Shown here piece by piece: positions 1 to 64,000 of a stretch of 64,000 nt of DNA. Numbering within the stretch: the first letter of the stretch is position 1; the number at the start of each line of letters is the position of its first letter. The DNA is from Bacillota bacterium (GTDB taxonomy: Bacteria; Bacillota; SHA-98; UBA4971). The position numbers and the translations under genes were made by a program. Where the stretch lies: positions 124,001 through 188,000 of the forward strand of contig DUSX01000009.1 of NCBI GenBank assembly GCA_012842395.1, in the 5' to 3' direction. The notes below the pieces were generated by a model that made no database searches, was not told the origin of the DNA, and was given only the letters and a program-made list of their open reading frames with translations.

Positions 1-890
1 GGCTGAGGGGCAACCCCTCGATCCGGCCGAGGAAAAACCTCGGCCAGAACTTTCTCGTGGACCATTCTTGGCTGAACGTCATCATCAGCGCGGCCGATCT
101 CGGCCGCGCTGATGCTGTGCTCGAGATCGGGGCGGGCACGGGCGTTCTCACGCGCGCCCTTGCCGAGCGGGCGGCGCACGTCATAGCGGTGGAGCTCGAT
201 GACAGGCTCGTTGAGAGCCTCCGGACGGACTTTCGCGGCTGGCCGAACGTGGACATCGTTCATGCTGACGTTTTGGACGTTTGCTTGACAGAGTTAATGC
301 AATTTGATAGACTTGCTTACAGGAAATGCAAGGTCGTTGCGAACCTGCCGTATTACATCACGTCGCCCGTCATCTTGAAGATCCTCGATGAGGCGAGGTT
401 CCTCGAGCGGGTCGTGGTGTTGGTCCAAAAAGAGGTAGCAGAAAGGATGGTTGCCGCTCCGGGCTCGAAAAGGTACGGAGCGTTTTCTGTAGTTGTGCAG
501 TATCGCACGCTTCCTGAGATCGTTGCCATTGTGCCTCCGGATGCGTTCCGACCTGCACCGAAGGTGGACTCAGCGGTGGTGCGCCTTGTCATGCGGCGCG
601 AGCCGGCAGTGAAGGTGGTCAGCGAGGATGTGCTGTTTCGCGTGGTGAGGGCGGGGTTCGGCATGAGGCGCAAGACGCTCCTACGGGCGCTAGTCATGGC
701 GGGGCCTGGCGCCCTGGGCCTTCCGAGAGCGGACGAGAGCGTCATCCGGAAGGCCATGGAGATGGCAGCCGTTCAGCCGGAGAGACGGGCGGAGACCCTG
801 AGCCTCGATGAGTTCGGCAGGCTAGCTGACGCACTCCTTGCAGTTGCCATGAGGGTCAGGCAAGAGCCCAACGGGGTTTCATCCTCCTGA
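1..890 (+). CDS. rsmA: 16S rRNA dimethyladenosine transferase RsmA/KsgA, 5' end cut by window edge
   Basis: Methylates two adjacent adenosines in the 3'-terminal helix of 16S rRNA, using S-adenosylmethionine, late in small-subunit assembly. The reading frame is open from base 3 with no start visible, so the N-terminus lies outside the window. The first visible residues carry the family N-terminal motif GQNFLVD (about visible residues 14-20). The SAM-binding loop EIGAGTG is near residue 41 and the catalytic NLPYY motif near 114-118. The C-terminal helical part (FGMRRKTL onward) is complete. It lies seven bases ahead of a DUF458 gene and is followed by yabG and veg, the order known from Bacillus-type genomes. 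The identification is firm. Confidence 0.95.
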   Translation, partial: LRGNPSIRPRKNLGQNFLVDHSWLNVIISAADLGRADAVLEIGAGTGVLTRALAERAAHVIAVELDDRLVESLRTDFRGWPNVDIVHADVLDVCLTELMQFDRLAYRKCKVVANLPYYITSPVILKILDEARFLERVVVLVQKEVAERMVAAPGSKRYGAFSVVVQYRTLPEIVAIVPPDAFRPAPKVDSAVVRLVMRREPAVKVVSEDVLFRVVRAGFGMRRKTLLRALVMAGPGALGLPRADESVIRKAMEMAAVQPERRAETLSLDEFGRLADALLAVAMRVRQEPNGVSSS

Positions 891-897
891 GATCAAG

Positions 898-1377
898 GTG
901 AGGAAAGTGGTCTTTATAAGCCCGACAAAGGGCAAGCTCAGCTTCAACGAGACTTTCAAAGACATCATGGATTACATGCAGGAGGTCCCCGGCGTCCCAT
1001 ACAAGCTCATCATCGGGACCGACTCGCAGCTGCGTGAGGACGCCTGCTTCGTCACGGCCATAGTTGTCCACAGGGTGGGCAAGGGAGCCCGGTACTACTA
1101 CAGCAAGGAAAGGGAGAGAATGGGGCGCAGCCTGAGGCAGAGGATCTTCTACGAAACGGCGAAGAGCCTCGGAGTCGCGAGCAAACTCGCCGAAAGGCTT
1201 GCGAAGAACGGTTACGGCGATCTCGACGTGGAGATCCACCTGGATATCGGGCAGAACGGAGAGACCAAGGACCTCATCCGTGAGATCGTCGGCATGGTCA
1301 CCGGGACGGGGTTCGCGGCGAGGATCAAGCCCGACTCCTACGGTGCGTCAAAGGTGGCGGACAAGCACACGAAGTAG
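898..1377 (+). CDS. DUF458 / YkuK-like protein, RNase H-like fold
   Basis: A 159-residue protein resembling the DUF458 (YkuK) family, whose members adopt an RNase H-like fold; the cellular role is not established. Visible family features are the N-terminal SPTKGKLSF stretch, the central IIGTDSQ motif near residues 38-44 with an acidic residue in the expected active-site strand, and a C-terminal IKPDSYGASKVADKH segment. The start is a GTG seven bases after the rsmA stop. It has only a weak ribosome site, so translational coupling to rsmA is likely. The start fits the family because the conserved N-terminal strand begins within a few residues. No nuclease activity should be assumed. Confidence 0.8.
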   Translation: MRKVVFISPTKGKLSFNETFKDIMDYMQEVPGVPYKLIIGTDSQLREDACFVTAIVVHRVGKGARYYYSKERERMGRSLRQRIFYETAKSLGVASKLAERLAKNGYGDLDVEIHLDIGQNGETKDLIREIVGMVTGTGFAARIKPDSYGASKVADKHTK

Positions 1378-1403
1378 GCAACCGCAGGCTGAACCTCCAT
1401 TGG

Positions 1404-1431
1404 CACCTTTTCTCGTCCACCTCATAGTATG
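1404..1431 (+). promoter_or_regulatory. sigma-K-like promoter of yabG
   Basis: The -35-like AC at 1405-1406 (context CACC) is separated by exactly 16 bases from CATAGTAT at 1423-1430. The published sigma-K pattern is AC, 16 bases, CATA-NNN-TA. It sits about 40 bases ahead of the yabG start. In Bacillus subtilis yabG is a mother-cell sigma-K gene, so motif and context agree. The last base of the -10 (G for A) is the only deviation. Confidence 0.6.
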
Positions 1432-1469
1432 TTGGTAGCGACCGAGACGGTGCTGATGGAGGGGAGAGC

Positions 1470-2375
1470 GTGGAGCTTATCAAGGTAGGAGACGCGGTCT
1501 CTCGGAAATCGCACGGGTCTGACGTCATATTCGCGGTCATCAGGATCCTGACAGGCCCTGCACGTCGCGCCATAGCGGTCCTCAAGGGGCTGAACGCACG
1601 CCTTGTGGCGGACGCGCCGCTTGCGGACCTCGTGCGCGTGCATGAGAGGGACATAGAGTCCGCCCGGGAGCAGGTGCACAGGATTTCCAGGGAGTCCCTG
1701 GAGAAGGTGTTCCTGCGCCGGATGGCGGAGGAGATCAGCGCGACTGGCTTCAGAGGACGAGCAGCCGATGCACTTCCCCCAGGCGTTAACTACGGGAAGA
1801 TGCCCGGCCGTGTCCTTCACCTCGACGGGGACGGGGATTACCTAGGGAACTGCATGAGGTATTACCGTGAGCTCGGGGTGCCCGCCGTGGGGGAGCACGT
1901 TCCCGAGGAGGCCCAAGCGGACAGAGTTGTTCCCTTGATCCGGGCTTATTTGCCGGATATCCTCGTGCTCACCGGGCATGATGGGCTAATCGCGCGCAGG
2001 GGTGACAGGGCGAAGCTCGAGAACTACCGCACGTCGCGGTTCTTCGTGGAAGCAGTGAAACGCGCGCGCCAGGTGGAGCCGGACAAGGACGCACTGGTCA
2101 TAGTAGCCGGGGCGTGCCAGTCCCACTACGAAGCCATCTTGGAGGCTGGTGCCAACTTCGCGAGCTCGCCCGAGAGGGTGTTCATCCACTGCTACGACCC
2201 GATCCTCGTGGCCGAGAAAGTGGCGTTCACGCCCTTTGACAGCGTGGTATATGTGAGTCACGCCATCGAGAACACAGTGAGCGGTATCAAGGGCATCGGC
2301 GGGATAGAGACCAAAGGTAAGCTTCGGCTCAGCCTGCCGGATACTTCGTCGAGGGTCACGACTGAATCCGCGTGA
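1470..2375 (+). CDS. yabG: sporulation-specific protease YabG
   Basis: YabG is a mother-cell cysteine-type protease (family U57) that processes spore coat and SpoIVA-associated proteins during maturation. The 301-residue product has the family's usual length. It begins MELIKVGDAVSRKSHGSDV and contains the conserved central blocks LHLDGDGDYLGNC, LTGHDG and NYRTSRFFVEAVK. The C-terminal segment VSHAIENTVSGIKGIGGIETKGKLR is also typical. The GTG start is preceded by GGAGGGGAG at good spacing. A sigma-K-like promoter lies just upstream. Position between rsmA and veg matches the known synteny. YabG is of interest here because its classic substrates are the SPOCS-interacting coat-base proteins, and six SPOCS-type genes lie downstream. 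Confidence 0.93.
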   Translation: MELIKVGDAVSRKSHGSDVIFAVIRILTGPARRAIAVLKGLNARLVADAPLADLVRVHERDIESAREQVHRISRESLEKVFLRRMAEEISATGFRGRAADALPPGVNYGKMPGRVLHLDGDGDYLGNCMRYYRELGVPAVGEHVPEEAQADRVVPLIRAYLPDILVLTGHDGLIARRGDRAKLENYRTSRFFVEAVKRARQVEPDKDALVIVAGACQSHYEAILEAGANFASSPERVFIHCYDPILVAEKVAFTPFDSVVYVSHAIENTVSGIKGIGGIETKGKLRLSLPDTSSRVTTESA

Positions 2376-2494
2376 GATGATGGACCGAGCCAGCCGTAAG
2401 GCGAACGGTTGAGATTCGTGATGCCAGAGGGGAACCTCGCCGTGTTTCGGCGATTGGCGGCTATCGGAATCGCCCGGATGAGGTCAGAGTGCGA

Positions 2495-2523
2495 TTGACA
2501 GATATGGGCTGGTTGGTTATACT
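2495..2523 (+). promoter_or_regulatory. strong sigma-A promoter of veg
   Basis: A consensus TTGACA at 2495-2500 is followed after 17 bases by TATACT at 2518-2523, about 75 bases before the veg start. veg is known for an exceptionally strong vegetative promoter in Bacillus, and the hexamers seen here fit that. Confidence 0.85.
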
Positions 2524-2598
2524 AGTTAGCCTTTCTTGACGGATGCCCATTTGTGTGCTAAAATAAGAGAGGTATGGCCCGCCAAGGAAGGTGGTAAA

Positions 2599-2874
2599 AT
2601 GGCAGCCAGAAACGCTCTTGAGGATATCAAGAGAGACCTGGAATCATTCGTCGGCAAGACCATCACGCTGCGAGCAAACCAGGGTCGCAAACGGGTCCTC
2701 GAGACCGAGGGGGTTCTTGAGAACACGTACCCAAGAGTGTTCGTAGTGAAGTTGTCTGAGAAGCCGGGAGTAGTCAAGCGTGTCTCGTACACTTACGCCG
2801 ACGTGCTTACAGAAACGGTGAAGCTATCGGTGCGGTACAGGGACCGCGAGAGAAGAATCGGTTGCGCGGGCTAA
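2599..2874 (+). CDS. veg: Veg family protein
   Basis: A 91-residue protein of the Veg family (DUF1021), a small highly expressed vegetative protein linked in Bacillus subtilis to biofilm regulation; its biochemical role is unclear. The family signature is visible: N-terminal IKRDLESFVGKTITLRAN and R-K-R, then ENTYPRVFVVKL, and C-terminal RVSYTYADVLTETVKL. The ATG at 2599 is chosen because it follows GGAAGGTGG at good spacing and gives the family's usual length; the frame is open upstream but lacks family similarity there. It is flanked by a consensus sigma-A promoter and a strong intrinsic terminator, so it is probably a single-gene transcription unit. Confidence 0.93.
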   Translation: MAARNALEDIKRDLESFVGKTITLRANQGRKRVLETEGVLENTYPRVFVVKLSEKPGVVKRVSYTYADVLTETVKLSVRYRDRERRIGCAG

Positions 2875-2900
2875 CGAGCAAGGTTTCCGATCCGAAGCAG

Positions 2901-2940
2901 GGCAGGGTGCCGATGGGGACGGCACCCTGCCTCTGTTTTT
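2901..2940 (+). terminator. intrinsic terminator after veg
   Basis: An 11-bp perfect stem (GGCAGGGTGCC at 2901-2911 with its complement at 2921-2931) encloses a 9-base loop. It is followed by CTGTTTTT ending at 2940. It lies 26 bases after the veg stop codon. Confidence 0.9.
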
Positions 2941-3149
2941 CCCGTTCGTGTCCTTTCGGCTCTCTCGCACGAGGCGGCGGGCGTCGTAGGGAACGCGCGG
3001 GGTGCTGCAGTGCGCTTCGATGCGCCCGTGTGCGCCCCGGTGCGAGCGCGACACCGGCAACATGCAAGCTCAAAGGCATATTGGTCGCAATTCCCAGTTG
3101 AACAAGGGTGCCTGGACCCTTACCATAAAACGTAAGGGGAGGTGTTCAC

Positions 3150-3974
3150 GTGAGACGAAAATCGTTTCTAGCAGTAGTGGTACTACTTGCGAGCATCGCG
3201 GTCCTTGCCTCATCGGCACAGACACTCGCGGCGACGTACTACACAACCACGAAAGGCTCCACGTATTACGGGACGACCTACTACTCCGGCAGCAGCAACT
3301 CCTATTACTTCAGTGGCTCGAATAACTCCGGCTACTATTACAGCGGCAACGCCGGCACCGGCAGCAGCGGGAACTACGGGAGCTACGGTGGCACATATTA
3401 CAGCGGCGGCTCTTACTCAGGTTCCGGAGGTACATACTACTATAGTTCCGGGTCCAACTCGGGAAACACCTGGTACTACTATAGCAGCGGCTCGTACACA
3501 CCATCGAGGCCGGTGCCTCAGCCTTCGCCTCAACCGACCCCCCAGCCCACGCCCCAACCGGCGCCGCAGCCTAGCCCGACTCCGGGTCTCAGCGCTGACG
3601 AGCAGCGCATGATCGACCTCGTCAACCAGGAGAGGGCGAAAGCGGGCCTTGCACCGCTTGCCGTCGACATGACGCTCGTCGATCTCGCCCGCAAGAAGAG
3701 CCAGGATATGGTCGCCAACAACTACTTCAGCCACACGTCGCCCACATACGGGGATCCTTTCACAATGATGACCAACGCGGGCGTGAGCTACCGCACAGCC
3801 GGCGAGAACATCGCAGGCGCGCCCACGGTCGACCAGGCCCACGCCGCCCTCATGAACAGCGCGGGACACAGGCAAAACATCCTCAATCCCAACTACAACA
3901 AGATAGGCGTGGGAGTGGCAACCGGCGGTCCGTACGGAAAGATGTTCACCCAGCTCTTCATAGGCACCTGGTGA
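3150..3974 (+). CDS. secreted CAP/SCP-domain protein with Tyr/Ser/Gly-rich repeat region
   Basis: A 274-residue exported protein. Residues 1-28 form a signal peptide (MRRKSF, hydrophobic core, then SSAQTLA). Residues about 29-115 are low-complexity, dominated by Tyr, Ser, Gly, Thr and Asn in YYS-GS type repeats. Residues about 116-145 are a Pro-Gln linker. The C-terminal 125 residues are a CAP domain of the bacterial YkwD type, with EQRMIDLVNQERAKAGL, NNYFSHTSP, AGENIAG and SAGHRQNILNPNYNKIGVGVA. Spore-associated YkwD-like CAP proteins are common in Bacillota, but no function is proven. The GTG start follows GGGGAGGTG. A Tyr-rich region could act in cross-linked surface layers; that is inference. 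Confidence 0.87.
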   Translation: MRRKSFLAVVVLLASIAVLASSAQTLAATYYTTTKGSTYYGTTYYSGSSNSYYFSGSNNSGYYYSGNAGTGSSGNYGSYGGTYYSGGSYSGSGGTYYYSSGSNSGNTWYYYSSGSYTPSRPVPQPSPQPTPQPTPQPAPQPSPTPGLSADEQRMIDLVNQERAKAGLAPLAVDMTLVDLARKKSQDMVANNYFSHTSPTYGDPFTMMTNAGVSYRTAGENIAGAPTVDQAHAALMNSAGHRQNILNPNYNKIGVGVATGGPYGKMFTQLFIGTW

Positions 3975-4061
3975 GCTCGAGCGTTGACGCCCGTCCGTAA
4001 GAGGGGTCGCACGCCGAATTCATGCTCAGTCCAGAAGTGCCGCACCGGGGCTCCCTCCGCT

Positions 4062-4090
4062 TCCCTCTCCGTCCTCAGGACGGGGAGGGA
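4062..4090. terminator. GC-rich inverted repeat between convergent genes
   Basis: TCCCTCTCCGTCCT (4062-4075) and its near-complement AGGACGGGGAGGGA (4077-4090) form a 13-of-14 bp palindrome between the CAP gene and convergent cwlD, overlapping the cwlD stop codon. There is no T-run on either side, so a bidirectional terminator role is only a guess. Confidence 0.3.
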
Positions 4091-4848
4091 GACGATGAGG
4101 GAGCCTTTCGTTCGGGCGTGACCCCCGCGCCCTCAAAGAACAGGACAAGCCCTCCAAAGATGGCCTCGGCGAGCTGGCCGCGGTACGACGGGGCGAGAAG
4201 CAGCTCCTTTTCCTCCGGGTTGGACAGGAAACCCACCTCGACGATGACGGCGGGAAGCTTTGCCTCGTTGAGCACGTAGTAGTCGCCCTCCAGGACCGAG
4301 GAGCCCTCGTGGGGCGCGATGTCCTTGATGGCGGTGTGGATGCAAGTGGCGAGGCGCTTGCTCTCTGAGTTGTTGCGGCTGTAAAAGACGATGGCCCCGC
4401 GTGTGGACGTGGACCGCACCTTGTTCACGTGGACGCTGACGAACGCGTCAGCTCCCGTCCGGTGGGCGATGTGGATGCGAGCGGCGAGGTCGCGCCTGTG
4501 GCGCGTTGTTTCGTGCTCGATTATCGGGCTCATCTCCCAGTCCCCGTGGCGGGTCAGGATCGGCACGGCCCTTGCCCGCGCGAGCAAATAACAGACGTCC
4601 CGCGCTATCTCCAGCACTATCTCTTTCTCCATGGCACCTTCGCCATCGTGGGAGCCTGGGTCGATGCCTCCGTGTCCGGGGTCGACCACGATCACCTTGC
4701 CGACTACCGCGGCTCCGGGAGGCGCAACAACCGGCACGGCCCGTCCTGCGAGCGCCGCCAGCGCCGTGAGGAGGAGGATACCAGCCGCAGCGCTGGCAAC
4801 GACCTTCCTCACGATCACCACTAGCACGATCCTCCTGGCCCTTCCCAT
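4075..4848 (-). CDS. cwlD: N-acetylmuramoyl-L-alanine amidase, CwlD-like
   Basis: A zinc amidase (Amidase_3) that cleaves the peptide side chain from muramic acid; the spore member CwlD acts in making muramic-delta-lactam in cortex peptidoglycan. The 257-residue protein begins MGRARRIVLVVIV with an N-terminal membrane segment (about 7-37). The catalytic domain follows: IVVDPGHGG with zinc-ligand His59, EKEIVLEIA with the ligand Glu, VSVHVN with the second His, and catalytic VEVGFLSNPEE. The ATG at 4848 is chosen because it follows GGAGGGGG; the frame is open further upstream but would run into the divergent glycosyltransferase gene. CwlD is the best match given the spore context; a general CwlC/LytC-type amidase is the alternative. 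Confidence 0.85.
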   Translation of the reverse strand: MGRARRIVLVVIVRKVVASAAAGILLLTALAALAGRAVPVVAPPGAAVVGKVIVVDPGHGGIDPGSHDGEGAMEKEIVLEIARDVCYLLARARAVPILTRHGDWEMSPIIEHETTRHRRDLAARIHIAHRTGADAFVSVHVNKVRSTSTRGAIVFYSRNNSESKRLATCIHTAIKDIAPHEGSSVLEGDYYVLNEAKLPAVIVEVGFLSNPEEKELLLAPSYRGQLAEAIFGGLVLFFEGAGVTPERKAPSSSPSPS

Positions 4849-4963
4849 ACGGGAGCCCCCTCCGCCTGCGACTGCCTCCTCTGTCATCAAGTTATATGCC
4901 TTCGGAACTCCTCGCAGACGATGGACATAGTATATCGCAGAGTCTTGACCATGCCCGAGAGCT

Positions 4964-7396
4964 GTGGTGATGTCTCTCGTGGACCTGATAGATATCGGCC
5001 CGATATTCGAGGCCGTAGGATACGCTGAGGTTAATAGGAATATCGTGCTGCACCTCCATAAGCTTGGCGTCGACATCCGCGTGAAGCCAAAGCCGCTAGG
5101 GCCCGTCCATGTTGACCTGGATCCGGCCACGCGCGCCATTCTGGAAAAGATGGTTCGGAACGTCCGCATCACCCGAGCGCCTGCTCTCTTCGTTTTCCTC
5201 GGGGGGTTCTTCGAACGCGAACCGGGATGCTATTCCATCGGTCTCACTATGCTGGAGACCGACCGGATACCGCAGGACTGGGTCGCACGGTGCAACCTCA
5301 TGGATGAGGTCTGGGTTCCGTCCACGTTCAACCGCGAGACCTTCATCTCAAGCGGTGTTGAAGAGGCCAAGGTGCGGGTAATGCCGCTTGGCGTTGACAA
5401 GAACAGGTTCCACCCGGGGGTCTCGCCCATGCCCATCCCTGGGCGGAGAGGATTCGCGTTCCTCTCGGTGTTCGAGTGGATCCCGCGAAAAGGCTACGAC
5501 ATACTGCTCCGCGCGTACCTTGAGGAGTTCCGCCCGGATGAGGACGTCTGTCTCATCCTGCGGGTTCACGACAACTCCGCGTATGACCCTGCTGGTTCCC
5601 GCATAAAGTCAGAGATCTTCGCGTTCCAGCGCGCTGCGGGGAAGGAGGCGGGCCCGCCGATACTCGTCATCCCCTCGGTTATGAGCGCCTCGGACATCCC
5701 GCGGCTCTATGCAGCCGCTGACTGCTTTGTGCTGCCGACCCGGGGCGAGGGTTGGAACATGACCGCCATCGAGGCGATGGCGTGCGGCCTTCCAACGATA
5801 TGTACCGGCTGGTCGTCGCACCTTGATTTCATGACGCGGGAAACCAGCCTGCTCGTGGACGTCGAATGCCTGGAGCCGGTGCCCGCGTTCGGGATACCGA
5901 ACGACAAGGTATACGCGGGCTCTCGCTGGGCCAGACCGAGCGTGGCCCACCTTCGGGCGCTCATGCGCTGGGTCTACGAGAACCGAAGCAAAGCCAAGGA
6001 GATCGGCATGCGGGGGTGCAGGGACGTTCTCCAGAGGTTTACGTGGGAGAAGGCGGCGACGCGTATGTTCGCGAGGCTTCAAGAGATCCAGGGAAACGAG
6101 CCGGGCGGGCCGCGCCCCCAGGGTCCGGCGTTGCGTCCGGTATTGCCCGGTGGCCCGATACCGGCTTCGATGCCGGGGCCGGCGGCCTCTAGGCGCCGCG
6201 CAGGCGCCGGCGGCGGGATGAGCTTCCCGCGCGGCGTCTCGGTTGAGCTGGGCTCCGGGGAGGGGCGGCCAGGCACAGTCCTTATGGTGGCTCCGTCCTT
6301 GGGAAAGCCCTGCGGCATCTCGGATTACACGATGTCGCTCGTGGAGCACCTGCGCCGTTGCGGTGTGAGCGCGACCGTCGCAGGCCCCGGCTGGAGGGAG
6401 GCCGTCTTGGCATCCATCACGAAGTCGGCCGCTGCCGGCGGTTCTCTCGGCCATTCCCCGCAGACGCACGGCGGAGACCTGGGAGGCCGCATAGACATCG
6501 TTCACTTTCAATACGAGTTCGTTCTGTACGATTTCAACGAGCTCACGTCCACCGTGGCGGCGCTTCGTGCCGCGGGCGTGCCGGTGGTGGCAACCGCACA
6601 CGACTTCGTTCCGGGCCTTTGGCGCTACAACGAGGTGGTCGCGAGGCTGTTCTCCCGCATCATCGTGCACTCGCAAAAGGCGCATGACGCATACTGCGGG
6701 GCCGGTGCAGACCCGGCACGGGTCGTAGTCATCCCCATGGGCTGCACGAGGTACGAGCTGGATGGGGAGGCTCCGGACATCGGTAGTAGGCCCGCCGTGG
6801 GCTTTTTCGGGTTTTGCCTGCCTCACAAGGGGATGATTGAGCTCGCCATGGCGGCGCAGGAGGTCCGTCGCAGTTATCCAGGCTTAAGATGCTTCATGCT
6901 GTCGTCCGTGGCGCCCTACCCCAGCTCACGCGCGTTCGCCACCACGCTTGTGGAAACCATGGATCGCCTTGGGCTTGCTGAAAGCGTGACGCTCATCGGC
7001 GACTACCTTCCGGAACGCGAGGTCGTGAGATTCTTGCATGCGATGGACGTGAACGTGCTTCCCTACCGCGACCACGGGCTCATCGGAACGTCAGCTGCCG
7101 CCCGGACGGTGATGGCCGCGAGGAAGCCGATGATCGTTACTGACGTGCCGTTCTTCTCAGACCTGGGGCCGGAGGTGTATAAAATCCCATCGGCGGATCC
7201 CGGCGAGATCGCGAAAGCGCTCAGAAGAGTCCTCAGCGACCCCGAGCTCCGTGCCGAACTCGTGCAGCGGATGGACGAGTACCTGGAACGCAACGACTGG
7301 TCCGTCGCTGCGATGAGGCACGCGGCCATGTACAAGCAGGTCCTCCAGGAGGCCACGCCTCGCGGCATGGCGGAGGTGTCGTCGCGTGTACCATAA
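4964..7396 (+). CDS. two-domain GT4 glycosyltransferase (GT4-GT4 fusion)
   Basis: An 810-residue protein with two complete GT4-type (GT-B fold) glycosyltransferase halves, probably transferring sugars from nucleotide donors. Half one (about 1-375) has VMPLGVDKNRFHPG, FEWIPRKGYDILLRAY and the donor-binding PTRGEGWNMTAIEAMACGLP with its E-x7-E motif. A Pro/Gly/Arg-rich linker (about 380-425) joins half two (about 430-800), which has MVAPSLGKPCGISDYT, VVIPMGC and VNVLPYRDHGLIGTSAAARTVMAARKP. Half two is clearly related to the next gene. Possible starts are GTG 4964, GTG 4967 and ATG 4970, all with poor ribosome sites. It opens a run of four overlapping glycosyltransferase genes diverging from cwlD. 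Substrates cannot be read from the sequence. Confidence 0.85.
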   Translation: MVMSLVDLIDIGPIFEAVGYAEVNRNIVLHLHKLGVDIRVKPKPLGPVHVDLDPATRAILEKMVRNVRITRAPALFVFLGGFFEREPGCYSIGLTMLETDRIPQDWVARCNLMDEVWVPSTFNRETFISSGVEEAKVRVMPLGVDKNRFHPGVSPMPIPGRRGFAFLSVFEWIPRKGYDILLRAYLEEFRPDEDVCLILRVHDNSAYDPAGSRIKSEIFAFQRAAGKEAGPPILVIPSVMSASDIPRLYAAADCFVLPTRGEGWNMTAIEAMACGLPTICTGWSSHLDFMTRETSLLVDVECLEPVPAFGIPNDKVYAGSRWARPSVAHLRALMRWVYENRSKAKEIGMRGCRDVLQRFTWEKAATRMFARLQEIQGNEPGGPRPQGPALRPVLPGGPIPASMPGPAASRRRAGAGGGMSFPRGVSVELGSGEGRPGTVLMVAPSLGKPCGISDYTMSLVEHLRRCGVSATVAGPGWREAVLASITKSAAAGGSLGHSPQTHGGDLGGRIDIVHFQYEFVLYDFNELTSTVAALRAAGVPVVATAHDFVPGLWRYNEVVARLFSRIIVHSQKAHDAYCGAGADPARVVVIPMGCTRYELDGEAPDIGSRPAVGFFGFCLPHKGMIELAMAAQEVRRSYPGLRCFMLSSVAPYPSSRAFATTLVETMDRLGLAESVTLIGDYLPEREVVRFLHAMDVNVLPYRDHGLIGTSAAARTVMAARKPMIVTDVPFFSDLGPEVYKIPSADPGEIAKALRRVLSDPELRAELVQRMDEYLERNDWSVAAMRHAAMYKQVLQEATPRGMAEVSSRVP

Positions 7397-8852
7397 GGCT
7401 TGCTGGTCAACGTGGACTCCCGGTGTACAGATCGGCTTCGCGGCCACAAAGGGCTCCCGTGGGCCGAACGGCCCGAAGACGTGCCACACGGCCGTAGTAC
7501 GGGATCAAACGTTCATCTCCTCGTACGACACGTCGTCGGGTACCGTGCGCGGCGGCGCCGGGGGCCGTGGCGCCGCGCCGGGGGGCTGGGCGAGGCGAGG
7601 AGCCGACTCAAATCCCGATAAGCCCCCGGGCGAAAGCCGCCCCGGGGTAGTCGTGGTGGTTCCTTCATGGGGGCAGCGGTGCGGTGTCGCGGAGTATACC
7701 AGGTTCCTCGTGGACGAGTTGCGTGGCCAGGGCTTCGCCGCTGAGGTGGCAAGGGGACAGGAGGATGAAGTCTATAATCTCGTGCGCCGCGGAGGCTTTC
7801 GCGTGGTACACGTGCAGTTCGAGTACCAGTTGTTCAAGCCCACGGGCCTCCGACACTTGATCCGCCAGCTCAAGGCGCGAGGGCTCCGTGTCATCGCCAC
7901 GGTCCATGATTTCCTGCCCGGCCAGGTCGCCGCGAACCGACTGATAAAGGACGAGTTCGACGCGGTGATAGTCCACAGCGCCCGCTTGCGCGAAGAGCTC
8001 GCGAGAATCGGCGTGCCCCTAGAGAGGATCCACGTCATTCCCATGGGATGCCCGCGTGTGGTGCTGGGCGATGAGGGCGCAACGCGCGCGGCACTCGGGG
8101 TCGGGCCAGGCCCCGCCATCGGGTACTTTGGGTTTGCGTTGCCGCAAAAGGGCATTATCGAGTTGGCCGTGGCTGCAAAGGCCCTCAGAGAGACCGTTTA
8201 CCCCCACCTGAAGGTGTTCGCGTTCGCAGCTCCCGCCTTTTTCGGGACCGGGTACGCGGCAGAGCTCGCCGCATGTCTCGCGGGGGTGGGGCTCGCCGAC
8301 GGACTTGTGCTGCGGACGGAGTATCTGCCGGTGCAGGATGTGGCAAACGCCCTGCACGCCATGGACATAAACGTGCTGCCCTATAAAGAGATGGCATACG
8401 TGGGCACGTCATCGGCGGTGCGCGTGCTCATGTCGGCGGGGAAGCCCATCATCACGACGGATATCCCCTACTTCGACGATCTTGATGGGGAGGTGTACAA
8501 GATCCCGTCCGCTGACCCGGCGCACATAGCAGAGGCGGTACTTTACCTCATGGCGAACCCGGCGAAGCGCGAGGACATGGTCTACCGCATTCGCAGGTAC
8601 GTGGAGGCCAACAACTGGACCCGGATCGCCGGGCGCCACGCGAGGCTCTATGCGCATCTGGCAGCCACGGCCTCGGGGACGCAGCCGTGGGACCCCGGGC
8701 TGCACGCGCACGACAAGGCGGGGTATCCCCAGGCAGCAGGGTGGGTGGAGGCCGCCGACGCTGCCTGGACCGGAGACGGCCAGCCCCGCGTGGCGGCGGT
8801 GCCCGACGAGGTGTGGGAGCGAGTGGTGAGGCGATTCGGCAAGAGAGGGTGA
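7386..8852 (+). CDS. GT4 family glycosyltransferase, paralogue of the second half of the preceding protein
   Basis: A 488-residue GT4 glycosyltransferase. The first 80 residues are low-complexity and probably disordered. The enzyme proper starts near VVVVPSWGQRCGVAEYTRFLVDELR and continues with HVQFEYQLFKPTG, VIPMGC, YFGFALPQKGIIELAVA, INVLPYKEMAYVGTSSAVRVLMSAGKPIITTD and VYKIPSADP. These blocks align one by one with the C-terminal half of the upstream protein, indicating gene duplication. The GTG start at 7386 lies inside the end of the upstream gene (11-base overlap), so translation is probably coupled. A start further in, near the conserved domain, cannot be excluded because no good ribosome site marks 7386. 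Confidence 0.82.
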   Translation: MYHKACWSTWTPGVQIGFAATKGSRGPNGPKTCHTAVVRDQTFISSYDTSSGTVRGGAGGRGAAPGGWARRGADSNPDKPPGESRPGVVVVVPSWGQRCGVAEYTRFLVDELRGQGFAAEVARGQEDEVYNLVRRGGFRVVHVQFEYQLFKPTGLRHLIRQLKARGLRVIATVHDFLPGQVAANRLIKDEFDAVIVHSARLREELARIGVPLERIHVIPMGCPRVVLGDEGATRAALGVGPGPAIGYFGFALPQKGIIELAVAAKALRETVYPHLKVFAFAAPAFFGTGYAAELAACLAGVGLADGLVLRTEYLPVQDVANALHAMDINVLPYKEMAYVGTSSAVRVLMSAGKPIITTDIPYFDDLDGEVYKIPSADPAHIAEAVLYLMANPAKREDMVYRIRRYVEANNWTRIAGRHARLYAHLAATASGTQPWDPGLHAHDKAGYPQAAGWVEAADAAWTGDGQPRVAAVPDEVWERVVRRFGKRG

Positions 8853-9574
8853 TGGGGTGTATGGCCAAGGCTACCGTGAGCGCCATGTACATCGTGAAGA
8901 ACGAGGAGGAGTTCCTGCCGTTTTCCATCCGGTCCATATACAACGTGGTGGACGAGATCGTGGTGGTCGACGGGGGGTCCACCGACCGCACGGTTGAGAT
9001 CGCCAGGAGCTTTGCAAAGACGCGAAAGGTGCTCTTCTGTGACAGCCCGGATTACTCGGTGAACAGAAACCTCGCCCTGGAGGCGGCCACCGGCGTCTGG
9101 CTCATGCCGATGGACGCGGACATGGTGTTCTACAGCGACATCAACGAGGCAGTGCCGCGGCTCATCCGCAATCCCCACGTGGACGTCTACTATTGCTGGT
9201 TCTATCACCTGATGCGGGAGCCGAACCTAATGCAGAACCAGAGCGACTGCGATCCCCTCTATCGCCGGGAGTTTTTCCTGGTGAGGCGGCGGCCGGGGCT
9301 TCGATGGGTCGGCGCGGTGCACGAGCGCTTGGAGGGCACCGGGCCCAACGTCGCCGACTCGGGGCTGCACTTCGTCCACTACGGTTACGTCAAGCCCCAG
9401 CGCGAGGTGTTCAAGAGGTGGGTCAAGTACGCGATGCTCGAGGGCAAGGGCGAGCGAGCGTACGAGGGCGTTTGCCCTGACACCATCTTGGACGACCGCC
9501 CTGTGCGGCCGTTCACCCGCGGGCATCCCGAGGTCATCGCCGACTACATCAAGCGGAGGAGCGGTGCGACGTGA
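8852..9574 (+). CDS. GT2 family glycosyltransferase
   Basis: A 240-residue GT2 (GT-A fold) glycosyltransferase. The signature blocks are SAMYIVKNEEEFLPFSI, IVVVDGGSTDRTVEIA (donor-binding Asp) and LMPMDADMVF, the D-x-D-like metal motif. The C-terminal part HERLEGTGPNVADSGLHFVHYGY resembles the LPS-type beta-1,4-glucosyltransferase subgroup. The ATG at 8852 overlaps the upstream stop by one base and follows AGAGAGGG; ATG 8861 is an equally possible start. It is the third gene of the overlapping glycosyltransferase operon and probably adds one sugar in the same glycan. Acceptor and donor are unknown. Confidence 0.85.
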   Translation: MGCMAKATVSAMYIVKNEEEFLPFSIRSIYNVVDEIVVVDGGSTDRTVEIARSFAKTRKVLFCDSPDYSVNRNLALEAATGVWLMPMDADMVFYSDINEAVPRLIRNPHVDVYYCWFYHLMREPNLMQNQSDCDPLYRREFFLVRRRPGLRWVGAVHERLEGTGPNVADSGLHFVHYGYVKPQREVFKRWVKYAMLEGKGERAYEGVCPDTILDDRPVRPFTRGHPEVIADYIKRRSGAT

Positions 9575-10827
9575 GCGCCGTTCGCGGGTGGCGCCGCGCA
9601 GACACATCGGGGTCGCCAGCCTCAGCCTGGCGGACCCTCCCGGATGAGTCGCGGGGGACACGAGGGGCGCCGGGTGCCTTCGCGACCACCGTTCCACCCG
9701 TGGTGTGGGAGGGAGACTTCGAGAGCCTTCACAGCTTCGCTCACGTAAACAGGGAGCTTGTGCTCGCGCTCCTCAGAAGAGGCGTGGACGTGCGCATCAG
9801 CCCGGTTCCTTCCCCCGTGCAGGCGCCCGCCCCGGCCTCGTCCGCTCCCGGGGCTTTGCCGCCGGTGCTGTCGTGGGGCAGATACGAGCCACTCCGGAAA
9901 GCCGCAGGGACCCCGCGCCCGGGCGGGGGCCACCGCCGTCCGGTCCACGTGAGACATCAGTGGCCGCCCAACTTCAGGCGGCCGAGTGCCTGCAGCAAGT
10001 TCGTTCTGATCCTGCCGTGGGAATATGGCTACCTGCCTTCCGCGTGGGTCGGCCCGGTAGCCAGTGAGGTGGACGAGGTGTGGGCGTACTCGGGCTATGT
10101 GCGTGACTGCTACGTAAGGAGCGGGCTTCCTGCGGCCAGGGTGGCTGTAGTCCCATTAGGGGTCGATCCCTCGTTGTTCACTCCGCATGCATCGCCAGTA
10201 CCCATCCCGTCCACCCGGGGCTACAGGTTTCTCTTTGTCGGAGGCGCGGCCACGAGCCGCAAAGGGTTTGATGTGTTGCTGAGGGCGTTCGTTCGGGCGT
10301 TCCGCCGGTCCGATGATGTGTGCCTTGTGGTGAAGGATCACTTTTACGGCCCGGTGACGGGAGAGATCGACGCTGTGCAGGCGGACCCCGCCGCGCCCGA
10401 GGTGGTCTACGTTTATGGAGATGCTGACCCTTGGACGATGCCCGGGTACTACACAGCGTGCGACTGCCTGGTCCTCCCGTACAGGGCGGAAGGGTTCTGC
10501 CTGCCGGCGCTCGAGGCAATGGCCTGCCAGCGGCCGGTGATCGTGACTGGGCACGGAGCGGCGCTCGATTTCTGCGAGCCCGACTCAAGCTACCTGATCC
10601 CCGCGAAAGAGGCGGTGTTCCCAGAGATGCGCGTTGGTGACTTTCCGACCTGCGGACCGCCTGGGTGGGCGGAGCCCGATGAGGACGCCCTCGTGAGCCT
10701 GCTGCGTCACGTGTTCACCCACAGGGACGAGGCCGCGGCGAAGGCGCACGTGGCACGTGCCAGGGTGCTCGAGCGGTTCACGTGGGACGCAGCGGCGGCC
10801 GAAGCCATCCGTAGGCTCGGGGAATGA
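9571..10827 (+). CDS. GT4 family glycosyltransferase
   Basis: A 418-residue GT4 glycosyltransferase that starts at a GTG overlapping the stop of the GT2 gene (GTGA overlap). After about 30 low-complexity residues the domain begins PPVVWEGDFESLHSFAHVNRELVLALLRRGVDV. It continues with VVPLGVDPSLFTP, FLFVGGAATSRKGFDVLLRAFV and the donor-site LPYRAEGFCLPALEAMACQRP. The end is ERFTWDAAAAEAI. It resembles half one of the first operon gene more than half two, so both GT4 subtypes recur in this operon. Acceptor unknown; a role in a spore or cell-surface glycan is inferred from the neighbouring SPOCS genes. Confidence 0.83.
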   Translation: MSAVRGWRRADTSGSPASAWRTLPDESRGTRGAPGAFATTVPPVVWEGDFESLHSFAHVNRELVLALLRRGVDVRISPVPSPVQAPAPASSAPGALPPVLSWGRYEPLRKAAGTPRPGGGHRRPVHVRHQWPPNFRRPSACSKFVLILPWEYGYLPSAWVGPVASEVDEVWAYSGYVRDCYVRSGLPAARVAVVPLGVDPSLFTPHASPVPIPSTRGYRFLFVGGAATSRKGFDVLLRAFVRAFRRSDDVCLVVKDHFYGPVTGEIDAVQADPAAPEVVYVYGDADPWTMPGYYTACDCLVLPYRAEGFCLPALEAMACQRPVIVTGHGAALDFCEPDSSYLIPAKEAVFPEMRVGDFPTCGPPGWAEPDEDALVSLLRHVFTHRDEAAAKAHVARARVLERFTWDAAAAEAIRRLGE

Positions 10828-10925
10828 GCCGTGCCGGAGACCTCCACCTCGTGCGGTCTCGCGGGCTCCGTCGGCTCGACGGCCCAACGATAGGAGCGGC
10901 CTGATGGCAAGAGAGGTCGCGTGTT

Positions 10926-10934
10926 CATACAATA
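10926..10934 (+). promoter_or_regulatory. sigma-E/sigma-K-type -10 element ahead of the first SPOCS gene
   Basis: CATACAATA at 10926-10934 matches both the sigma-E -10 (CATACAAT) and the sigma-K -10 (CATA-NNN-TA). It lies about 150 bases before the SPOCS gene start at 11084. No convincing -35 is visible at 14-16 bases upstream, so the call rests on the -10 and the sporulation context. The rest of 10828-11083 holds no gene. Confidence 0.4.
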
Positions 10935-11083
10935 GGGTGCAAGGCTGCTGGGCTTCGCGAAGAGATGTCTAGACGTGTCGCTGTGAGTTTGGCGCAGAGG
11001 TCTGCGCTGCGCTGTGGCACGCGGGCGTGCAGGGGCTGCCGGCGCTTGCGCTCCGGCGACGGCCGCGAGGGGAGGGCAGGTCA

Positions 11084-13033
11084 ATGGCGACGACCGTGGG
11101 GAGGACGCGAAACAGCCCCGAGGTGCAGTTCACTCTGCCCATGAGGGCTCTCAAGATCAAGAATATCCGTGCTGACGTGACGAACGTCAGCGTTGAGATA
11201 ATACCTGACAAAGTGATCGTTCAGGGAACCATCGCCAAGCAAGTCTTCTTCGTTGCTGAGGACGATATCGTTCACCACTTCCCCGAGGAAATGCGCTTCT
11301 CCGCGCTGGTCGAGGTGCCGGGCGCGCGTCCCGGGATGCTCGCGCAGGTCCATCCGAGCATTTTCAACGTCATTGCCTTCCTCAGCCCCGACGGAAACCA
11401 GATTCTCCAGAAGGTCATCGTTGACGTGGACGTGGTGGTTACCGACTTCGTTCAGCTCCGTGTGGCCGAGGACCCCTACGGCACGCCGGTCATCACCGAG
11501 GCCGTGGTGGGAGAGGCTACCGGGCAAGTGCTGGAGACGGGGACGGTGACCTTGGCCGTGCCCGCCACCAAAGTAACGGAGATCCGCGCAACTCCCGAGA
11601 TCACCGGTGTGACCGTGAACCCCGGTGAGGTGATTGTGAACGGGAACATCCTCAAGCAGTTGTTCTTTGTGGGCACGGACGGGGTCGATCGCCACCAGGG
11701 AGTGGCGGCGCCTTTCTCGGTGACCGTAGCGATCCCCGGGGCCCAGCCGGGGATGAACGTGCAGGTACACCCGATGGTGAGGGACGTGGCTTTCTCGCTG
11801 GAGCCGCAAGGCATGCTTGTGGCGCAGGAAGTGGTCCTCGATGTGTTCGTGAAGGTCACCGAGACTACCGAGCTAGTCCTCGCGCTGGGTGAGGGACCCC
11901 TCATCAAGACCGAGCGGGTGCTCGGCCAGGGGTTCACGGAGCTCATGGAGGAGGCCACGGTCACGCTGGCGCAGCCCGCAGCGAGCCTCGTGGGGATAAC
12001 GGCGCGGTTCGAGAGCGTGCGCGCGCGTGCCATCGAGAACAAGGTCATCCTACAGGGGACCATCGTCAAGGATGTAACCTATGTGACGGCCGCGGGCACG
12101 CAGGCTACGGAGACGTTCACCATCCCCTTCAGCGATTTCGCGGACGTGCCCGGCTCGAGGCCCGGCCTGAATGTGTTCGTGAGGCCCGAGGTGCGGGCGG
12201 TGTTGTTCGATCCGACGCAGACAGGCACGAACATCTCGGAGAAAATCGTGGCGGACATCTTCGTGACGGTCACCGAGACGGCGCAGATCCCGGTGGCTAT
12301 AGAGCCGTATGGGCCGCAAGTCAAGGTGCAGCAAGTCATAGGCGAGGGGACAGCTCAGGTCCTCGCCGAGAAGGTGATCGCGCGGGTCCTCCCGATCAGC
12401 ATCGAGTTCGCCAGGATCTTGATATCAGAAGGCGTGGAGGTTTCGAGGCAGGCCCTTCTCGAGACGACGGTCGCCGCGCCCGTGTCGGCGGTCAAGATAC
12501 GGGCTGTCGACGCCGCCGCGGAGGGTGTGACGTCGCGCATCCTTGGGGACAAAGTCCTCGTCGAGGGCGTGGTGACAAAGCAGATATTCTTCGTTGGCAC
12601 GGACCAGATCGTTCACCACGTCCAAGACACGCTGCCTTTCAGCGTGCTCGTGGAGTTTCCCGGGCTTGCGCCTGGCGCGAGCGTCACGGCGTCGGTGCGC
12701 GTCGAGAACGTGATCGTCAAGGTCGTGCAGGGCGGCGCGGCCTTTCATCAGCTCGTGATACTGCTGGTCACGGTGGGCACCTCTACTCAGCAGGTCCACC
12801 AGGTCGTGACGAACGTGACCGGGCCCGGGGTCGTGGTGACGAAGGGAAGATTCCTCGTGGACGTCATCGAGGATAGCACGGTTGTGCGGCGTCCGCTCGA
12901 CATAGTCACCGACCTCACCGGTCCGCGAGTCGCAACAGTCACACGTGAGACGCTGCCCCTCATCAGGATCGTGGACGGCACGGTGGGCCCGGAGCCGGTG
13001 TCGGTGGTTACGGGGGCGACGTTCAGCTCGTGA
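11084..13033 (+). CDS. SPOCS (DUF3794) repeat protein, about four domains
   Basis: A 649-residue protein built from about four tandem SPOCS/DUF3794 domains, roughly residues 20-160, 165-300, 305-440 and 450-600. Each has the core block where a VIVQGTI-K-Q-FFV strand is followed by VHH, then an EVPGARPGM turn and an alternating VDVDVVV strand. SPOCS domains occur in spore coat-base proteins such as Clostridioides difficile SipL, where a separate LysM tail binds SpoIVA. Here there is no LysM, signal peptide or membrane segment. The ATG at 11084 follows AGGGGAGGGCAGG; the frame is open a little further upstream without family similarity. It is first of a cluster of six. A spore-envelope structural role is inferred from the family. 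Confidence 0.83.
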   Translation: MATTVGRTRNSPEVQFTLPMRALKIKNIRADVTNVSVEIIPDKVIVQGTIAKQVFFVAEDDIVHHFPEEMRFSALVEVPGARPGMLAQVHPSIFNVIAFLSPDGNQILQKVIVDVDVVVTDFVQLRVAEDPYGTPVITEAVVGEATGQVLETGTVTLAVPATKVTEIRATPEITGVTVNPGEVIVNGNILKQLFFVGTDGVDRHQGVAAPFSVTVAIPGAQPGMNVQVHPMVRDVAFSLEPQGMLVAQEVVLDVFVKVTETTELVLALGEGPLIKTERVLGQGFTELMEEATVTLAQPAASLVGITARFESVRARAIENKVILQGTIVKDVTYVTAAGTQATETFTIPFSDFADVPGSRPGLNVFVRPEVRAVLFDPTQTGTNISEKIVADIFVTVTETAQIPVAIEPYGPQVKVQQVIGEGTAQVLAEKVIARVLPISIEFARILISEGVEVSRQALLETTVAAPVSAVKIRAVDAAAEGVTSRILGDKVLVEGVVTKQIFFVGTDQIVHHVQDTLPFSVLVEFPGLAPGASVTASVRVENVIVKVVQGGAAFHQLVILLVTVGTSTQQVHQVVTNVTGPGVVVTKGRFLVDVIEDSTVVRRPLDIVTDLTGPRVATVTRETLPLIRIVDGTVGPEPVSVVTGATFSS

Positions 13034-14019
13034 TTCATCACACTTGCGCGGGGACCTCAATACGATATATGGAGAAATGCAGCGAAAGGGGACCGGCCGT
13101 GGCGCTTGGTGCAGCCTGGCAACTAGTTATCATCCTGTCGATCGCGCTCGCCGTGCTGGAGGTCGCGGTCGAGTTCTCGCGCCGCAGGCGGGCTCGCCGC
13201 GCGGCGCCCGCGGCATGCCCGGCTTCGTTTGTCCTCGCTGCCTCGTCACGGTTCGATCCCGGGCTCGTCCACGGCGGGGGCGCGGGCGAGCAGCCGAGAT
13301 CGAGTGCATCCCCCGCAGACTCGGGCGTCCACAAGGTGCGCTCCACACGGAGCGGCGAAGGAAGCCCGCCATCGCGGAGAACCGCAGATCCGCATCACGC
13401 GCTTCGCGATACCACAGGGCCCGCCGGGCCTGGATGTGCCGGAAACGCGGAGCCTCGTCCAGAGAATCCCTCAAATACCCCGCCCGTTCGAACGGGCAGA
13501 AACCTTTTCCTCGCTGCTAGCGTGTCATGGAAAAGCGACAGAGCGGCGGATCCGCCGGCGGCGGCAGCACGCCAGCCGGAGGAGGAGCTTGCGCGCGCGC
13601 CGGAGTCCACGTGCAGCCCCGGCGTTGCCGCGCCCGTGGCTGAAGCGTCCGCAGTTACCGCGACGCCGGCCGCTACGGCGGCGACGCCGGCTGATTCCGC
13701 GGCGCGCGCGGCCGCGGCACCGCCTGATGCCGGCGCGTTTGCGTGCGCGAACGAGGGGCCCGGTGCCGCGCCTGCGGTCTCACCCGAGGCACCGCCTGCG
13801 CCGGAGGCACCGCCTGCGCCAGGGACGCGCCTGGAGCGAGCCGAGGCGTCTCATGCACATAGCAACGTTCGCGTGGATGAACGAGCCCGGAGGCACGGAG
13901 GCCCGTCCGATCCATATAGACGACTGCCTAAAGAAAGGGGGGACTGGAGGAAGGCTGGGCCCGCCTTCCTCAGGTCTTCAAGAGAAAGCTCCACGAGGAG
14001 CTTGAAAGGAGGCTCACAG
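13034..14019 (+). other. open stretch of about 990 bases: possible membrane-anchored extension or small membrane protein
   Basis: This gap lies in the same frame as the following SPOCS gene with no stop codon between. Translation from ATG 13069 or GTG 13099 (after AAAGGGGA) gives a strongly hydrophobic stretch, LGAAWQLVIILSIALAVLEV, then an Arg-rich stop-transfer segment, then about 270 residues rich in Ala, Pro, Ser and Arg. Codon third positions are GC-rich at first and less so in the middle. It could be a real N-terminal anchor and linker for the SPOCS protein or a separate small protein. It could also be a chance open frame, which is common at this GC content. Against fusion: a full ribosome site at 14005-14012 and a sigma-K-like motif at 13895-13921 lie inside it. 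Confidence 0.3.
13895..13921 (+). promoter_or_regulatory. sigma-K-like promoter ahead of the three-domain SPOCS gene
   Basis: AC at 13895-13896 is followed after exactly 16 bases by CATATAGAC at 13913-13921. The CATA half of the sigma-K -10 is exact and the trailing TA is not. It lies about 100 bases ahead of the ATG at 14020. Confidence 0.35.
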
Positions 14020-15336
14020 ATGATTGACATAACGCAGATCGTGGACCAGAAAGCAACGATCAAGGTGGAGAGGGTCATTGGCCACGGCACGAAGGAGGTG
14101 CTGCTGGAGGAGACGAAGACCGTGCCGGCCATCAAGATAGTTGAGATCGTTCCTGTTCTCACCAACGTCCGGTCCATCGTGAAGAACGGGAAGGTCATCG
14201 TTCAGGGCACCGTTCATAAGCAGATCTTTTACATCGGCACGGATAACCTCGAGCACCATCTCGCAGAGGACATCGATTTCAGCGAGCTCGTCGACGTGGT
14301 GCCGCTCGACCCGGCGCGTCCGGTGACTGAGGGCATGAACCAGCGCGACATGTCCGTCATCGAGAACAACGTGTTCGAGTTCGACCCGGCGACCGGCACT
14401 CTTACCCAGAAGATCGTGCTCAGGCTCCAGGTGAAGGTGACGGACACAGAGCAACTCGCGGTTGCGTTGTCGCCCTACGGCACCTTCATCAAGGCTGCCG
14501 TGGTCGTAGGGGAGGCGACCAAGCAGAAGTTCATCGAAGAGACGAAGACATTGCCTGCCACCAAGGTGATCGAGATCATCCCGCGCATTTCCAATATAAA
14601 GCACATAGTCAAGAACGGTAAGGTCATAGTGCAGGGCACGCTTCACAAGCAGATATTCTACGTGGGCACCGATGACCTCGTTCACCACATCGCCGAGGAC
14701 ATAGGGTTCAGCGACCTAGTCGAGGTGCCACCGTTGAACCCTAACTTCCCGGTGCAGGAGGGCATGGACTCGCAGGACCACTCCGTCGTCGACAACCTCG
14801 TATTCGAGTTCGACCCGGCGACAGGGACTCTGACGCAGAAGATAATACTCCTCCTGGGCGTGAAGGTCACCGAGACGGAGCAGATACCGGTTGCCGTCGA
14901 CCCGTACGGCACGGTGATTGCGGCTGACCTCGTGGTAGGGCATGGCACGAAGCAGAAGCTCATCGAGGAGACGAAGACCTTGGCAGCCACGAAGATCGTA
15001 GACGTGGAGGCCAGGATCAGCGAGATCAGCTCGATCGTGAAGAACGGCAAGGTGATAGTGCAGGGGATCGTGCACAAGCAGATCTTCTACGTTGGCACCG
15101 ACGACCTCGTCCATCACCTCGCGGAGGACCTGCCCTTCAGCGAGATGGTGGAGGTCACGCCGATAAACCCGGAGGTGCCCGTGCGCGAGGGCATGGATGA
15201 GCAGGATCACTCGTTCATCGAGAACATCGTCTGGGAATTCGACCCGGCGACAGGCAGCTTCACAGAGAAGATCGTGATCCGGATAGACGTGAAGGTTACC
15301 CAATTCGGGCAGATCGGAGTGGTCATCGACCCGTAA
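14020..15336 (+). CDS. SPOCS (DUF3794) protein with three near-identical repeats
   Basis: A 438-residue protein made of three tandem SPOCS domains of about 140 residues that are unusually similar to one another. Each carries VVGHGTK or GEATKQK, then EETKT-LPATKV, then IVKNGKVIVQGT-HKQIFYVGTD, then VHH-AEDI-FS, then a FEFDPATGTLTQKI strand. Such similarity suggests recent internal duplication or gene conversion, unlike the diverged repeats of the other SPOCS proteins here. The ATG at 14020 is strongly supported by AAAGGAGG at 14005-14012, although the frame stays open for 330 codons upstream. There is no LysM. Inferred role: spore coat or envelope structural protein. Confidence 0.85.
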   Translation: MIDITQIVDQKATIKVERVIGHGTKEVLLEETKTVPAIKIVEIVPVLTNVRSIVKNGKVIVQGTVHKQIFYIGTDNLEHHLAEDIDFSELVDVVPLDPARPVTEGMNQRDMSVIENNVFEFDPATGTLTQKIVLRLQVKVTDTEQLAVALSPYGTFIKAAVVVGEATKQKFIEETKTLPATKVIEIIPRISNIKHIVKNGKVIVQGTLHKQIFYVGTDDLVHHIAEDIGFSDLVEVPPLNPNFPVQEGMDSQDHSVVDNLVFEFDPATGTLTQKIILLLGVKVTETEQIPVAVDPYGTVIAADLVVGHGTKQKLIEETKTLAATKIVDVEARISEISSIVKNGKVIVQGIVHKQIFYVGTDDLVHHLAEDLPFSEMVEVTPINPEVPVREGMDEQDHSFIENIVWEFDPATGSFTEKIVIRIDVKVTQFGQIGVVIDP

Positions 15337-15546
15337 CGAAGCCCGCGGCGTAGCGCAGCAGGACAGCTCGGCAGCGGGTCCGCAGGGCGCTACGCCATGC
15401 TGCGACGAACTTGGGGCGCAGAAGACGGGGGCGCACGATGGCGGCGCGCGGGGAGGGCACGCGCTGACGGCGCGTGCGGGGGCGCGCCCGGGGATGCGGC
15501 GAATGCACGAGGAGCGCGGTGACTGCACTGCACGAGGGGCAGACCG

Positions 15547-15575
15547 GGCAGGTATCGGGAATGGTACCTGCCTTT
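15547..15575 (+). terminator. possible terminator after the three-repeat SPOCS gene
   Basis: A 10-bp stem with one G-T pair (GGCAGGTATC at 15547-15556 with GGTACCTGCC at 15563-15572) and a 6-base loop is followed by only three T residues. It sits about 210 bases after the SPOCS stop and 40 bases before the next gene, so it could also be a 5' UTR hairpin of the GT4 gene. Confidence 0.35.
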
Positions 15576-15614
15576 CCCACGTATAAAGGGTAAAAACGGG
15601 GAGGAGGCGGGGAC

Positions 15615-16691
15615 GTGCGGGTTCTTCTGCAGAGCAGGGCTGATCTTCTCACCCTTCCGGCTGGCGACACGATCCAGGTCCTCGAGACCCAAAAGGCCCT
15701 TTGCGCGCTTGGGGTGGACGCCAAGTACAGCGGGGATCTCGCGCCGGACCTCGAAGGCTACGACCTGGTGCATCTGTTCAACCTGACGAGGGTGGCCGAA
15801 ACCGCCGCTCAGTGCGAGAACGCTGTGCGACGCGGCAAGCCGGTGGTGGTATCGCCCATTTACTGGAACCCGGAGGAGTACATTCTCCACGAGAGTCCCC
15901 GGTTGCAGGCGGCGCTGCTGAAGTACTGGCGCCAGGATGACCCGTTGCGTCGCAGGGTGGTGCAGTCTGCGGCGATGCTCCTGCCCAATGCCGAGGCCGA
16001 GATGCGCCTCATCGAGAGAGACCTTGGGGTGACAGCGCCGTTCCGCGTGGTGCCGAACGCGGCCGACCCGGCCTTCGCGCGAGCGGACGCGAGGGAGTTC
16101 CTGTCGAGGTTCGGGCTGACGGATTTCGTGCTCTGCTGCGCCAGGATCTCGCCCAGGAAGAACCAGCTCGCGTTGGTGAGAGCGACGCGCGGCTTGGGAT
16201 TCCCAGTGGTCTTCATAGGCCCGGTGAACGACCCGTTCTACCTCGAGGCCTGCAGGAAAGAAGCTGACCAGTCCCACCATTTCCTCGGCTTCATGCCCCA
16301 GACGCAGCTGGGCAGCGCGTATGCAGCGGCCCGGGTCCACGTGTTGCCGAGCTGGTTTGAAACGCCCGGCCTTGCCAGTCTCGAAGCCGCGCTGGCCGGG
16401 TGCAACATCGTATCGACGGACAGGGGGACGGCCCGGGAATACTTCGGGGATCTCGCCTGGTACTGCGATCCCGCCGACGTGGGCTCCATCAGGGAGGCGG
16501 TGACGGCCGCCTATCGGGCGCCGCGGCGGCGGGAGTTGGCGGCTGTTGTGAGGACCCGCTTCACCTGGGAACGCGCGGCGCGGGAGACCGCCGAGGCTTA
16601 TGCCCAGGTCTTGGCGGGGTCCGGGCGCGGGCGATGGGGCCCGGGAGCCGCGGCGCCCCGAGGCCGAATACAGGGCTCGAGCCGCGAATAG
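15615..16691 (+). CDS. GT4 family glycosyltransferase
   Basis: A 358-residue GT4 glycosyltransferase. N-terminal MRVLLQSRADLLTLPAGDTIQVLETQKAL is followed by the domain-2 blocks RVVPNAADPAF and CCARISPRKNQLALVRA. The donor-binding segment is VHVLPSWFETPGLASLEAALAGCNIVSTD. In the usual E-x7-E position the first Glu (in FETPG) and the later Glu (in LEAALAG) are both present. The GTG start has an excellent GGGGAGGAGG ribosome site. It sits between SPOCS genes, suggesting its glycan product is tied to the same structure. Acceptor and donor are not deducible. Confidence 0.85.
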   Translation: MRVLLQSRADLLTLPAGDTIQVLETQKALCALGVDAKYSGDLAPDLEGYDLVHLFNLTRVAETAAQCENAVRRGKPVVVSPIYWNPEEYILHESPRLQAALLKYWRQDDPLRRRVVQSAAMLLPNAEAEMRLIERDLGVTAPFRVVPNAADPAFARADAREFLSRFGLTDFVLCCARISPRKNQLALVRATRGLGFPVVFIGPVNDPFYLEACRKEADQSHHFLGFMPQTQLGSAYAAARVHVLPSWFETPGLASLEAALAGCNIVSTDRGTAREYFGDLAWYCDPADVGSIREAVTAAYRAPRRRELAAVVRTRFTWERAARETAEAYAQVLAGSGRGRWGPGAAAPRGRIQGSSRE

Positions 16692-16747
16692 CCATTTCAA
16701 TGCACCGCACCAACGAGCGAGCGCGATGCGCGCACGAGGATTTCACA

Positions 16748-17470
16748 GTGAGCATGAGCACGCGGATCCCACACAAGGGCCTATGCGTGAAAACGGAGAC
16801 CCTCCGTGTCGAGCGGGTCGTGTGCCGGCTCGCACGCGAGGTCACCATCGAGTCCCGCCACCCGGCACCAGAGGACGTGCGCCAAGCCGTGGGCATCGCC
16901 GTGGATGTGAGGGGGCCGTCGTGGGACGTTTTCCGCGGCTCGGCCCTTGCTTCCGCGACGATCACTGTATGGGCGTACTGTCTGACGGAAGGGGGGCTCA
17001 TGCGCGCGCTCTCCTGGGCGGAGGACCTTCGCGTTCTAATGGAGGATGCTGCCCTGCAGCCCGGCATGCGCGTCGAGGCCCGCGTGAGCGCGGAGCCCCA
17101 AGAGGCGCTGGTTGTTCTGGAGGAGGACTCTGCCTTTGCCCCCGAAACCCGAGCGGAATCACACGCGGCAGCCGCGATCCCCCGGAGCGGCCGACAGGTA
17201 CTGGTCGTGACGACGGTTCACATCGAGGCCATCGTGCTCGAGGCCGCGGTGCTTCCGGTCGTCGTGTGTGTAGAAGCCGTGGAGCCTGCCGAGTGCGGCG
17301 GGCCCGTCGAGCTCGTCGAGCCTGCCAGGCTCCCCGGTGGTGAGGAAGGGGCTCGCGGGAACGGACGCGTTGAGGCCGCTCTGCCAGGCGGGGCATGGGC
17401 GTGTGTCCGGCGGGTGCTGGAGGGGCTTCGCTCGCGTGCCAAGTGGAAGTGGCGGGCGGCCCGCGTATAG
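16748..17470 (+). CDS. divergent single SPOCS-like protein
   Basis: A 240-residue protein with one diverged SPOCS-like domain. Residues from about 15 read VKTETLRVERVVCRLAREVTIE, the usual opening of a SPOCS repeat. Strands from ATITVWAYC through LQPGMRVEARVSAEP match the middle. The C-terminal third (VHIEAIVLEAAVLPVVVCVE and the Gly/Glu-rich tail) matches nothing I recognise. The GTG at 16748 is chosen because ACGAGG lies eight bases ahead; ATG 16754 and ATG 16700 are alternatives. It follows the GT4 gene by 56 bases and could be cotranscribed. It may be a decaying copy, given its partial domain, so confidence is moderate. Confidence 0.6.
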   Translation: MSMSTRIPHKGLCVKTETLRVERVVCRLAREVTIESRHPAPEDVRQAVGIAVDVRGPSWDVFRGSALASATITVWAYCLTEGGLMRALSWAEDLRVLMEDAALQPGMRVEARVSAEPQEALVVLEEDSAFAPETRAESHAAAAIPRSGRQVLVVTTVHIEAIVLEAAVLPVVVCVEAVEPAECGGPVELVEPARLPGGEEGARGNGRVEAALPGGAWACVRRVLEGLRSRAKWKWRAARV

Positions 17471-17582
17471 GTATGACGCCCGAATTCGGCTGTCCCGTCC
17501 GAACGATGCGCGCCATACCTACGGGCGCCGCCCCGGGGGAGCGCGCGGCCGAAGCGTGTGCACCTTCGCACCGCCGGGGTAA

Positions 17583-17609
17583 CACCCCGGCGTGTCCGGG
17601 CATACAATG
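17583..17609 (+). promoter_or_regulatory. sigma-E/sigma-K-type promoter of the SleL-like gene
   Basis: CATACAAT at 17601-17608 is a full match to the sigma-E -10 and matches sigma-K except for the last base. AC dinucleotides lie 15 and 17 bases upstream, on either side of the sigma-K optimum of 16. It is 55 bases ahead of the ATG at 17664, and the product belongs to a spore-lytic family. Confidence 0.45.
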
Positions 17610-17663
17610 CAGCATGAGCCTGCAGCGGAGATGGACTTCGCTGTGTGGAGGGCATCCTGAAGG

Positions 17664-19181
17664 ATGGCTGGGTCCCAGAGGCCGACCAGGTGGAAGCGCA
17701 CGCTCCGGTTTGGAATGAAGGGCCACGACGTGGCCCTCCTTCAAGAAGAGCTGTCGCGCCTGGGTTACTACACTTACGACATCGACGGGGTTTTCGGCTT
17801 CCTCACTAAGGAAGCGGTGAGGGAGCTGCAAAAGGCCCACAGGCTCCGCGTGGATGGGATCGCCGGCAAGGAAGTCTTTGCGGTGATCCGCTCCGGCCTT
17901 GCGAAGCCCGTGCTCAGGCACTGTGTCGCGCGCGGCGAAACGTGCGCCCACATAGCAAGGCGCTACAACATCCCCATAGAGCTCCTCCTGCACGCCAACG
18001 GTCTGCGTGACCCCGAGGTGCATGAGGGCCAGCAGCTCGACATCCCAGTCTCGCGCCTCCTCGCGTTCTTTGCAGGCGGCGATGCAGCCGAGAGGTCCTG
18101 GAGCTCCTACGAGCGTCACCTCGCCTACATTTCCGCGGTGGCCCCGCGCTGGTTCACTTTGGAGGCCGACGGCACGGTCACAGGCGAGCCGGCCAAGCGG
18201 GTCGTGTCCCTCGCTTCCCTTGCCGACATCCGCGTCGTTCCGGTGGTCGCGCCAGGACCGCCAGGACGCCGCGGTCTCGGTGCGACGGACGACGGCGATC
18301 GCAATCAACCTAGCCCTGGCGACCGTGGTTCAGTCACCGAGAGCGGCGCGAGCAGCGACGGTGGGCCCCGAGTCCCGCAGGAGGAGGCGGCGGCGAGAGA
18401 CGAAGGCTCCGCCCTCGAAGCGGTGTTGATGGACGCCGCGGCGCGCCGAACCGCGATGAAGTGCATAACAGCGGCAGCAGCGCGAAGCCGTGCCAACGGC
18501 ATCATCCTCTCGGTGGCGGGGGCTCCGAGCCCGAGCCCCGCGGACGCTTACGCGCTCACCTCCTTCGTACGAGAGCTTGCGTTCGCCCTCGAGCGCGACA
18601 AGCGCGACCTCACCATAGAGATCCCCGCGCCGCGCATAGCCGCGGGCGGCGTCGGCAAAGAGGGCGACCCCGGGGAACGCCCCCTGGAGTACGAAGAGCT
18701 GGCCCGGGTTACGAGAAACCTCGTCGTGCGGCTGCACGAAGAGCCGGAGCGACTCGCGATGCCAGGCCCGCCCGCGTCTCCCGCGCTCGCCCGGACCGTC
18801 ATCAGGCATATGATGCGCTTCATCCCACCGTGGAAGATGATCCTGGGCATCCCGCTTTTCGGTGTCGACTTTTCAGCCGCGCCCGGGGCCCTGCCCATGC
18901 GCCGGGCCCATTCCGAGACGAAGGACATCCTGGACATCTACAAGCCCTCGGTGGTCCGGGTGGAGCCCGGCGGCGCTTGCATGTTCAGGTACAGGTCTTT
19001 CCGCGTCAACCACACGGTGTTCTTCACGGACGCGCTGGCAGCCGGAAGCTACGCCGACCTCGCCATCAAGTTCAACTTGGCGGGGCTCGCCGTGGCGGAT
19101 CTGGGGGACGAGGATCCCCTAGTGTGGGACGCCTTCAGGACCAGGTTCAAAGCCCTCCGCGAGTCCGTTTTGCCAGCCTGA
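17664..19181 (+). CDS. SleL/YaaH-like protein: peptidoglycan-binding + LysM + GH18-like domain lacking the catalytic motif
   Basis: A 505-residue protein with the layout of spore cortex-lytic GH18 proteins. Residues 18-75 are a PG_binding_1 domain (KGHDVALLQEELSRLGYY). Residues 85-129 are a LysM (CVARGETCAHIARRYNIP). Residues about 145-505 resemble a SleL/YaaH-type GH18 barrel (SYERHLAYISAVAPRWFTLEADG). In active members the fourth barrel strand carries D-x-x-D-x-E (as in GVNIDFE). Here the matching strand reads ANGIILSVAG (277-286), with no acidic residue, so hydrolysis is unlikely. A low-complexity insert sits at about 200-245. The ATG at 17664 has weak SD spacing; ATG 17715 is possible. 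Probably a spore-envelope binding protein. Confidence 0.78.
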   Translation: MAGSQRPTRWKRTLRFGMKGHDVALLQEELSRLGYYTYDIDGVFGFLTKEAVRELQKAHRLRVDGIAGKEVFAVIRSGLAKPVLRHCVARGETCAHIARRYNIPIELLLHANGLRDPEVHEGQQLDIPVSRLLAFFAGGDAAERSWSSYERHLAYISAVAPRWFTLEADGTVTGEPAKRVVSLASLADIRVVPVVAPGPPGRRGLGATDDGDRNQPSPGDRGSVTESGASSDGGPRVPQEEAAARDEGSALEAVLMDAAARRTAMKCITAAAARSRANGIILSVAGAPSPSPADAYALTSFVRELAFALERDKRDLTIEIPAPRIAAGGVGKEGDPGERPLEYEELARVTRNLVVRLHEEPERLAMPGPPASPALARTVIRHMMRFIPPWKMILGIPLFGVDFSAAPGALPMRRAHSETKDILDIYKPSVVRVEPGGACMFRYRSFRVNHTVFFTDALAAGSYADLAIKFNLAGLAVADLGDEDPLVWDAFRTRFKALRESVLPA

Positions 19182-19249
19182 CGGGTGCCGCCCTGAGGCG
19201 ATACCCCGGGGCGACACCCCGAGGCGACGGCCAAGGAGGACAAGGTAAG

Positions 19250-20320
19250 ATGCCGAGAGCCCTCGTCACCGGGATCACCGGCTTTGCCGGGAGCCACCTG
19301 GCTGAGTACCTGTTGAGCCGCAACGATGTGGAAGTATTCGGCACGGTGAGGTGGAGGAGCAGGACTGAGAACATCGACGCCTTCCGCGACCGAGTGAGGC
19401 TCGTCGAGTGCGATCTTTCGGATGCAACCTCAGTGGACTCGGTCATTCGCGATGTGCGACCGGACCTCATCTTTCATCTCGCTGCGCAGAGCTTCGTGCC
19501 CACGTCCTGGCTCGCCCCGGCCGAGACCCTGATGAACAACATCCTCGGAGAACTCAACCTGTTCGAGGCGGTGCGACGCGCCGGCATAGACCCGCTCATC
19601 CAGATCGCGTGCTCTTCGGAAGAGTATGGGCTCGTGTATGAGGACGAAGTACCCATAAACGAGCAAAACCCCCTCCGCCCGCAAAGCCCCTACGCCGTGA
19701 GCAAGATCGCCCAAGACTTCCTGGGCTATCAGTATTTTCGCAGCTATGGGCTACGGATTGTCCGCACGCGCACCTTCAACCACACTGGGCCCAGGAGGGG
19801 CGAGGTGTTCGCGACATCCAATTTCGCGAAGCAGATCGCCGAGATAGAGCACGGGTTGGCCGAACCCGTGCTCAAAGTGGGGAACCTCGAAGCGAGGCGT
19901 GACTTCACCGACGTGCGCGACGTCGTCCGCGCATACTGGCTCGCGCTCGAGCGCGGGGAGCCGGGCGAGGTATATGTCATCGCGAGCGGCCGGGCCTACC
20001 GGATCTCCGAGGTCGCAAACATGTTGCTGTCCATGTCCAACACCGAGATACGCATCGAGCAGGACCCCTCGCGGATGAGGCCGTCCGACGTCCCGATCCT
20101 GCTCGGCGACGCGACGAAGTTCCGGCGGAGGACCGGCTGGGAACCGGTTATCCCGTTCGAGAAGACCCTTGCCGACCTGCTGGACTACTGGCGCGGCAAG
20201 GTGAAAGCACGGTGTGCCGCACACGAGACGATCTGCCGGGATCACGGCGGCGGCGCCGACCAGGGCTGCGTCGCCGGGAAAGATGGCGGAAGCGGCGGGG
20301 ACGGGGGGAACGGGGCATGA
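19250..20320 (+). CDS. NAD(P)-dependent sugar-nucleotide dehydratase, GDP-mannose 4,6-dehydratase-like
   Basis: A 356-residue extended short-chain dehydrogenase. It has the Rossmann motif GITGFAGSHLAEYLL, the strand DLIFHLAAQSFVPTSW, catalytic Ser in SSEEYG, and the Tyr-Lys pair in SPYAVSK. The C-terminal stretch RPSDVPILLGDATKFRRRTGWEP is characteristic of GDP-mannose 4,6-dehydratases and their relatives. That reaction makes GDP-4-keto-6-deoxymannose, a precursor of rhamnose- or fucose-type sugars. Residues after about 320 are a Gly-rich extension. ATG 19250 follows AAGGAGG. It overlaps the next gene (ATGA), a sugar nucleotidyltransferase, so the pair probably supplies an activated sugar for the nearby glycosyltransferases. 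Confidence 0.83.
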   Translation: MPRALVTGITGFAGSHLAEYLLSRNDVEVFGTVRWRSRTENIDAFRDRVRLVECDLSDATSVDSVIRDVRPDLIFHLAAQSFVPTSWLAPAETLMNNILGELNLFEAVRRAGIDPLIQIACSSEEYGLVYEDEVPINEQNPLRPQSPYAVSKIAQDFLGYQYFRSYGLRIVRTRTFNHTGPRRGEVFATSNFAKQIAEIEHGLAEPVLKVGNLEARRDFTDVRDVVRAYWLALERGEPGEVYVIASGRAYRISEVANMLLSMSNTEIRIEQDPSRMRPSDVPILLGDATKFRRRTGWEPVIPFEKTLADLLDYWRGKVKARCAAHETICRDHGGGADQGCVAGKDGGSGGDGGNGA

Positions 20321-21402
20321 AGGCGGTGGTGCTCGCCGGCGGGAGAGGAACAAGGTTGCGGCCCCTCACGCACGATACACCCAAGGGACTGGTCCCGATG
20401 GTCACCAGACCTTTCATCGAGTACCAGATCGAGCTCCTCCGCACCCACGGCATACACAGGATCGTGCTTTGTCTGAACTACATGGCGTCCGAGTTCTCGA
20501 AGCTGGTCCAGGACGGCTCCAAGTGGGGGGTGTCTGTGGAATACGCCGTGGAGGAAACGCCGCTCGGGACGGCTGGGGCCATAAAGAACTGCGAGGCCTT
20601 CCTGGGCGGGGAGCGCGCGCTCGTGCTCAACGGCGACATCCTGACAGATATCGACCTTGCGAGGCTCCTCGCCGAGCACGAGGAGAGCGGAAGCGTTGTG
20701 ACCATAACGACCGCCACGGTGGATGACCCCGCTGCGTACGGCCTTGTGCTCGCCGACCGGGAAGGCCGCGTCACTGGGTTCCTGGAGAAACCCGGCTGGG
20801 ACGAGGCCGCGGTGAACACGATAAACGCGGGGATATACGTGATAGAGCCCTCGGTCATCGCCGCGCTCCCGCAAGGTCGCGAGGTCTCCTTCGAGCGCGA
20901 GGTGATCCCGGCGCTCCTCGCGAAAGGCGCCGCCGTGCGGGCTCATTCGACCCACGGCTACTGGCTGGACATCGGGACGCCGCGCAACTACTTGAAGGCT
21001 CATATGGACGTTCTCGACGGCAGGATCGATGTCATGATCCCAGGCCGCAAGGTGGGACGAGGGATATGGACCGGCAAGAACCCGGCGGTCCACCGGACCG
21101 CGCGTCTCACCGGACCCGTCGTCATGGGACACCACGTTTCGGTCCAGGCGAGGGCGCACGTGGGCCCGCGGGTCGTTTTGGGGCACGGGTGTACCGTGGC
21201 CGAGGGAGCGCAGGTATCCGAGTCGGTGCTTCACGAGAACGTCCATGTGGGCAAGGGTGCCAGGGTCCGCAGGTGCGTGCTTGCGGCGGGTGTCAGGGTT
21301 GGAGATGCATGCTGCTTGGACTCGATGATCGTGGCATCCTCGAGCTCGATCGGGGCGTGGACGTGTGTCGATCCTGGGCTCGCGGCGCCTCTCCTGGAGT
21401 AG
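20317..21402 (+). CDS. sugar-nucleotide pyrophosphorylase, mannose-1-phosphate guanylyltransferase-like
   Basis: A 361-residue NTP_transferase enzyme that joins a sugar 1-phosphate to a nucleotide. Motifs are [18 protein letters not shown] with the nucleotide-binding GGRGTR, the Lys of TPKGLVPM, ETPLGTAGAIKN, LNGDILTDID and FLEKPGWD. The sugar-phosphate site is VNTINAGIYVIEP. A left-handed beta-helix tail follows from about residue 250 (VHRTARLTGPVVMGHHVSV). Donor specificity (GDP-mannose or dTDP-glucose type) cannot be fixed, but the adjacent GDP-mannose-dehydratase-like gene favours GDP-mannose. Start ATG overlaps the upstream stop. Confidence 0.83.
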   Translation: MKAVVLAGGRGTRLRPLTHDTPKGLVPMVTRPFIEYQIELLRTHGIHRIVLCLNYMASEFSKLVQDGSKWGVSVEYAVEETPLGTAGAIKNCEAFLGGERALVLNGDILTDIDLARLLAEHEESGSVVTITTATVDDPAAYGLVLADREGRVTGFLEKPGWDEAAVNTINAGIYVIEPSVIAALPQGREVSFEREVIPALLAKGAAVRAHSTHGYWLDIGTPRNYLKAHMDVLDGRIDVMIPGRKVGRGIWTGKNPAVHRTARLTGPVVMGHHVSVQARAHVGPRVVLGHGCTVAEGAQVSESVLHENVHVGKGARVRRCVLAAGVRVGDACCLDSMIVASSSSIGAWTCVDPGLAAPLLE

Positions 21403-21471
21403 ATCGAGATTGCGCATTCTTCCGCGATGCGCTGTGGCCTCGCCCCGTTCCCGCAGAGGCTCCGCGTATCG

Positions 21472-21487
21472 AAATGTGCGCACATTT
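21472..21487. promoter_or_regulatory. 16-bp perfect palindrome, possible operator
   Basis: AAATGTGCGCACATTT is a perfect 16-bp palindrome, 80 bases ahead of the SPOCS-LysM gene and just upstream of a sporulation-type -10 element. The position suits an operator for a dimeric regulator, but no specific regulator can be named. Confidence 0.4.
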
Positions 21488-21510
21488 TGGCTAGTTGCCC
21501 GCATATAGTA
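21484..21510 (+). promoter_or_regulatory. sigma-E-like promoter of the SPOCS-LysM gene
   Basis: ATTTT at 21484-21488, similar to the sigma-E -35 ATATT, is followed after 13 bases by CATATAGTA at 21502-21510. That -10 also satisfies the sigma-K pattern CATA-NNN-TA. It is 57 bases ahead of the start codon. Confidence 0.4.
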
Positions 21511-21566
21511 GAAATGAAAAGCGAGTGTACTGGTCTCATGCCTGTCACGAGAAAGGGGGAGAGGAG

Positions 21567-23159
21567 ATGGCTGTGGGTGTCGAGCTCAAGGAGGAGCTCC
21601 TCAAGGTCGAGCAGGTCGTCGGCGAAACCACGGCCCGTAAGGTCCTGCGCGAAATGCTCACAATTCCTGAGAACTTGCCTACCGCCGAAAAGGTCATCAG
21701 CGTCGACGCGGACATCCTCACAAGTTCGTTCCAGCTCATAAGGGGCAAGGTGCTCGTGGAGGGCACCATCAGGGTGCGGGCGCTGTACGTAGCACGGGTG
21801 GCTGCCGGCACCCAGCCGGTGCAACTCCTTGAGCAGGATGTATCCTTCGAGGTCATTGCCGAGATCCCGGGGACGGACCCCTCGATGAACGCTTTCATCG
21901 ATGTGGACATCCACGACGTGTCGTTCGACTTGGTTGACGTCCGCACCCTGGACGTGCGTCTGGTTCTGTCCGCGATGGTCAAGGTTACGAGGACCGAGCA
22001 GATCGAGGTGGTGACCGAGGTCACCGGCCCGCCGGACCTCCAGGTGGCTAGGGAGCTCTTGAAGGTCGAGGATGTGGTAGGGGAGGCGACCGCGCAGGCC
22101 CTTGTGAGCAGCCGGCTTGCAGTCCCGCCTGAGAAGCCGGACATCGAGTCGGTCATCAGCGCGGAGGCGAAGCCCCGACTCACCGACGTCCAGGTCCTCG
22201 ACGGTCAGGTTGTGGCCGAAGGCCTCATCGATGTTGACGTCCTGTACGCGGCGGTGCCTCACGATCCTTACATGCCGAGGTTGCCGGTGCATTTCTTCTC
22301 GACGCAGCTTCGGTTCTCGCAGGTCATCGAGGTCCCTGGGGCGGCTGTGGGCATGAGGGCGCAGGTAAGGCTCGTGCTAGAGGCGGTGACCTTTACCGAA
22401 CTTGATTTTCGCACGGTGAGCGTCGACGTGGTCCTCAAGTTGACCGCGAAAGTCACGGTCGTCAGGCAGCTCGAGGTCGTCACGGAAGTGACCTCCAAGA
22501 CCACCGTGCTCGACGTGGAGAAAAGGCTGCTCCGCGTGGAAGACGTCATCGGCGAGGACACGGTGCAAACGATACTCAAGGAGGCGCTCGAGGTTCCAAG
22601 GGAGAAGCCGAACATCGAGCGCGTCCTCAGAATCGACTGCTCGGTCAAAGAGGCATCTTACAGGATCATCGATGGCAAGGTGATCGTCGAGGGCGTCGTC
22701 GAACTGCAGACGCTTTACGTGGCCCAGACCCCCGAGCGCGACCAACCGGTGCACCACATGTCCCATCGCCTGAAATTCACTCAGGTGGTTGAGGTGCCCG
22801 GGACTCAGGAAGGGTTCCTGGCCGAGACGCGCATCGCGATAGAACACGTTGACTTCGAGGTGCTTGATGACAGGCACTTCACCGCGAAGGTCCTCGTCGG
22901 CGTGTTCGCGAAGGTCACCGAGCCCGTCCAGCTAAACGTTGTGGTGAACGTCGTGGTCGTCACGCCGCCGGAGGTGCCGTGCGCGCAGCCAACAATCGTA
23001 ATGGTTACTATCCAGCCTGGCGATACTCTCTGGGCTCTCGCGCGCAAGTACAACACGACCGTGGCCGCGATAATCCACGCCAACCCGGGCATTCAGCCGG
23101 AGAATCTCCAGGTGGGCCAGGTGATCCAGATCCCCGCCTGCCCGGCGCCGAAGGGCTGA
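21567..23159 (+). CDS. SPOCS (DUF3794) x3 plus C-terminal LysM protein, SipL-like
   Basis: A 530-residue protein with three SPOCS domains, each opening with a related block (LLKVEQVVGETTARKVL, LLKVEDVVGEATAQALV, LLRVEDVIGEDTVQTIL), and a LysM domain at about 476-521 (VTIQPGDTLWALARKYNTT). SPOCS plus C-terminal LysM is the architecture of SipL, the Clostridioides difficile coat-assembly protein that binds SpoIVA through its LysM. The copy number here makes it unclear which paralogue is the true SipL equivalent. ATG 21567 follows GGGGGAGAGGAG. A sporulation-type promoter and a palindrome precede it. Inferred location: mother-cell side of the forespore, coat base. Confidence 0.87.
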   Translation: MAVGVELKEELLKVEQVVGETTARKVLREMLTIPENLPTAEKVISVDADILTSSFQLIRGKVLVEGTIRVRALYVARVAAGTQPVQLLEQDVSFEVIAEIPGTDPSMNAFIDVDIHDVSFDLVDVRTLDVRLVLSAMVKVTRTEQIEVVTEVTGPPDLQVARELLKVEDVVGEATAQALVSSRLAVPPEKPDIESVISAEAKPRLTDVQVLDGQVVAEGLIDVDVLYAAVPHDPYMPRLPVHFFSTQLRFSQVIEVPGAAVGMRAQVRLVLEAVTFTELDFRTVSVDVVLKLTAKVTVVRQLEVVTEVTSKTTVLDVEKRLLRVEDVIGEDTVQTILKEALEVPREKPNIERVLRIDCSVKEASYRIIDGKVIVEGVVELQTLYVAQTPERDQPVHHMSHRLKFTQVVEVPGTQEGFLAETRIAIEHVDFEVLDDRHFTAKVLVGVFAKVTEPVQLNVVVNVVVVTPPEVPCAQPTIVMVTIQPGDTLWALARKYNTTVAAIIHANPGIQPENLQVGQVIQIPACPAPKG

Positions 23160-23225
23160 GCCGAGCTGGCCGAAGCAGCAGCGTTTCAGGCCCGTCATGA
23201 CTTCCGTTCCGGGCGTCGGGCGCCT

Positions 23226-23264
23226 GGGCAAAGGCCACGGGGACCGTGCCCGTGGCCTTTGCCC
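23226..23264 (+). terminator. 16-bp perfect hairpin without T-run
   Basis: GGGCAAAGGCCACGGG (23226-23241) and its exact complement (23249-23264) form a 16-bp stem with a 7-base loop, 66 bases after the SPOCS-LysM stop. No T-run follows. It may be a non-canonical terminator or an RNA-stabilising hairpin between two SPOCS genes. Confidence 0.5.
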
Positions 23265-23367
23265 GAAAGAGGCACGCAACTTTAGCCCGGCGGCGGGAGG
23301 CGACCGGTGGTCGCTTCTTTGCGGGGTTCAGGAAAGCACGATTGCGGGAAAGGGAGGGAGAAACGAG

Positions 23368-24786
23368 ATGGTTCTAAGGAGGGAGCGGCTGAAGCTCTTC
23401 GAGGTGGTCGGCGAGCGGCTGACCAGCGTCACGTTGAGAAGCGTGCAGTCGGTGCCCAACGGGAAGCCCGACGTCCAGAAGATCTTGAGCATCGTGAACG
23501 TGACGGTGTCGGCCACCGGCACGCCGCTGCCACACAAAGTGGTCGTGGAGGGCACGGCGACGGTCCAGACGATCTACGTTGCCGCGACCGCTGACCAGCC
23601 CGTGCACCACATGGAACATACCATCAGCTTCGTCCAGTTCGCGGACGTTCCGGGGTCACAGCCGGGCATGACCGTGCTCGTGAGGCCGAGGGTTACATTC
23701 TCGGACATAGTGATCAGGAACCCAAGGGAAATCGAGATCGAGCTTATAATCGAGCTCCTTGTGAAGGTCACTCAGCTTGTGCAGCTTGACGTCGTGACCG
23801 ACGTGATGTTCAAGAGCATCCCGGTCAAGGTGGAGAAAAACCTCGTCCGAGTCGAACGCGTGGTTGGCGAAAACACCGGCCAGGTGATACTGAGCAACAC
23901 GCTCACCGTGCCGGCCGGCAAGCCGCCGATGATGAAGATCCTCGGCATCATCAGCACAGAGGTGATGCCCACTGAGGTGAGGGTGATCCCCGACCTCGTC
24001 ATCATCCAGGGGCAGATCAGGACCCAGATTCTCTACGTCGCGAACTTGCCGGACCAGCCGGTGCATCACATGCACCAGACCGTCAACTTCCTCGTGAACA
24101 TCAGGATCCCCGGGGCCATGCCCGGCCTTATGGTCGAGCTTTTCCCAACTGTGGAATTCGCCCAGGCGACGCTCGTAGACCCGATGACGCTCATGCAGGA
24201 TATCGTCATAAGCATATTCGCAAAGGTCACGGAGATCCAGCAGATGAGGGTCGTGACCGACGTCAGGTCCGACAGAATACCCATCAATGCCGTGCGGCAG
24301 CTGGTCGCCATCGAGGATGTTGTGAACGAGTCGACCCAGCAGGTCAACGTCCGCCAGCAAGTCACGGTTCCTGCCGAGAAGCCCGCGGCCGCCAAGATCA
24401 TCAGCGTCTTCAGCTCGGCGGTGGAGATAACCCGCTCGGACATCCTGGACGGCAAGGTGATCATCGAGGGCAGGCTCGTCCTGCAGGTGATATACGTCGC
24501 GGCGCTGCCAGATCAGCCGGTTCACCACATGCACCTGGAGGTGCCGTTCACCACTTTCGTGGACCTGCCAGGCGCGGCCGCCGGGATGAACATCTTCGTG
24601 CGGCCGAGGGTGGAGTTCGCCAGCGCTCAGCTCCTGCCGGTAGGGGTTACCCCGCCACCCGAGATCGGCACGCGGGACGTGCTTGTCGACGCCATAGTCG
24701 AGCTATTCGTCAAGGTCACGAAGACCGTGCAGAAACACGTGGTCGTCGATGTGCTTGTGCCTGATGAATTCCGGGACATGAACTGA
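23368..24786 (+). CDS. SPOCS (DUF3794) protein, three domains, no LysM
   Basis: A 472-residue protein of three SPOCS domains, beginning RERLKLFEVVGERLTSVTLRSV, VEKNLVRVERVVGENTGQVIL and VRQLVAIEDVVNESTQQVNV respectively. Each includes the A-DQPVHHM block and an FVQFADVPGSQPGM-type turn. There is no LysM, signal or membrane segment. ATG 23368 follows AGGGAGGGAG. It may be read through the hairpin from the upstream SPOCS-LysM gene, since no promoter is obvious in the 208-base gap. Structural spore-envelope role inferred from the family. Confidence 0.85.
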   Translation: MVLRRERLKLFEVVGERLTSVTLRSVQSVPNGKPDVQKILSIVNVTVSATGTPLPHKVVVEGTATVQTIYVAATADQPVHHMEHTISFVQFADVPGSQPGMTVLVRPRVTFSDIVIRNPREIEIELIIELLVKVTQLVQLDVVTDVMFKSIPVKVEKNLVRVERVVGENTGQVILSNTLTVPAGKPPMMKILGIISTEVMPTEVRVIPDLVIIQGQIRTQILYVANLPDQPVHHMHQTVNFLVNIRIPGAMPGLMVELFPTVEFAQATLVDPMTLMQDIVISIFAKVTEIQQMRVVTDVRSDRIPINAVRQLVAIEDVVNESTQQVNVRQQVTVPAEKPAAAKIISVFSSAVEITRSDILDGKVIIEGRLVLQVIYVAALPDQPVHHMHLEVPFTTFVDLPGAAAGMNIFVRPRVEFASAQLLPVGVTPPPEIGTRDVLVDAIVELFVKVTKTVQKHVVVDVLVPDEFRDMN

Positions 24787-24795
24787 CTATACCCG

Positions 24796-24952
24796 GGGTT
24801 GCCGGTGTTGCCTTCAAGGGGCGGCGCGCTTGCGGCGCGCCTCGTTCGAATTCGGCGCGGGGGCACGCCGAATGCTCGACGCCCCGTCGTGCAAGCACCG
24901 GCAACCCTAGTACCATCAAGGAGAGTGGCGAAGACTTGCGGCGCCATGCCTT
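24796..24952 (+). repeat. interspersed repeat family A, copy 1 (5' part missing)
   Basis: The 112-bp palindromic core 24796-24907 is bounded by GGGTTGCCGGTGTTGC and GCAAGCACCGGCAACCC (imperfect inverted repeats). Inside are a GGCGCGC-TTGCG-GCGCGCC hairpin and an AATTCGGC / GCCGAAT pair. The 3' flank to about 24952 matches copies 2 and 3. The 5' outer flank present in those copies is absent, the SPOCS gene ending just upstream. Confidence 0.8.
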
Positions 24953-25005
24953 GGCGAGGGTGCGTTAGTCCTCGCCGCTCTTCCAGTAGTAGCCCAGTAG
25001 CTGCC

Positions 25006-25163
25006 GGGTTGCCGGTATTGCACTCGGGGACGGCGCCCCAAGCGGGGCGTGGGGCGTAGGGCGTGGGGCGCAGGGCGCAGGGCGCGGCGCGCGCTTCGGC
25101 CAAATGCGGCCCGCCTGGCCAGCGGCCGGGTTTTGACACCCCTTGTGCAATCACTGGCAACCC
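25006..25163 (+). repeat. interspersed repeat family B, copy 1, with internal heptamer expansion
   Basis: Bounded by GGGTTGCCGGTATTGC and GCAATCACTGGCAACCC, the same terminal inverted repeats as family A but with a different interior (GGACGGCGCCCCAAGCGGGGC, then GGCC-rich arms and TTTTGACACCCC). The 5' flank GTGCGTTAGTCC...CTTCCAGTAGT is shared with copy 2. It lies only 54 bases beyond family A copy 1. Confidence 0.8.
25044..25092 (+). repeat. seven tandem G-rich heptamers
   Basis: GGGGCGT, GGGGCGT, AGGGCGT, GGGGCGC, AGGGCGC, AGGGCGC and a diverged GGCGCGC lie head to tail inside family B copy 1. The other two B copies lack them, so this is a local expansion. Confidence 0.8.
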
Positions 25164-25517
25164 TTGTCATTGAGCAGAGGCATTATGGCGCCTGCACTCA
25201 GGGGCGCGCGCGTACCGAGAGATGACGTGGTAAAGAGGCAACGAGAGGCAACGGGCAATCGCCGGGGTCATTCGACCGTCCCGTAGCTCGCGACCATTGT
25301 GCTGTCCCGCTAAGAAGGTGTTTGTAGTGCGGAAACGCGCCCAGACCCAGAGAAGAGACGGCAACTCGTCGCAAAGGTCGCTGCACCTCTGCACCTCTGT
25401 ACCTCTGCACCTCCCCGGCAGCTGCCAACCGCAGCGGCTTGGCGGCGGCGTTAGCGCGGAACACCGCTGCGGCATATCATATCCTGGTAAAGTTGCTAGT
25501 AGGAGGGAGGGAACAAG
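25164..25517 (+). other. gap before the last SPOCS gene, with an octamer tandem repeat
   Basis: No gene seen. Four tandem octamers CTGCACCT (third copy CTGTACCT) lie at 25381-25412. CATATCATA at 25473-25481 fits a sigma-K -10 but has no AC at the right distance. Confidence 0.55.
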
Positions 25518-27098
25518 GTGTCTTCAGATGTGACCGTAACCGGTTTTCCCAGGCGAAAGGTCAAGGTCGAGGTTGTCGTGGCCGACGTCACGACGAGCGT
25601 CGTGGCGAGCGGTCGCCTCGTCGTGCCGGCTCCGAAACCGGACATCGCGTCGATCCTCGATACCCAGGCACAAGTGACTATTTCTCAGGTGAGCGTGATC
25701 CCTGGGGCAGTGGTGGTGCAAGGTAACGTGAACGTGAATATCCTCTACGTCTCCACTGCGCCGTCGCAGCCCGTGCATGCCTTTGAGGGCACGTTGCCCC
25801 TATTCGGAAGCGTAAGCGTGCCTGGGGTTTTCACGGGCATGATCCCCGAGGTGCGTGTGACGAACGTCTTTGCAACATCGCGGCTCGTCGATCCAAGGAC
25901 GGTCGACGTGAATGTGTTGGTATCTCTGCGCGTGCGGGTGTTGAGGGAGGAGATAAGCGAGATAGTGATCGGTGTGCCCCCCACGATCGTGATCCCGACG
26001 GTGGCGGTTCCTGTGACCCCTGTGGTGAAACGACGCGTGGTTACCGTGGAGCGCGCTGTGCTGCAGGGAGAGTCTGAAACCGTTGTGACCGGGACGATAT
26101 CGATACCGCCTGACAAGCCGGGCGCGTCCCAGATCATCCGAACGGACGCCGCGGCGTCGGTAAGCACCGCCCAGGTCCTGAGGGACAAAGTGGTGGTGAA
26201 CGGGACCGTGTCCGTGCGCGTCCTTTACGTGGCCATAAGCGCCGGGCAGCCCGTTTTCTCGGTCGACGGCGCCTTGAGCTTCAGCACCATCGTGAGCCTG
26301 CCGGGTGTGCAACCCGGGATGTTTGCGCTGGCCTCTGTGCGGGTCGAGACGGCTGACGCAGAGATCGTGAACGCGCGCACGCTCCGAGTGAGGGCTGTGC
26401 TCCACGTGTCTGTGGTCGTCACTGTGGATAAAGACCTCACGCTCGTCACGGCCATCGACAACCTGCCGGGACCGCTGGTGGCTGTGCGACGGGATTTCCT
26501 TGTGGAAGAGATCGTCGGCCAGGTGGAAGACAGCTCCACGATTCCCGTGCGGATCGTCGTGCCGGCCGAGCTGCCCGCGGTTGGTCGCGTGATCCAGCCG
26601 TTGGCACGAGCCCGTGTTACAAGGGTCACGGTCTTGGACGGAGTGGTGCTGGTCGAGGGCACCTTACGGATCACTGTGCTTTATTCGGATCTTCCGTCCC
26701 AGAGGGTGTTCGCAACCGTCCAGACGGTGCCCTTCTCGCTGACACTACGCGTGCCGGGCGCTGTGCCCGCATACTACGCCGTGTGCGACGTGGACGTCAC
26801 AAGGGTCGTGGCCGTCCCCGTTGAGGCACGCGCCGTAAACGTGAGAGTAGGCCTGCGCGGCTGGGCGATGGTCACGCGGATCGACACGGTCTCGGCCGTG
26901 GTGGGCGTGAACGACCCGACAACCGCGAGCGCGGGTGAGCAGGGACCTACGTCGGGCCGCGTGCACGTAGTGCAAGTGGGCGAGACGCTATACCAGATAG
27001 CCCGGCGGTACGGCACAACCGTTGCGGCGCTCACGCAAGCAAACGCGATCCCGGACCCTGACCGCATCGAGGTCGGAGACACGCTGGTTATCCCATGA
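25518..27098 (+). CDS. SPOCS (DUF3794) x3 plus C-terminal LysM protein
   Basis: A 526-residue protein with three diverged SPOCS domains (roughly 10-150, 170-310, 325-460) and a LysM at 481-526 (VVQVGETLYQIARRYGTTVAAL) that ends exactly at the C-terminus. The SPOCS blocks include PGAVVVQGNVNVNILYV, LRDKVVVNGTVSVRVLYVA and LDGVVLVEGTLRITVLY. It is the second SipL-like architecture in the cluster, and its domains are more diverged than those of the protein at 21567. GTG start after AGGAGGGAGGG. Inferred role: coat-base protein. Which of the two LysM-bearing paralogues binds SpoIVA cannot be told from sequence. Confidence 0.86.
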   Translation: MSSDVTVTGFPRRKVKVEVVVADVTTSVVASGRLVVPAPKPDIASILDTQAQVTISQVSVIPGAVVVQGNVNVNILYVSTAPSQPVHAFEGTLPLFGSVSVPGVFTGMIPEVRVTNVFATSRLVDPRTVDVNVLVSLRVRVLREEISEIVIGVPPTIVIPTVAVPVTPVVKRRVVTVERAVLQGESETVVTGTISIPPDKPGASQIIRTDAAASVSTAQVLRDKVVVNGTVSVRVLYVAISAGQPVFSVDGALSFSTIVSLPGVQPGMFALASVRVETADAEIVNARTLRVRAVLHVSVVVTVDKDLTLVTAIDNLPGPLVAVRRDFLVEEIVGQVEDSSTIPVRIVVPAELPAVGRVIQPLARARVTRVTVLDGVVLVEGTLRITVLYSDLPSQRVFATVQTVPFSLTLRVPGAVPAYYAVCDVDVTRVVAVPVEARAVNVRVGLRGWAMVTRIDTVSAVVGVNDPTTASAGEQGPTSGRVHVVQVGETLYQIARRYGTTVAALTQANAIPDPDRIEVGDTLVIP

Positions 27099-27564
27099 GT
27101 CGAGCGCGGCGCGGTCGCGGTGAGTCTCCGCCGCTGTCCGCGAGGAGAATGCGAAGGCTGAGGATTGCCCATACGCCGTCCGCCGCGAGGGAACTTCGAT
27201 GGCTGAGGATCACCCATGCCTGCGTGCGGCGCGCGCGTGCGGGGCGCGCGTGCCGCGAGCGCGGCGCCGACCCGGGAGCGGAGGGGGATCGAGCGGGGAG
27301 AGGGCGGTTCCCGTCCCGCCCAGTCCAGCACCGGCGCGCGGACCCTCTCGGTCGTCGGGGGCAGCTCCAATCGTGCCGTGCAGGAGTCCACGATGAAAGC
27401 ACCCTTCCAACGGAGACCGTTGCCAGCCCACGGAATGCCGCATATGCGCGGGTACCTGCGTGTTGCAGTAACCAGCAGGGCGGCGGCAGGACAGCCGGGT
27501 CGCGTTGTCGAACTAACACTAGGCCGCCTTGGGCCCGCCAACAACCTTGTGGGAGATCATTGGA
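27099..27564 (+). other. gene-free gap with a short direct repeat
   Basis: No gene recognised. Two imperfect copies of a roughly 43-bp unit lie head to tail at 27133-27174 and 27175-27219, both ending GGCTGAGGAT...CCCAT. The rest is GC-rich with short self-complementary runs. Confidence 0.5.
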
Positions 27565-28119
27565 ATGGTGCAGCAAGGAAACGCTACGCGGGGGAAGGGG
27601 ACAGAATTGGAGGACAAATACGCGAAATACGCTGAGCTAGCAAGGAGCCTAGGTGCCGTTGACGCCCTTGTGATCGATGCACGGGACATAGTGTTCGACC
27701 CCAGGACCTACCTTAAGTGCATGTACGGCTGTTCCACCTGGGGGAAATGCTGGGTGTGCCCGTCAGCCCCTGGGGCGCTGAAGCCATGGGAGGCCGAGCA
27801 GGTATTGTCGCGCTACAGGCGCGCCCTGCTCATCCACACGCACGACAAGGACTCATCCCAAAGGATCTCCTTCGCCGTGGAGAGCCGGGCGTACGTGGAT
27901 GGGTACTATTTCGCGTTCAGCATGAGTGATTGCGGTCTGTGTGCCGAGTGCAGCCTCCCGGAGGACAAGCCCTGCCGCTTCCCGGACAAGGCGCGTCCGG
28001 CTATGCAGGGTATGGGGATCGATGTATACGCCACCGCGCGAAGGCAGGGGCTTCCGATAGAGACGCTCGCCGACGAAAGCCAGCAGCAGAACTGGTATTC
28101 GCTTGTAATGATCGAATAG
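27565..28119 (+). CDS. DUF2284 family Cys-rich predicted metal-binding protein
   Basis: A 184-residue protein of the DUF2284 family, predicted to bind metal or an iron-sulfur cluster; function unknown. Two Cys clusters are visible: KCMYGCSTWGKCWVCPSAPG (about 52-71) and DCGLCAECSLPEDKPC (about 125-140). The central RALLIHTHDK and AYVDGYYFAF strands also fit. The ATG at 27565 is preferred because GGGAG lies about ten bases upstream; the frame is open for another 36 bases. It stands alone between the SPOCS cluster and a repeat-filled gap. Confidence 0.82.
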   Translation: MVQQGNATRGKGTELEDKYAKYAELARSLGAVDALVIDARDIVFDPRTYLKCMYGCSTWGKCWVCPSAPGALKPWEAEQVLSRYRRALLIHTHDKDSSQRISFAVESRAYVDGYYFAFSMSDCGLCAECSLPEDKPCRFPDKARPAMQGMGIDVYATARRQGLPIETLADESQQQNWYSLVMIE

Positions 28120-28290
28120 GTATAACGCGGACGGAAGGCGAGCTACCGTCGCAACACGGCCGGGCCGCAACGCGGCCAGGCGGCGATGGAAACATGGCCG
28201 GGCGGCATCCATCCGAACGAAGGACCTACGAACGAAGGGCCTACGAAGGGCTTAAGTGGGGGCGCAGGAGAGCGTTGAACTCTCCCCACG
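28120..28290 (+). other. gap before the repeat block
   Basis: No gene seen. Short direct repeats such as GAAGGACCTACGAACGAAGG with GAAGGGCCTACGAAGGGC lie at about 28217-28253, leading into the family C and B elements. Confidence 0.35.
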
Positions 28291-28380
28291 TTATGTCGCC
28301 TCGGCCCAGTTGAAGCCCACGAAGCCGTCGCCGGGGCCGCGCAGATTGGCAGTTACTGGGGAAGTTCAACAGTCTCGTGC
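28291..28380 (+). repeat. interspersed repeat family C, copy 1 (partial)
   Basis: Matches the copy at 62432-62565 through CCCAGTTGAAG, AAGCCGTCG, GGGGCCGCGC, TTGGCAGT and GGGGAAGT ending in GTCTCGTGCG. The left arm is shortened. An inverted copy of its right end (AAACTGTTGAACTTCC) lies at 28563-28578, beyond family B copy 3. The B element may therefore sit within a palindromic C remnant. Confidence 0.7.
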
Positions 28381-28412
28381 GGAAATCCTTCCGACTTTCC
28401 GACTATTGGGAG

Positions 28413-28562
28413 GGGCTGCCAGCGGTTGCACGATGGGTGTGAGACTCCGTCTACTGGCCTCACAGGTCGGGTTTTGGCGGAGCGAGGCCCGCTCGAGGCG
28501 CCGTCCCCGAGTGCGATACCGGCCACCAGGCAACTACTGGAAGTGGGGCAACGACTGACGCA
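28413..28562 (-). repeat. interspersed repeat family B, copy 3 (inverted)
   Basis: The reverse complement aligns with copies 1 and 2: CTTCCAGTAGTTGCC flank, GCCGGTATCGCACTCGGGGA, GGCGCCTCGAGCGGGCC, then the far end GCAACCGCTGGCAGCCC. It is the most diverged of the three and the only one in reverse orientation. Confidence 0.7.
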
Positions 28563-28822
28563 TGAAACTGTTGAACTTCCTGAGTACCTACCAGTTCGGC
28601 CGGGCACGCCGACCGTCTTGCGCGACTCAGGTGAGCCGTGTTGCTGTAGTGTGGGAAACATCAACAGCGTCACGCATCCTCACTTGAACTTAGAGGAAGA
28701 ACAGGGAGCGGAAGGAGCGGCGAACTGACGGCAGCGGGATGGGACAGGGGGCAACGCACCGAACGCACCAGCAGGCAGGGAGCCTGCCACCCGCCGTGCC
28801 GTGAGGTCGCGCGGCAAAGGAC

Positions 28823-31666
28823 ATGGACGCGGCAAGATTCATAGAGCGGCTGAAGCTTGCCCCGGAGTACCGGGGCCAAATCGTGCACGTCGAGGACATC
28901 CCCGCGCGGGAGGCGCGTTACGGCGAGCTTGTCCCGCCGCTTCACCCGCGCGTGGCCGGGATCCTGGCAAAGGCAGGCATCGAACGGCTCTACACGCATC
29001 AGGCCCAAGCTATAGCTGCGATCCGGGAAGGGCATGACGTCGCCATCGTGACGGCCACGGCGAGCGGCAAGACCCTTTGCTACAACGCGCCTGTCCTCGA
29101 GAGGCTTGCTGTGGACCCTGGGGTGAAAGCGCTCTACCTGTTTCCAACGAAGGCGCTCGCTCAAGACCAGCTCCGGGGCCTCCTCCGCTACCGCGAGATC
29201 GATCCTGATATGCCGATCGTGGCAGGCACGTACGATGGCGACACGCCGCCCAACGCCAGGCGCAAGCTGCGCGACGAGGGGAACATCATACTCACGAACC
29301 CTGACATGCTGCATCAGGGCATCCTGCCACGCCACCCGTCGTGGGGCCCGTTCTTCGCGAACCTCGCCTTTGTGGTCATCGACGAGATGCACACCTATAG
29401 GGGTGTCTTTGGCTCCAACGTCGCGTGCGTCATCCGGCGCCTCGAGCGCATCTGTGAACACTACGGTTCGAGGCCGCAGTTCATCTGCTGCTCGGCGACG
29501 ATCGCAAATCCGAGAGAGCTTGCGGAGAAGCTCATAGACCGCCCCGTCACGCTCATCGATGACGACGGCGCACCGCGCGGACCCAAGAAATTCGTGTTCT
29601 GGAACCCTCCGTTCGTGGACGCGGCGCGGGTGGAGCGAGGAAGCTCGAGCGTCGAGGCGGAAAGGTTGTTGGTCGAACTCGTCCGGAACAGGGTGCAGAC
29701 CATCGCCTTCGTGAAGGCGCGCGTGGTGGCTGAGCTGATCTACAGGTTCGCGCAGGAGCGCCTCCAGCAAATAAGCCCGTCGCTGGCACGCGCCATCAAG
29801 CCCTACCGCGCGGGCTATCTCCCCGAAGAGCGGCGGGAGATAGAGCGACGCCTCTTCTCGGGCGAACTCGTCGCGGTCACGTCCACGAACGCCCTTGAGC
29901 TCGGTATCGACATCGGCAGCCTTGACGCGGCTATTCTCACGGGCTATCCTGGCACGATTGCAAGCACCTGGCAGCAGGCCGGAAGGGCGGGGCGGGGGCG
30001 GGAGGAGGCTCTCGTGGTGCTCATCGGCCAGTCCACCCCGATAGACCAGTATCTCATGAGCCATCCCGAGTACTTTTTCGGGCGCGCTACCGAGGGAGCG
30101 GCAATTGACCCTCATAACCCGTACATTCTCGCGAGACACTTGCGTTGCGCAGCTTTCGAGCTGCCCCTGGGGGCGAAGGACGTCGCACGGTTCGGTGAGT
30201 ACATGCCCGCCATCCTCGAGATCCTCGAGGACCATCGGGAGGTCGTAAGGCGCGGGAACAGGTGGTACTGGTCTTGCCCGTCCTATCCGTCGGAGGCGGT
30301 CAAGCTGCGCACCGCGTCCGACAACACCTACACCATAGTGGATACGACGCAGGACCCGGCGGGGACGGCGGCCTGGGCGGGACGTGACCGCCGCCCGCCT
30401 TCGGTGAAGGACACCTCGGCGAACCGCGTGATCGGCACCATGGACGAGCCTTCGGCTTTCGAGCAAATCCACCCAGAGGCGATCTATTTGCACGACGGGG
30501 AGACCTACTTCGTATCAGAGCTCGACGTGGAGAAGAAGGTCGCCTTTGTGGAGAAGGCTGACGTCGACTACTTCACGCAGTCCATCTCTGAGTCGACGGT
30601 GAAAATCGAGAACGAGCAGGAGAACAAGGCGTTTCATCAGGCGACCGCGGCGTTCGGCGACGTCACGGTGACCTCGCTCGTGTACATGTTCAAGAAGATC
30701 AAGTTTCACGGCCGGGAGAGCATCGGTTTCGGGAAGGTGAGCCTCCCGCCGCAGGTCATGGGGACCGTCGCCTTTTGGCTGGTGCCGCCGATCTCCACGC
30801 TCAATCTGGTGCGCAAATGGGGCAGGGACCCATCCGAGGGGCTCTACGGGATCGGCAACGTCATCACGGAGGTCGTGCCGCTTTACGCCATGTGCGACCC
30901 GAGGGACGTGGGGGCGGTCGTGGACTCGCTCAATACAGGCTCGCCGACGCTGTTTGTGTACGACCGCTATCCCGGCGGGGTGGGATTCGCCGAGCGCGCG
31001 TACAGGTCGCTTGAGGACGTGCTGAGGGCGTGCCTGGAGCTCGTGAAGGCGTGCAAGTGCGAGGACGGCTGCCCGTCCTGCGTTGGGGCGCCGGTTCCGC
31101 CCTTTGCACAGAACGACCCCGATCTGTCGCCGCGCGGCCGCGTTCCGGACAAGGAGGCCGCTCTCATCATCCTCCACGATCTGCTGGAAATGGAGCCATA
31201 CACGCCCAAGCCGGTGGAGCGGCCTGCCGCAGTCTCGGTCGTGCCGGGGCGAGAGGCGACGGGCTGGCACGAGGCTTCCGGGCCTTCTGTGGCATCGACA
31301 GAAACACGTGAGGCCGAGGGGGACGGAGCCGGCGAGACCGGCGGGCCCCGGCTTGGTTCCGGGCCGTTTCAGGCCGGAGGCCAAGGGCGGCCGGCACGCC
31401 ACCCGTGGCAGCCATGGCAGCGCTCACACCCGTGGCAGCGGTCGGGGCCGGAGCCGGGGCCGGGCAGGTCGAGACTTGACGGCGCCCCAGGCGACCCGGG
31501 CGCCGGCGAGTCCGATGCCGGTGAGCCTATTCCCATTCCTGTGCGCCGCTTGCCTGCGAGCATCGAGGCGCGGCTGCGTCGCGAGCTGGCCAACTTCGGC
31601 CGCATCGGCGGCACGAACGGGAACGGGCGCCAGGGCAACGGGCCATGGCGAGGACCGAGATGGTGA
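28823..31666 (+). CDS. DEAD/DEAH-box helicase with DUF1998 domain, MrfA/YprA-like
   Basis: A 947-residue superfamily 2 helicase. Motifs in order are Walker A TATASGKT, VIDEMHTY (DEAH-box variant DEMH), CSATIANP, and STNALELGIDIG with QQAGRAGR. The C-terminal DUF1998 region has a four-Cys zinc site CKCEDGCPSC near residue 737. This matches Bacillus YprA/MrfA (about 750 residues), a helicase of the MrfAB mitomycin-damage repair pathway. The extra length is a Gly/Pro/Arg-rich tail after about residue 790. The partner nuclease MrfB, usually next door, is absent here. ATG 28823 follows AAAGGA. Confidence 0.85.
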   Translation: MDAARFIERLKLAPEYRGQIVHVEDIPAREARYGELVPPLHPRVAGILAKAGIERLYTHQAQAIAAIREGHDVAIVTATASGKTLCYNAPVLERLAVDPGVKALYLFPTKALAQDQLRGLLRYREIDPDMPIVAGTYDGDTPPNARRKLRDEGNIILTNPDMLHQGILPRHPSWGPFFANLAFVVIDEMHTYRGVFGSNVACVIRRLERICEHYGSRPQFICCSATIANPRELAEKLIDRPVTLIDDDGAPRGPKKFVFWNPPFVDAARVERGSSSVEAERLLVELVRNRVQTIAFVKARVVAELIYRFAQERLQQISPSLARAIKPYRAGYLPEERREIERRLFSGELVAVTSTNALELGIDIGSLDAAILTGYPGTIASTWQQAGRAGRGREEALVVLIGQSTPIDQYLMSHPEYFFGRATEGAAIDPHNPYILARHLRCAAFELPLGAKDVARFGEYMPAILEILEDHREVVRRGNRWYWSCPSYPSEAVKLRTASDNTYTIVDTTQDPAGTAAWAGRDRRPPSVKDTSANRVIGTMDEPSAFEQIHPEAIYLHDGETYFVSELDVEKKVAFVEKADVDYFTQSISESTVKIENEQENKAFHQATAAFGDVTVTSLVYMFKKIKFHGRESIGFGKVSLPPQVMGTVAFWLVPPISTLNLVRKWGRDPSEGLYGIGNVITEVVPLYAMCDPRDVGAVVDSLNTGSPTLFVYDRYPGGVGFAERAYRSLEDVLRACLELVKACKCEDGCPSCVGAPVPPFAQNDPDLSPRGRVPDKEAALIILHDLLEMEPYTPKPVERPAAVSVVPGREATGWHEASGPSVASTETREAEGDGAGETGGPRLGSGPFQAGGQGRPARHPWQPWQRSHPWQRSGPEPGPGRSRLDGAPGDPGAGESDAGEPIPIPVRRLPASIEARLRRELANFGRIGGTNGNGRQGNGPWRGPRW

Positions 31667-31796
31667 GCGCGGACGGCAGCGCCGCCCGACTTCTTGCGCT
31701 GTTTCTTGTGCCGCGTGGGCTCAAATACGGTGGACCCGGACAAGGATTCCTTTTCACGCCGAAGGAGTCTGATACTGCGTCGCTGGTTCAGTTGGT

Positions 31797-33008
31797 CTAC
31801 TGCGCGAGGCGCGCGCTAAGACACTCGTGCAACCGACGGATGCCCTCCTCGATCTGGTCCACCCTCGGCTGGCTGAAGCAAAGGCGGGCCTGGTTCCCGC
31901 CGGAGCGATCGGCATAGAACGACGGGCCTGCAACGTAGGCGACGCGGTATTCCTTGACAGCGCGCGGCAGAAGCGCCACCGTGTCGACGCCCTCAGGGAA
32001 TGTCACCCATGTGTAGAATCCGCCCTGGGGAATGGTATAGGTTATGCTGTCGCCAAAGCACGTGCGGAGAGCCTTCAGTGTCTCGTCCTTCTTCCTCCGG
32101 AGGCTCGCGATGGTGACTTCTATCTGCTTCTCTATGAGACCCCGCTTCCCGTATTCGAGCGCCATCATCTGGCCCAGCGAGTTGGAGCACTGGTCTGTGC
32201 CTTGCTTGAAGAGGATAGCCTTCTCCATGACCAGCCTTGGGCCGACCATCCAGCCCAGGCGAAGGCCGGGCGAGAAGATCTTGGAGAATGTCCCGAGGTG
32301 GACGACGATGTCGTCTTCGTCGAGGGCCTTCAGAGAGGGGATATCCTCTCCGTCGTACCGCAGTTCGGCGTACGCGTGATCTTCCACCACAGGAACGCCG
32401 AACCTGGACGCGACGCTGAGAAGGGCCCGCCGCCTTTCGAGGCTCAGGGTGCACCCCGATGGGTTCTGGAACGATGGAATCGTGTAGATGAACTTCGGCA
32501 TGCGGCCGCCTGCCCGCTTGCCTGCGCGCACGTCCGCGAGCAGCGACTCGAGCTCATCGATCCTCATGCCCTCGGCGTCTACCGGGACGCTTACGATGTC
32601 CACTTCGTAGCCTGCGAACGTCTGGAGAGCCCCAATGTATGTGGGAGCCTCGGTGAGCACCACGTCGCCTGGCTCGAGGAAGACCTTGCAAACAAGGTCC
32701 AGGCCCTGGAGCGAGCCGCTCGTTATGAGGACGTCAGCTGCGCTGCACTTCATCCCCTGACGGGTGAGCCGCGCCGCCATGAACTCGCGGAGCGCCGTGA
32801 AACCGGGCGTCGGGCCGTACTGGAGAGCAACCCCGCGGTTCGTGCGCATTATCTCCTCGCTTATGTCGATGATCTCCGGCAGGAACCACTCGGGGTCGGG
32901 AAAGCCGCCCGCGAACGATATCACCGCAGGCTCTTCCGCTAGCGCGAAGAGAGCCGCAAGCTCGGAGCGCTGGACCTTTCGTGCGCGCGAGGCGAACGTG
33001 CTTTGCAT
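31797..33008 (-). CDS. PLP-dependent aminotransferase, 2-aminoadipate/aromatic class I type
   Basis: A 403-residue fold-type I aminotransferase of the stand-alone MocR/LysN-like group. N-terminal AVISFAGGFPDPEWFP-like segment, LQYGPTPGFTALREFMAARL, ITSGSLQGLDLV, the Asn of QNPSGCTLS and the Tyr of DHAYAELRY are typical. The PLP-binding Lys lies in LGTFSKIFSPGLRLGWMVGP. Family members transaminate 2-aminoadipate, branched-chain or aromatic amino acids, so the substrate is open. There is no N-terminal GntR helix-turn-helix. ATG start follows GAGGAGGGTCC. Convergent with the helicase gene. Confidence 0.87.
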   Translation of the reverse strand: MQSTFASRARKVQRSELAALFALAEEPAVISFAGGFPDPEWFLPEIIDISEEIMRTNRGVALQYGPTPGFTALREFMAARLTRQGMKCSAADVLITSGSLQGLDLVCKVFLEPGDVVLTEAPTYIGALQTFAGYEVDIVSVPVDAEGMRIDELESLLADVRAGKRAGGRMPKFIYTIPSFQNPSGCTLSLERRRALLSVASRFGVPVVEDHAYAELRYDGEDIPSLKALDEDDIVVHLGTFSKIFSPGLRLGWMVGPRLVMEKAILFKQGTDQCSNSLGQMMALEYGKRGLIEKQIEVTIASLRRKKDETLKALRTCFGDSITYTIPQGGFYTWVTFPEGVDTVALLPRAVKEYRVAYVAGPSFYADRSGGNQARLCFSQPRVDQIEEGIRRLHECLSARLAQ

Positions 33009-33084
33009 CTCAGGACCCTCCTCGAGTTTTCGTTCATGTTACCCGCCTATCTGCCCGCCGGCCCGCCTGCCTGGCGGCCGACTG

Positions 33085-33348
33085 GTGCCGCACATCATCT
33101 TTGCGGCCTCACCCATTCCCCACATCACGGGTTCTTCACAAAGCGTTTCCTACATCTCCTACGTCACTCGTCGAGGCGGGGCGGGTGACGCGTGTGGCGG
33201 GTCCTTCCCCAGCCGTTCCTTGCGTCATCATTGAGAGCCGTCCAGTGATGTGCATCACTGTTCCGCCCCTTATGTGTTCCGCGCATCGCGCGTGCGAGGC
33301 GAAGCGCGATGTGCGTAATGCTTGCTGCCCCCCTGTTCCCTACGTCAC
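33085..33348 (-). repeat. periodic 14-nt core array, period about 30 bp, copy in minus orientation
   Basis: Cores (read on the minus strand, pattern NTGAYGYGCRNMAC) start at 33085, 33115, 33154, 33185, 33215, 33245, 33276, 33306 and 33335; a weaker overlapping match sits at 33145. Steps are 30, 39, 31, 30, 30, 31, 30 and 29 bases. Good cores on the minus strand include ATGATGTGCGGCAC, GTGATGTGGGGAAT, ATGACGCAAGGAAC and GTGACGTAGGGAAC. The core at 33245 is the palindrome GTGATGTGCATCAC. Spacers are unrelated to one another. The same array, in plus orientation, is at 62567-62914. Confidence 0.75.
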
Positions 33349-33748
33349 GGCATGACACCGAACCAGCCCCTCGCGCCTGCTGACGCTGGAGCCCGGCAGA
33401 CGCGGGGCGTGGCTTTGCTCCTAGGCAGACCAGTATTTGCGCGCAGTGACTTGTATTCGCGCCGCCTGCGCGATTTCCTGCCCGTTTTCCTCTCCTGCTC
33501 CCGCTCCCGCTCCTGCCCCTGTCCATGCCCGTCCGACTCCCACTCCCACTTCCACCCCCACTCCCAGTCCCACTCCCCGTCCCCGTCCCCGTGCCCGTGC
33601 CTATGCCCGTGCCTCCCGCCTTTACCAAAACACCGCAGAGTCCGGAATCCGAGTCCCTATGTGGGCTCAATGCCCGGTCTGGCCCGATCTGGTCTTCTGG
33701 ACACAAAAGGGCTTGGGGCGCGGGGCGCAATCTTCAAGCCCCTATCTT
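33349..33748 (+). repeat. gene-free gap with hexanucleotide tandem tract (33492-33611)
   Basis: About twenty pyrimidine-rich hexamers run head to tail at 33492-33611. Types such as CTCCCG, CCACTC, CCCGTC and CCCGTG occur in blocks, so expansion happened in several steps. On the minus strand the tract would encode alternating Gly-Thr/Ser, but no gene-like frame with a ribosome site surrounds it. No other feature is seen in this gap. Confidence 0.65.
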
Positions 33749-34639
33749 TCACGGCTCCCGGGGGATGCCGAGCACCCGGGCGAATACGAAAGGCGCGCCC
33801 AGGCTCGCCCACACGGCCATCGCCGCATACCGCACGAGAGAGAGCACCACCGGCTCAGGAGCAAAGAGCGCCTTGAGCCCCGCGCGGAGCGCGAAGACTC
33901 CCCCGAGGCCGATGACCACCTTCGCGACCTGAGTGGCGATGGGCGCGCGCTCCTCTGAGCGCACGAACCTCTCCTCAAGCACGTAACCCGCACCGACGCC
34001 CGCCAGGAATCCAACCATCTTGAACGCTTCGGGTGACCTGTAAACGAGGAGCAGAGCGAACGGGGCCGCAGCGACCACAATGACGAGCAACCAGGTGCGC
34101 GCGGAAGAGACCGCGCCGAGCTCTGGGCGGCCGGTGACCCAGATGTACGCTGCGAGGATGATCCCGCCGAACAAGAAGCCGCCGACTACGTCGCCGGGAA
34201 AGTGGACCCCCAGGTATATCCTGGAGAGGCCTATGAGGAAAACGAGCACGATAGCGACGGCGGTGAACCAGCGCTTTCGGATGGTATGAGCGAGATAGCC
34301 CCAAAACACCGTCGACGCTTGTGCATGACCGCTCGGGAACCCGTATCCTCCGCCCGTCTCAGGCATTATGACGCGCACGTCCTCGGGAGACGGGCGGGGC
34401 ATCCGGAAGAGGTCTTTGAGCTCGGAATTCACGAACGACGACAGGATGAGGAGCACTCCCGTCCTCACGGCGAGCCGCTTTGACACCGTCCAGAAAAGCA
34501 CCGCCACCATCGCCACGAAGAAACCCTCGGCGCCCAACATAGTGATGGCGCCGAAAACCACGTCGAGCACGGGGTTTGCCACGGATTGCACCGCCCGTAT
34601 GATGTCCACCTGGCTCACACCTGCCACCTCCATCCGCAT
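33749..34639 (-). CDS. PAP2 superfamily membrane phosphatase
   Basis: A 296-residue integral membrane lipid or pyrophosphate phosphatase. The three PAP2 motifs are present: KDLFRMPRP (K-x6-RP), GFPSGHAQAS (PSGH) and SRIYLGVHFPGDVVGG (SR-x5-H-x3-D). Six or more hydrophobic segments surround them, with a further C-terminal membrane region of about 110 residues. Likely substrates in the family are undecaprenyl pyrophosphate or phosphatidic/lysophosphatidic lipids. ATG 34639 is preferred: AAAGG is nine bases upstream and the frame upstream encodes no membrane segment or family feature. Confidence 0.87.
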   Translation of the reverse strand: MRMEVAGVSQVDIIRAVQSVANPVLDVVFGAITMLGAEGFFVAMVAVLFWTVSKRLAVRTGVLLILSSFVNSELKDLFRMPRPSPEDVRVIMPETGGGYGFPSGHAQASTVFWGYLAHTIRKRWFTAVAIVLVFLIGLSRIYLGVHFPGDVVGGFLFGGIILAAYIWVTGRPELGAVSSARTWLLVIVVAAAPFALLLVYRSPEAFKMVGFLAGVGAGYVLEERFVRSEERAPIATQVAKVVIGLGGVFALRAGLKALFAPEPVVLSLVRYAAMAVWASLGAPFVFARVLGIPREP

Positions 34640-34979
34640 CAGGCCATGCCTTTGCGACCGGCTCCGCCTGCCACCAACCGTGCCCGCGTTTCGGCCTTCC
34701 CGAATCAAGCCGAGCCGAGCCGGCTCCGCCAGCCCCGCCGGCCCCGCGGGTCCACATCGTAAGTTTCGCCGGCAACCGAGATCTTCCTGCGCACAACAAA
34801 CGAGGCGCATCAAACCCGCCGCGCCACCAGCGGCGCCGACCCGCGCAACCCTGGTACCCTTGTGACGGGCGGGGGCTGACGCACCGCCACCTGGGAGCCA
34901 TCCGGGTGCACCTAGACCTAGGAGGGATTTGGCCTGACGGGGCGAAACCACAAATGTACGACGGAAAGGTGGGAAGGTT
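34640..34979 (+). other. gene-free gap between divergent genes
   Basis: No gene or recognised repeat. Plus-strand CTAGACCTAGGAGGG near 34912 includes a short CTAG/CCTAGG palindrome. GGAAAGGTGGGAAGG just before 34980 is the ribosome site of the next gene. Confidence 0.35.
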
Positions 34980-35384
34980 ATGTCGAGGAGGATTTCAATA
35001 ACGGCTGGAGACGTCAAGGCGGTGGCGGTCCTCAACGAGACGCGCACTGCCGACGCTATCTGGGGCGCGCTTCCCATCACCGGGCTTGCGAATAGATGGG
35101 GCGACGAGATCTACTTCGAGATTCCCGTGAGGCTTTCGGAAGAGAACGCGAAGGCCGTCGTGGAGGCCGGCGACCTCGGTTACTGGCCGCCCGGCCGGGC
35201 TTTCTGCATATTCTTCGGGCCCACGCCTGTGAGCCGAGGCAATGAGATCCGTCCCGCAAGCCCCGTGAACGTTTTCGGAAGGCTCGAAGGCGGGGCGGAG
35301 ATTCCGAAGCTCCTAAGAGGCGTGAGGGACGGCGCCAAGGTCGTCATCACCGTGCTCGCCGCCGCCCGCAAAGATGAAGGGTGA
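34980..35384 (+). CDS. cyclophilin-like fold protein (TM1367 family)
   Basis: A 134-residue protein matching the small cyclophilin-like (PF04126, TM1367) family. Visible blocks are AVLNETRTADAIWGALPITGLANRWGDEIYFEIPV, AGDLGYWPPGRAFCIFFGPTP and NVFGRLEGG. Structural members share the cyclophilin fold, but peptidyl-prolyl isomerase activity is not established. ATG start with GGAAAGGTGGGAAGG upstream. It runs 70 bases ahead of deoB in the same direction and may be cotranscribed. Confidence 0.85.
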   Translation: MSRRISITAGDVKAVAVLNETRTADAIWGALPITGLANRWGDEIYFEIPVRLSEENAKAVVEAGDLGYWPPGRAFCIFFGPTPVSRGNEIRPASPVNVFGRLEGGAEIPKLLRGVRDGAKVVITVLAAARKDEG

Positions 35385-35454
35385 AAGATGAGAGAGCGCA
35401 TTGCCCCCCGAGCCGGGCATCTTTGGACATTCGGATAATGGAGGCATGTACCAC

Positions 35455-36696
35455 GTGGGAAGAGGCATGGGAAGAGGCGATATTGTTAGGACCGCACCGG
35501 TAGACAGGGTCATACTCATCGTAATGGACAGCGTCGGCATGGGAGCGCTGCCGGACGCCGCCGCGTACGGGGACAGCGGGAGCGACACGCTTCGTAACAC
35601 CGCGAAAGCGGTGGGAGGGCTCGACATGCCCTTCTTGGGGCGTCTCGGCCTCGGTAATCTCGTAGAAGCCTTCGGGGAGCCGCTCGCGGGGGTGCCTGCC
35701 GTGCCGGCCCCGCTCGCCGCATACGGGCGCATGGCTGAGAGGTCCGCCGGAAAGGACACTACCACCGGCCATTGGGAGATCGCCGGCGTGGTGCTGGACC
35801 GACCGTTTCCCGTGTATCCGCACGGGTTTCCGCGAGAGGTCATCGACGCCTTCGAAAAGGCGATCGGCACGAAGGTCCTCGGTAACAAGCCCGCTTCGGG
35901 CACGGAGATCATCAAGGAGCTTGGCGAGGAGCACATGAGAACGGGGTTCCCCATCGTGTATACGTCCGCCGACAGCGTGTTCCAGATCGCCGCGCACGAG
36001 GATGTGATCCCGGTTGAGCGGCTCTACGAAATGTGCAAGATCGCCAGGTCCATTCTCGTGGGAGAGCACGGCGTGGGACGGGTGATCGCGCGGCCTTTCG
36101 TGGGGACGCCGGGCAACTTCACGAGGACCGAGCGCCGCAAGGACTTTTCCATCGAGCCTCCGCGCCGCACCGTGTTAGATTGCGTGAAAGAGGCCGGGAT
36201 GGATGTCATCGGGGTCGGCAAGATCGAGGACATCTTCGCCTTCCGGGGCCTCACGAGGTCGGACCACACCGGTAACAACGAGGACACCATGAAAGCGGTG
36301 ATCCGCTTTGCCGCCGAGCGCGGCCGGGGGCTCATATTCGCGAACTGCATAGACTTCGACATGCTCTGGGGACATCGCAACGATGTCCACGGTTACGGAA
36401 GGGCTCTCGCCGAGCTCGACCGCATGATGGAGGACCTTGCGGGCGTGCTCCACGAAGGCGACGTGCTCGTCATCACCGCCGATCACGGGTGTGACCCCAC
36501 CACGCCGAGCACGGACCATTCGCGTGAGTACGTCCCGCTGCTCGTGTACGGGAGCGCGGTGCGGGCGGGCGCGTTCCTCAGCACGCGTCACACGTTTGCA
36601 GATCTCGGTCGCACGGTCGCGGACTGGCTGGGCGTGCCCGCAGGAGACCTCGCGGGAGACAGCTTCAAGGCGATTTGCACCAGGTGCGTCTCTTGA
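35455..36696 (+). CDS. deoB: phosphopentomutase
   Basis: Interconverts ribose 1-phosphate and ribose 5-phosphate (and the deoxy forms) in nucleoside salvage. The product of about 413 residues carries the DeoB/alkaline-phosphatase-fold motifs: [16 protein letters not shown] (first metal Asp), [13 protein letters not shown] (active-site Thr), [16 protein letters not shown] and [28 protein letters not shown] 35455 is chosen because GGAGG at 35440-35444 lies ten bases upstream; ATG 35446 and ATG 35467 are possible. It sits 390 bases before a nucleoside phosphorylase, its natural partner, with repeat A copy 2 between them. Confidence 0.92.
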
Positions 36697-36849
36697 GGTG
36701 CACCTCTTGGAGGGCCTTTCGGAGCAGGTCCTTTGAGGGGCCATTGATGGCAAGACCCTCGGGGAGGTGGGCCTTGGGTCCGCATTGCGCATGGCCGGGC
36801 TCTGGGCTCGCGTGCTTGAGTCATGCGGCACGAAGGCCGAGCTCGAAGT

Positions 36850-37060
36850 CTAAGTATGTCACCAGAAGTTCGCGCTACTTTTCGGCGGAGGGGTCCTGCC
36901 TATGGCTATCGGTGTTGACCTCCGGGGACGGCGCGCTTGCGGCGCGCCTCGTTCGAATTCGGCGCGTGAGATGGCCGAATTCTCCACGCCCCCTCGTGCA
37001 AGCACCGGCAACCCTGACGCCGCCAAGAAAGAGGACGAAGACTTATGGCGCCATACTTAG
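36850..37060 (+). repeat. interspersed repeat family A, copy 2 (complete, MITE-like)
   Basis: A 211-bp element with outer terminal inverted repeats CTAAGTATGTCACCAGAAG (36850-36868) and CTTATGGCGCCATACTTAG (37042-37060), pairing at 16 of 19 positions. A second, inner inverted repeat pair bounds 36904-37014, with the GGCGCGC hairpin and GAATTCGGC / GGCCGAATTC arms inside. It encodes no protein. It ends 30 bases before the nucleoside phosphorylase start. Confidence 0.85.
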
Positions 37061-37089
37061 GTGCGCGAGATGGGGAAAGGGGAGGAGAG

Positions 37090-37947
37090 ATGATGGCAGG
37101 GACAGCTTGTGGCCGTGGGAAGCCCGAGCTCAAGCTCGAAGTGCTGAACGTGGGCGGGCCGGAGTACACCCAACACCACATCAAGGCCCGGGACGAGGAC
37201 ATCGCGCGTTATTGTTTCATTCCGGGCGACCACATTCGCGGCAGAAAGATCGCCGAGCGGCTGGAAGACGTCAGGCAAGTAAGCGCCACGAGGGGGATGT
37301 TCGTTCATACCGGCTATTATGGTGGCGTGCGGATGACCGTGTGTTCCACGGGGATGGGCGGGCCCCAGGTGGCTATCGCCATGGAGGAGCTAGGCAGGAT
37401 GGGGGCGGACACGTTCATCCGGGTCGGCTCGGCCGGCGGGCTTCAGGATAACATCGGCGTGGGGGATATCGCGATCGCCACGGCAACGTATCGCGACGGG
37501 GGGACCTCGTACAAGTTCCTCCCCGGGCCCTTCCCTGCGGTGGCCGACTTTTTTGTGACCCGCACGCTTTATGACGTCGCTCGTGAGCTCGGGGCGCGCA
37601 TCCACATCGGCGTAGTGTCCGCCGGAGACGCTTTCTACGCTCCGCCAAACCCGGAGTTCAACAAGATGCTGGTGGACGCGGGGGTCATATGTGTCGAAAT
37701 GGAGAGCGACACAGTGTTCATCCTTGGGCACTACCGACGGTTCCGATGCGGCGCGTTGTTCGTCATGGATGGCGGGCCGAAGACCAAAGTGATCAAGTCG
37801 GCCGGCAAGGTATCGATACCCATTGCCAACCACGCCACAGATGAGGATTTCCTGCGCGGCGAGGACATGATCATCTCCATCGCGCTCGAGGCCATGAAAC
37901 GGATCGCCCTCGAAGACCAGGATAGGAGCGCGAAAGCCGGAGATTGA
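37090..37947 (+). CDS. nucleoside phosphorylase (uridine/purine phosphorylase family)
   Basis: A 285-residue hexameric-type nucleoside phosphorylase that splits nucleosides with phosphate into base and (deoxy)ribose 1-phosphate. Motifs are FIPGDHIRGRKIAERL (PGD phosphate site), VCSTGMGGPQVAIAMEEL, RVGSAGGLQDNIGVGDIAIATA and the substrate-binding VICVEMESDTVF. Uridine phosphorylase (Udp) and DeoD-type purine phosphorylase share these; I cannot separate them. ATG 37090 is chosen for its GGGGAGGAG ribosome site. Together with deoB upstream it forms a ribose-salvage pair feeding the pentose pool. Confidence 0.87.
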   Translation: MMAGTACGRGKPELKLEVLNVGGPEYTQHHIKARDEDIARYCFIPGDHIRGRKIAERLEDVRQVSATRGMFVHTGYYGGVRMTVCSTGMGGPQVAIAMEELGRMGADTFIRVGSAGGLQDNIGVGDIAIATATYRDGGTSYKFLPGPFPAVADFFVTRTLYDVARELGARIHIGVVSAGDAFYAPPNPEFNKMLVDAGVICVEMESDTVFILGHYRRFRCGALFVMDGGPKTKVIKSAGKVSIPIANHATDEDFLRGEDMIISIALEAMKRIALEDQDRSAKAGD

Positions 37948-38160
37948 CCCTAGTCATGGCATGGGTCGTGCGGGCGGCGCAGGAGTGCCTCATGGTGGCC
38001 CTCCGGGCCTGCGACGGTATCCGAAGTACCCGCGGTATCCGGGACGGCCTGCCGCAGCATATGATCGCAAGCAGGGAGTTCGAATGACGACGAAAGGAGC
38101 GCGGGCTCCCGATGCGGCATCATGTGATGCCGAGACAGAGAACGGAGGGAGGAGGTCCGG

Positions 38161-38313
38161 GTGCTGCGGATTTGCCCGAAATGCGGCCGGGAAGCCGGCC
38201 GGGAGTACACCATCGGGATAACCGCGTGTCAACAGGGGTTTCTTTACACATACTGGATGGAGTGCGAGGCTTGCGGCAATCGGTGGCAGGCCGTGCAGCT
38301 GCGGAGGGCCTGA
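38161..38313 (+). CDS. 50-residue zinc-ribbon protein
   Basis: A very small protein reading MLRICPKCGREAGREY near the start and MECEACGNRW near the end. Two Cys pairs (ICPKCG and CEACGN) about 30 residues apart form a typical zinc ribbon. The GTG start at 38161 is backed by an excellent ribosome site, GGAGGGAGGAGG, at the usual spacing. The stop is TGA at 38311. A palindrome GGCATCA-TG-TGATGCC lies 30-45 bases upstream (38116-38131). Function unknown; such ribbons occur in small regulators and in nucleic-acid or protein adaptors. Confidence 0.75.
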   Translation: MLRICPKCGREAGREYTIGITACQQGFLYTYWMECEACGNRWQAVQLRRA

Positions 38314-38568
38314 CCCGGCATGAGCCCGGCGTGATTCGGTGTCCGCTTCGTGTCGGCAGCGGGTCTCGCAAAGAGGGTCCTGCCGAGTGCTGAGAGTGCT
38401 GAGAGCCTACAAGCCCCGGGGCCTGCCGGCTTGCCCGGCGGGCCCTGCGTGTCCTTGCGTGCGGGCTTCCCTGGGGCTCCGTGAGTGCGGCATTCCCGTC
38501 CCGGCGGCCCGGCGCCGCCGCCGGTGGCGTGGCGCATTAACTAGCGCGGCCCTGCCCCGCCACGGCGG

Positions 38569-39159
38569 CTACCGCGAGAGGCCGGTGTGGCGGAACCCGA
38601 GTCGGCCCAGGACGCTTCTGATGAAGCGGCGCTCAGGCTCGGGAAGCGCGTCGATGAACGAGTCGACCACTTGGGTGAAGCGTCTCCAATCCGCCACCAG
38701 GACGATGGCGATCCACAGCACGAATATGGCGAAGTAGCGGGGCGCGCACGCGTAGCTCACAACGAGAGGCAGGGCCGCGAGCGGGGCCGAGAACCCGAGC
38801 AGCACGGCCCTGTTGAACCTCGAGAAGAGCGCCGCGACCGCCATGAGCACGGAGTAGCCCGAGAACACGGCGGCCGGGATGATCCCGGCGCGCGCGAATA
38901 CGTACCCACCGCTCCACATCATGAGTATGTCCAGTGGGAAGTCCGCAGACGCGATCCTACCCCCCGTGCGTCCGGAGGCCCGCGCGAGGTTGCCGTCGCA
39001 GACGTCCGTCGTCCATCCTAACAAGGTGAGGAGCACCACAAAGCGCACCACATCGGCAGGCTCCTGGAGGCTCCTCGCGCGCAACAGGAAGATGGCTATG
39101 ATGCCCCTGGACAGCGTGAGCACGTCAGCCAGAACCTTGAGCGACGCCGCTGCATACAT
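38569..39159 (-). CDS. CDP-alcohol phosphatidyltransferase family membrane protein
   Basis: A 196-residue integral membrane protein with an N-terminal amphipathic start (LKVLADVLTLSRGIIAIFLL) and the CDP-alcohol signature DVCDGNLARASGRTGGRIASADFPLD. The usual spacing is DG-x2-AR-x7/8-G-x3-D-x3-D; here the Gly to the first following Asp is about two residues longer, a mild deviation. Four to five further hydrophobic helices follow. Enzymes of this family make phosphatidylglycerol phosphate, phosphatidylserine or related phospholipids. The deviating motif leaves substrate and even activity open. It ends the minus-strand run that includes the antiporter. Confidence 0.75.
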   Translation of the reverse strand: MYAAASLKVLADVLTLSRGIIAIFLLRARSLQEPADVVRFVVLLTLLGWTTDVCDGNLARASGRTGGRIASADFPLDILMMWSGGYVFARAGIIPAAVFSGYSVLMAVAALFSRFNRAVLLGFSAPLAALPLVVSYACAPRYFAIFVLWIAIVLVADWRRFTQVVDSFIDALPEPERRFIRSVLGRLGFRHTGLSR

Positions 39160-39358
39160 GATACACGCCTCCCCCGACCGTGCATTTGCAGGCGTCTACA
39201 GGCGTCCGCCGTCCGCCGGCGCCCGGAAGGCGACGGACCTTGCCGGAGTCTCCAAATCTTCGCGCAAGAGAGGGCAACGAGCCCGCGGTTTCGCTTCTAC
39301 TCTGATCCTATTCGCCTCTGCGTCAAGTGACACCTACTGCCCCCTGGCTTCGGCCAGG

Positions 39359-40546
39359 CTAAACGCTCTCGTCTCTAGCCATCCCGACTTCACCGGCCAG
39401 CGTGATCCCCATCTTTGAGAATACCGGGCCTATCAGCTCATAGACAACCGTTGACGCTACGACAGTCGTGGATATCATCTCGCCGATGCCCGGGAATTGC
39501 TGCTTGACAAGAAGACTTAAGCCCAATGCCACGCCAGCCTGCGGAACCAGACCCAGCCCCAGGTATTTCTGCACAACGCCTGGTGCCTTGGTGAGCGCTC
39601 CACCCACTGCGGCACCCGCTATCTTGCCTATGATGCGGAAGAGGACATAGCCTATTCCAAGGATCCCGACGCTTCTCAAGAGCTCGGTGTGGAGGCCGGC
39701 CCCTGAGAGCACGAAGAACACCACGTAGATCGGAGTATCCAGAGCCTTGATGGCTTCGAACGCAATCCCTGATCGCTTGGAAAGATTGCCAACCGTTGAT
39801 CCAAGAGCCATACAAGTAAGAAGCGGGGACAACCCGATCGCTATCGCCAGGCCCGCCGCGGCGAGGATCGAGCCCAGCATGAGCACCTGCGTCTCTGAGC
39901 GGTCACGCAGCCCAACCATGAGACGCGTCACCAGGATCCCCGCGGCTGCGCCCATGCCTATCGCGCTCAGGATTTCGGCGATAGGTTGCAGGATCATGGA
40001 CGTGAGGGAGAGCGATCCGTCGCCCGTGAGCATGACCACTATACCGGATGCCACACCGAAGACCATGACGCATACAGGATCATCTATCGCTACCACGGCA
40101 AGAAGGGTATCCGTCATGGGCCCGCGTGCTCTAAGCTCACGGACCACCATTATCGTGGCCGCCGGGGCGGTGGCCGCAGCTATGGCACCGAAAAGGAGTG
40201 ACACCGCCACCGACTGATGGAAAACCAGCCGCATTGCCGCGAACACGGCTACGGTGCCCCCGAGTGCCTCGAGCGTCGCGATCACTAGCACCCTTGGGCC
40301 GAGCCGCCTAATGTTATCAACTGTGAATTCAGACCCTATGCTGAACGCTATAAGCGCCAGTGCGCCATGGCTAATCCACACGGATGCTGAAAGAAGATCT
40401 TGCGTAAGCAGATTCAGCACCGGTGGGCCAACGACGATTCCCGCCACAAGATAACCCGTCACAGCGGGGAACTTAAGCAGGTTGGCCGCCTTTCCCGCTA
40501 TAAGCCCAACCAGCAGCAAAAACCCCCCACTTAGCACGATGTTCAT
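39359..40546 (-). CDS. CPA2-type cation/proton antiporter
   Basis: A protein of about 395 residues with 11-12 hydrophobic segments, resembling the Na+/H+ or K+/H+ exchanger domain of the CPA2 family (KefB/NapA-like). Landmarks are the N-terminal NLLKFPAVTGYLVAGIVVGP and VAIDDPVCVMVFG with the Asp-Asp pair of the ion-binding site in the middle. The VFFVLSGAGL helix and VPQAGVALGLSL are further landmarks. There is no C-terminal TrkA-N domain. ATG 40546 is taken as the first Met before the membrane domain; GTG 40555 and GTG 40582 are possible. The PII-like gene 34-70 bases upstream suggests that regulator controls it. Confidence 0.84.
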   Translation of the reverse strand: MNIVLSGGFLLLVGLIAGKAANLLKFPAVTGYLVAGIVVGPPVLNLLTQDLLSASVWISHGALALIAFSIGSEFTVDNIRRLGPRVLVIATLEALGGTVAVFAAMRLVFHQSVAVSLLFGAIAAATAPAATIMVVRELRARGPMTDTLLAVVAIDDPVCVMVFGVASGIVVMLTGDGSLSLTSMILQPIAEILSAIGMGAAAGILVTRLMVGLRDRSETQVLMLGSILAAAGLAIAIGLSPLLTCMALGSTVGNLSKRSGIAFEAIKALDTPIYVVFFVLSGAGLHTELLRSVGILGIGYVLFRIIGKIAGAAVGGALTKAPGVVQKYLGLGLVPQAGVALGLSLLVKQQFPGIGEMISTTVVASTVVYELIGPVFSKMGITLAGEVGMARDESV

Positions 40547-40615
40547 GCTCGTCACGTCTGTCTCGCCTCTCTTCGGGACCACGCCCCCGGTGGCTCCTGC
40601 ACCGTCAGGACCGAC

Positions 40616-40996
40616 CTACATCTTGTCCTTTTGATCCTCGCCCGTTCGGACTTCGGTCGCGGAGTCATCCGGAGCGAGGCCCACTACCGTCCCGACCGGA
40701 ACAGTGAAGAGTATGCCTGTGCCGGGACGGGAAAGATCTCCCAGTAGGCGGTTCAACATGTCGATCACCCGCGGCACTTTGTCGTCCTTCATGACAGCGA
40801 AAATGGTGTAGTTGTACGGGCGGTCTCCACCGGCGATATACCCGAAGCTAGCGAAAATCGGCACGTGCCGAGATAGTTGCCTTCCCATCCCCGTGCTGTT
40901 TATAATGGTTGCCCCACGCACCCCGCAATCGTAAAGGGTCTTGAGGACCTCGTCCAGCTGTTCCGTTTTGTTGAGTACTAGAAAAAGCGCCTGCAT
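40616..40996 (-). CDS. PII-like signalling protein
   Basis: A 126-residue protein with the ferredoxin-like strand order of PII/PII-like proteins: MQALFLVLNKTEQLDEVLKTLYDCGVRGATIINSTGMGRQL, then a T-loop-like region and YTIFAVMKDDKVPRVIDMLNRLLGDL, ending FTVPVGTVVGL. PII-like proteins bind nucleotides and regulate membrane transporters. This one lacks the BPxA-type GlnB signature, so it is not a classical nitrogen regulator. Start ATG follows AAGGGGGC. It is immediately upstream of the antiporter in the same direction, a pairing that suggests nucleotide-controlled ion transport. Confidence 0.77.
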   Translation of the reverse strand: MQALFLVLNKTEQLDEVLKTLYDCGVRGATIINSTGMGRQLSRHVPIFASFGYIAGGDRPYNYTIFAVMKDDKVPRVIDMLNRLLGDLSRPGTGILFTVPVGTVVGLAPDDSATEVRTGEDQKDKM

Positions 40997-41029
40997 ACGC
41001 AGTCGCCCCCTTATCCTACCGGAGGGTTC

Positions 41030-42088
41030 TCAGGAGTCTCCGAGATCCTCCAGACGCTCGCGGATGACTTCTGCGTCAGACTCGTCAGCATGCTGAAGAG
41101 CAGCATTGAAGATCTCCCGCGCGCGCGCCGCGTACTCGGGATGTGCGTCGGCTCTATCAGCATACATATCGCCCCACCGTATGTAGCCCCAGACCCAATT
41201 GGGCCACTGCTGCACGATCGTCCTGAACACCTCATCGCCCTCGTCTACCCGGCCGAGGGCGAACAGTGCCTCGGCTTCGGCCGACCGCATCAGCTGAATG
41301 TATTCCTCACCACTCTCGGGGAACACCTCGCAGAACTCCCTCGCGAACCTCAGCCTTTCGCGGGTAAGGCTCGGTATGGACGCGGCCTCGAAGCCGAGAT
41401 TATCAGCTAGCGTGACGCACCATTCACCGAGCGATGAGGCACCTGAGCAGATCTCCATGGCCTGCTCGATTGAGGCGGCCTTCCCTGCGAAAAGGGCCTT
41501 AATGTAATCCCAGGCTCGCAACTGCATCCAGCGCACGGACGACTCCGACGCGGATTCCACCATGTCGAACTCGCTGAACGGGCCTTCGTCCTCGTCCTCA
41601 TCCTCGTCTTCGTCTTCGTATTCGTCGTCCTCGTCCTCGACATCGAATTCGTCGTAATCTTCCTCCTCGAGCTCTGGGTAGTCCTCGTCTTCTTCCTCAT
41701 CGCCCTTGCTCCTGGGCACGCGGATATCGAACATGTACTCCTCTGCCATGAGCTCGGTTATGCTTTCGTAGGGGATGGTGTCGCCATCGAGTCGCTCCCA
41801 AAGGACCCACGCCGCGTACCACGGGAAGTCTTCGTCCCATCCGGTGGCCGTGACGGGCTGGGTCTCAAACCAGTGCTCGCTCAGGTCCTCCGCGGAGCAG
41901 AACTCCTTCACTTCCTCCCGGAAGTCGTCCATAGATATGGAGATGCCGAGGCTATGGAGAGTGGCGAGGATCTTGTCGGTGGTCATCTCACGGACCTCGT
42001 CGACGGTCCATGGGGTTTTTCTAGGTATCCTGCTGTTGTTGCGGTGTTTCTTTGGGGCGTTATTCTCGCTGTTTCCTTTGCGTGCCAT
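41030..42088 (-). CDS. acidic TPR-like protein of unknown function
   Basis: A 352-residue soluble protein. The N-terminal 20 residues are basic (MARKGNSENNAPKKHRNN). A helical region (WTVDEVREMTTDKILATLHSLGI) follows. The middle (about 130-185) is an extreme Asp/Glu/Tyr stretch with runs of Glu-Asp. The C-terminal half (EEYIQLMRSAEAEALFALGRVDEGDEVFRTIVQQWPNWVWGYIRWGDMYA) looks like two to three TPR-type helical hairpins. I recognise no named family; small SEC-C/TPR-type proteins are the nearest comparison. ATG 42088 follows GGCGGAG. Its stop is 34 bases before the PII-like gene, so it may share that operon. Confidence 0.68.
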   Translation of the reverse strand: MARKGNSENNAPKKHRNNSRIPRKTPWTVDEVREMTTDKILATLHSLGISISMDDFREEVKEFCSAEDLSEHWFETQPVTATGWDEDFPWYAAWVLWERLDGDTIPYESITELMAEEYMFDIRVPRSKGDEEEDEDYPELEEEDYDEFDVEDEDDEYEDEDEDEDEDEGPFSEFDMVESASESSVRWMQLRAWDYIKALFAGKAASIEQAMEICSGASSLGEWCVTLADNLGFEAASIPSLTRERLRFAREFCEVFPESGEEYIQLMRSAEAEALFALGRVDEGDEVFRTIVQQWPNWVWGYIRWGDMYADRADAHPEYAARAREIFNAALQHADESDAEVIRERLEDLGDS

Positions 42089-42402
42089 GACACTCCGCCA
42101 CTCCCCCATTTCCGTCCCGTCGTCCGTCTGCACGGGCTTGCACGGGGCCCCGCAAGCCAGGGACGGAGGAGGAGGGGCTTTCCTCCTTCCACGAGTTTTC
42201 TGACACTCTCTATCTCCGCCCGTCTCCCCGAACCCGGCAGACGCCGCGAACTTCCCGGCCCGTCCACGAGTCGTTGGCGGGCCTAGCGGGCCTGACCGCC
42301 CGGGGCGCCTGTCCGCTCGCCCCATCCGTTCTTAGGTTTAGGCCGGGCGCAGCGGCCCTGTGATCGGTCCGCGGCGGGGCGGGGCGCCGGCGAAGGCAGC
42401 CC

Positions 42403-42918
42403 TCACTCTGAGAATCTCTCGTAACAGACGATGTCTTTGAGGGATTTCCTTATCTTGGGTCTCGGGCTGTCGGCTGGGTATCCCAGCGGCATCAGCGCAA
42501 CGATCTTGTACTGATCCGGAACCCCCAGAACCTCCCTGGCCTTCGGCTGCGAGAACGCTCCGATCCAACACGTGCCGAGCCCCTCGGACGCGGCCGCGAG
42601 CGCGATGTGCTCCATGGCGATAGCGAGGTCCACCGCGTAACTGGGGACTTCACAGCTCATCACGTGGTTAGTGCGCAGGGCGACCCCAGCTATCACCACT
42701 GGCGCCTGAGCCACGAACGACTGGCCGTTGGCAGCCTCCGCCAGGCGCTGGCGCCTCTCCGGATCGCGCACCACGATGAACTTCCACATCTGACGGTTGC
42801 TCGCGGACGGCGCGAGCCTCGCAGCCTCCAGCACCCTTTCGAGGGTGTCAACGGATACGTCCCGGTTCTGGTAAGCACGCACGCTTCGTCGCTCCTTGAC
42901 GACATCCATGAAATCCAT
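42403..42918 (-). CDS. nitroreductase family FMN-dependent oxidoreductase
   Basis: A 171-residue nitroreductase-fold flavoprotein. N-terminal VVKERRSVRAYQNRDV with the FMN-binding RRSVR, APSASNRQMWKFIVVRD, then LAIAMEHIALAAASEGLGTCWIGAF and the C-terminal PLGYPADSPRPKIRKSLKDIV all match the family. Members reduce nitroaromatics, quinones or other acceptors with NAD(P)H; the physiological substrate is usually unknown. ATG 42918 follows GGAGGG. It is transcribed away from the GT4 gene at 43191. Confidence 0.88.
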   Translation of the reverse strand: MDFMDVVKERRSVRAYQNRDVSVDTLERVLEAARLAPSASNRQMWKFIVVRDPERRQRLAEAANGQSFVAQAPVVIAGVALRTNHVMSCEVPSYAVDLAIAMEHIALAAASEGLGTCWIGAFSQPKAREVLGVPDQYKIVALMPLGYPADSPRPKIRKSLKDIVCYERFSE

Positions 42919-43190
42919 GCTCGACCCTCCGCGTTCGCTCTAGATCTTGCCGGGTGTTGCCTGCTCGCGCACGGGCGGCGCGCGGGCACCCCTGTCATCG
43001 CCTATTGTTTACTACATTGACTCGAGGATTCCTTGTTCCAAGGATCGCGGGTTTCGAGCCCGCTCGACACGGCCGGGGCCCTGGGTCGGGGGGATCCCGC
43101 ATGCCCGGCTGTGGGCCGCGGGCGCGTGGGCGGCGGGGAAGGATACGCGGGAGGTTCTGTAGAACCATGACAACACAGGAGGCGGGATCC

Positions 43191-44411
43191 ATGCGCGTTT
43201 TGATGCTTTCGTACGAGTACCCGCCTGAGGTGGTCGGAGGGCTCGGTGCCGCGGTCTCGGGCCTCGCGAGATCTCTCACAAGACACGGCGATGAGGTGCA
43301 TGTGATATGCGCGAGCTCCGGAGGAGACGCGGCGTCTTCGGTTCAAGACGGCGTGAAGGTGTCCCGGGTCGCGCGCTCGATCATCCAGGCAAGCGGTGAT
43401 CCTTACGGCGGTGGCGGGGGGGCGTTCCTTCATACCGTCATGGAAGCCAACTTCGGGCTTACCAGCCGAACGGTATCGGAGGCGCGCGGCTGCGATGTAT
43501 ACGACGTTCTGCACGCTCACGACTGGCTGGTCGGGTTCGCGGCCAAGTCCCTCAAACACGCCCTGCACATACCGCTCGTCCTCACGGTTCACTCCACGGA
43601 ATACGGTAGAAATAGAGGCATCCACTCGGACCTTCAGAAATACATTCATGAGGTCGAGTGGATGATCACCTATGAGGCGTGGAGGGTCATATGTTGCAGC
43701 CACTACATGGCTGACGAGCTCAGGAGGATATTCTCGCTGCCCGGGGACAAGATAGACGTCATCCCCAACGGCGTGGACCCCGAAATGTCTCGGCCGCCGG
43801 ACGCGGAGTTCGTGAGGCAAACGCGACTTCGGTTCGCCCGTCCCGAGGATCGACTGGTTTTCTACGTGGGCAGGCTCGTATACGAGAAAGGAGTTCACGT
43901 GTTGCTCGACGCCGTCCCCCAGGTGCTTGCGGAGGTGCCGAACACGCGGTTCGTCATCGCTGGCGACGGGTACTACGCGAGCGTCCTCCAGGAAAAGGCC
44001 GCGAAAATGGGACTTGGCCAGGCGGTGACGTTCGCGGGCCGCATCAGCGATGAGGAGCGCGACGCGCTCTACGCCGCGGCCGATGTGGCGGTGTTCCCCA
44101 GCCTCTACGAGCCTTTCGGCATCGTGGCGCTGGAGGCGATGGCGAGGGGCACGGCGGTCGTGGCGTCGGACGTCGGCGGGCTTTCGGAGGTCATCCGGCA
44201 CGAGGAGACGGGCGTCAAGGTCTACCCAGGGAGCGCCGACTCTCTTGCCTGGGGGATCCGCCGGGTGCTCTGCGACGCCGGCTTTCGGAGCCTCCTTTCG
44301 CAGCGCGGCCGCGAGGACGCGCTCTCAAGGTTCGGGTGGGACGCGGTCGCGGCCTCCACGCACTCTGTGTACGAACGTGTCCGCGCCGAGGCGGCCCGGG
44401 TGGCGTGGTAG
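43191..44411 (+). CDS. GT4 glycosyltransferase, glycogen-synthase-like
   Basis: A 406-residue GT4 enzyme. It starts MRVLMLSYEYPPEVVGGLGAAVSGLARSL, the KVGGL-like acceptor/donor loop of starch and glycogen synthases. It continues with VLHAHDWL, VLTVHSTEYGRNRG and VDVIPNGVD-like DVIPNGVDPEMS, then FYVGRLVYEKGVHVLLDA and the E-x7-E block PSLYEPFGIVALEAMARGTAVVASDVGGLSEV. With GH57 branching-type and nucleotidyltransferase genes next, an alpha-glucan role is likely. ATG 43191 is chosen for AGGAGG eight bases upstream. Confidence 0.87.
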   Translation: MRVLMLSYEYPPEVVGGLGAAVSGLARSLTRHGDEVHVICASSGGDAASSVQDGVKVSRVARSIIQASGDPYGGGGGAFLHTVMEANFGLTSRTVSEARGCDVYDVLHAHDWLVGFAAKSLKHALHIPLVLTVHSTEYGRNRGIHSDLQKYIHEVEWMITYEAWRVICCSHYMADELRRIFSLPGDKIDVIPNGVDPEMSRPPDAEFVRQTRLRFARPEDRLVFYVGRLVYEKGVHVLLDAVPQVLAEVPNTRFVIAGDGYYASVLQEKAAKMGLGQAVTFAGRISDEERDALYAAADVAVFPSLYEPFGIVALEAMARGTAVVASDVGGLSEVIRHEETGVKVYPGSADSLAWGIRRVLCDAGFRSLLSQRGREDALSRFGWDAVAASTHSVYERVRAEAARVAW

Positions 44412-44844
44412 GCGTGGCGGGGCAGGCGGCGGGGCGCATGTGTGTGGTGCTGTGTGCGCGGCGCGCGCGGTGCGCGGTCGGCCGCATCGGGGGCGGCGGG
44501 GGCAGGCCAGGCACGAGGATGCGCAATGCAGGGCACGCAAAGAGCACGCAAAGCCCAGCCAGGCCAACAGGAGACGAATGACGGGCGGGCGGCAGGGCGG
44601 GCCTGCCCCCGCACAGTGATACGTTACGTGAAGACGCACGCGTGAAAGGAGGGAGCGGCGAGGCGTGCCATTCAGCCGAACCGGGCCGTTGCCCCACCAC
44701 TCTTGGCGGACGCGGTAGACGCTGAGCTGAGGATCAGCCTGGGGCCTGGGGGCCGATAGGCGTTGCAGACCGGCCTGCGGCCTGCGGGCCTGAGGGCTGC
44801 GGGCTGCGCGGGCAGGGCAGGGCGCGCGGAGCCGCGCACAGAAG
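44412..44844 (+). other. gene-free GC-rich gap
   Basis: No gene recognised. A good ribosome-site sequence (GGAGGGAG, 44648-44655) precedes GTG 44665, but that frame stops after 17 codons at 44716. Near 44770-44820 short runs such as GGCCTGCGG and GGGCTGCGG repeat. Confidence 0.35.
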
Positions 44845-46845
44845 ATGGCCACCGAGGTGCATCGCGAGGCGGGTCTTTCGCCGGATCCTCCGGCGGGCGA
44901 CACCGGACCCAGAGGATCTCTCGTATTCGTGTTTCATAGCCACATACCCTATTGTCGTAAGGCGGGAATGTGGCCTTTCGGAGAGGAATGGCTGTACGAG
45001 GCGATGCTCGAATCGTACATCCTGCTCTTGGAGCTCCTCCGGGCGGTTCCTTGGGAACCCCTGGCAGAGGCGCAAGGGGCGGAGCGCACACGGACGCGGC
45101 GGTCGCAGGGGGAGGGGGGCGGCTCGGGAGCAGATGAGCCTGCCAGAGCGGGGCACCTCTCCGCCGTGCAGCGCAAGGGGTCCGTGAGCGTGACTTTGGG
45201 CATCACCCCGATCCTCCTGGACCAGCTTGATGATGATTACATGCGCGAGGGCTTTCTGAGATGGGCGGAGGCCCGCCTCGCGCGGGCAGAGAACGACCGG
45301 GGCCGGTTCAGGCTTGCGGGCGATCGCGCCCGCGAGCGACAGGCGGCGGCCTACTGTGAGAGGTACGGGCGCGCGATAAACGTGTTCCGCAGCGAGTACG
45401 CCTGCGACATCGCGGGGGCGTTCGGCGAGCTCCAAGAGCGCGGGGTGGTCGAGATAATCACGTCGGCGGCTACGCATGCCTACCTGCCGCTCCTACGCGA
45501 GGACACGTCTATTCGAGCCCAGCTCGCCGCCGGATGTGAGAGTTACACGAGGCGTTTCGGCAGGGCTCCGCGGGGGATATGGTTGCCGGAGTGCGCCTAC
45601 AGGCCCGGCTTGGAAGACTATCTTCAGGCGCTGGGCCTGGAGTACTTCTTCGTCGACAGGCATGCTGTCGAAGGCGGGGAGCCCATCGGCATAGCGAGTG
45701 GTCACGGTGATGGGCCAACGGGCACGGGGGCGCGGGCCGAAGCGGGCGGCGGCGCGGTTCACGCGACGGCTGCGGGCGCCGGTGCCGCTTGGAGCAGGCC
45801 CGCCCGAGCTGACCAGACCCTGGCCGGCCAGGCGCGAGCAGGCCGGGGCGGCGAGTCGGGACGAACGACTTTCAAGCCCTACTTTGTGAGTGGGTCGCGT
45901 GTGGCATGCTTCGGGAGGAACGAGCGCGTAACGGCCCAGGTGTGGTCGTCGTGGCTTGGTTATCCCGGTGATGGGGCGTATCGGGAGTTCCATAAGAAGG
46001 ACGATATCTCGGGCCTCCAATACTGGCGCGTCACGTCGAGGGACACGGACCTGGGAGCGAAAGAGGTTTACGATGTCGATGCGGCGTCGGCCAAGCTCAG
46101 GGAACACGCAGCCCACTTCGTCGGACTCGTCCACGAGCTTGTAAACGACTGGTGGGTGAAGACGGGCGAGCATGGCGTGGTCGTGGCGCCGTACGATACG
46201 GAGCTCTTCGGACACTGGTGGTACGAGGGAGTGGAGTGGCTCGGCGAAGTGCTCAAGGGGCTCTCAGGGAGTGCCTGGCTGGCCGCGAGATCCGCGGGGC
46301 AGGTGCTCGACGAGCACCCACCGCAGGAGGCCATCGATGTTACCGAGTCGTCGTGGGGACGAGGCGGGGGGCACGATGTGTGGTTCAACGACGGGACCGC
46401 CTGGATGTGGGAGATCATCCACGCAGCCGAAGCGCGGGTGAAAAGGCTCGCGGCGTTGTGCGAGCCTGACGGTGGCCGGTCGGCCGGTCGGCCGGCGGGC
46501 CAGCTGGAGGGAGGCGGTCGTGCCTGTCCCGACTTCCTTGATAGCATAAAGGCCCAGGCGTTGAGGGAGTTCTTCCTGCTCATGTCCAGCGACTGGCCGT
46601 TCCTCGTGACGGAACGGCAGGCGACGGAGTATGGGGCGAGGCGTTTCAGGGAGCATGCCGAGAGGTTTGACAGGCTCATGGACTACGCGGAGGAGGTCCT
46701 CGAGGCGGCCGGGCCCGGTGGCATTGGGGCTGGGTCGGGAGCGAGCGTCGAAGCCCGCGAGGAGGCCGCGCGTTACCTCGCCACAGTGAGCGACCTGGAT
46801 GACGCGTTCCCGTGGCTCGATTTCTCGGTGCTGTCGCCGAAGTAA
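44845..46845 (+). CDS. GH57 glycoside hydrolase, 1,4-alpha-glucan branching enzyme type
   Basis: A 666-residue GH57 enzyme of the branching-enzyme type (catalytic barrel plus DUF1957-like C-terminal helices). The start of the barrel carries LVFVFHSHIPYCR (His motif 1). The catalytic nucleophile is Glu249 in GIWLPECAY. The acid/base Asp451 lies in APYDTELFGHWWYEG. The C-terminal DWPFLVTERQATEYGARRFREHAERF is typical of the subgroup. A low-complexity Ala/Gly/Arg insert at about 285-340 is not a family feature. Start support is weak (AGAAG). It is followed by the nucleotidyltransferase fusion 33 bases downstream, and its job is glucan branching. Confidence 0.88.
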   Translation: MATEVHREAGLSPDPPAGDTGPRGSLVFVFHSHIPYCRKAGMWPFGEEWLYEAMLESYILLLELLRAVPWEPLAEAQGAERTRTRRSQGEGGGSGADEPARAGHLSAVQRKGSVSVTLGITPILLDQLDDDYMREGFLRWAEARLARAENDRGRFRLAGDRARERQAAAYCERYGRAINVFRSEYACDIAGAFGELQERGVVEIITSAATHAYLPLLREDTSIRAQLAAGCESYTRRFGRAPRGIWLPECAYRPGLEDYLQALGLEYFFVDRHAVEGGEPIGIASGHGDGPTGTGARAEAGGGAVHATAAGAGAAWSRPARADQTLAGQARAGRGGESGRTTFKPYFVSGSRVACFGRNERVTAQVWSSWLGYPGDGAYREFHKKDDISGLQYWRVTSRDTDLGAKEVYDVDAASAKLREHAAHFVGLVHELVNDWWVKTGEHGVVVAPYDTELFGHWWYEGVEWLGEVLKGLSGSAWLAARSAGQVLDEHPPQEAIDVTESSWGRGGGHDVWFNDGTAWMWEIIHAAEARVKRLAALCEPDGGRSAGRPAGQLEGGGRACPDFLDSIKAQALREFFLLMSSDWPFLVTERQATEYGARRFREHAERFDRLMDYAEEVLEAAGPGGIGAGSGASVEAREEAARYLATVSDLDDAFPWLDFSVLSPK

Positions 46846-46878
46846 AACGGGACCGGCATTGCGAGTGGGGGGCTTGAC

Positions 46879-49410
46879 ATGAAAGCGGTGGTCATGGCGG
46901 GTGGAGAGGGAACCAGGCTGCGTCCGCTTACGTGCAACCGTCCGAAACCGATGGTGCCCGTGGCCAACAAGCCCATCATACAGCACATCTTCGAGCTCCT
47001 GAAGCGCCACGGCATCACGGACATCGCCGTCACGCTCTATTATCTTGCCGACGAGATCGAGAGCTTCTTCAGCGACGGGGCCGAGCTCGGGCTGCACCTC
47101 TCCTATTCGGTGGAGGATGTGCCCCTCGGGACCGCCGGCAGCGTAAAGAAGGCTGCCGAGGTATTCGGCAGGGAACGAGTGCTCGTCATAAGCGGTGACG
47201 CGCTCACCGACATCGACCTTCGGGAAGCGGTGAGGTTTCACGAGGAGAAATCGGCTGTCGCTACCATAGTCACCACGAGGGTCGACAACCCCCTCGAGTA
47301 CGGCATCGTGGTCACCGATGACGAAGGTAGAATCCGCAGGTTCCTGGAGAAGCCGAGCTGGGGGGAGGTGTTCAGCGACACGGTCAATACCGGGATATAC
47401 ATCCTCGAGCCCGAGGTGCTCGACTACATCGACCCGGGGAGGCCCGTCGATTTCAGCCAGGACGTTTTCCCCGCGCTTCTCCGCGACGGGAAAGGGCTAT
47501 ACGCGTACGTGGCATCCGGGTACTGGTGCGATGTCGGCAACATCCAGCAGTACAGGCAGGCCCAGGTGGACGCCGTGATGGGTAAAGTGAAGGTGGAGAT
47601 CCCGGGCAACAAGATGGGCGCCGACATCTGGGTTGGCGAGGGCACGGAGATCGCTCCTGACGCCCGCCTCTCCGGCCCGCTCGTCATAGGCCGGAACTGC
47701 CTGATAGGCCCCGGCGCCGGCTGTTTTGAGTACACCTTCATGGGTGACAACTGCATAATCGAGAGGGATGCGGTCATCCAGCGAAGCATCCTATGGCCCG
47801 ACACCTTCGTGGGCCAGGGCGCCGAGGTGCGGGGCGCCATAGTCGGGCAGCACGCGATCGTCAAGGACTTCGTCACGTGCCATGAGGGCGTGGTCGTAGG
47901 CGACAGGTGCAGGATCGAGCAAGGCGCCATGCTCCAGCCCCAGATCAAGGTCTGGCCGAACAAGATCATCGAGCCGGGGTCGCGTGTCACCATGAGCCTC
48001 ATTTGGGGCACGAAGTGGCCGGGCTCCATCTTCAAAGACAGGGGCGTCACGGGCCTCACAAACATCGAGCTCACGCCCGAGTTCGCGATGAAGCTCGGGG
48101 CGTCGTTCGGCAGCTCCATCGGCAAGGGGGCGACCGTCACGACGAGCCGCGACGACCATCCGGCGTCCAGGATGATCCTCAGGTCCATCATCTGCGGCCT
48201 CATGACGGTGGGCGTGAACATCTTCGACCTCCGGTCCACACCCCTTCCCGTGAGCCGCTACAACATAAAGCCCCTCGGGGTGGACGGCGGGGTGCACATC
48301 CGGGTATCTCCGGACAATCCCAAGCTCACCCTAATCGAGCTCTTCGGCAGGCAGGGCATCAACTTGCCCAGGGCTCACGAACGCAAGATCGAGAACATCT
48401 TCTTCCGCGAGGACTTCCGCCGCACCGACGCGGACGAGGTAGGTAAGCTGGAGTTCCCCGGACGGGTGCTCGAGCCTTACACGGAGGCTTTCTTCAACTA
48501 CGTGGACGAGCGTATCATCGCGGAGTCGCGCATTAGCGTGGTTGTGGACTACGCTTACAGCAGGCTGTCGATGTTCCTCCCGAGCATCTTCGGGAGGCTG
48601 GGATGCGAGATGGTCGCCCTGAACGCGTACCCCGACCACTCGCGCGCCCCGAAGACCCGTGAAGACCGAGAGGCCCATCTCAAAAAGCTGTCGGAGACCG
48701 TGAGCACGCTCAAGGCCGACGTCGGGGTGCTGGTGGAAAGCGACGGCGAGCGCCTGGCGCTCGTGGACGAAACGGGCAGGGTGGTGGAAGGCAACACGCT
48801 CCTTGCGGCCATGGTTTGGTTGGCGACGCGCGATGCGGCCGGGACGGCGGGCGGCGCGACCGGGGACGGTGTTCTCATCGCGGCGACCGTGGGCGCCACG
48901 AGCGCCGTGGACCGGATCGCGGCACAGCATGGCGCGAGAATAGTACGGACTAGGGAGGACGCCCGGTCTCTGATGGAGTTCGCCTCCAGGGCGGGCCAGG
49001 ACGTGCTCTTTGCCGGCGATACCGAAGGCGGATTCATCTTCCCCAGATTCCAGCCGGCGTTCGACGCCATGTTCTCGCTGGCAAAGGTCTTCGAGTTCCT
49101 CGCGCGCCAGGGCGTCAGGTTGTCTTGCGTTGTGGATAACCTGGCGATTCCGCCCATGGTGACCGGTTCGGTGGCCTGCCCATGGGAGTATAAGGGCCGG
49201 GTCATGCGAGTGCTGGCCGAAGAGACGGGAGATATGCGACGCGAATTCATCGACGGCCTGCGCCTCTTCTTTGATGATGGCTGGGTGCTCGTCTTGCCAG
49301 ACCCGTCGGAGCCTTTGATCCACATTTACTCCGAGGCCGCCGCCGCGGAGAGCGCTGCCGGCAGGGCGAAGGAGTATGCTGACAGGGTCGCGGCCATCAT
49401 CGGAATCTAG
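46879..49410 (+). CDS. nucleotidyltransferase / left-handed beta-helix / phosphomannomutase-like fusion
   Basis: An 843-residue three-part protein. Residues 1-230 are an NTP_transferase ([72 protein letters not shown]). About 250-370 is a hexapeptide beta-helix. About 375-840 is phosphoglucomutase/phosphomannomutase-like. In the last part the usual phosphoserine motif TASHNP reads RVSPDNP and the metal-binding D-x-D-x-D-R loop reads ESDGER, so mutase activity is doubtful. Fusions of this type act as mannose-1-phosphate guanylyltransferases or regulators. It continues the glucan gene order. Confidence 0.85.
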
Positions 49411-49414
49411 GTGA

Positions 49415-49567
49415 GGGTGCGTTAGTCCTTGCGCCTCTTCCAGTAGTTGCCGGGCTGCCGGTGTTGCACCCGGGGACGGCGCCCCAAGCGGGGCGCGCTT
49501 CGCCAAAATCCGGCCCGTCCGGCCAGTGGCCGGATTTTGACACCCCTCGTGCAATCACCGGCAACCC
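49415..49567 (+). repeat. interspersed repeat family B, copy 2
   Basis: Flank GTGCGTTAGTCCTTGCG...CTTCCAGTAGTTGCC leads into the core 49452-49567, bounded by GGGCTGCCGGTGTTGC and GCAATCACCGGCAACCC. Inside, GGCGCCCC-AAGC-GGGGCGC is a hairpin, and AAAATCCGGCC / GGCCGGATTTT forms long arms. It is the shortest copy and the best model for the family. The remaining gap to 49728 shows nothing further. Confidence 0.82.
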
Positions 49568-49728
49568 CTCCCAAAGGTCGGGAGCGTTTCTGCACCCCCA
49601 CTCAGGCGGATCGTAGGCAATTTGTGCCGCTCCTCGGCGGGTGAGTTCCTCGCACGGATGCCTGCTGTCCTCAAATGGACGCCCACCCCCTGGCCCCGGG
49701 CCTTGATGATTGTCGGCTGCGCGGGCGG

Positions 49729-50727
49729 CTACCCTAGCATGAACCCCAGGGAGAGGAGGAGCCCAACCGCTAAGTGCAAGAGAATGGTGAAGAGACTCGC
49801 GGCTACCTGACATGACGCGACGTACCCTCCGCTGGCCGCGGCGGCGCGGCGCGATGCGGAGAGGCCGTAAGCCGCGCGCAAGTTGCGGATGCCCAGAAAC
49901 GCCAGAGGTGCGGCGAGATACGTGAGCGCCGTCGCCCGCGGGAGCCATCCGAGGGAAATGGCTGCGGCGATGACGGCAAACGGCGCGAGCACGAGCGCGG
50001 CGTAACCCGCTGCGGCTGTCCGTAGGGATAGGCGCGCGACGAGCGTGCGCTTGCCGCAGGCGCTGTCGGCCGCGCGGTCCGGGAACTCGTTCACAAAGAC
50101 TATGGCTGCAACCAGCAGGCCCACTGGGAGCGAGGCGGCGAGGGCCTCGAGTGCGCCTGCGTCCAGCCTCCCGGCCTGCACGTAGTATACGCTGATGACG
50201 GTGAGCGGGCCGAACGAGAGGCCGATCGTGGCCTCGCCGAGCCCGATGTAGGAGAGACGCAGAGGCGGTGCGGTGTAGCAGTAGCCGCAGAGGAAGCCCG
50301 CAAGGCCCAGGGCGACCACAGCTGGTCCTCGGGACACGGCCAGGATGAGACTTATTAGGGCGGCCGCGGCGAAGAGCGCCCTGTAGGCCTGAGAGACCTC
50401 GTACGGGTCCAGCGTCCCGTTAACGAGGATCGTGCCGCCCCCATAGAAGGGAGTTCGGTCGTCGCGGATCTCATCCGCACCGCTCGCGAAGTCGTAGTAG
50501 TCGTTGACGAGGTTGGCCCCCAGGTGCAGGGCGAGCACGCCCGCGGCGCTCAACAAGAACGGCACCGTGGCGAAGGAGCCGTGAGAGGCCGCCACGGCGC
50601 CACCCAGCGCCACCGGCACCATGCTCGCGGACGAGAAGGCCGCGCGCGTGGCACCCGCCCAGAACCAAAGCACGTTGAGAATGCGCCGAATGGTGTATAC
50701 TGGACCTTTTACCGCACCCGTTCCCAC
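49729..50727 (-). CDS. UbiA-family prenyltransferase, MenA-like
   Basis: A 332-residue integral membrane prenyltransferase. The first Asp-rich motif is NLVNDYYDFASGAD and the second is VFVNEFPDRAAD, both needed for magnesium-pyrophosphate binding. Eight to nine hydrophobic helices alternate. The GTILVNGTLDPYEV and GYCYTAPPLRL blocks resemble 1,4-dihydroxy-2-naphthoate polyprenyltransferases (menaquinone synthesis). No other men gene lies nearby, so the aromatic acceptor is not confirmed. GTG start with AGAGGAA ahead. Confidence 0.83.
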   Translation of the reverse strand: MGTGAVKGPVYTIRRILNVLWFWAGATRAAFSSASMVPVALGGAVAASHGSFATVPFLLSAAGVLALHLGANLVNDYYDFASGADEIRDDRTPFYGGGTILVNGTLDPYEVSQAYRALFAAAALISLILAVSRGPAVVALGLAGFLCGYCYTAPPLRLSYIGLGEATIGLSFGPLTVISVYYVQAGRLDAGALEALAASLPVGLLVAAIVFVNEFPDRAADSACGKRTLVARLSLRTAAAGYAALVLAPFAVIAAAISLGWLPRATALTYLAAPLAFLGIRNLRAAYGLSASRRAAAASGGYVASCQVAASLFTILLHLAVGLLLSLGFMLG

Positions 50728-50855
50728 TTGTTCCTCTTCCTTTTCGCCTTAGCGTTATATTCTTTCGTGGCGTTATAGTCTTTCCCGAGAACGGGCTGCG
50801 GTACGCGACATGGAAGTGTGTCCCGCTTCAAGACGCATCTCACTCCGAGACGAAC

Positions 50856-50886
50856 GGTGGGGCGAGGGTGCAACCCTCGCCCCACC
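50856..50886 (-). terminator. 14-bp perfect hairpin, possible terminator of the rbs operon
   Basis: GGTGGGGCGAGGGT (50856-50869) pairs exactly with ACCCTCGCCCCACC (50873-50886) around a 3-base loop, about 80 bases after the rbsB stop on the minus strand. No T-run follows, so confidence is limited. Confidence 0.5.
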
Positions 50887-50963
50887 TCCAACCCCCGGCG
50901 CGCCGTCTCGCAGTGTGCCTTGCGACGGGCGGCGTCGGTCGCGCCTGGCCTGGCCTACTTCGT

Positions 50964-51863
50964 CTACTTTGTGACAAGCTCGAGCGGGACAGGTATGAAC
51001 TTATCAACACTCGCGCCATCAAGTACTTTCTTGGCGGTCTCCACCGCCATGGCCCCCATCGTTCGTGGCTTCTGAGCGACTGTCGCGGCCATCTTGCCGT
51101 CCTTTACGGCTTTCACGGCGTCGTCCGTCGCGTCGAACCCAACGATCTTGATGGCTGACAGGCGCCCGGCGGCTTCGATCGCGCGCAGCGCACCCAGAGC
51201 CATCTCGTCGTTGTGGCAGAAGAGCCCGTCGATGGCGGGCTGAGCCTGCAGGATGTTCTCCATGACGGTCATGCCCTTGGCTCTGTCAAACCCGGCTTCC
51301 TGGCGTGCAACGACCTGGATGCCGGGGTACTTCTTGATGACCTCGTTGAAGCCCTTGCCCCTGTCCCTCGCGGCCGAGGTACCAGGTATGCCTTCGAGCT
51401 CCACGACCTTGCCCTTGTAGTTGAGAAGCTTCGCGAGATACTCGCCAGCCATGCGCCCTCCCTCGACGTTATCGGACGCTATATGGCACACCACCTCGCC
51501 GCCGTCGGATCCCCTATCCACCGTGATCACCGGTATCTTCGCTGCGTTCGCCGACTTTATGGCGGGCACGATGGCTGCAGAATCACACGGGTTGATGAGG
51601 ATTATGTCAACACGCTCCTGGATGAAGTTCTCAACCTGGCTGAGCTGCTTGTTGGGGTCGTTTTGCGCATCCGCAACATTCACTTCCACTCCTACCTTGC
51701 CGGCCGCCTCAAGCGCTCCGTCCCTGAGGTCCACGAAGAACGGATTGTTGAGAGTGGATATGGCGAGACCCACCTTCGGCTTCGCGGCCGCCGCTGTCAA
51801 ACCAGTCAAGGTCGCGAAAAAGGCTACACACAGAATGGCCGCTAGGACTCTGGACGCCTTCAT
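50964..51863 (-). CDS. rbsB: ribose ABC transporter substrate-binding protein
   Basis: A 299-residue periplasmic-binding-type protein (Peripla_BP_4). Residues 1-27 are a signal peptide (MKASRVLAAILCVAFFATLTGLTAAAA). Without a lipobox Cys, membrane anchoring in this monoderm-type organism is unclear. Mature blocks VGLAISTLNNPFFVDL, INPCDSAAIVPAIKSAN, VITVDRGSDGGEVVCHIASDN and FCHNDEMALGALRAIEAAGR are typical RbsB ribose-binding segments. ATG 51863 is chosen for AGGTAAG upstream and because it starts the signal peptide. Last gene of the rbs operon. Confidence 0.92.
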   Translation of the reverse strand: MKASRVLAAILCVAFFATLTGLTAAAAKPKVGLAISTLNNPFFVDLRDGALEAAGKVGVEVNVADAQNDPNKQLSQVENFIQERVDIILINPCDSAAIVPAIKSANAAKIPVITVDRGSDGGEVVCHIASDNVEGGRMAGEYLAKLLNYKGKVVELEGIPGTSAARDRGKGFNEVIKKYPGIQVVARQEAGFDRAKGMTVMENILQAQPAIDGLFCHNDEMALGALRAIEAAGRLSAIKIVGFDATDDAVKAVKDGKMAATVAQKPRTMGAMAVETAKKVLDGASVDKFIPVPLELVTK

Positions 51864-51974
51864 GTGACTTACCTGCCTTTCGCATGAGGTTTTGGAGCAC
51901 GAGACCGAGAGAAACCGAGAGGTCCACCGCATTCCCGCTACACTAACGATCTAAGACTATGAATCCCCGATTCA

Positions 51975-52412
51975 TCACCTCCCGTCCGTTGTGGTTTCTC
52001 CAGCGGAATCCTCGAAGAGCCCTTCGACTCCGGAGTAGAGGAGCACGTTGGAGTACGGTCTGAACTCCGCCGTCCGAACCACCGCTTTGCTTTGCTCGAC
52101 CAGCTTCTTGAAGCGCTCGTGAGGCACGAATTCCACATTGACCCGGGGATACGCCCTACGGACCAGGTCCACGACACCTGGGTTCTCCTTCAGGGCCTCC
52201 TCGGCCATGACCACCCGTTCGACCTCCAGCTCTGGCGCGATCGCCATGAGGACCTGCTCGAACGTGGGCACCCCTCTGCAGACGGTGACATCGATGCGCC
52301 TCACTCCCGCAGGGATCGGCAACCCCGCGTCGCATATCGTCAGCGAATCGGTATGTCCGAGGCTAGCGATGGCCTCACAAAGGTGCGGGTTGATTATCCC
52401 TGACTTTTTCAA
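51975..52412 (-). CDS. rbsD: D-ribose pyranase RbsD
   Basis: Converts beta-ribopyranose to the furanose form used by ribokinase. The 145-residue product has the family start KKSGIINPHLCEAIASLGHTDSLTICDAGLPIP, with the catalytic His in LGHTD and the Asp in CDAGLP. The C-terminal VRTAEFRPYSNVLLYSGV carries the conserved Tyr-x-Asn. The TTG at 52412 is preferred because GGAGGTAGAGGG lies just upstream. An in-frame ATG at 52433 would overlap that ribosome site. The C-terminal tail is about ten residues longer than usual. Confidence 0.9.
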   Translation of the reverse strand: MKKSGIINPHLCEAIASLGHTDSLTICDAGLPIPAGVRRIDVTVCRGVPTFEQVLMAIAPELEVERVVMAEEALKENPGVVDLVRRAYPRVNVEFVPHERFKKLVEQSKAVVRTAEFRPYSNVLLYSGVEGLFEDSAGETTTDGR

Positions 52413-52500
52413 GTTCCCTCTACCTCCATGCATCTGCCGCCCTGCCCACTGGGCGCGCGGCTTCCCGTCGGCTTGCCGTTCCTGTGCCTCTGGTTTTGAG

Positions 52501-53523
52501 TCACTGTCTTGCCTGTCGACCCAGCCTCTCGCCCATCCGTGGAGGGCCGCTTTCCACTTGGCTTGCGGTGGTGTGAATGAGCTTATCCATGAGCACCGCC
52601 GCAAGGATCACGAGCCCCTTCGCAACCTCCTGGTAGAACGGCGACACGTTCAAAAGGTTAAGGCCGTTGGCGAGCACGCCTATGATGAACGCGCCTATGA
52701 TAGTGCCTGTGATTCCTCCCTCTCCACCCGAGAGGCTCGTTCCACCGAGGATCACCGCGGCAATGGCGTCCAGCTCGTACCCGGTGCCCGCCGTGGGCTG
52801 CGCGGACATCAGGCGGGCGGTGAGGATGACCGCCGCTATACCTGCTGTAAGCCCGCTAAGCGTGTACACCGCCGTCTTGTACTTCTCGACATTGATACCC
52901 GAGAGGCGACACGCTTGTTCGTTTCCGCCGATGGCATACACCATTCTACCGAACTTCGTGTTGGTCATTAGGAAGTAAACGATGATGTAGATCGCTGCCA
53001 TGATCAGAACCGGGAACGGGATCCCCCAGACGAAGCCGCCGCCGAGGAAGTCGAATACCTTTGAATCGACCAGAAGCGGTCGTCCCCCCGTGTAGACAAG
53101 GGTCAGCCCACGGCACAGGGCGAGCGTGGCCAGGGTGACAATGAAGGGGGGCATTTTGGGATAGGCGACAAACATCCCATTGATGAATCCAACCACCACC
53201 CCGGCACCCAGTCCGACGATGATGGCCACCGCCGGATTTGACGTCGCGCCCAACGCTCCTGCGGCGAGACATCCCGCGAGCGCCACGTTTCCACCGACGG
53301 ACAGGTCTATGCCTCCCGAAATGATGACCATGGTCATGCCGGCAGCCAAGGTGCCGTTAATGGCGACCTGGCGCATGATTATGAGGAAATTGGAAACGCT
53401 GAAAAACCTGGGGTTCAGGATAGACACCACCGCGATGATGACTATGAGCATCAGTGCCATCCCGAACCGCCTAACGATCTCAACCAACGGCGTGCGACCC
53501 AAGGGCGCTCCCTCCCGTGGCAT
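52501..53523 (-). CDS. rbsC: ribose ABC transporter permease
   Basis: A 340-residue BPD_transp_2 permease with eight to ten hydrophobic helices. Landmark blocks are NGTLAAGMTMVIISGGIDLSVGG, GFINGMFVAYPKMPPFIVTLATL, YAIGGNEQACRLSGINVEKYK and ELDAIAAVILGGTSLSGGEGG, all characteristic of RbsC-type permeases. ATG 53523 lies inside rbsA (44-base overlap), so the two are cotranslated. Forms the membrane channel of the ribose importer with RbsA and RbsB. Confidence 0.93.
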   Translation of the reverse strand: MPREGAPLGRTPLVEIVRRFGMALMLIVIIAVVSILNPRFFSVSNFLIIMRQVAINGTLAAGMTMVIISGGIDLSVGGNVALAGCLAAGALGATSNPAVAIIVGLGAGVVVGFINGMFVAYPKMPPFIVTLATLALCRGLTLVYTGGRPLLVDSKVFDFLGGGFVWGIPFPVLIMAAIYIIVYFLMTNTKFGRMVYAIGGNEQACRLSGINVEKYKTAVYTLSGLTAGIAAVILTARLMSAQPTAGTGYELDAIAAVILGGTSLSGGEGGITGTIIGAFIIGVLANGLNLLNVSPFYQEVAKGLVILAAVLMDKLIHTTASQVESGPPRMGERLGRQARQ

Positions 53524-55108
53524 ACTGCATGACCAGTTCCTGCGTGACTTCCTCCCTGGGCAACTCGCACACGAGCCTGCCGGAGTGCATCACTAACACC
53601 CTATCGCTCATGGCAACTACTTCGGGCACCTCCGATGAGATAAGCAGAATGGCCTTGCCCTGCGACGCCATGAGCCCCATCAGCCTGTAAATCTCCACTT
53701 TCGCGCCGACGTCTATTCCTCGCGTAGGTTCGCAAAGGATGATGACGTCCGGGCCGACCGTGAGCCACTTGGCCAACACCACTTTCTGCTGGTTTCCGCC
53801 GGACAGGTTCCGGACGAGCTGGCGGATGGACGGTGTCTTGATGCCGAGCTCGGTGACTTTCCCGTGCACTACAGCCTTCTCCTTCGCATGGGATATCACA
53901 CCGAGGCGTGACACGATGTCAAGGCTGCCGAGCGTGATGTTCTTGGCGACGGACAGCGGCAACACGAGGCCCTCCTCTTTTCGGTTCTCCGTAACCAGCC
54001 CGATGCCCGCGCGCACTGCCGCAAGGGGCGACCTCAGATCGGCTGTCTTCCCTCGGACTCTCACCTCGCCCGCGACGATGCGCTCCAGGCCGAAAAGCGC
54101 CCTCGCGAGCCTGATCTGTCCCGCGCCCATCAGGCCGACGATGCCGACGATCTCGCCCGCCCTGACGTTGAACGAGATGGGAGAGTGGCCTCCCGATAGA
54201 CGGATGTTCTTGACCTCGAGCACTACGTCTCCGCGAGGCACATGCTGTTTCGGAAACATGTTTCCGATGTCCCTGCCGACCATCTCGTGGACCACCTGCT
54301 CCTTCGTTGTGAGGGAGGCGCTGGTGGTCAGGACCTTGCGGCCGTCGCGGAGCACGGTGATCGTGTGGGCTATCTCGAACACCTCGTCAAGCTTGTGCGA
54401 TATGTAGATTACGGACACACCCTGCTCGACCATCGAGCGAATGACGGAGAACAGCCTCGCGACCTCCATCTCACTCAGCGCAGCCGTGGGTTCGTCCATC
54501 ACGATGATCCTGGCCTTGCGGGACAGGGCCTTCGCTATTTCCACTATCTGTTGTTCAGCGACCCTGAGCGACCGGACGGTCGCCGATGGAGGAATGTCGA
54601 CGCCGAGGTTATCGAGTACCTCTGCAGCACGTGCCACCATGGCCCGCTTGTCGAGCACACCTGCCCCGCGGAGAGGAAGATCCGAGAGGAGTATGTTCTC
54701 TGCTACGGTCATTGCGGGGATGAGCGTAAACTCTTGGTGTATTACGCTGATGCCGAGACGTGCCGCGTCTGCAGGGGAGGATATGTTCACCGGCCGACCC
54801 TCGAGGTATATCACTCCAGAATCCTTCTGATGCGCGCCTGCGAGGATCTTTATGAGCGTTGACTTTCCCGCCCCGTTTTCGCCGACGATCGCGTGGACTT
54901 CGCCGTGCATCAAACGGAAATCCACCGAGTCAAGGGCAAGGACACCCGGAAAGCGCTTCGTGATGCCGACCATTTCGAGAATGGCCTTGTCGGTCCCGCC
55001 CGCTTCGTGCGGCCTGCCGCCGCCTTCATCGGGGAGCCCATCCGTCTGCACGCTGTCGTTGTTCACCAGGCCACACCCCATTCCCCGCACTCTATTCCGC
55101 GTGCTCAA
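53480..55108 (-). CDS. rbsA: ribose ABC transporter ATP-binding protein, two ATPase domains
   Basis: A 542-residue protein with two tandem ABC ATPase domains, as in RbsA/MglA. Domain one has Walker A VGENGAGKSTLIKILAG, signature LRVAEQQIVEIAKAL and Walker B IIVMDEPTAAL. Domain two has a degenerate Walker A (GLMGAGQIRLARAL), signature LSGGNQQKVVLAKWL and Walker B VIILCEPTRGID. A weak second ATPase is normal in the family. The first 40 residues are not conserved. TTG 55108 overlaps the rbsK stop; ATG 55081 is an alternative start. Powers ribose import. Confidence 0.9.
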   Translation of the reverse strand: MSTRNRVRGMGCGLVNNDSVQTDGLPDEGGGRPHEAGGTDKAILEMVGITKRFPGVLALDSVDFRLMHGEVHAIVGENGAGKSTLIKILAGAHQKDSGVIYLEGRPVNISSPADAARLGISVIHQEFTLIPAMTVAENILLSDLPLRGAGVLDKRAMVARAAEVLDNLGVDIPPSATVRSLRVAEQQIVEIAKALSRKARIIVMDEPTAALSEMEVARLFSVIRSMVEQGVSVIYISHKLDEVFEIAHTITVLRDGRKVLTTSASLTTKEQVVHEMVGRDIGNMFPKQHVPRGDVVLEVKNIRLSGGHSPISFNVRAGEIVGIVGLMGAGQIRLARALFGLERIVAGEVRVRGKTADLRSPLAAVRAGIGLVTENRKEEGLVLPLSVAKNITLGSLDIVSRLGVISHAKEKAVVHGKVTELGIKTPSIRQLVRNLSGGNQQKVVLAKWLTVGPDVIILCEPTRGIDVGAKVEIYRLMGLMASQGKAILLISSEVPEVVAMSDRVLVMHSGRLVCELPREEVTQELVMQYATGGSALGSHAVG

Positions 55109-56277
55109 TTGGTTCGCGTTCTCATGAGCTCGGCTACCTCGCTCAACGTGGGCAAGGACGGCTGGGCCCCGACCTTCGTGGTAGCGATGGCTCCGGCCGC
55201 CGACGCGAAACGGAGCGCGTCCTCGAGGTTGAACGCTTCGATGCCTGTGCCCCCTTGGGCACGTGCGCGGTCGATCTTGTAAGCCAGCGCGCCCACGAAC
55301 GCGTCGCCCGCGGCCGTGGTGTCCACGGCCTTCACCTTGAACGCCGGTAACGCGATGTACTCTTCACCATCACACGGCTTGCAGGCTCCCGGGCGCGCCT
55401 TCGCCGACCCGCGCTCGGCTTGAGCCTCCGAGAAGGCTTGAGCTTGTGTCACACCCTCGGTCGCGAGGCTCGTAAGGAAAGCTCCGGCGGTGATAGCGCC
55501 TGAAGCGCGGCCGGTCGTGGAAGCCGTGGAAGCCACACACCCGTTCTCGCCGAGGGTTATGACCACCGTGCCGCGCGTCGCTTTCGCAAGACTGGCCGCG
55601 ACGGCGCCCGCCCGCCGCGGGTCTGATAGGTCGGATAGGTCGGGTGCGCCCGAGGCTCCGGACTCCGAGCCGCCGTGACCCTCTTTCGGCAGTCGGGAGA
55701 GGAGCGAGATGGCTTCTGTCTCGTTGGGCACGAGGTAATCAGTGAGTTCGAGCGCTTCGAGTGGGAGCGGCACAGAAGGGGCCGGGTTGAGGACTGTCAC
55801 CACGTGGTGGCGTCGCGCTATCTTCAGAGCAGAGAGCACCGCCTCTAAAGGGATCTCAAGCTGCGTCACGAGCACGTTCGCCTGGGCGATGAGGCTTTCG
55901 TGCTCCTTCAAATGCTCGGGGGACAGCGCGAAGTTGGCCCCTCGGTGCACTACTATGGTGTTGGCTCCCGAGGCGGATACCGTTATGAAGGCAGACCCTG
56001 TCGGCTGTGACGGTTCGAAGTGCACCGCAGAAACGTCAACCCCAACTCCCTTCAGGCTTTCGAGCAGGGCCCGCCCGGCCGCATCGTTACCCGTGCAGCC
56101 GAGCATCTTTACGCTCGCTCCAAGACGAGCGGCCGCCGCTGCCTGGTTCGCACCCTTGCCGCCTGGGGCGGAAGTGTACCGCGTGGAGAACACGGTCTCG
56201 CCGACGCGGGGCAGCTCATCGACCTGCATGACGTAGTCCATGTTCAGGCTTCCGACGACTACTATGCTCATCCACAC
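55105..56277 (-). CDS. rbsK: ribokinase
   Basis: Phosphorylates ribose to ribose 5-phosphate. PfkB-family landmarks are SIVVVGSLNMDYVMQVDELPRVGETV, the sugar-binding GGKGANQAAAAARLG and the C-terminal active-site block VDTTAAGDAFVGALAYKI with catalytic Asp. The product, about 390 residues, is longer than the usual 300 because of an insert at about 200-300 rich in Ser, Gly and Ala (GHGGSESGASGAPDLSDL and following). The insert separates VPNETEAISLL from VVITLGENGCV and continues beyond it. GTG 56277 has the better-placed GGAG ribosome site and overlaps rbsR. Confidence 0.9.
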   Translation of the reverse strand: MWMSIVVVGSLNMDYVMQVDELPRVGETVFSTRYTSAPGGKGANQAAAAARLGASVKMLGCTGNDAAGRALLESLKGVGVDVSAVHFEPSQPTGSAFITVSASGANTIVVHRGANFALSPEHLKEHESLIAQANVLVTQLEIPLEAVLSALKIARRHHVVTVLNPAPSVPLPLEALELTDYLVPNETEAISLLSRLPKEGHGGSESGASGAPDLSDLSDPRRAGAVAASLAKATRGTVVITLGENGCVASTASTTGRASGAITAGAFLTSLATEGVTQAQAFSEAQAERGSAKARPGACKPCDGEEYIALPAFKVKAVDTTAAGDAFVGALAYKIDRARAQGGTGIEAFNLEDALRFASAAGAIATTKVGAQPSLPTLSEVAELMRTRTN

Positions 56278-57320
56278 TTCAAGCTCCTTTCGAGTGTGGA
56301 ATCACGGATCACCAGCATCGGCTGGAGGACCTCCTGTTGTCTGGGCAAAGCAGGATTGGCCATGCGCCTCAGGAGCATCTCCGCAGCGAGCACCCCCATC
56401 TCGTATTTCGGTTGGGCTACGGTGGACAGGCGCGGCCTCGTCACGGATGCGAAGGCTATATCATCGTAGCCTACCACCGCGACCTCCGACGGCACCGCGA
56501 TCCCATGATCCTCGAGCGCCGTTAGCGCTCCCACAGCCATAAGATCGTTGCAAGCAAACACGGCTGAGAACTTCGTGGACGGTTTGCCGCCGCACTCCTC
56601 GATGAGACGCTCCATTGCGGCCCGGCCCCCCTGCTGGCGAAAATCGCCCTCGACAACGAGGGATTCGTCAAAGGGAATGCCGGCTTGAGCTAGGGCGTTC
56701 TTGTAACCTTGCACCCTCTCGAGCCCGGTTGTAACGCTCAATGGACCCGATATGACGGCGATCCGCGTATGACCCAGGCTGATGAGGTGATTCGTGGCCA
56801 AAAACCCGCCTTTGACGTTGTCCGTCTTCACTATGTCGTAGGGCTCCCCGAGGTCGCGGTCCACGAGCACCACGGCGGTGGAGGTCCCTATGATGCTGCT
56901 GATCCGCGCGCCCGAAAGCTCCGACGTGGTGAAGATGATCCCGTCGACGCGCCGGGATCTGAGCATGTTGAGGTAATCGGCTTCCTTGCGCGCGCTCCCG
57001 TCAGTGTTGCAGAGAATGACACTGTAGCCTTTTCTGCTTGCCGCGTCCTCCACGCCACGCGCGACGGCTGGGAAGAACGGGTTCGTTACGTCCGGCAGCA
57101 CCAAAGCTATGGTGTATGTCTTGCCGCTGGTGAGACTGCGCGCGTTCACGTTGATATGGTAGTTGAGCTGGCGCGCGGCCTCCAGCACACGGGTTCTCGC
57201 TTCCTTACTCACATAGCCGGTGTTGTTGAGGGCTCTCGATGCGGTGGCCACGGATACCCCGGCGAGTCTGGCGACTTCGTATATCGTGCTGATGCTCCCA
57301 TCCCCACTTCCTGACTGCAA
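56268..57320 (-). CDS. rbsR: LacI-family transcriptional regulator, RbsR-like
   Basis: A 350-residue LacI/GalR repressor. The helix-turn-helix is TIYEVARLAGVSVATASRALNNTGYVS (about 12-38), with the hinge helix ending NVNARSLTSGKTYTIALVLPD. The effector domain is a periplasmic-binding fold (VLVDRDLGEPYDIVKTDN, GHTRIAVISGP, FACNDLMAVGALTAL, VAVVGYDDIAFA). First gene of the rbs operon, so it should repress ribose use and respond to ribose or its derivative. The only usable start is TTG 57320, because a stop lies three codons upstream; its ribosome site is poor. A matching operator is at 57382-57395. Confidence 0.9.
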   Translation of the reverse strand: MQSGSGDGSISTIYEVARLAGVSVATASRALNNTGYVSKEARTRVLEAARQLNYHINVNARSLTSGKTYTIALVLPDVTNPFFPAVARGVEDAASRKGYSVILCNTDGSARKEADYLNMLRSRRVDGIIFTTSELSGARISSIIGTSTAVVLVDRDLGEPYDIVKTDNVKGGFLATNHLISLGHTRIAVISGPLSVTTGLERVQGYKNALAQAGIPFDESLVVEGDFRQQGGRAAMERLIEECGGKPSTKFSAVFACNDLMAVGALTALEDHGIAVPSEVAVVGYDDIAFASVTRPRLSTVAQPKYEMGVLAAEMLLRRMANPALPRQQEVLQPMLVIRDSTLERSLKCG

Positions 57321-57381
57321 TGGGTTTCAGATACTGGCCCTCGCGCGACGCAAATGCCTTGTCGCTGCTTGCATCGCTATC

Positions 57382-57395
57382 TGTAGCCGGTTACA
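57382..57395. promoter_or_regulatory. LacI-type operator upstream of the rbs operon
   Basis: TGTAGCCGGTTACA is a 14-bp near-palindrome centred on CCGG (12 of 14 symmetric), the pattern bound by LacI/GalR-family repressors. It lies about 62 bases before the rbsR start, so autoregulation by RbsR is the natural reading. The promoter hexamers on the minus strand are not clear. Confidence 0.6.
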
Positions 57396-57528
57396 CATAT
57401 TCGACGCGTTGCGGCTTTTTCCTTCTTCCCGTGTCCGTCCCTCCGGAGCGAAACTCATCTGCCCTAGGTCGTGGCTTAGTTTGAGGGCGCGGCACGTACG
57501 TGGCGTTACGCGGCGCAATCATGTGATG

Positions 57529-57736
57529 CTAAGTATGTCGCCAAAAGTTCGCGCTACTTTTCGGCAGGGCAGTCCTGCCCAGGGTTGCCGGTGTTGCCCT
57601 CCGGGGACGGCGCGCTTGCGGCGCGCCTCGTTCGAATTCGGCGCGCAAGCCTGCCGAATTCTCCACGCCCCGTCGTGCAAGCACCGGCAACCCTAACGCC
57701 GTCAAGAAAGGGGACGAAGACTTATGGCGCCGTACT
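57529..57736 (+). repeat. interspersed repeat family A, copy 3
   Basis: Begins CTAAGTATGTCGCCAAAAG like copy 2. The core 57582-57693 is bounded by GGGTTGCCGGTGTTGC and GCAAGCACCGGCAACCC. The 3' flank GACGAAGACTTATGGCGCC also matches. The outer 3' inverted repeat has decayed after GCGCCGTACT. Flanking gap 57396-57528 shows no gene. Confidence 0.83.
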
Positions 57737-58284
57737 CGTGCTAAGGGAGGCAGTCAGGCGTCGCGCGGGGCGTCCAGGTGAATGCTGAAGAGAGGGCGTC
57801 GAGTTCGGGGTATGCTCGGCTGGAGGCCTTCGGAGCACTCTGCGGTTCCATGAGAATCGGGGGCATCGAGGTCGAGGAAGAGGGGTCGCGCCGCGGACCC
57901 CTCCAGATCACATCAATCACATCACAGCGACTCACAGCGACATGGGTTATGACATCGGTGATGCACGATTTACTGCTATCCGCCTCCGCAACAGACAAGG
58001 AATCGTGCAAATCCTCGCGCAGGAGTGGCTCGCGCACGTGGCCCACGGCCGACCTGTCGCAAGCGCGACCGGCGGGCCCGAGGGGGGCAGAGAGCACGAA
58101 CGCTCGAGGCCTCTGGGGATGCCGGTGGCCTGGATAGAACCCACGTCACAGGCACCCCCGATTTATCGAAAAGAGGACACTAACCGGCGCTTCGCCTCGT
58201 TAAGCCAGCGTGCGCTCGTCAAGAGGCGAGTCCACACGCAGGGGAGCGGATCATGCACGACGGGTGGGCGCTGGAACCGGCGCC
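57737..58284 (+). other. gene-free gap
   Basis: No gene I can support. Several frames are open but show no family features or convincing ribosome sites. Near 57908-57940 short repeats of ATCACATCA and CAGCGACTCA-type sequence occur. Confidence 0.35.
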
Positions 58285-58818
58285 TCAGTAGTTCTCGGCA
58301 AGCGGTTCATAGAACGACCTCGGATGGGCGCAGGCCGGGCACACCTCGGGCGGCTCAGTGCCTTCGTGAATGTATCCGCAGTTCCTGCAGTGCCACTTGA
58401 TCGGCCGGTCGCGACGGAAGACAGTTCCGCTGTGCACGCGCTCCAGAAGAGCCCGATAACGTTTCTCGTGGGCCTCTTCCACTTCGGCGACTTCCTGGAA
58501 GGCCCGGGCGAGATCCTCGAATCCCTCTTCGCGCGCGGTCTGCGCGAACTCCCGGTACATAGTGGTCCATTCATAATGCTCGCCATTTGCGGCCTCCTCA
58601 AGGTTGGCCGCGGTGTCGGAGATCATTCCCAGAGCCTTTGCCCAAAGCTTCGCGTGCTCCTTCTCGTTGGCCGCTGTCTCCTCGAAAATGGCGGCGATCT
58701 GCTCGTAGCCCTCTTTGCGGGCGACTGACGCGAAGAACGTGTACTTGTTCCTGGCCTGTGATTCACCCTCGAACGCGGCCTTGAGGTTGGCCTCTGTCTT
58801 CGAGCCTTTGAGTTCCAT
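58285..58818 (-). CDS. rubrerythrin
   Basis: A 177-residue non-heme di-iron protein that reduces hydrogen peroxide in anaerobes. The ferritin-like domain has [43 protein letters not shown], then a second helix pair with [15 protein letters not shown], supplying Glu and His ligands. The C-terminal rubredoxin-like domain is [26 protein letters not shown] with four Cys. ATG 58818 is chosen for GGAGG upstream and the typical [16 protein letters not shown] start. Adjacent rubredoxin-containing genes form an oxidative-stress cluster. Confidence 0.94.
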
Positions 58819-59103
58819 GCTTTCCGCACCTCCATAATCTGCTGATCGGGTACCATGCCCCGTTACGGGCCCCGTTATGGGAGTCCCTGATGTTACCATG
58901 GTACAGCAACGTAGCCCAGTGGAACCGCGCAGGATCGTCCTGGTGTTCAGCCGACTTGTGCCCATATGCAGGTCGCGAGGAGTCTACTCCACTCCATTAC
59001 TCTACTCTGCGCCACACATGCCGTCCAGAGTTGCCAACCTTGCGGCCCTGCCATCCAAGGACCGCGCCAAGGACCGCACCCCTGCGACGCGAACCGTAGT
59101 CCG
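58819..59103 (-). other. gap between rubrerythrin and the fusion gene, with palindromes
   Basis: No gene. TACCATGGTA near 58903-58912 is a 10-bp palindrome, and CCCGTTACGGG / CCCCGTTATGGG lie nearby. One of these could be a rubrerythrin operator, but no promoter is clear. Confidence 0.3.
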
Positions 59104-60501
59104 TCAACCTCGGCCTTCCAACTCCGCGACCCACTGGCCATCTTCCACGCCGAGCCCGACTATCACTCCGCACTTGGGACAGCGCATCTTCGTGCCCGGC
59201 TCTGGTGAGGTTCCGAAATCCATCTCCCATCCACATAAGGGGCAATAGAGCCGCACGGGGCGGCTGCCTCCCTCGATCTCGCTTATCAGCTCACGGAAGA
59301 TGTTCACGTGGCCCTGCTCTGACTGGGCCTGGCTCTTGAACATCTTGGCAAGCTCCGGGTCCTTGGCTTCTGACGCGAACTTGCGGTACGTATCTCGCGC
59401 TGTCTCCTCGAACTCGAGGTTGAGCTTGAGGTTGAGCAACGCCCATGACCAGCCATTCTCGTCAAGACTGCGGGTAAGATATCCGAGGTTGTTCTCTATG
59501 TGATCTCCCTCGGTCAACATGATGCCCCGCAGAGCCGACACGAGCCCAGGGTCGGTAAACCTTTCGATCTGGTACTGGTATCTCCTATTGGCCCCGTATT
59601 CGAGATTCAAGGCGGCTATGACGTTTTGCCGGTCGTGGTCCTCGCTCTCGCGATCCTCGCTTTGCCCTTGGGTTTGGCTCTGTGCATCTCCTGGCCGTTG
59701 CCCCTGCCCCTGTCCGGAGTCTTGTTCCTCTGCCGCGTGCATTTGTGAGTGAGACTTGTTCTTGAGCTCCCGATAGTCGTGGTACGTCATGGGCTCGGAA
59801 TCGCGAAGCGTTCCGCCTCCCACCACGTCCGCCAGGAACAGCGTGTGCGTGCCCGCATCAACCGAGAGGCCAGGCGCGAGGCGCGCCTCAAGGAACGCGA
59901 TCCCCTGCTTGAGAATTGGGCAGCCCGTCTCGGTGCCGAGAGTGTACTCCACCCCCGCGAGCTTGTCGGTAGTTCGCCCGGACGCGAATCCAAACCGCCT
60001 CACGAGGTCAAGATTGTCCTTGCCGAGGACCGTCACTGCCAAGACCTTGCTCTCATTGATGAACTCGTGCGTGAGGTTGCGCTTGTTGATCGCGAGGGCG
60101 ATCCGTACTGGCTCGCTCGTGATCTGCATGACTGTGTTGCAAGCCTGCCCGTTGAACCTGTCGTTCTTTCGCGACGTCACGACGACGAGCCCGTAGCTTA
60201 GGGAATAAAGAGCGCCCTTCAAGCTGTCGCCGGCCGCGGCGGTCGGTGCGACAGGCGATGACGACGGGCCTTGGCGCGCCGTGCTTACCGTGCTCATAGA
60301 GGAGGAATCCTCCCCGGGCCGACTGCTCGACGTAACGTCCTGCCTCGACTTATCGGATTCAGACGCGCTCCTCTGGGTGGCGTCGGCCTCCTCGATGACC
60401 TCCTCGAACTCCTCCTTAGGCGCTCCGCACACCGGACACACGTCAGGGGGCTCCGGCCCCTCATGGATGTATCCGCATACTCTACATCGCCATTTCTTCA
60501 T
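59104..60501 (-). CDS. rubredoxin - flavin reductase - ferritin-like - zinc-ribbon fusion (high-molecular-weight rubredoxin type)
   Basis: A 465-residue four-module protein. Residues 1-36 are rubredoxin (WRCRVCGYIHEG, CPVCGAP). About 93-250 is a flavin-reductase-like FMN-binding domain (LYSLSYGLVVVTSRKNDRFNGQACNT, GTETGCPILK, HTLFLADVVGGG). About 291-410 is a ferritin-like/rubrerythrin helical domain (LEYGANRRYQYQIERF, EGDHIENN, EFEETARDTY, QSEQGHVN). At 420-444 a four-Cys zinc ribbon follows (CPLCG, CPKCG). Acidic/Gln-rich linkers separate modules. Moorella-type Hrb fuses flavin reductase and rubredoxin; adding a ferritin-like module is unusual. ATG 60501 follows GGGAG. Likely an NAD(P)H-linked peroxide or oxygen reductase system. 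Confidence 0.88.
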   Translation of the reverse strand: MKKWRCRVCGYIHEGPEPPDVCPVCGAPKEEFEEVIEEADATQRSASESDKSRQDVTSSSRPGEDSSSMSTVSTARQGPSSSPVAPTAAAGDSLKGALYSLSYGLVVVTSRKNDRFNGQACNTVMQITSEPVRIALAINKRNLTHEFINESKVLAVTVLGKDNLDLVRRFGFASGRTTDKLAGVEYTLGTETGCPILKQGIAFLEARLAPGLSVDAGTHTLFLADVVGGGTLRDSEPMTYHDYRELKNKSHSQMHAAEEQDSGQGQGQRPGDAQSQTQGQSEDRESEDHDRQNVIAALNLEYGANRRYQYQIERFTDPGLVSALRGIMLTEGDHIENNLGYLTRSLDENGWSWALLNLKLNLEFEETARDTYRKFASEAKDPELAKMFKSQAQSEQGHVNIFRELISEIEGGSRPVRLYCPLCGWEMDFGTSPEPGTKMRCPKCGVIVGLGVEDGQWVAELEGRG

Positions 60502-60690
60502 GTCTCCCGCGGCACCAGTCGCAGAAACAGCCCGGCTTCGCAACACATGGGGACAAGCCCCTTGTCGCGTCACCCTGACCTGGCACTGAGACTCCAGGAA
60601 AGGTGCGTTTGCGCGCCCCCTGTCGGTGCATTAGCACCTGTGCCGCCGATCCTCCTCCCACCTTGATTTCGTACGCGTCCGGCTTACCAT

Positions 60691-60706
60691 CTTACTTATT
60701 ACTTAC
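60691..60706 (-). promoter_or_regulatory. motif shared with the rrf2 promoter region, possible Rrf2 operator
   Basis: On the minus strand this reads GTAAGTAAT followed directly by AAGTAAG. The same two blocks, in reverse order, lie at 61543-61561 between the rrf2 promoter and start codon. The site lies between the rubredoxin gene (60755-61087) and the fusion gene start (60501). Confidence 0.4.
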
Positions 60707-60754
60707 GTGCGTCACATGACGCGACGGGCATCACGTGACGCGACGCGTTTCTCC

Positions 60755-61087
60755 TCAACCCCACTTGCCCTTTGACATGTGCGCGGCGATCTCGGCCTTT
60801 GCGGCCTGGCGAAGCTCGGTCGCTTTCACTCTCAGCTGCTTATAGAGCTGCACGCAGGTGGGATCGAGGTTGTCTTCTGTGCCTATGTCCGCTATGGCAA
60901 GGAGATCCTCACTGATGGCGATCAACTTGCAAAGGAGACCGTTGCCCTTCCTCGACCGCTCGATCAACTCCGCTGCAGCCGGATCGATCTCCACGAATCT
61001 ATCCTTCGGGGCTCCGCACTTGGGGCATCGCTCCGGGGCCTCATTGCCATCATGAACGTATCCGCACACCTGGCAACGCCATTTCAC
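60755..61087 (-). CDS. rubredoxin-domain protein with helical C-terminus
   Basis: A 110-residue protein. Residues 1-35 are a rubredoxin ([31 protein letters not shown]) with two Cys pairs, almost the same as the N-terminal module of the fusion gene next door. Residues 40-110 are two to three helices ([33 protein letters not shown]...) of unknown role. GTG 61087 is selected by an excellent AAAGGAGG ribosome site. It probably acts as an electron donor for the neighbouring rubrerythrin-type enzymes. Confidence 0.88.
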
Positions 61088-61511
61088 AGTAGACGACCTC
61101 CTTTGTATTGTGTATTGCGAATTTGGAACGGTCGCGGACTTGCAATCGCGGATCAGCACAGAGATCCAGTCGGTCACACATGTCGGCTACACATGCCACA
61201 CACAGACTTCTGCAACTGAGCGAAAAACCCTTCAGTGCGGCAAAACTCAGGCACGTGATCCATGCGGTGGCCTGTCGAGCACATGTCCACGGTTGCCCCT
61301 GCCGCGGCGCGTTAGCCGTCGCCGGATGAACACAGGTGCTCGGGGTCGGGGAACTGGAGCCAGATGCCCGGACGTGCGGTGAACGTGCTGGGCCGACGCC
61401 AACACGTCAATAAGAGGGATCTTTCATCTGCGGGTGCGGGCAACTTACGGGCGATGACCGGGTGGCCCTGGACGGTGCAAGATGGAAATGGCAAGAGACC
61501 TTCCAAAAGGG
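61088..61511 (+). other. intergenic stretch between rubredoxin and rrf2 genes
   Basis: No gene recognised. The rrf2 promoter begins at its right end. TTGTATTGTGTATTGCG near 61103 contains a TGTATTG direct repeat in the rubredoxin promoter region. Confidence 0.35.
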
Positions 61512-61561
61512 TTGACAAAGCAACTTCAAAGCCCTACATTATAAGTAAGAGAGTAAGTAAT
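61512..61561 (+). promoter_or_regulatory. sigma-A promoter and direct-repeat motif of the rrf2 gene
   Basis: Consensus TTGACA at 61512-61517 is followed after 17 bases by TACATT at 61535-61540. Just downstream lie AAGTAAG (61543-61549) and AGTAAGTAAT (61552-61561), a plausible operator placed to block initiation. The regulator gene starts 10 bases later, consistent with autoregulation. Confidence 0.6.
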
Positions 61562-61571
61562 CTGGTAGGCG

Positions 61572-62009
61572 ATGGTAGTGATCACGAGCAAGGTTGAGTA
61601 CCTCCTTCTGATACTAGTCGACCTCGCAACGAACAGAGCGTCAGGATACACACTTTCCCGGGATGTGGCGGAAAGACAAGGCATCCCGCCCAAATACATG
61701 CCCCAGCTCATGGCGCTCCTTACCAAAAGGGGATGGGCAGCCTCCGCGCGGGGTGCAGGGGGAGGGGTCAGACTGATTGCGGACCCAAGAGACATCACCA
61801 TTAAAGACGTGATCGAGACTGCGGGTGAGAGGTTCCAGATCAAGCCGTGCGTGGACGAGCGCTACCCGTGCCCTAGGAGAGAGCGATGCCCGCTCTGGCC
61901 GGTATGGGTGAACGCTCAGAGACAGGTCGACAGGGTGATGGAGAGCACGACGCTTGCAGCGCTGATTGAAAGCAGAGGAAACAGTGACAGTGAAGGAGGG
62001 TCACAATGA
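61572..62009 (+). CDS. Rrf2-family transcriptional regulator with Fe-S-type cysteines
   Basis: A 145-residue Rrf2 regulator. The winged helix is TSKVEYLLLILVDLATNRASGYTLSRDVAERQGIPPKYMPQLMALLTKRGWAASARGAGGGVRLIADPRDITIKDVIET, with the conserved G-x-x-GG-x-x-L-like wing. Three Cys in C-x7-C-x5-C (CVDERYPC and RRERC) match the cluster-binding region of IscR/RsrR/NsrR-type members. It probably senses oxygen, nitric oxide or iron-sulfur status. GTG 61578 is another start. It overlaps the broken gene downstream by four bases and sits next to the rubrerythrin cluster, so those genes are likely targets. Confidence 0.88.
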   Translation: MVVITSKVEYLLLILVDLATNRASGYTLSRDVAERQGIPPKYMPQLMALLTKRGWAASARGAGGGVRLIADPRDITIKDVIETAGERFQIKPCVDERYPCPRRERCPLWPVWVNAQRQVDRVMESTTLAALIESRGNSDSEGGSQ

Positions 62010-62375
62010 TGTCGGCGTCAACGTCGTCAACGTCTGTGTCGAGGATCAGGGAACTCGCAAGTGTGCTTCGTGGGATAAACGACGGAACGGTGCCGGATGA
62101 AGATGCTCGGACTGAGGGACCACATCTTCAAGGAGAACACGATACTGTATCCGGCCGCGTTCCGAGCCATTCGCGATCCGAAGGTGTGGGATGACATACT
62201 GCACAAGTGCGATGAGATAGGCTACTGCTGCTTCACACCCGCATATGCGCTAGGGGGCCGCGGGCGCGGCCGTGTCGATGGACCTGACCGCAATCGCTCT
62301 GGTGGATCGGACCGGCCGAGCCAGCCCAACCGCCGGGCCGACCTGGGTTGCGGGCATGGGGGCAATCAGCACTGA
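62006..62375 (+). pseudogene. frameshifted DUF438/hemerythrin-like gene
   Basis: The ATG overlaps the rrf2 stop (ATGA). The first frame reads SRIRELASVLRGINDGTVPDE, like the N-terminus of a DUF438 protein, then loses similarity. The frame one base later continues from about 62097: GLRDHIFKENTILYP, then DPKVWDDILHKCDEIGYCCFTP, a hemerythrin-like segment of the DUF438 type (compare DEIGFCLYTP-like ends). The rest degenerates. Hemerythrin-like proteins bind oxygen or nitric oxide, fitting the Rrf2 context. A sequencing indel is an alternative to true decay; the tail beyond 62250 is Gly/Arg-rich nonsense. Confidence 0.7.
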
Positions 62376-62431
62376 AGCCATGGGACGTGGTCAGGGGAAG
62401 CGGTGACGGCCGCGAGGACACGAGCGGCTGA

Positions 62432-62565
62432 CTAAGTATGTCGCCACGAGACCGCTGGTTTGTGCCGGAATATGCCATCTTAGCCCAGTTGAAGGCCGAA
62501 GCCCGCAAAGCCGTCGATGGGGCCGCGCGGGTTGGCAGTCACCGGGGAAGTCCAGTGGTCTCGTG
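62432..62565 (+). repeat. interspersed repeat family C, copy 2 (MITE-like)
   Basis: Begins CTAAGTATGTCGCCA (shared with the outer end of family A). It then has inverted repeats CACGAGACCGCTGG (62445-62458) and CCAGTGGTCTCGTG (62552-62565), paired at 13 of 14 positions. The interior (CCCAGTTGAAG, AAGCCGTCGATGGGGCCGCGC, TTGGCAGTCACCGGGG) matches copy 1 at 28291-28380. Confidence 0.8.
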
Positions 62566-62566
62566 C

Positions 62567-62914
62567 GTCATGTGTGGAACGGGTAAGGTGGAGAGGATGA
62601 CGGACGGCAACGGTCCTCCTGGACGGGTGACGTGGGGAATTGATGCGGACGGGGCTTGTGATGTGCATCACCGGACGCACCGCAGCCATGCCGTGCAGAA
62701 TGGTTCGGGAGAGGTCCGTGATGTGCGTCACGCGACGGCACACAAGACTTGATGTGAGGAACTGCTCGGGACGGACGCGTGATCTGCACCACGCGTCCGT
62801 CCTCGACAACTGACGCACGGCACGTATCGCAGAGGGTTCTTGACCTGAGTCACGGATCGAACTGCAGGGATGACGCACACCACACATGAACCATGAACGC
62901 GTGACTTACGGAAC
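62567..62914 (+). repeat. periodic 14-nt core array, 12 units, period about 30 bp
   Basis: Cores fitting NTGAYGYGCRNMAC start at 62567, 62597, 62627, 62658, 62687, 62718, 62749, 62779, 62810, 62840, 62870 and 62901; steps are 30, 30, 31, 29, 31, 31, 30, 31, 30, 30, 31. The best are GTGATGTGCATCAC, GTGATGTGCGTCAC, TTGATGTGAGGAAC, ATGACGCACACCAC and GTGACTTACGGAAC; the fifth unit is weak. The 15-17 base spacers differ from unit to unit. The array starts two bases after repeat C and ends about 270 bases ahead of glpK. Confidence 0.8.
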
Positions 62915-63187
62915 TCTTCACGAAGGACCCGCTGGTGTTGGAAGGAAGTGCGAACGCCGTTGTCGAACACCACGCGTCAGGACAATACCGCGCTGACGCC
63001 TGAGAGGGTTTCGGCGCTCCCGGCGCGGCTGCGTGCTTTTGGAATTCGAGAAACGTCTGAGATCCCGGGCGGCCGGGGCCGACCTCCAAACGGAGCCGAC
63101 CTGCGGGCCCGGTAGCACGAACTCTTGACGACGTACTCAGAAGACGATGCCGCCCTAGACCACGTTCACGTTGAGGAGGGCCGACAG
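62915..63187 (+). other. glpK upstream region
   Basis: No gene. GGCCGGGGCC and GGGCCCG short palindromes occur at 63070-63115. I could not identify a clear promoter or an antiterminator-type stem ahead of glpK. Confidence 0.3.
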
Positions 63188-64000
63188 ATGAGAGGGCACT
63201 ATGTCATGTCGCTCGACCAGGGCACGACGAGCTCCCGGGCGATGATCTTCGACCACGACGCACGGCCCGTGGCCTTCGCGGCCAAGGAGTTTCCGCAGAT
63301 TTATCCGCGGCCGGGCTGGGTGGAACACGACCCGATGGACATCTGGCGCACTCAGATAGAGGTGGCACGGGAGGCCATCACCAGAGCGGGGCTCGAGGTG
63401 GAGGACATCGCTGCCATCGGCATCACGAACCAGCGCGAGACCACGATCCTTTGGGACCGCGCGACCGGCGAGCCGGTCTACAACGCCATCGTCTGGCAGT
63501 GTCGCCGGAGCGCTTCCATATGCGATGGCCTCAAGGCTGGCGGATGGAGCGCGAAGGTGGCCGAGAAGACCGGTCTCGTCATCGACGCATACTTCTCCGC
63601 GACCAAGGTGAAGTGGCTCCTCGACAATATCCCGGGGCTGCGCGAGCGGGCGCGTCGGGGCGAGATCTTGTTTGGCACGGTGGACACGTGGCTCATCTGG
63701 AACCTCACGGGGGGACGTGTGCACGCGACCGACTATTCCAACGCTTCCAGGACCATGATGTTCAACATACACACGCTTGATTGGGACGACGAGATCTTGG
63801 CTTACCTTGACATCCCCAGAGCCATGCTTCCCGACGTAAGGCCTTCCTCATACTTGTACGGCGAGACTGAGCCGGGTATCCTGTGCTCCGACGGCGATGG
63901 CCCAGCAGCAACGGCCTCCGCTCACTCAGCCCGCGTCCCGATCGCTGGGGACGCGGGGGACCAGCAGGCGGCCCTCTTCGGACAGGCGTGCTTCGAGCTA
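63188..64000 (+). CDS. glpK: glycerol kinase, 3' end cut by window edge
   Basis: Phosphorylates glycerol to glycerol 3-phosphate. The visible 271 residues start [22 protein letters not shown] with the FGGY ATP-binding DQGTTSSR, then [35 protein letters not shown] and [15 protein letters not shown]. The last visible block, [16 protein letters not shown], belongs to the phosphate-binding region. The C-terminal ATPase half is outside the window. ATG 63188 follows GAGGAGGG. No regulatory partner gene is visible, but the 30-bp periodic array lies upstream. Confidence 0.95.

Follow-up and report, generated by a model that had tools for sequence, protein, structure and literature searches.

RUP of Streptococcus pneumoniae is mobilised by IS630-Spn1 and was reported to land in IS elements too, as far as the accessible part of the source describes it (PMC2229807). 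IS630 elements duplicate a TA dinucleotide on insertion, and a preference for CTAG is named in a cited title (PMC2170065). Among known systems, the repeats found in the 64-kb stretch of a Bacillota genome analysed here (the window) appear by analogy to be most like RUP, with exchangeable ends placed around a branched core. Like RUP, as portrayed in that part of its description, they are short non-autonomous repeats of about a hundred copies with TA at their termini and ends resembling an IS630-type element. Unlike RUP, they combine a single conserved branched core with four or more types of end, the family extends across a bacterial class, and the search of the genome carrying them gave no cognate transposase. 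The TA duplication and CTAG preference given for ISY100, an IS630/Tc1-mariner element (PMC2170065, title and accessible text), would fit the CTAAGT...ACTTAG junctions of the present repeats; in contrast to ISY100, these carry no transposase themselves. A DDE_3 element with CTAAGT ends is present in the class. Predicted branched or hairpin folds have also been described for the MITE-like CIR of Caulobacter and QMITE2 of Coxiella (accessible parts of PMC2229807 and PMC10969869). The MITE-like repeats analysed here resemble them by description only, in that a branched fold is predicted for them as well, whereas neither CIR nor QMITE2 is presented in those parts as a core with exchangeable ends.

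Architecture, copies and spread of the elements

The first-pass annotation of the window recognised two repeat families, A and B, and took them to share terminal inverted repeats but to differ in their centres and outer flanks. The sharing is real, as the arms GGGTTGCCGGTG...CACCGGCAACCC are common to the A and B copies in the window. Their terminal position did not survive alignment. In 30 A copies from the source genome, conservation continues on both sides for 40-55 bp outside the arms to CTAAGT...ACTTAG; the B copies show the same outward run with a different inner-adjacent sequence (CTAAGTGAGGGTGCRTTA...), and the DNA beyond CTAAGT...ACTTAG varies freely between copies. The arms are therefore internal, enclosing a palindromic core of ~112-120 bp, and the flanks quoted as lying outside B are part of the element. 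A full copy consists of CTAAGT, a type-specific end of 40-55 bp, the core, a second type-specific end and ACTTAG. The supposedly different centres, core1 (A) and core2 (B), align over their full length and give the same fold. Two further end types were recognised in relatives, C (CTAAGTGTGGGTTCAGA...) and D (CTAAGTAGATCGCCATAAGTAATCGCC...); the CTAAGT termini are common to all types, and the A-, B-, C- or D-specific sequence begins just inside them. The core is sometimes shrunk to ~45 bp, and the arms are kept in such copies. Being short, devoid of a transposase gene, bounded by inverted termini and present in many copies, the elements have the general build of MITEs.

Both types are present in the window where they had been placed, with A cores from ~24796, 36903 and 57582 and three B copies (Table 1). 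The right terminus (CTTGG) of the first A copy runs into the left terminus of the adjoining B element, which has a GC-rich expansion around 25050-25095. The inverted B copy at 28413 was also correctly located, but it is not a plain copy, since its ends hold two extra units of a second element, E. The high density of copies claimed earlier was not borne out: six copies were counted against 2.8 per 64 kb expected from 139 arm matches in 3.138 Mb, which is about twice the genome average with a Poisson tail of ~0.07. Several palindromic TGATSTGCRTCACG-like motifs lie at ~62590-62900 inside the coreless A-type pair, near which a gene for an Rrf2-family regulator is located (61572-62009). Three 429-bp tandem units were observed at 14080-15333 within a 768-aa ORF (13030-15336), and short motifs related to them are scattered from 787 to 24758.

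Table 1. Elements of the A/B family and E units located in the window
Feature	Coordinates	Strand	Remarks
A-type	24796..24954	+	core1 and right end; no recognisable left end
B-type	24950..25202	+	core2 between the arms, 25006-25163
B-type with E insertion in each end	28252..28687	-	termini TTAAGT (28252) and ACTTGA (28687)
E unit 1	28268..28376	+	10 nt to terminal hexamer; flanking 6-mers GCGCAG/GTGCGG
core2 of E-split B element	28412..28529	-	
E unit 2	28564..28671	-	also 10 nt to its terminal hexamer; perfect 6-bp duplication (ATGCGT)
A-type, complete	36850..37060	+	CTAAGTATGTCACCA ... TGGCGCCATACTTAG
B-type, complete	49407..49605	+	core2
A-type, complete	57529..57739	+	core1 at 57582-57693
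A-type termini without core	62432..63140	+	709 bp apart; E unit and ~560 bp of other sequence
E-like unit	62448..62562	+	10 nt to the 62432 terminal hexamer

A search of the source genome (3.138 Mb, 61 contigs) for the shared arm, as the first-pass annotation had proposed, gave 139 matches against 0 for the reversed control, far beyond chance, and the A and B ends gave 131 against 5 and 36 against 1, respectively. Among the matches listed in a scan of named genomes, the arm occurs mostly in the Bacillota MAGs Yes71-24, MAG-64, AS02xzSISU_21 and UBA6811; no recognisable element surrounds the single arm matches in unrelated Muiribacteriota, Spirochaetales, Rheinheimera and Clostridia bins among the 80 stretches listed. 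A covariance model of core1 matches 14 of 17 genomes of the class that were searched, including at least 129 times in the source genome, at least 150 times in G001 and 96 times in G013, with no match in G006 or in either genome of family f3. In two other genera, the full A query aligns mostly over the core (about 58-169). None of six cores examined in genus g2 has the CTAAGT hexamer on both sides within 80 nt, indicating that the core is not bound to CTAAGT ends everywhere. The genus g2 cores at L076, L078 and L080-L083 have flanks lacking CTAAGT ends on both sides. A literature search, covering mostly freely readable papers, found no description of this repeat family.

Termini, transposase and target site

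A and B are probably two end types of one superfamily of non-autonomous MITEs of the IS630/Tc1-mariner type. The non-autonomous nature suggested earlier is supported by the many copies across the genus, the shared CTAAGT termini, an IS630 relative with such termini and the nesting of copies. This relative (L236) comes from G015, a genome of another family of the same class, where an ORF matching HTH_29 (E 7e-16) precedes one matching DDE_3 (E 7e-32); CTAAGT ends enclose the pair at a spacing of 1143 bp, and 13 of their 16 terminal bases are inverted-repeated. Two more DDE_3 loci in G015 (L239, L240) have a CTAAGT end downstream. Past the hexamer, the left end of L236 resembles left ends of MITEs in the related genome G013, for which shuffles as good numbered 0 (L079), 0 (L263) and 13 (L250) per 1000; against the end types, the figures were 2 (C), 8 (A) and 16 (B) per 1000. 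The right end gave no clear match to the G013 right ends (22, 49 and 305 shuffles as good per 1000). As to the autonomous element that had been proposed as a search target, a CTAAGT-ended IS630 element exists in the class, whereas the source genome holds no intact IS630 transposase, only one degenerate PF13358 piece with a stop, although an intact copy could be missing from an assembly in 61 contigs. Among five relatives of the same genus, IS630 transposase searches gave no match in three and weak or broken matches only in the other two. The same degenerate IS630-type piece was seen at L085 and L237 (G000:C51 and G004:C16), beside CTAAGCATCTTCACC. Mobilisation of both families by the same enzyme is too strong a statement, given that the sequence just inside CTAAGT differs among A, B, C and D, so that related but distinct transposases are more likely. 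The link of the MITEs to a transposase is circumstantial.

An IS630-type transposase would bind the ends, cut the element out and paste it at the TA inside CTAG; insertion would duplicate the TA, and the C and G beside it would belong to the target, giving junctions of the form C/TA...TA/G. No duplication of 2-13 nt was found outside CTAAGT in 26 A copies, 4 of the 30 fetched having been excluded because an end was not found at ≤4 mismatches. This is expected if the TA lies within CTAAGT, and it leaves the TA duplication itself unproven. Among the nested copies, five have both flanks placed, and two of these fit a 4-nt gap in the host: at L160_6701 the host keeps 4 nt (CGAG) where the insert leaves C/TA...TA/G, and at L160_2125 the gap is 5 or 4 nt. 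The other three do not, the values being -4 (L057), -7 (L112) and mostly -11 (L137), at lower identity. Most intergenic stretches are too diverged between species for empty sites to be compared; of two that were, one is compatible with a kept CTAG and one is uninformative. G005:C10, where part of the region is 97.7% identical, was rejected as an empty site, since its copy carries a deletion. About 7.5 kb at L208 (G000:C2:48217-55760) are 96-98% identical to G005:C10, with no such match in the neighbouring DNA fetched; a recent transfer or a binning error may account for this. Overall, a TA target duplication is only partly supported. It is unlikely that the whole of CTAAGT belongs to the element and that an enzyme other than IS630 inserts it without duplication. 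The lack of duplication in the 26 copies and the well-conserved first and last bases of the terminus agree with such a mode, but an IS630 element bears the same termini and the clearest nested copy leaves a 4-nt gap.

The first-pass annotation had also raised REP-type elements handled by one recombinase, which would here be REP/BIME-like repeats moved by a REP-associated tyrosine (Y1) transposase. Many palindromic repeats are indeed present. REP elements are short hairpins, however, whereas the elements described here have long inverted termini, and PF01797 has no match in the source genome and occurs in one of seven genomes searched as against 5 of 14 control genomes, which makes this origin highly improbable. 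The sole Y1 transposase match in the seven genomes (L360, G002:C107) scores 130 bits and lies in an open frame of 694 aa.

The branched core and exchange at the arms

For core1 and core2 alike, the predicted fold is a stable three-way junction in which a closing stem carries two hairpins. In 29 core1-type sequences (alignment A2), 12 of 41 pairs are changed on both sides; both-side-changed cells number 39 against 11.2 in shuffles, and none of 500 shuffles equals the paired percentage, the both-side cells or the covariation score. For core2 (17 sequences, alignment A3), 7 of 40 pairs are changed on both sides, with 8 such cells against 1.8 (0/500 shuffles). Both alignments hold representatives, with false matches and reverse-oriented duplicates removed, and their counts lean towards the structures against which they were made, which were based on the folds of L031 and L195; kinship among sequences can outdo such shuffles without any structure, though slid controls are nevertheless far lower. 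The RNAalifold structure of a mixed alignment (A1) was discarded as poor, with core1 and core2 hairpins misaligned, and the alignments were then split. The arms also change in a compensatory manner in genus g2.

Within these stems, G-U and A-C mismatches are equally common, 107 against 120 in 88 distinct cores (set A4, 99 matches drawn from 80 chosen loci), 33 against 36 in A2 when a consensus U-G pair with 26 UG cells is left out, and 12 against 14 in A3. The pairing is thus not guarded for one RNA strand, which favours a DNA-level cause of the conserved fold, although the test is weakened if most copies decay neutrally after insertion. At the DNA level, the fold would be kept because palindromic copies are amplified more readily or serve as their own repair template. 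The same counts bear on the idea that the core is a structured RNA or a processed regulatory hairpin, whose function explains the conservation while the ends merely spread it. The three-way junction common to both cores with its compensatory changes, the stable predicted folds and the presence of the core in another genus, where it is not flanked by CTAAGT ends on both sides, all speak for it. A one-strand RNA should tolerate G-U over A-C, so that the lack of strand bias opposes it; moreover, the core occurs in either orientation relative to the B ends, and Rfam has 0 matches in the window. Such an RNA is a little less likely still than insertion without duplication. That copies might be part of RNA genes, named at the outset as grounds for dropping the MITE interpretation, finds no Rfam match in the window, while the core does have a conserved fold.

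A smaller share of the copies combines ends and cores that have been exchanged at the arms. Most of 127 distinct elements, sorted roughly by nearest reference end, have matching ends, the combinations being core1 with A ends (34) or C ends (7) and core2 with B ends (33) or D ends (16). Type C was also assigned, for lack of a reference for their ends, to four copies at loci that include L077, L079 and L263 (G015, G013). In eight of the 127 the two ends differ in type, core1 is found in two B-ended copies, and a core1 or core2 is inverted relative to the ends in four copies (two B, one A, one D); for copies with short cores, left and right labels are meaningless. The exchange probably reflects ordinary recombination, slippage or deletion between copies that share arms, and inverted cores would arise when a copy recombines across its own two arms. 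Alternatively, the arms would be the sites of a specialised recombinase by which cores are exchanged or flipped in the manner of cassettes. The switch of type across core and arms in mixed copies, the inverted cores, the persistence of arms in short-core copies and their compensatory changes in genus g2 fit such sites. Yet mixed copies are few (8/127), at least one of them (L025) is accounted for by an A copy nested in B followed by a deletion between arms, in this putative order, and ordinary recombination between repeats is enough, so that dedicated sites seem improbable, more so than a structured RNA. A candidate cargo element (L061), with A-type ends 1153 bp apart flanking a gene that we take to be lipoate-ligase-like, was ruled out: MAG-64 (L100) has this gene pair too but lacks the left insert, indicating two separate end remnants around a resident operon.

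A second MITE inside the ends

E is a unit of ~108 bp with the ends GAGACTGTTGA / TCAACAGTCTC and a 6-bp duplication. Its end was searched in four genomes without reference to the A/B-type MITEs, the flanks of the 86 matches were read, and 37 distinct copies were tallied that have both E ends, the body motif and flanks not already seen. CTAAGT/ACTTAG stands exactly 10 nt from the E edge in 19 of the 37 with ≤1 mismatch and in 28 with ≤2, while the 30 other offsets from 0 to 30 yield 0-3 hexamer matches each (10 altogether, mean 0.3). In the remaining 9/37, the hexamer is absent at 10 nt even with two mismatches. A looser tally gave 54 copies, 40 of them with ≤2 mismatches at the fixed distance. 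The 6-bp duplication (≤1 mismatch) was found in 18/37 copies, and a core arm lies within 75 nt in 16/37, the other hosts being decayed, different or a bare hexamer. CTAAGT-type ends on both sides were seen in 3 of 43 copies of a wider set that includes loci selected by MITEs. One E copy lies at the 10-nt distance inside a CTAAGT end next to the IS630 gene of L240.

In element coordinates, the hexamer occupies bases 1-6 and the duplication bases 11-16, which means that E cut after base 10 of the host end. The duplicated bases vary by host (GTGCAG, ATGCAG, CTGAAC, CGCCAT, TTGGCG, GTAGAC). E is probably a parasite of A/B-type elements, its insertions lying after base 10 of the host end with bases 11-16 duplicated. 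Tentatively, it might home on any CTAAGT-type end (A, B, C or that of an IS630 element itself) by position and not by sequence, a possibility that we regard as less likely than not. In that case, the cue for the E transposase would be either the terminal hexamer, read from a set distance, or the IS630-type transposase occupying the end. The fixed-distance insertion is the most surprising result of this analysis, lies outside the original claim and is the one most worth following.

IS231 targets the ends of Tn4430, and both it and IS4321/IS5075 are autonomous elements of other families than E. IS4321/IS5075 in the ends of Tn21-family transposons are named in a title cited in PMC11187229, and the association of IS231 with Tn4430 in one cited in PMC6542083. 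To the extent that these titles tell, E would resemble them as a mobile element targeting the terminal inverted repeats of other transposons. It differs in being a MITE, of ~108 bp, that has inverted termini and duplicates 6 bp, and whose insertions lie a set distance from the terminus in targets that vary in sequence. In the literature searched, mostly freely readable papers, no MITE at a fixed distance inside the ends of another element was found.

A series of MITEs whose ends and core evolve and recombine separately allows the question of which part drives amplification to be asked. With the E insertions, events in which one transposon targets the ends of another at a fixed distance can be counted, which would make end recognition and transposon-on-transposon parasitism testable. 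If E does home on these ends, it would damage those of its hosts and hence hold the MITE family in check.
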